DNA of 15,231 nucleotides from Nitrospinota bacterium (GTDB lineage Bacteria > Nitrospinota > Nitrospinia > UBA9942 > JAHJSF01), in NCBI GenBank assembly GCA_018830405.1, contig JAHJSF010000095.1:1-15231 (forward strand), in the 5' to 3' direction. Under the pieces are notes generated by a model that worked only from the letters and a program-made list of their open reading frames with translations, did no database searches and was not told the origin of the DNA. Position numbers and translations under genes: made by a program. Below, piece by piece: positions 1 to 15,231 of the stretch (position 1 is the first letter of the stretch; each line of letters opens with the position of its first letter).

Positions 1-36
1 CCAGTAATCGTCTGTTTTTTCCCATCCGTAAATCAT
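1..36 (-). CDS. Possible 5' tip of an unidentified minus-strand gene
   Basis: An ATG at 36 on the minus strand opens a frame that runs off the window edge after 12 codons, reading MIYGWEKTDDYW. A purine-rich AAAAGGGG lies about 12 nt upstream, which is rather far for a ribosome site. A second ATG at 25 in another frame (MGKNRRLL) is an alternative. A small palindrome, ATAAC-AC-GTTAT (80-91), lies further upstream and could be an operator. The fragment is too short to recognise a family, and it may not be a gene at all. Confidence 0.25.
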   Translation of the reverse strand, partial: MIYGWEKTDDYW

Positions 37-150
37 ACCGATTTTTTACCCCTTTTAAAAGCTCTTTTCTCTTTGTTTAATAACACGTTATACCCCATAA
101 AGTTCATCATTTTACCCACACTAAGACGCGATGAGCCATAATTTATAGAA

Positions 151-189
151 TCCCTCCTGACTTCCCTTTGTCAAAGGGAGGGACTTTTT
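151..189 (+). repeat. Diverged G/C-run hairpin with T-tract
   Basis: Arms TCCCTTTG (163-170) and CAAAGGGA (172-179) are perfect complements around one base. A T5 run (185-189) follows on the plus strand after five bases, so this could act as a terminator for plus-strand transcription. It resembles the G/C-run palindromes elsewhere in the window but has C3/G3 cores and a shorter 5' half, so I treat it as a degraded copy. Confidence 0.45.
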
Positions 190-212
190 GTTTCACTGTA
201 TAGAACAGTTAG

Positions 213-248
213 CTCCCCCCTTTAGAAAAGGGGGGCGTGGGGGGATTT
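213..248. repeat. G/C-run palindromic repeat
   Basis: A perfect 9-bp stem, CCCCCCTTT (215-223) with AAAGGGGGG (227-235), encloses a 3-nt loop. It is followed by a second G6 run and ATTT. This is the arrangement of the family at 2959, 3667, 5728 and 8982. The outer 5' C-run partner is missing, so the copy looks partial. Confidence 0.6.
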
Positions 249-311
249 GAAAGAACAATATTATCCCCAATGTTCCCCTTCCCTTATACACAGCCACATA
301 AATAGAACGGC

Positions 312-437
312 ATACAGAGCGTCAGAATAAGGCAGACCGAGGCGCAACGAAAGAGAGGAGTGAGGCGTATTTTCAGCATACGCCGTAGCGACGAGCTGAG
401 GAGCAACAAAGGTACGCAAAATTATGACGCTCTGTAT
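312..437 (+). mobile_element. E1: short terminal-inverted-repeat (MITE-like) element
   Basis: The ends are perfect 13-bp inverted repeats, ATACAGAGCGTCA (312-324) and TGACGCTCTGTAT (425-437). The terminal TA could be a TA target duplication, as made by IS630/Tc1-mariner-type transposases. A central hairpin pairs GGCGTAT (364-370) with ATACGCC (378-384). Both arms match, in reverse orientation, the arms of a second element at 3616-3773; by eye the left arm differs at 8 of 56 positions. The two arms also contain similar purine-rich blocks (CGAGGCGCAACGAAAG and TGAGGAGCAACAAAGG). No protein is encoded. It ends 3 bp before the purH stop codon, on the far side of the gene. That it is mobile is inference. 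Confidence 0.65.
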
Positions 438-440
438 ATA

Positions 441-1988
441 TTAATGCCTGAAGTGCCTGACCCCTGTAAAGAGCATGGCAATGTTATGCTCGTTGGCGGC
501 TGCTATTACCTCTTCATCACGGATCGATCCCCCCGGCTGGATTATGGCCGTTACCCCTGCCTCAGCGGCGGTATCTATGGCGTCTCTGAAGGGGAAGAAG
601 GCGTCGGAGGCGAGGACAGTCCCCTTAACCGGCCTGGTGGCCTTCATGACGGCTATTCTGGATGAATCGACCCGGCTCATCTGCCCGGCCCCCACAGCGA
701 TCAAAAGCCCTCTGTCGGCAAATATTATGGCATTGGATTTAACATGCTTGGCAATCTTCCAGGCAAATATCATCCCCTCACGTTCCTTGTCGGTAGGCGC
801 CCTTTCTGTTACAACCTTGAGGTCTCCTTCGTTTAGTAGTAGAGAATCATTTCCCTGGACCAATAACCCACCGGCCACACTTCTGACATTATGAACCTTG
901 TCAACCTTGGTAATAGGAATAGGCAATCTGAGTACCCTTAGATTCTTTTTCCCCTTTAGTATCTCGAGGGCCTCAGGGGCATAGTCGGGCGCAGCCACAA
1001 CCTCAAGGAAGGTTGCGGCCAGCTCCTCGGCCGTAGCCTTATCCACCTTTCGGTTGAAGCCGACGATACCGCCAAAGGCGGAGACAGGGTCTGTCTCACG
1101 GGCCATTCGGTAGGCCTCAAGGAGTGATTCATTCGAGGCCGCCCCGCAGGGGTTGGTATGTTTGATTATTACCGCAGTTGTCTCCTTAAACTCCGAGACC
1201 AGCTCCACCGTGGCCGAAAGGTCGAGGATGTTGTTGTAGGAGAGCTCCTTCCCGTTCAGCTGTTCCGCCCCGCTGATTCCATAGTTGGTTCCGATCTCTT
1301 TATAGAAGGCGGCAGACTGGTGTGGGTTCTCTCCGTATCGTAGTCCGGCTATCTTGCTATAGGAGCGGTTTATGATTTCAGGATATTCTTCCTTGGACGA
1401 TACCGATTCAAAATAGTTGGATATCATCGAATCGTAACGGGCGGTGTGGGTGAAGGCCTTGCCGGCCAAGGCAAACCTGGTCTCTTGGCTGACTTGACCA
1501 TTATTATCTTCCATCTCGGATAGAATCTTATCGTAGTCTGAGGCATCAACAACCACGACAACATCGTTATGGTTTTTGGCGGCTGAGCGGAGCATGGATG
1601 GGCCTCCGATATCTATATTCTCTATAATGTCCTCCCGGCTGCTCTTTGGGTTGGCCACGGTCCTTTCAAAGGGGTAGAGGTTGACAACCACCATGTCGAT
1701 AGCCTCTATCCCGTGGGTGCTCATGGCATCCATATGTCCTTTTATATCCCTGCGTCCCAGAATGGCTCCATGTATCTTGGGGTGGAGGGTCTTAACCCTT
1801 CCATCCATGATTTCCGGAAAACCCGTATAGTCTGAAACCGGTGTTACGGCTACCCCCTTTTCTTTGAGTAGTTTTTCCGTGCCTCCGGTGGAGAGGATGG
1901 CTACCCCCCTCTCGGCCAGCTTTTTGGCAAACTCTAGAATTCCATTTTTGTCGGATACGCTTATTAGTGCCCTCTTTATCTCTCCCAT
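441..1988 (-). CDS. purH: Bifunctional AICAR formyltransferase / IMP cyclohydrolase
   Basis: PurH catalyses the last two steps of IMP synthesis in the cytoplasm: formylation of AICAR with 10-formyl-tetrahydrofolate, then ring closure. The 515-residue protein has the usual length. The N-terminal cyclohydrolase (MGS-like) domain starts ISVSDKNG and includes VKTLHPKIHGAIL (about residues 65-77). The C-terminal transformylase domain carries LRYGENPHQ (216-224), the catalytic KHTNPCG (276-282) and, near the end, SDAFFPFRD and QPGGSIRD. It ends normally in TGVRHFRH. I chose ATG at 1988 (MGEIKRALISVSD), with AAGGGAGG just upstream. The frame can be extended to a TTG at 2018, but those ten codons read into the inverted repeat of element M2 and are not family sequence. 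No other purine gene is adjacent. The stop lies 3 bp from element E1. Confidence 0.97.
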   Translation of the reverse strand: MGEIKRALISVSDKNGILEFAKKLAERGVAILSTGGTEKLLKEKGVAVTPVSDYTGFPEIMDGRVKTLHPKIHGAILGRRDIKGHMDAMSTHGIEAIDMVVVNLYPFERTVANPKSSREDIIENIDIGGPSMLRSAAKNHNDVVVVVDASDYDKILSEMEDNNGQVSQETRFALAGKAFTHTARYDSMISNYFESVSSKEEYPEIINRSYSKIAGLRYGENPHQSAAFYKEIGTNYGISGAEQLNGKELSYNNILDLSATVELVSEFKETTAVIIKHTNPCGAASNESLLEAYRMARETDPVSAFGGIVGFNRKVDKATAEELAATFLEVVAAPDYAPEALEILKGKKNLRVLRLPIPITKVDKVHNVRSVAGGLLVQGNDSLLLNEGDLKVVTERAPTDKEREGMIFAWKIAKHVKSNAIIFADRGLLIAVGAGQMSRVDSSRIAVMKATRPVKGTVLASDAFFPFRDAIDTAAEAGVTAIIQPGGSIRDEEVIAAANEHNIAMLFTGVRHFRH

Positions 1989-2001
1989 TTCCTCCCTTTC
2001 A

Positions 2002-2153
2002 TCCGAAGTCGCCTTCAAACGTATACAACCCCCTAGCCCCCTTTTCTAAGGGGGAATCGTTGGATGCCCCTTTTTCAAGGTGGACTCTACTGCAATTCCC
2101 CCTTAGAAAAGGGGGAGTAAGGGGGTTGTTATCATCTTGAATTCAACTCCGTA
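2002..2153. mobile_element. M2: inverted-repeat element holding two G/C-run palindromes
   Basis: The left end reads CGAAGTCGCCTTCAAACG then TATACAACCCCC. The reverse complement of the right end reads TACGGAGTTGAATTCAAG then ATAACAACCCCC, giving imperfect terminal inverted repeats of about 32 bp. Inside are two G/C-run units in opposite orientation: 2037-2057 and 2095-2115 are exact reverse complements over 21 nt, so the whole could extrude as a cruciform. The left end differs from element M1 (8961-9131) by one base over its outer 18 nt. No protein is encoded. It fills the gap between rsmE and purH, so the purH leader, if transcribed through, would be highly structured. Confidence 0.65.
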
Positions 2154-2181
2154 TCAGTTTAATGTTGTTAATAATTGATAC

Positions 2182-2925
2182 TTATTTACCTAAATTACCA
2201 TAGTGATACTGGATGACCGAGGCTACCGTTAGCGGTACCGTCTCTGTCCTTAATATATTACTCCCCAATCCGGCGGTAACAAAACCGTGACTTCTGGCTG
2301 TCTCAACCTCCTCCACGGCTATCCCCCCTTCAGGTCCGATGATGATGGCTATTCTATCAGGTGTCTCCTTGGAGGATGACAAAATGCCCTTAAGGGATAT
2401 ATTTTTCTCCTCTTCCCAGAGGATTATCTTTAATATTGTCCCTCTCTCGGCCAGACAGAACTCCTCTATGGAGCATGGTTCTGAAACTGAAGGAACCTTG
2501 GGCCGTCCTGTCTGTTCAGCCGCCTCCAGGGCAATCTTGCGCAGCCGTTCTATCTTGGGAGAGGCATTTTCCCCCTTAGACATACTTCTTTTCATTCGGA
2601 TCGGGACAAAGGATGTTACCCCAAGCTCCGTCCCCTTTTGGACAACGAGGTCCATCTTGTTCCACTTGGGGAGTCCCTGTCCGATTACTATGGCCGGTTT
2701 CTCTTTTCCCTCTCGGAATTTTTTGTTTGTTATCAGGGCGGTTACCCCCCCCTTCGACATATTTTCTATCTCGGCCTGATACTCCCAACCGGTTCCGTCA
2801 AGCAGACAGACCTTGTCCCCCGTAGAGAGTCTCAGCACCTTGCGTAGCTGATCACCGATATGCCTGGGCAAGCTGACCCTATTTTCGTTAAACCTGTCCG
2901 GCGGGATAAAAAACCTATGAATCAT
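2182..2925 (-). CDS. rsmE: 16S rRNA (uracil-1498-N3)-methyltransferase
   Basis: RsmE methylates N3 of U1498 in 16S rRNA in the assembled 30S subunit, using S-adenosylmethionine. The 247 residues match the family length. An N-terminal PUA-like RNA-binding region (MIHRFFIPPDRF, with HIGDQLRKVLRL) precedes a SPOUT methyltransferase domain. Family motifs are KGTELGV (97-103), EAAEQTGR (134-141), IGPEGG (196-201) and the knotted C-terminal GSNILRTET (221-229). The ATG at 2925 gives the expected N-terminus, but I see no good ribosome site; the leader is AT-rich (ATATATAT). A strong G/C-run palindrome ends about 33 bp upstream. It is on the same strand as purH and yajQ, but repeat-filled gaps of about 150 bp on each side make a tight operon uncertain. 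Confidence 0.95.
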   Translation of the reverse strand: MIHRFFIPPDRFNENRVSLPRHIGDQLRKVLRLSTGDKVCLLDGTGWEYQAEIENMSKGGVTALITNKKFREGKEKPAIVIGQGLPKWNKMDLVVQKGTELGVTSFVPIRMKRSMSKGENASPKIERLRKIALEAAEQTGRPKVPSVSEPCSIEEFCLAERGTILKIILWEEEKNISLKGILSSSKETPDRIAIIIGPEGGIAVEEVETARSHGFVTAGLGSNILRTETVPLTVASVIQYHYGNLGK

Positions 2926-2957
2926 ATATATAGTAATAGTGAAAAGAAAATTACCAT

Positions 2958-3001
2958 AATCCCCCCATCCCCCCTTTAGTAAAGGGGGGTAAGGGGGGAT
3001 T
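2958..3001. repeat. G/C-run palindromic repeat upstream of rsmE
   Basis: This is the most symmetrical copy with G6 runs. C6 (2961-2966) and CCCCCCTTT (2969-2977) pair with AAAGGGGGG (2981-2989) and G6 (2993-2998), and ATT flanks continue the pairing. The loop is AGT. It lies in the yajQ-rsmE gap and would form a very stable hairpin in RNA from either strand. Confidence 0.7.
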
Positions 3002-3013
3002 TGATGTCAACTT

Positions 3014-3042
3014 ATCTGCCTCTGCCTGGCACGCAGACAGAT
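3014..3042. other. Bulged hairpin in the yajQ-rsmE gap
   Basis: ATCTG (3014-3018) and TCTGC (3021-3025), separated by a CC bulge, pair with GCAGA (3033-3037) and CAGAT (3038-3042) around a 7-nt loop. There is no T-tract on either side, so it is not a standard intrinsic terminator. It may be a 3'-end structure for yajQ, or chance. Confidence 0.3.
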
Positions 3043-3086
3043 TTAATGTCTTTACTATAGAAAAGAATAATTAAGAAAAGGGAGAA

Positions 3087-3584
3087 TTATCTATAGTTGA
3101 TGAATTGGAGCTGTATTCCCAGATCCTTCCCCTTGAGGAGTTGCATGACTGCCTGTAGGTCATCCTTGCTCTTACCGGTGATGCGGACCTGCTCCTGCTG
3201 GATAGAGGCCTGAACCTTCAATTTGGCTTCCTTGACCAGCTTGACTATCTCCTTCCCCTTTTCGGTTGGTATCCCCTGCTGGATGGTAATAACTTGGCGG
3301 GCTGTTCCTTCCGCGGCCGGCTCTATCTTGCCGTAGACTAGGTTTTGAATAGGCACATTTCTCTTGACCAATTTTGACTGGAGTATATCTATGACAGCCT
3401 TAATCTTTATATTGTCATCCGAAATAAGTGTTATCTTGTTCTCTTTTCCATTGGGCTCGATATTACTCTTGCTCCCCTTAAAATCGAATCTCTGTTTAAT
3501 CTCCATAAGGGCCTGATTGATGGCATTGTTGACCTCGGCCATATCTACCTTTGAGACTACGTCAAATGATGATTCACTCGCCAT
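3087..3584 (-). CDS. yajQ: YajQ-family nucleotide-binding protein (UPF0234)
   Basis: This is a 165-residue cytoplasmic protein of the YajQ family, which has two ferredoxin-like folds. Members bind nucleotides or RNA, and some bind cyclic di-GMP, but the general role is unsettled. Family features visible are the start [18 protein letters not shown], the block [10 protein letters not shown], the motif [13 protein letters not shown] and a C-terminus [18 protein letters not shown] chose ATG at 3584 because it gives the family N-terminus and has AGGGAGA just upstream. A longer frame from ATG 3629 begins inside the terminal repeat of element E2 and adds 15 unrelated residues. The gene lies alone between E2 upstream and a palindromic repeat downstream. 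Confidence 0.93.
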
Positions 3585-3615
3585 GATATTTCTCCCTGAT
3601 CTTTTATCTTTGGTT

Positions 3616-3773
3616 AGACAGAGCGACATAAATTTGTATACCTTTGTTTATCCTCGGCTCGTCGATATACAACCCCCTATCCCCCTTTGTTAAGGGGGAA
3701 TAAGGGGGTTGTATATCGTCTCACTCCTCGCCTTCGTCGCGCCTCGGTCTACTTTTTTCTGCCGCTCTGTATA
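3616..3773 (-). mobile_element. E2: second E-family element, with a G/C-run palindrome at its centre
   Basis: Read on the minus strand this matches E1: ends ATACAGAGCGGCA and TATGTCGCTCTGTCTA, with arms containing AGACCGAGGCGCGACGAA, GAGGAGTGAG and GACGAGCCGAGGA. Where E1 has a 7-bp hairpin, E2 carries a large palindrome, with CGATATACAACCCCC and its complement as arms and the G/C-run unit inside (3664-3717). The 47 nt at 3667-3713 are identical to 8982-9028 in element M1. The right terminus keeps a TA; the left is less clean. No protein is encoded. It separates yajQ from the HU gene and provides the false upstream ATG of yajQ. Confidence 0.65.
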
Positions 3774-3917
3774 GATTTTGTCATTGCCGTAAAGCCGGGA
3801 AAGGGTAATGGTTATGTTCCCGACCAAGCACAATCGATATACGCTCAACCATAATATTAGAAAGAGACTCTTTTTTCAAGTGTAGGTAGTGGGGGGGTAT
3901 TTCCCGGGGAAGGAGAT
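3774..3917. other. Gap between element E2 and the HU terminator
   Basis: I see no gene or clear repeat in this stretch. A 96-codon minus-strand frame crosses it and runs into the HU gene, but it has no family resemblance and reads through the terminator, so I do not call it. Confidence 0.4.
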
Positions 3918-3954
3918 AAAAAAAGGGTGTCTTCTTTACGAAAGACACCCTTTT
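3918..3954 (-). terminator. Intrinsic terminator after the HU gene
   Basis: On the minus strand, AAAAGGGTGTCTT (3954-3942) pairs perfectly with AAGACACCCTTTT (3933-3921) around an 8-nt loop, and the T-run continues to 3918. It begins 17 bp after the HU stop codon. The A-run on the other side means it could also stop plus-strand transcription. Confidence 0.9.
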
Positions 3955-3970
3955 AAAATCTTCTGGAGAT

Positions 3971-4246
3971 TTATTTAGATACTGCGTCCTTAAACTTCTG
4001 CCCCGGTTTAAATTTCGGGACCTTCTTGGCCGGTATTTTAATCTTCTCACGAGTCTGAGGATTAAGGCCAACCCTGGCCGCCCTCTTGGCTACGCTGAAT
4101 GTACCAAACCCTACTAATGTAACGCCGTTCCCCTTTTTAAGAGTTCCCTGTACAGCACCTATAAAAGCGTTTAATGCCTTTTCTGAGTCTCCTTTGGAAA
4201 GATTGGAATCTTTGGCCATCTTTTCAATCAATTCTGATTTGTTCAC
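3971..4246 (-). CDS. HU-family DNA-binding protein
   Basis: This is a small histone-like protein that bends DNA as a dimer and helps to organise the nucleoid. From the GTG at 4246 it is 91 residues, the normal HU length, and starts (V)NKSELIEKMAKDSNLSKG. Family motifs are GVTLVGFGTFSVAKRAAR, then GLNPQTREKIKIPAKKVPKFKPG, which forms the DNA-clasping arm, ending FKDAVSK. The GTG start fits the family and has AAGGAGGT 11 nt upstream. An ATG at 4342 would add 32 unrelated residues and overlaps the promoter, so I reject it. A strong promoter lies upstream and an intrinsic terminator downstream, so the gene is probably a single-gene unit. HU and IHF subunits are similar; the arm and length favour HU. 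Confidence 0.95.
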   Translation of the reverse strand: MNKSELIEKMAKDSNLSKGDSEKALNAFIGAVQGTLKKGNGVTLVGFGTFSVAKRAARVGLNPQTREKIKIPAKKVPKFKPGQKFKDAVSK

Positions 4247-4291
4247 CTGGTATATGCACCTCCTTTCCAATGGTAGATTTTTGAAATGCTG

Positions 4292-4319
4292 TTGACACAA
4301 CTGCTTTAGTGAATAATAT
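4292..4319 (+). promoter_or_regulatory. Sigma70-type promoter towards argD
   Basis: A consensus -35 TTGACA (4292-4297) and a -10 TAATAT (4314-4319) are 16 bp apart, predicting a start near 4326. The argD transcript would then have a leader of about 190 nt. The -10 bases overlap the -10 of the opposing HU promoter. Confidence 0.6.
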
Positions 4320-4342
4320 TCTTGCAGGGACTCTAATGTCAA
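4313..4342 (-). promoter_or_regulatory. Sigma70-type promoter for the HU gene
   Basis: Read on the minus strand, -35 TTGACA (4342-4337) and -10 TATTAT (4318-4313) are 18 bp apart. The predicted start near 4306 leaves a leader of about 60 nt before the GTG at 4246. It shares its -10 region with the plus-strand argD promoter. Confidence 0.65.
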
Positions 4343-4512
4343 GAGTTTTTTCTTATCATTTTTTCCGTCTATCCCTTTTTATTGCTGGGCTTGGCCCCCT
4401 AGATCCTTTTTTTAGAGTCTAATCTATGTGACGGCCAAGATATAGCATGTTATTATTGTGGGTAGTTATTTGGTTAATATTGTTGTAAACAATGAAGGAG
4501 AGGAGAACTCTT
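4326..4512 (+). other. Long leader of argD with weak inverted repeats
   Basis: No gene is visible here. GACTCTAA (4329-4336) is repeated as its complement TTAGAGTC (4412-4419), directly after a T-run. A short GGGC-TTG-GCCC hairpin lies at about 4387-4397. A small palindrome, ATTGTT-GTA-AACAAT (4479-4493), lies just before the ribosome site and could be an operator. I do not recognise a known riboswitch or an ARG box. Regulation of argD through this leader is a guess. Confidence 0.35.
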
Positions 4513-5727
4513 TTGGTCAAGAAAAAAGGGGGAGGGAACAATATCAGCAAAGAGATGACGGATCGCCATATATTTAAAACCTACAATAGATATCCGGTAA
4601 CATTTGTTAGGGGAGAAGGGGTCTACCTTTGGGATGAAACCGGTAAGAGGTATATTGATTTTGTGGCCGGTTTGGCCGTTAATAATGTCGGGCATTGTCA
4701 TAAGGATGTTGTTAAGGCTATAAGCGACCAAGCCTCAAAACTGATTCATGTCTCCAATCTTTACTATACCCAACCCCAATCGGAACTTGCCCGTCTCATG
4801 ACTGCCTCATCCTTTGCCGATAGGGTCTTTTTCTGTAATAGTGGGGCCGAGGCCAACGAGGCGGCTATCAAGCTGGCCCGCCGTTATTCACGGGAGAGGT
4901 TTGGTGGGGCAAAACGTTATGAGATAATCACCATGCTCAATTCGTTTCATGGCCGGACAATGGCCACCATTACCGCCACGGGACAGAAAAAGATGCAGGA
5001 AGGATTCCAGCCTCTATTGGCCGGATTTAAACATATCCCCTTCAACGACCTTGAGGCCCTAAAAAAGAGTTTTAGCGAAAAGACCTGTGCCGTTATGATT
5101 GAGCCGATACAGGGGGAGGGGGGGGTAAATATCCCTGATGCCGGCTATCTTGAGGCGGTTGGTGAATTATGCCGCGAGAAGAGGGTTCTCCTAATATTTG
5201 ATGAGGTACAGACCGGCATGGGAAGGACAGGGAGGTTGTTCGCCCATGAGCACTACAATGTAAAACCGGATATAATGACCTTGGCCAAAGGGCTGGCCGG
5301 GGGGATGCCGATTGGGGCGATGTTGGCCAGAGAGGATATCGCCTCTTTCCTGCCTCCCGGGAGCCATGCCTCAACCTTTGGGGGTAATCCGGTAAGCGCT
5401 GCTGCAGGAATAGCCACCTTTAAGCTTATGAGCCGTTCACTCCTGTCAAACTGTAAATCGGTCGGCAAGTATATGATTAAAAGACTGAATACCCTCAAAA
5501 AGAGGTATAAGTTCATAAAGGATGTCAGGGGGGCGGGACTGATGGTTGCTATGGAGCTCGACTTTCCCGGGCGTGAGATAACGATGATGATGCTGGAAAA
5601 GGGGATATTGATTAACTGTACGGCGGAAAGGGTTCTCCGTTTTGTCCCCCCGCTGATGGTAGGGAAAAAGGAGGTTGATATAGTTGTTGACGCCCTTGAG
5701 GATATATTCTCCTCGGGGGAGTTGTAA
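4513..5727 (+). CDS. argD: Acetylornithine aminotransferase
   Basis: This PLP enzyme transfers an amino group from glutamate to N-acetylglutamate semialdehyde, giving N-acetylornithine; many homologues also serve in lysine synthesis. It is a class-III aminotransferase with TYNRYPVTFVRGEG near the start, the PLP-phosphate region NSGAEANEAAIK, FDEVQTGMGRTG with the PLP-binding Asp, and LAKGLAGGMPIGAM with the Schiff-base Lys (about residue 259). The start is ambiguous. I chose TTG 4513, with AGGAG seven bases upstream (404 residues). ATG 4492 lacks a ribosome site. ATG 4555 (MTDRHIFKTY) fits family alignments best but is poorly spaced from GGGGGAGGG. It is the first gene of an arg cluster; argF follows after 75 bp containing a palindromic repeat. 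A class-III relative such as ornithine aminotransferase is unlikely beside argF and argG. Confidence 0.92.
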   Translation: MVKKKGGGNNISKEMTDRHIFKTYNRYPVTFVRGEGVYLWDETGKRYIDFVAGLAVNNVGHCHKDVVKAISDQASKLIHVSNLYYTQPQSELARLMTASSFADRVFFCNSGAEANEAAIKLARRYSRERFGGAKRYEIITMLNSFHGRTMATITATGQKKMQEGFQPLLAGFKHIPFNDLEALKKSFSEKTCAVMIEPIQGEGGVNIPDAGYLEAVGELCREKRVLLIFDEVQTGMGRTGRLFAHEHYNVKPDIMTLAKGLAGGMPIGAMLAREDIASFLPPGSHASTFGGNPVSAAAGIATFKLMSRSLLSNCKSVGKYMIKRLNTLKKRYKFIKDVRGAGLMVAMELDFPGREITMMMLEKGILINCTAERVLRFVPPLMVGKKEVDIVVDALEDIFSSGEL

Positions 5728-5760
5728 TTCCCCCTTTGTCAAGGGGGATTAAGGGGGTTA
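5728..5760. repeat. G/C-run palindromic repeat in the argD-argF gap
   Basis: It begins at the base after the argD stop codon. CCCCCTT (5730-5736) pairs with AAGGGGG (5741-5747) around TGTC, and a second G5 run (5753-5757) follows. The 5' outer C-run is absent. Inside an operon such a hairpin could stop some transcripts or protect the argD 3' end; both are inference. Confidence 0.6.
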
Positions 5761-5802
5761 TATATAATCTCACGTAAATTTACATATTTTTAGAGCGATA
5801 AA

Positions 5803-6726
5803 ATGAATATAAAGGATCTTTTAAGAGTATCCGATCTAAGCCGAAGCGACATAGAAGAGATATTCGAGTTGACCGATACGCTTAAAAAGAAGAGGGAGAG
5901 AGGGGAGGTCTATGCCCCTTTGGCCGGCAAGACGTTGGGTTTGATATTCAGCAAGGCCTCGACTAGGACGCGTATCTCCTTTGAGGCGGGGATGCTCCAA
6001 CTGGGGGGACACTCAATATATCTTGATCAGCATAACCTTCAGATGTCACGCGGTGAGTCGATTAAAGATTCTGCCCGAATATTTTCCGCTTACCTTGATG
6101 GGGTTGTCATAAGAACATTTTCTCATGTCGAGGTTGAGGAGTTGGCTATGACCGCCATGATACCTATTATTAACGGACTTACCGATACCCATCATCCCTG
6201 CCAGATATTGGCCGATTTATATACAATAAAGAGCCGATTGGGAAGATTAGAGGGGGTTAAAATTGCCTATATCGGGGATGGGAACAATGTCGTTAATTCC
6301 CTTATGGAGGGGGCGGCCATCTTCGGGATGGAACTCACCATCTCGACCCCGAAAGGGTATGAGCCGGACGCCGATATTCTGAAGATGTCGGAGGAGGTCG
6401 CGGCCGAAGCCGGGGGGAAGATATCTCTTTGCCGAGACCCTATGGAGGCAGCCCGTAAGGCCGATATACTTTATACAGATGTTTGGATAAGTATGGGGCA
6501 GGAAAAGGAGCGGGCCAAACGGGAGAAAGACTTTAAGGGATACCAGATTAATAACAAGATTCTTAAGCAGGCGAGCAAGGATGCCTTGGTTATGCATTGT
6601 CTGCCGGCCCATCGAGGGGAGGAGATAACCGCTGAGGTGATTGACGGTGATCGGTCAATTGTCTTCGAAGAGGCGGAGAATAGACTCCATGTTCAGAAGG
6701 CCGTTCTGCAGCTTCTTTTGTCATAA
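5803..6726 (+). CDS. argF: Ornithine carbamoyltransferase
   Basis: ArgF joins ornithine and carbamoyl phosphate to make citrulline in the cytoplasm. The 307 residues match anabolic enzymes of this family. The carbamoyl-phosphate site SKASTRTR is at residues 50-57, with HPCQ at 131-134 (HHPCQILADLY) and the catalytic-cysteine motif HCLPAHRGEE at 265-274. The ornithine-side motif DVWISMGQE (226-234) distinguishes it from aspartate carbamoyltransferase. The ATG at 5803 gives the expected N-terminus (MNIKDLLRVSDLS), though the ribosome site is weak (TAGAGCGATAAA). argG starts 36 bp after its stop, so the two are very likely cotranscribed. Confidence 0.97.
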   Translation: MNIKDLLRVSDLSRSDIEEIFELTDTLKKKRERGEVYAPLAGKTLGLIFSKASTRTRISFEAGMLQLGGHSIYLDQHNLQMSRGESIKDSARIFSAYLDGVVIRTFSHVEVEELAMTAMIPIINGLTDTHHPCQILADLYTIKSRLGRLEGVKIAYIGDGNNVVNSLMEGAAIFGMELTISTPKGYEPDADILKMSEEVAAEAGGKISLCRDPMEAARKADILYTDVWISMGQEKERAKREKDFKGYQINNKILKQASKDALVMHCLPAHRGEEITAEVIDGDRSIVFEEAENRLHVQKAVLQLLLS

Positions 6727-6762
6727 AAGAGATTTTTAAAAATAAATTAGGGAGATATTATA

Positions 6763-7983
6763 GTGGCCAGCAGAGAGAGAGACGTGGTTAAAAAGGTTGT
6801 ATTGGCTTACTCCGGGGGGCTTGATACCTCGGTAATATTGAGGTGGCTTATAGAGGAGTATGGCTGCCAGGTAGTCTGTTTTGCCGCCGATGTGGGACAG
6901 GGGGCCGAGCTTTCCCCGGTCAGGGCCAAGGGGATGAAGACGGGGGCCAGTAAGGTCTATATCGAGGACCTGAGAGAGGAGTTTGTAAAGGATTATATAT
7001 TCCCGATGCTTAGGGCCAATGCGGTCTATGAGGGGAACTATCTCCTCGGGACATCTATTGCCAGGCCGTTGATAGCCAAGGCCCAGATAAGGATTGCCAA
7101 GAAGGAGAAGGCGGATGCGGTGGCCCATGGAGCCACAGGGAAGGGGAATGATCAGGTCAGGTTTGAGCTGGCCTACCATACACTTAGCCCGGGGATAAAG
7201 ATTATTGCCCCTTGGAGGGAGTGGGACCTAAATTCAAGAAAATCGCTAATAGACTATGCCAAACGTTTTGGGATAGATGTTCCGGTAACCAAGAAGAAAC
7301 CTTACAGTTCCGATAGAAACCTCTTTCATATAAGTTTTGAAGGTGGAATATTGGAAGACCCTTGGGCCGAGCCGAAGGAGGATATGTTTCAGATGAGTGT
7401 TTCTCCCGAGAAGGCCCCCAATAAACCAACCTACATAGAGATAGAGTATCTGAAGGGGAATCCGATTGCTGTTGACGGCGTCAAGATGTCTCCGGCTTCT
7501 CTTCTGGGCAAGCTGAACGAGTTGGGAGGGAAGAATGGGGTAGGGCGCAAGGATATTGTCGAAAACCGCTTTGTCGGGATGAAATCGAGAGGGGTCTATG
7601 AAACCCCCGGAGGGACAATTCTTCATGTCGCCCATCGGGGGATAGAGTCGATAACGATGGATAGAGAGGTTATGCATCTGGCCGACGCGCTTATGCCTAA
7701 ATATGCCGAGCTGGTCTACAATGGTTTTTGGTTTTCGCCGGAGAGGGAGATGATGCAGGCGGCCATCGATGCCGGTCAGACTAATGTCAGCGGGGTGGTA
7801 CGTCTTAAACTCTACAAGGGAAATTGTATGCTGGTAGGGCGTAAGTCGGCCAAGTCTCTCTATAGCCAAGATTATGCCACCTTTGAGGCGGAAGATGTCT
7901 ACCGCCAGGCCGATGCGGAGGGCTTTATACGCCTAAATGCACTTAGGTTAAAGATTAACGCTATATTGAATAAACGGACTTGA
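6763..7983 (+). CDS. argG: Argininosuccinate synthase
   Basis: ArgG condenses citrulline and aspartate with ATP to give argininosuccinate. The 406 residues are the normal length. The N-terminal ATP-pyrophosphatase loop AYSGGLDTS is at residues 15-23, followed by [15 protein letters not shown] and the citrulline/aspartate-binding region with [14 protein letters not shown] and EGGILEDP. The C-terminal oligomerisation part contains [13 protein letters not shown] chose GTG 6763, with AGGGAG eight bases upstream; a second GTG at 6784 is possible but lacks a good site. argH, which completes the pathway, does not follow; the next gene is a recombinase. Confidence 0.97.
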
Positions 7984-8026
7984 AGGTTCCTATTCAACTA
8001 TGAGGGGAAGTATGTTATAAAGGCGG

Positions 8027-8073
8027 TTAATTAAGGAGGTAATTAAAATAGGATGCAACGGCTAGCCTTATGA
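8027..8073 (+). other. Candidate leader mini-ORF (MQRLAL) coupled to the recombinase start
   Basis: A full ribosome site AAGGAGGT (8033-8040) lies 29 nt before the recombinase ATG, too far to serve it directly. It is 12 nt before an ATG at 8053 that opens a six-codon frame, MQRLAL. The stop of this frame overlaps the recombinase start as ATGA (8070-8073). The ribosome site also sits exactly in the loop of an inverted repeat, TTAATT (8027-8032) and AATTAA (8041-8046). Translational coupling is an inference; the six codons may be chance. Confidence 0.35.
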
Positions 8074-8960
8074 ATACGCATGTCGAGGATTTTATAAGAT
8101 ACCTTGAAGGAGAGAAGGGGGCATCGCCCCATACCGTCCGTAATTATTTGAGCGATCTCACCCAGTTTTTTTCCTTTCTTGAAGATAGCGGTGACACTGA
8201 TATACGTAATGTGGATAAGATTGCTATCAGGCTATACCTTGCCTCTCTCTATCGGGGAGAGGTAAAGGGGAGTTCCGTGGCCCGTAAGATATCTACCCTG
8301 AGGAGTTTCTTTAAGTATCTTTGCCGAGAGGGGTATTTGGATAAGAACCCCGCCTCTCAGGTTACCCTCCCCAAGGTTGAAAAAAAGCTCCCCCATTTTT
8401 TATCTGTAGATGAGGCCTTCGCCTTGGTTGAAATGCCCAAGGGGGAGCAGGTTGCCGTTCTGCGTGATAGGGCTATTATGGAGCTGCTCTACGCGACGGG
8501 GATCAGGGTATCAGAGCTTGTTTCCCTCAATGATGGCGACATCGATTTAGCTGATTCTATGGCTCGGGTTACCGGTAAGGGGAACAAGGAGCGGCTTGTC
8601 CCTATAGGGGAGAAGGCGATTGAGGCCATGAATAGCTACCTAGCCCTAAGGGATAATATCCCCAAGGGGGGAAAGGAGGGGGCCCACCCCATTTTTATGA
8701 ATATGAGGGGGGGGAGGCTGACCGATAGAAGTGTCAGAAATATAGTTGACCGTTATTCAAGGCTGGCCTCTATAAGGCAGCATGTTTCACCCCATTCCCT
8801 GAGGCACTCTTTTGCCACCCATCTTCTTGAGGGGGGGGCTAATCTTAGGATTATTCAGGAATTGCTTGGCCATTCCAGCCTTTCAACTACTCAAAAATAT
8901 ACACACACCAATCTTGACTATTTGATGAAGGTCTATGATGCAGCCCACCCTAAGGCCTAA
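8070..8960 (+). CDS. xerC: Tyrosine recombinase of the XerC/XerD type
   Basis: Xer recombinases resolve chromosome dimers at dif during cell division. This 296-residue protein has the usual Xer length. An N-terminal SAM-like DNA-binding domain (VEDFIRYLEGEKGASPHTVRNY) precedes the catalytic domain. All catalytic residues are present: R146 (TGIRVSEL), K170 (TGKGNK), H242 and R245 (HSLRHSFATH), H268 (LGHSS) and the nucleophile Y277 (QKYTHT). The ATG at 8070 is the only start available, since an in-frame stop lies at 8049. It has no close ribosome site (see the mini-ORF). It follows argG by 86 bp. XerC and XerD are hard to separate by eye; the N-terminus and length slightly favour XerC. The small intact Xer form argues against a phage or integron integrase. 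Element M1 begins at its stop codon. Confidence 0.88.
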   Translation: MNTHVEDFIRYLEGEKGASPHTVRNYLSDLTQFFSFLEDSGDTDIRNVDKIAIRLYLASLYRGEVKGSSVARKISTLRSFFKYLCREGYLDKNPASQVTLPKVEKKLPHFLSVDEAFALVEMPKGEQVAVLRDRAIMELLYATGIRVSELVSLNDGDIDLADSMARVTGKGNKERLVPIGEKAIEAMNSYLALRDNIPKGGKEGAHPIFMNMRGGRLTDRSVRNIVDRYSRLASIRQHVSPHSLRHSFATHLLEGGANLRIIQELLGHSSLSTTQKYTHTNLDYLMKVYDAAHPKA

Positions 8961-9131
8961 TACGAAGTCGCATTCAAACGCATACAACCCCCTATCCCCC
9001 TTTGTTAAGGGGGAATAAGGGGGTTGTACGTCGCTTCCTCCTTGCCCTATAATCATTCCCTTCCTTACCCCTCCCCCACTTGCTGGGGGAGGCAGGAGGG
9101 GGGTTGTTATCATTTTGAAGGCAACTTCGTA
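8961..9131. mobile_element. M1: inverted-repeat element holding two G/C-run palindromes
   Basis: The left end TACGAAGTCGCATTCAAA and the reverse complement of the right end TACGAAGTTGCCTTCAAA differ at two of 18 bases; the similarity continues into ACAACCCCC, giving inverted repeats of about 32 bp. The terminal TA fits a TA target duplication. Inside are a G/C-run palindrome at 8982-9028, identical over 47 nt to the core of element E2, and a diverged one at about 9066-9107 (CTCCCCCA with TGGGGGAG). The element starts directly after the xerC TAA stop. Frames reading through it (PPYSPLTKGDRG-like peptides) are not genes. Confidence 0.7.
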
Positions 9132-9198
9132 GGCTATCTCTCCTAAGGTCGTTAAGATTGTCAATTCCGCTCCCCAATTATTGTTAGGGGGGGCGATT
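9132..9198. other. Short gap between the convergent xerC and manC genes
   Basis: CCCC (about 9173-9176) and the G7 run at 9187-9193 could form a short hairpin around AATTATTGTTA. It is at best a weak terminator. Nothing else is visible. Confidence 0.3.
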
Positions 9199-10287
9199 CT
9201 ATAGGTATTTGTCCAACCCTCTGGCCTTCAGAAGCTCAACAACCTTTTTTACATCCTGACTGTTCTTCTTGCTGCAGACAAGGGTTGCGTCACGCGTTGT
9301 GACAACGATCAGATCTTTCACCCCGACCAGAGCGGTCAATCCCCTACTGTTATGAACTAGGCACCCCTCTGAGGCGATGGCGATATCATTCCCAATGATA
9401 CAATTCCCATTTTCATCCATCTTCACCAGCTCGGAAAGGGCCAGCCAGCTCCCAAGGTCATTCCACCCTATGTTGCATGGGATAACTCCACCCAATGATG
9501 TTTTTTCCATTATGCCGTTATCTATCGAGACCTTAGAGAATGACTTGTATATCTTGCTCAAGGTTCGACTACTGCTCTTATTATCAAGTGATTTATCTAT
9601 GCGGGCCAGCCCGGAACTAAGCTCGGGCATATAGGTGTCTATCTCCCCCAATATTGTCTCGGCCTTCCAGATGAATATTCCGCCGTTCCAGTAGTAGTTG
9701 GAAGACTTAAGAAGTTCCTTGGCCTTGGAGAGGCTCGGTTTTTCTATGAATCTCTCTATCGTACGGGTGCTATGCTTATGGGTCTCAACCTTTTGCTTCT
9801 GTTTTATTTTTTTGCCCGCTTCTATGTAGCCGTAACCTGTTTCAGGATAATGCGGTTTTAGCCCTAAGGTCAGAAGCCTGTCTTCATGTTTGACTATATC
9901 TCGCCCATACCTGATTACACCCTGAAAGGCCTTGCTGTCCGATATGGTGTGGTCGGCCGGAAGGACAACCATGATGCCGCCCTTGAGCCTCCTTTTTACA
10001 TGTAGCGCGGCCAAGCCTATAGCCGCGGCGGTATTTCTGGCGTATGGTTCAACGATAATGTTTTCAGGGGGAATATCGGGGAGGAGGGAGGTTATCCGCC
10101 TCCGCTGGCTCCTTACAGTCACTATAAGGATATTGTCCTTCTTTACTACGGGGAGTATCCGCTCTATGGTCTCTCTTAGGAGACTTTTATTGCTCGTTAG
10201 GGGGAGGGTTTGCTTAGGCCTTCTTTCTCGGCTGAGCGGCCAAAAACGGGTGCCGCTCCCACCTGCCATAATTACAGCGTAGAGCAT
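9199..10287 (-). CDS. manC: Mannose-1-phosphate guanylyltransferase
   Basis: This enzyme makes GDP-mannose from mannose-1-phosphate and GTP, for polysaccharides and glycoconjugates. From ATG 10287 it has 362 residues. The nucleotidyltransferase signature GGSGTRFWPLSR is at residues 9-20, with EPYARNTAAAIGLAA (80-94), LPADH (109-113), GYGYIEAG and FIEKPS (180-185), then NGGIFIWKA and WNDLGSW. It ends near residue 362 and lacks the C-terminal cupin isomerase domain of about 100 residues found in bifunctional ManC/AlgA proteins, so it is probably the single-function enzyme. GAGGGGG lies just before ATG 10287; an ATG at 10317 falls inside a hairpin stem and is rejected. It follows ndk on the same strand across a 94-bp gap with a strong hairpin. 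Confidence 0.93.
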   Translation of the reverse strand: MLYAVIMAGGSGTRFWPLSRERRPKQTLPLTSNKSLLRETIERILPVVKKDNILIVTVRSQRRRITSLLPDIPPENIIVEPYARNTAAAIGLAALHVKRRLKGGIMVVLPADHTISDSKAFQGVIRYGRDIVKHEDRLLTLGLKPHYPETGYGYIEAGKKIKQKQKVETHKHSTRTIERFIEKPSLSKAKELLKSSNYYWNGGIFIWKAETILGEIDTYMPELSSGLARIDKSLDNKSSSRTLSKIYKSFSKVSIDNGIMEKTSLGGVIPCNIGWNDLGSWLALSELVKMDENGNCIIGNDIAIASEGCLVHNSRGLTALVGVKDLIVVTTRDATLVCSKKNSQDVKKVVELLKARGLDKYL

Positions 10288-10307
10288 ATTTCCCCCTCTA
10301 AGTTGGA

Positions 10308-10339
10308 AGAGCCTCATAACTTCTCCGTTATGAGGCTCT
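10308..10339 (-). terminator. Perfect 13-bp hairpin between ndk and manC
   Basis: AGAGCCTCATAAC (10308-10320) and GTTATGAGGCTCT (10327-10339) are perfect complements around a 6-nt loop. On the minus strand it follows the ndk stop by about 42 nt and ends 20 nt before the manC ATG. The downstream bases (TCCAACTTAG) are not a T-run, so it may stop transcription inefficiently, mark an RNA end, or affect manC translation. Confidence 0.55.
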
Positions 10340-10381
10340 CTGTATCGTTGCTATCTTATTTTACAGATTGTGAAGTTGTGA

Positions 10382-10798
10382 CTATTTTACCACTTCCATG
10401 GCGGAGAAGAAAAAGGGAAGCTCGTAAGACACAGACTCGGGAGAGTCTGACCCATGAACAGAGTTCTTCTCTAGGTTAACAGCAAAATCTTTTCTTATTG
10501 TACCAGGCTCAGCATTTTCAGGATTAGTGGCCCCCATCAGGTCACGCCATTTGGTTATGGCGTTTTCTCCCCTTAAAACAAGGGCGACTATCGGACCGGA
10601 AGAGATATACTCGGTCAACTCTCCGTAGAAAGGCCTGGCGGCGTGAACCTTATAGAACCCTTCGGCCTCCTTCTTGGTTAAGGAGACAAGTTTCATGGCT
10701 GCTACCTCTAGGCCGTTAGACTCGATCCTCTCAACAATTTTGCCTATCAGATTTCTTTCAACTGCATCCGGTTTAATAAGGGCAACAGTCTCTTCCAT
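10382..10798 (-). CDS. ndk: Nucleoside diphosphate kinase
   Basis: Ndk moves the terminal phosphate between nucleoside tri- and diphosphates through a phosphohistidine and balances NTP pools. The 138 residues are typical. The start METVALIKPDAV-like sequence (MEETVALIKPDAVERN), the substrate region RPFYGELTEYISSGP, and the active-site motif NSVHGSDS with its His are all present. The C-terminal SYELPFFF is family-like. AGGA lies about 10 nt before the ATG at 10798. It begins 36 bp after korB and is probably in the same operon, where it could recycle the nucleotide made or used by succinyl-CoA ligase. Confidence 0.97.
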   Translation of the reverse strand: MEETVALIKPDAVERNLIGKIVERIESNGLEVAAMKLVSLTKKEAEGFYKVHAARPFYGELTEYISSGPIVALVLRGENAITKWRDLMGATNPENAEPGTIRKDFAVNLEKNSVHGSDSPESVSYELPFFFSAMEVVK

Positions 10799-10834
10799 TA
10801 TTTATCTATCCTATCTTTCTTTAAATATTAAAAA

Positions 10835-11704
10835 TTATGGTTTAAAAGTGTCAATAATTGCCTCAAAATCGGACTTATCCTGACCCCCTGCCTTTTTCTT
10901 TATATTCTGCAATTGTTCAGTATATGGCGTTCTTTCTACCTGATAATATATACCCGCATATAGTTCCCCGTCATTCTCCTTTATAGTCAAGTCAATTGCC
11001 TTTAGGCGGTCGGTACTGTCGTGGCTCTCCGGGATATCTATCATCATATCCCTAAACGAGTCGGCAGTGTCAATCTTGTTAAAGGTTGGACAGGGAGATA
11101 TAATCTCCACAAACGAAAAACCGACATGATTCATAGCCGCAGTAATAAGGGATTTAACCTGTTTTGGGTTTCCGGAGAAACCGCGAGCGACAAATGATGC
11201 CCCGTAGGCGAGCATGTAGAGCAAGGGGTTAATAGGTTCGTCCGGTGAACCGTATGGACTGGTATTTGTGACATGGCCAAAAGTGCTTGTAGGGGAGAGC
11301 TGCCCCTTCGTTAGTCCATATATCCGGTTGTTCATCATAATGCAGGTGATGTCTATGTTCTTTCTTGCCACGTGGGGGACGTGCCCTCCGCCGATGCTGA
11401 AACAATCTCCATCACCGCTGACTACCAGGACATTGAGGGATGGATTCGCCAGTTTTACCCCTGTAGCCACAGGCAGGGCTCGTCCATGGGCGGTATGTAC
11501 TCCGTATGAATTAAGGAAAAATGGGAAACGGCTTGAACATCCGATACCAGAGACGACTACGGTGTTGTTATAATCAACCCCGAGATCAGCAAAGGTATTT
11601 GTTACCCCATTTAAAACCCCAAAATGACCGCAACCGGGACACCAGATTGGTTTTATCTCGCTCTTATAATCATTAGCTTTTAATGCTGCCACTGTGGATG
11701 CCAT
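10835..11704 (-). CDS. korB: 2-oxoacid:ferredoxin oxidoreductase, beta subunit (probable 2-oxoglutarate form)
   Basis: The beta subunit binds thiamine pyrophosphate and one 4Fe-4S cluster and, with the alpha subunit, interconverts a 2-oxoacid plus CoA and acyl-CoA plus CO2 using ferredoxin. The 289 residues show WCPGCGH (21-27, Cys22 and Cys25), GIGCSSR (Cys56) and a later Cys in SPCPTFN (205), matching the four cluster ligands of two-subunit enzymes. The TPP motif runs from GDGD (97-100) to NN (125-126). The ATG at 11704 has AAAGGAG about nine bases upstream. It follows korA by 53 bp. The succinyl-CoA ligase neighbours favour 2-oxoglutarate as substrate, but sequence alone cannot exclude pyruvate or branched-chain oxoacids. 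Confidence 0.92.
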   Translation of the reverse strand: MASTVAALKANDYKSEIKPIWCPGCGHFGVLNGVTNTFADLGVDYNNTVVVSGIGCSSRFPFFLNSYGVHTAHGRALPVATGVKLANPSLNVLVVSGDGDCFSIGGGHVPHVARKNIDITCIMMNNRIYGLTKGQLSPTSTFGHVTNTSPYGSPDEPINPLLYMLAYGASFVARGFSGNPKQVKSLITAAMNHVGFSFVEIISPCPTFNKIDTADSFRDMMIDIPESHDSTDRLKAIDLTIKENDGELYAGIYYQVERTPYTEQLQNIKKKAGGQDKSDFEAIIDTFKP

Positions 11705-11757
11705 TATATTTATCTCCTTTAATATAACTGTTTACTGTCTGAAATGTTGAAACGTTA

Positions 11758-13491
11758 CTATTGTAGAATCTCCTCAACCTTCTTCTCAATCTCCTCGGGG
11801 TTGAATGGTAACCCACTGTAGATGTTTTGTTTTATTGGTTTTACCGAGGTCTTGGAGGCAATCAAGTCGGCAAACTGTCCCTGATAATTTACCTCCGGCA
11901 CAAGCACCTTTTTCAATCCCTTGGCAAACTTCTCTATAGCCTTGACAGGTAGCGGATAGATAAGTTTTGGATATAGGGCAGAGACTTTAACCCCTTTTGC
12001 CCTCAATCGCTCTACTGCCTCACGCACTGAACCCTGCGTAGACCCCCACGATATGATCCCAATTTCAGCTCCCTCAATCCCGTCCGGCTCTTCCGGCGGC
12101 AGATCGTCTTCTATGTTTTTCAGCTTACTAAACCGTTTTTCCATCATCAAGGCGCGGTTCTCAGGTGTAGTTTGCGGAGCTCCCTTCTCTGAGTGTTCTA
12201 AGCCTGTAATCCAGTGTGCCAGCCCCTCTTCGCCCGGAATTGAAACCGGTGATATCCCGCTTTCTGTAAACTTGTATCGCTTAAATCTTTCGCCACACTC
12301 ATCGCCCTTTTTTGCTCTTAAGCGGTTAACAATCTCTATCTTTGAAGGATCCGGCCGTTCCATAGTCTCTGTCCGCATCCCGAGAGAGCCATCGGAAAGA
12401 ATAATGACCGGCATTTGATATTTCTCTGCCAGATTGAATGCCTTGATGGTCAATGTTACGCACTCTTCGACATTTTCGGGAGAAACAACAATCCGGGGCA
12501 TATCACCATGCCCTCCATAGACGGCCATAAAAAGATCCGACTGCTCATGTTTTGTCGGCATCCCTGTGCTTGGCCCTCCCCTTTGGACGTCAGCCAAGAC
12601 AAGAGGTATCTCGGCGATGCTGGCCAGTCCGAGAAGTTCAATCATCAGGGAAAGTGCGGGACCGGAGATGGCCGACATGACCTTCGCCCCCGCAAAAGAG
12701 GCTCCTATCATATGGCCTATCGCCGCTATCTCGTCCTCGGCCTGAATAAGTGTTCCGTTTGTCTTTGGAAGGAATTTGGCAAGCCATATAGCTATCTCTG
12801 TTGCCGGTGTGAGCGGGTAGCAGGAGAAGAAATTACAACCGGCAAGGAGCGCTCCAAACCCGATAGCATCATTTCCGTTGAGAAGGATTAAATCTTTCTT
12901 CTCGACGCCGGTTATGTTGTACTTGTCAACCTTCTTGATATTCTCCCGTACATAATCGCGTCCGGCATTGAAACCGATGAGGTTGTTCTCGACGATATCT
13001 TCCCCTTTACCGGCAAATTTTTCTCGAATCTTCGAATCGAAACCTTTTATCGGGATAGAAAATAGTTCGGCAATGGCACCGAGGGCGACCATGTTTTTGG
13101 CTCTATAGTTCTTTAGGTCAACCTTGGCGATCTTTGACATTGGAACACTGTATACAGTTACTCCGGGGAGATCACCCGCTTCCTCTATATCTCCTCCAGG
13201 ACCATCGTAGACAAGGACTGTTCCCTCTTTTAATAAACTACGATTTAACTCCAATCCCTCTTTGTTAAAGGCGACAAGAATATGAAAGCCATCCCCCTGC
13301 GATAAAATTTTCTCGGAAGATATTCGTATTTGGGATAAGGCGTATCCACCCTTAATGGTTGCAGGGAATGTCTTAAAGGTCAGAACGTTAAACCCCTCGC
13401 GTGCGGCCGCATCGGCGGTCAAACTGCCGGCGCTGATAATACCTTCTCCTCCCTCTCCTACTATCCTGACAATGATGTCTCCAGAACTCAT
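11758..13491 (-). CDS. korA: 2-oxoacid:ferredoxin oxidoreductase, fused gamma-alpha subunit
   Basis: This is the large subunit partner of KorB. The 577 residues join a gamma domain (about 1-190, starting IIVRIVGEGGEGIISAG and including FPATIKGGYA) to an alpha domain (about 200-577). The alpha domain has LLNGNDAIGFGALLAG, the 2-oxoacid-site motif YPLTPATE (225-232), QAEDEIAAIG with a conserved Glu, and GPSTGMPTKHEQSDL (306-320). The fusion is the two-subunit (KorAB) form, unlike four- or five-subunit enzymes; I see no ferredoxin-like delta domain. ATG 13491 has AGGAG six bases upstream. It starts 32 bp after sucD. The reaction could run oxidatively, or reductively to fix CO2; the sequence does not decide. 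Confidence 0.93.
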   Translation of the reverse strand: MSSGDIIVRIVGEGGEGIISAGSLTADAAAREGFNVLTFKTFPATIKGGYALSQIRISSEKILSQGDGFHILVAFNKEGLELNRSLLKEGTVLVYDGPGGDIEEAGDLPGVTVYSVPMSKIAKVDLKNYRAKNMVALGAIAELFSIPIKGFDSKIREKFAGKGEDIVENNLIGFNAGRDYVRENIKKVDKYNITGVEKKDLILLNGNDAIGFGALLAGCNFFSCYPLTPATEIAIWLAKFLPKTNGTLIQAEDEIAAIGHMIGASFAGAKVMSAISGPALSLMIELLGLASIAEIPLVLADVQRGGPSTGMPTKHEQSDLFMAVYGGHGDMPRIVVSPENVEECVTLTIKAFNLAEKYQMPVIILSDGSLGMRTETMERPDPSKIEIVNRLRAKKGDECGERFKRYKFTESGISPVSIPGEEGLAHWITGLEHSEKGAPQTTPENRALMMEKRFSKLKNIEDDLPPEEPDGIEGAEIGIISWGSTQGSVREAVERLRAKGVKVSALYPKLIYPLPVKAIEKFAKGLKKVLVPEVNYQGQFADLIASKTSVKPIKQNIYSGLPFNPEEIEKKVEEILQ

Positions 13492-13523
13492 CTTTTTCTC
13501 CTATAGAATTTGAGCTGTTTGTT

Positions 13524-14393
13524 TTATTGCAAGACGGAGGCTATCGTCTTCCCGAGCTCAGACGGATTTCTGCATACATGAATTCCCGCCTCCTCCATCG
13601 CCCTGAACTTCTCGGCCGCTGTCCCCTTGCCACCGGATATTATGGCCCCGGCGTGTCCCATTCTCCTCCCCTGAGGCGCGGTCTGACCGGCAATAAAGCC
13701 GACAACCGGTTTTTTCATATTCTCCTTTATAAAGGCGGCGGCAGTTTCTTCCGCATTCCCCCCTATTTCTCCAACCATACAGACCATATCGGTGTCCTTA
13801 TCCTCTTCAAAGAGGGCCAAGGCGTCGATAAAGTTTGTCCCGATAATAGGATCGCCCCCTATCCCTATACAGGTCGACTGCCCGATTCCGAGGGCGGTCA
13901 TTTGGGCCACAACCTCATAAGTTAGGGTTCCGCTCCTTGATATAACGCCGACACGCCCCTTTTTATGGATATGCCCCGGCATGATACCTATCTTGGCCTC
14001 TCCCGGTGTTATTATCCCCGGACAGTTTGGACCAATGAGCCGTGTTCCTTTGTTGGCCAGGAACATTTTAACCTTGACCATTTCAATGATTGGAATACCT
14101 TCCGATATGCAGACTACAAGGGATATGCCGGCATCGGCTGCCTCCATAATTGCATCAGCCGCAAATTGGGCCGGGACGAATATGACCGATACGTTCGCCC
14201 CCGTTTCCTTGACCGCCTTAGAAACGGTGTTAAAGACAGGTATGCCGAATATCTTCTCCCCCTCTTTTCCCGGAGTAACACCGGCGACTATGTTTGTCCC
14301 ATACTTTTGGCACTGCTCGGTATGAAACCTTCCCTCTGCGCCGGTTATCCCCTGCACTAATAGTCGGGTATCTTTATTTACAAGAATGCTCAT
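13524..14393 (-). CDS. sucD: Succinate-CoA ligase, alpha subunit
   Basis: SucD carries the CoA-binding site and the phosphohistidine of succinyl-CoA synthetase, which couples succinyl-CoA and succinate to an NDP/NTP pair. The 289 residues match the family. The CoA-binding Rossmann part has [11 protein letters not shown] (15-25) and TPGKEG; then [12 protein letters not shown] (121-132) and the active His247 in [15 protein letters not shown] 14393 overlaps the sucC stop by one base (TAATG), with AGGAAA upstream inside sucC, so translation is probably coupled. korA follows after 32 bp. Confidence 0.97.
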
Positions 14394-15231
14394 TATCTAT
14401 TTCCTGTCTTTAGAGTGGCTACAGCCTTCTGGGCTCCATCCATCATTCCTGAGGCTATTATGAAGTTAAAGTCGGCACTTTTTAAAATCTCTTTTCCCTC
14501 TTCGAAGTTGGTTCCTTCCATTCTTACTATGACGGGAACGGACACTTTTATATTCTCAACCGCCTGTTTTACTCCTTTGGCCAGAACATCGCACCTGAGG
14601 ATACCGCCGAATATATTTATAAAGACAGCCTTAACATTCTTATCCTTCATCAATATCTTGAAGGCGTTCTCAACCATTTCTTCGTTGGCGCCTCCCCCAA
14701 CATCGAGGAAATTGGCCGGTTCTCCCCCGGCCAGTTTGATTATATCCATTGTCCCCATGGCCAGTCCGGCCCCGTTGACCATGCAGCCGATATTACCATC
14801 CAACTTAATGTAGTTGAGTCTGTGCCTAGAGGCTTCAACCTCTAAAGGCTCCTCCTCGTCAAAGTCTCTAAGGTCTATAAGCTCCTTGTGGCGGTATTGG
14901 GCATTGTCGTCAAAATCCATCTTGGCGTCCAAGGCCAGAACCCTTCCGTTGTCGGTTATGACCAGAGGATTTATTTCGGCGATGGAGCAGTCCATCTCGA
15001 TAAATGTTTTGTATAGGTTTGTTAAAAGAAGAGAAAAATCTTTAAAGATTTCTTTTTTAATATTTAGAGCAAAGGCCATTCTTCTAACCTGATATGGCAT
15101 GATGCCAGCAGAAATATCTATTGTCTCCTTGATTATCTTTTCAGGGCTGGTTTCGGCGATTTCCTCTATGTCCATTCCTCCGGCTTCACTGGCCATAATA
15201 ACGGGCGAGGCTGAGGCTCGGTCGATTACTA
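14393..15231 (-). CDS. sucC: Succinate-CoA ligase, beta subunit (5' part outside window)
   Basis: The beta subunit binds the nucleotide through an ATP-grasp domain and forms the heteromer with SucD. About 278 C-terminal residues are visible, beginning [18 protein letters not shown]; some 110-120 N-terminal residues lie beyond the window end. The ATG at 15196 is internal, not the start. Visible motifs are [33 protein letters not shown] (metal and nucleotide site), [18 protein letters not shown] and [11 protein letters not shown] (contact with SucD). Whether it prefers ADP or GDP cannot be read safely here. The stop overlaps sucD by one base. The operon promoter is outside the window. Confidence 0.95.

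Follow-up and report, generated by a model that had tools for sequence, protein, structure and literature searches.

The window, a stretch of 15,231 nucleotides from a contig of a Nitrospinota bacterium, carries at positions 287-436 a copy of a repeat that is very probably a non-autonomous MITE, which would be inserted at TA, with duplication of the TA, by a transposase supplied from elsewhere. Mobility of the element is deduced from genome comparison, and the copies form a new family of ERIC/RUP-like TA-inserting MITEs with unusual structural behaviour. Three orthologous empty sites were found, each with a single dinucleotide where the filled site reads TA-element-TA. For two of them, copies in L113 of genome G042 were compared with G082 (CCCCCTTT-TA-element-TA-AAAATC against GCCGCCTTT-TA-AAAAATT, and GGGATTC-TA-element-TA-AAATAG against GGGCTTC-CA-AAATCA); for the third, L224 of G083 was compared with G087 (CCCTTGT-TA-element-TA-ATATTTCAG against CCCTTGCC-TA-CTATTTCAG). 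The joined flanks without the element align at 82-86% identity; conservation of the flanks is no more than moderate, particularly on one side. One dinucleotide facing TA-element-TA at all three sites argues for a mobile non-autonomous element inserting at TA. TA flanks the left side in 57/65 and the right side in 60/65 members with the outer left end described below, and in 16/41 and 24/41, respectively, of the short-form copies, which come mostly from the window's own genome; the lower values are consistent with age but give weaker support.

The window's genome (G000; 1.42 Mb in 185 contigs) was searched by blastn with positions 300-450 as query, which gave 54 matching places, far more than expected by chance; roughly half were full length, and more than 20 full-length matches had E < 1e-20. 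A covariance model (R1) built from an alignment (A1) of 37 copies gave 43 matches in the same 1.42 Mb, and up to about 80 matches were obtained in one genome. The multi-copy, non-autonomous mobile element with TA ends proposed in the preliminary description is thus supported by further copies, empty sites and TA duplication; a lack of further copies and of empty sites had been named there as evidence to the contrary, and both were found.

The element is non-coding and intergenic, occurs in both orientations, and has a full form of about 150 bp and a short form of about 124 bp without the outer left end. In the window, the right end adjoins the stop codon of purH (441-443). On the plus strand, the copy consists of the left target-site copy TA (285-286, facing a single dinucleotide in empty orthologues), the outer left end (TACACAGCCACATAAATAGAACGGC, 287-311), a left hairpin arm (312-338) with a perfect 13-bp end followed by an imperfect helix (ATACAGAGCGTCA GAATAAGGCAGACC), a left purine-rich arm (339-363), a central hairpin GGCGTA-loop-TACGCC (364-384; pairs 53-58 with 68-73 of A1, 99% paired), a right purine-rich arm (388-410) that pairs with 339-363 by Watson-Crick pairs between tandem G.A mismatches, the right hairpin arm with the right end (GGTACGCAAAATTATGACGCTCTGTA, 411-436) and the right target-site copy TA (437-438). 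The perfect 13-bp inverted ends described earlier lie at 312-324 and 425-437 and were confirmed; 312-437 as a whole is a real element whose left boundary had been drawn about 25 bp short, so that the outer left end was missed. Ahead of that boundary, copies from other genomes carry a conserved segment of 25-27 bp (TATACACAGCGTCATAAATAAATGCGC); its window counterpart is TATACACAGCCACATAAATAGAACGGC at 285-311, the outer left end of the family, which is present in dozens of copies from other genomes and in most copies of G042 and its relatives (TATACACAGCGTCATAAGTAGAACAGC of L115 agrees with the window's outer left end in 23/27 letters). Once reverse-complemented, the right end is similar to the outer left end, and the two mirror each other (TACACAGCGTCATAA versus TACAGAGCGTCATAA); terminal inverted repeats are present, TACA(C/G)A(G/A)CGNCATAA being common to both. 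We infer that these two ends are the termini used in transposition. Another dispersed repeat, with the motifs GCGAGTTCTTTAGGCTCC...AACCAACCGTCGTTTC and AAAGCCGGAGGCTACCGC, adjoins several copies (L040 1950-2075, L039 1560-1640 and other flanks in G000).

The second window copy (3617-3771, minus strand, short form) was matched by the covariance model at 3616-3772 with 109 bits, has TA at 3615-3616 and 3772-3773, and lies upstream of yajQ; like most other G000 copies it lacks the outer left end. Its arms are complementary to those of the first copy over 56 nt at 86% and 53 nt at 83%, in agreement with the reversed copy at 3616-3773 with about 86% identity in one arm that had been reported. It had also been called diverged; the two copies do differ, mainly by exchange of the central hairpin for a separate, TA-flanked palindrome of 46 bp (TACAACCCCC...GGGGGTTGTA, 3668-3713, no strand assigned) and not by general divergence. 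The central hairpin is likewise replaced in at least four other G000 copies (L032, L035, L041 and L042) by all or part of TA-TACAACCCCC...GGGGGTTGTA-TA, with differing junctions, and other palindromes occupy the same central region in G042, G043 and G088. The C-rich palindrome is itself a TA-flanked repeat with many copies, present in the window also at 2022-2057, 5727-5763 and 8979-9029, and was found repeatedly within the element's central hairpin.

A genome-wide pattern scan detected the element in 'Deltaproteobacteria' NC_groundwater MAGs, a Nitrospirae MAG and a Hainich groundwater MAG. Matches to R1 were obtained in 29/41 relatives of G042 (1-75 each) and in 7/41 relatives of G040, most of the weaker matches among the latter belonging to a sister family and not to the element proper. 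Within the window's own phylum 2/77 genomes gave an R1 match, namely G000 and one with a weak match, and blastn in 40 relatives gave no match outside the own genome. Taken together, the element is patchily distributed among three bacterial lineages that are distant relatives of one another. With a copy in G042 the window copy shares 92.1% identity, and with the other G000 copies compared it shares 85.7% at most; the PurH protein of G000 is only about 57% identical to PurH of other hosts. The greater similarity of the window copy to another lineage's copies than to those compared in G000 suggests that the element was acquired horizontally, and repeatedly. Searches of viral contigs and of plasmid and phage collections gave no match to the element, nor did Rfam at gathering and relaxed thresholds, and a search of published text for the core sequence returned nothing relevant. 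The element is an abundant, unnamed repeat family of groundwater bacteria and might be misread as a structured RNA.

The fold was analysed on alignment A1. RNAalifold predicted one long hairpin in which both sides have changed with pairing kept in 19/28 pairs; with the structure fixed and one more pair included, two-sided changes were found in 20/29 pairs versus 8.8 in shuffles (12/17 pairs in helices 1 and 2, to which the arm at 312-338 belongs, and 6/6 pairs in helix 3, formed by the purine-rich arms). Paired cells amounted to 94.4% versus 86.3% in shuffled and 23-39% in slid alignments, cells with two-sided changes numbered 89 versus 32.5 in shuffles, and none of 500 shuffles reached any of the observed covariation values. 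The purine-rich repeated blocks of the arms, already pointed out in the preliminary description, are confirmed and make up the conserved core, a succession of isolated Watson-Crick pairs with tandem G.A steps between them (C-GA-G-GA-G-U versus A-C-GA-C-GA-G). The four core pairs vary (C-G/T-A/T-G; G-C/A-T/G-T; G-C/A-T/G-T; T-A/T-G/C-G) in a scan that required the GA steps, so that GA conservation is not independently counted there. Among the core cells in one-sided states, 46 show G.T on the purine strand, compared with 5 that show A.C (binomial p = 2e-9, uncorrected for shared ancestry). This suggests that the purine-rich strand is the folding strand, although strand-biased mutation could also account for it; the tandem-G.A core may be kept because the folded purine strand, as ssDNA or RNA, helps the element to persist or move.

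In 16/110 full-length copies the same change was found in both arms, at stem positions 3-10. Several of these copies (L113 minus strand, L121, L126 and L216) have a core that differs by 0-1 bases from that of a relative with unchanged arms; in the L113 minus-strand copy, with the arms ATGCAGAG/CTCTGCAT, the core is identical to that of L111. The outer left end does not follow the concerted arm changes in the copies inspected, and one-sided arm changes amounted to 54 events. Two independent matching mutations are very unlikely in such young copies, which favours arm-to-arm templating as the simplest account, and template switching has been documented to change both arms of a hairpin in concert (PMC8794818). 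Complementarity would then be kept mainly by one arm templating the other, by template switching or snap-back synthesis, and part of the covariation would be mutational rather than selected. That each copy is instead selected for a functional stem, without templated correction, is an unlikely explanation of the concerted arms: tandem G.A positions that remain without Watson-Crick pairing speak for it, as simple correction would erase them, whereas the youth of the copies just described and the documented action of template switching speak against it. The same G.A steps, conserved although templated correction would remove them, argue that the core is under selection in addition to templating.

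Weak R1 matches in G043, G040 and G044 proved to be different repeats (sister families, loci L270-L283). They keep GAGGAATGAGGCGTAC-loop-GTACGCCGCAGTGACGA and the purine arms, and have unrelated outer stems (ACAGGTTGCT..AAAAAG, AGACGGCTTTGTAAAAAG and CAGGCTGCTCAAAAAGCCCC), each with its own complement; in the G043 family a 30-nt left extension resembles its own right end, a layout as in the element. In textbook MITEs the transposase-bound ends are conserved and the middle is free; the sister families, with the core fold kept and the ends changing in step with one another, are the reverse of this usual pattern. The sister families are abundant in the lineages of G043, G040 and G044 and apparently unnamed. 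A single distant relative was seen in G012, a genome of the window genome's class (L087 1501-1627), with an outer stem (ATAGATTTTCAGATAATAAATTACAC / GTGTAATTTGTTATATGGAAATCTAT) that is wholly different yet complementary.

The default assumption for the enzyme is a DDE transposase acting on TA-terminated ends, and the novel alternative is a structure-recognising enzyme. The preliminary description had pointed to a passenger of IS630/Tc1-mariner elements; this reading, in which the hairpin would be a mere by-product of long terminal inverted repeats, we consider rather unlikely. IS630/Tc1-mariner elements characteristically duplicate a TA target and end in TA-terminal inverted repeats, the TA duplication is found here, and RUP is tied to IS630-Spn1 in such a way (PMC2229807). 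However, DDE_3 (PF13358, IS630-type) was detected in only 1/12 host genomes and was absent from 11/12, which leaves the passenger unsupported and does not refute it, since draft genomes (MAGs) often lose complete insertion sequences in binning and an autonomous partner could be missed. The proposed transposase with matching ends was looked for in ten draft genomes by end-pattern search (control with the reversed pattern, 0 matches); no gene between matching ends and no autonomous copy was found, and the isolated ends examined were all truncated or palindrome-interrupted copies. A partner of this kind is not strictly needed for a bacterial MITE, ERIC likewise having none known. Also against the passenger, changes in the right end are matched in the inner left arm and not in the outer left end, and DDE recognition would normally keep the ends constant whereas those of the sister families differ, which counts against a purely DDE-moved MITE. 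Differing ends could be accommodated if the mobile repeats made up a superfamily recognised by its shape, a reading that is itself doubtful: the conserved part would be the purine-rich strand in its folded state, including the tandem-G.A core, the ends would be free as long as they are complementary and would be kept so by arm-to-arm templating, and the enzyme would act on the folded strand, as ssDNA or RNA, and insert at TA.

Movement as single-stranded DNA by a Y1 (HUH) transposase, comparable to that of REP/REPIN by RAYTs and of IS200/IS605 ends by TnpA, is decidedly improbable. On this view, the enzyme would act on the folded purine strand and cleave at TA; the strand-specific covarying fold, the excess of G.T over A.C states, the presence of Y1 genes in 12/16 genomes tested and the fact that target-adjacent cleavage would leave flanks resembling a TA duplication are in its favour. 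The element was nevertheless found beside 0/30 Y1 loci (flanks of about 1.5 kb), G082 and G044 contain many copies without a Y1 gene, G097 contains five Y1 genes without the element, the RAYT of G000 has an unrelated repeat of its own, GGGGTCAGGTCTTGCAATG, on either side, and orientation relative to local GC skew is unbiased (60 versus 56, p = 0.57). Inverted GGGGTCAGGTCTTGCAATG repeats flank this RAYT-type Y1 gene on L248 (G000:C26) at 1363-1451 and 2302-2342 and constitute with it a separate REP-like system of G000. A cis-regulatory or trans-acting structured RNA (terminator, mRNA-stability element or riboswitch) in place of a mobile element is more improbable still, even with strong covariation, retention of the non-canonical tandem G.A core in different lineages and stop codons adjoining many copies. 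Orientation to genes is not fixed, neither in G000 (upstream neighbour 23 same/11 opposite, downstream 16/19) nor in G042 (upstream 12/11, downstream 10/11), and the empty orthologous sites, the number of matches in a single genome and the negative Rfam search speak against it as well. The structured RNA family once considered for this locus is therefore right as to one strongly covarying strand, and finds no backing in Rfam or in an orientation bias towards genes. The MITE reading accordingly remains the preferred one, and the element offers a natural system in which to test structure-guided transposition and the maintenance of hairpins by template switching.

Among known systems, the Chunjie MITE is hosted by Geobacter uraniireducens, a bacterium traditionally placed in the Deltaproteobacteria. 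It shares with the element the MITE character and many intergenic copies and is set apart by its length of 178-235 bp (PMC10969869), the element measuring about 150 and 124 bp. REP/REPIN sequences with RAYT transposases are fold-back repeats with a strand-specific hairpin, as is the element (PMC3733652), which is much longer, has TA flanks, is not adjacent to RAYT genes and shows no GC-skew bias. The 107-bp RUP of Streptococcus pneumoniae is, like the element, non-autonomous and intergenic with a TA target (PMC2229807); RUP ends match IS630-Spn1, whereas such a partner of the element was not found in the genomes searched. ERIC (IRU, RU-1) of enterobacteria is an imperfect palindrome of about 127 bp with TA ends and TA duplication, occupies intergenic sites, its copies numbering from the tens to the hundreds, is expected to fold into a long stem-loop when transcribed, and has no known transposase either (PMC2229807, PMC10969869). 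Size, imperfect palindrome, TA ends and duplication, intergenic location and long stem-loop are common to both; the element gave no blastn match at E<=1 in 5,426 genomes of the ERIC carrier E. coli, occurs in other bacterial lineages, and adds the outer left end, the tandem-G.A core and sister families whose ends are unrelated.
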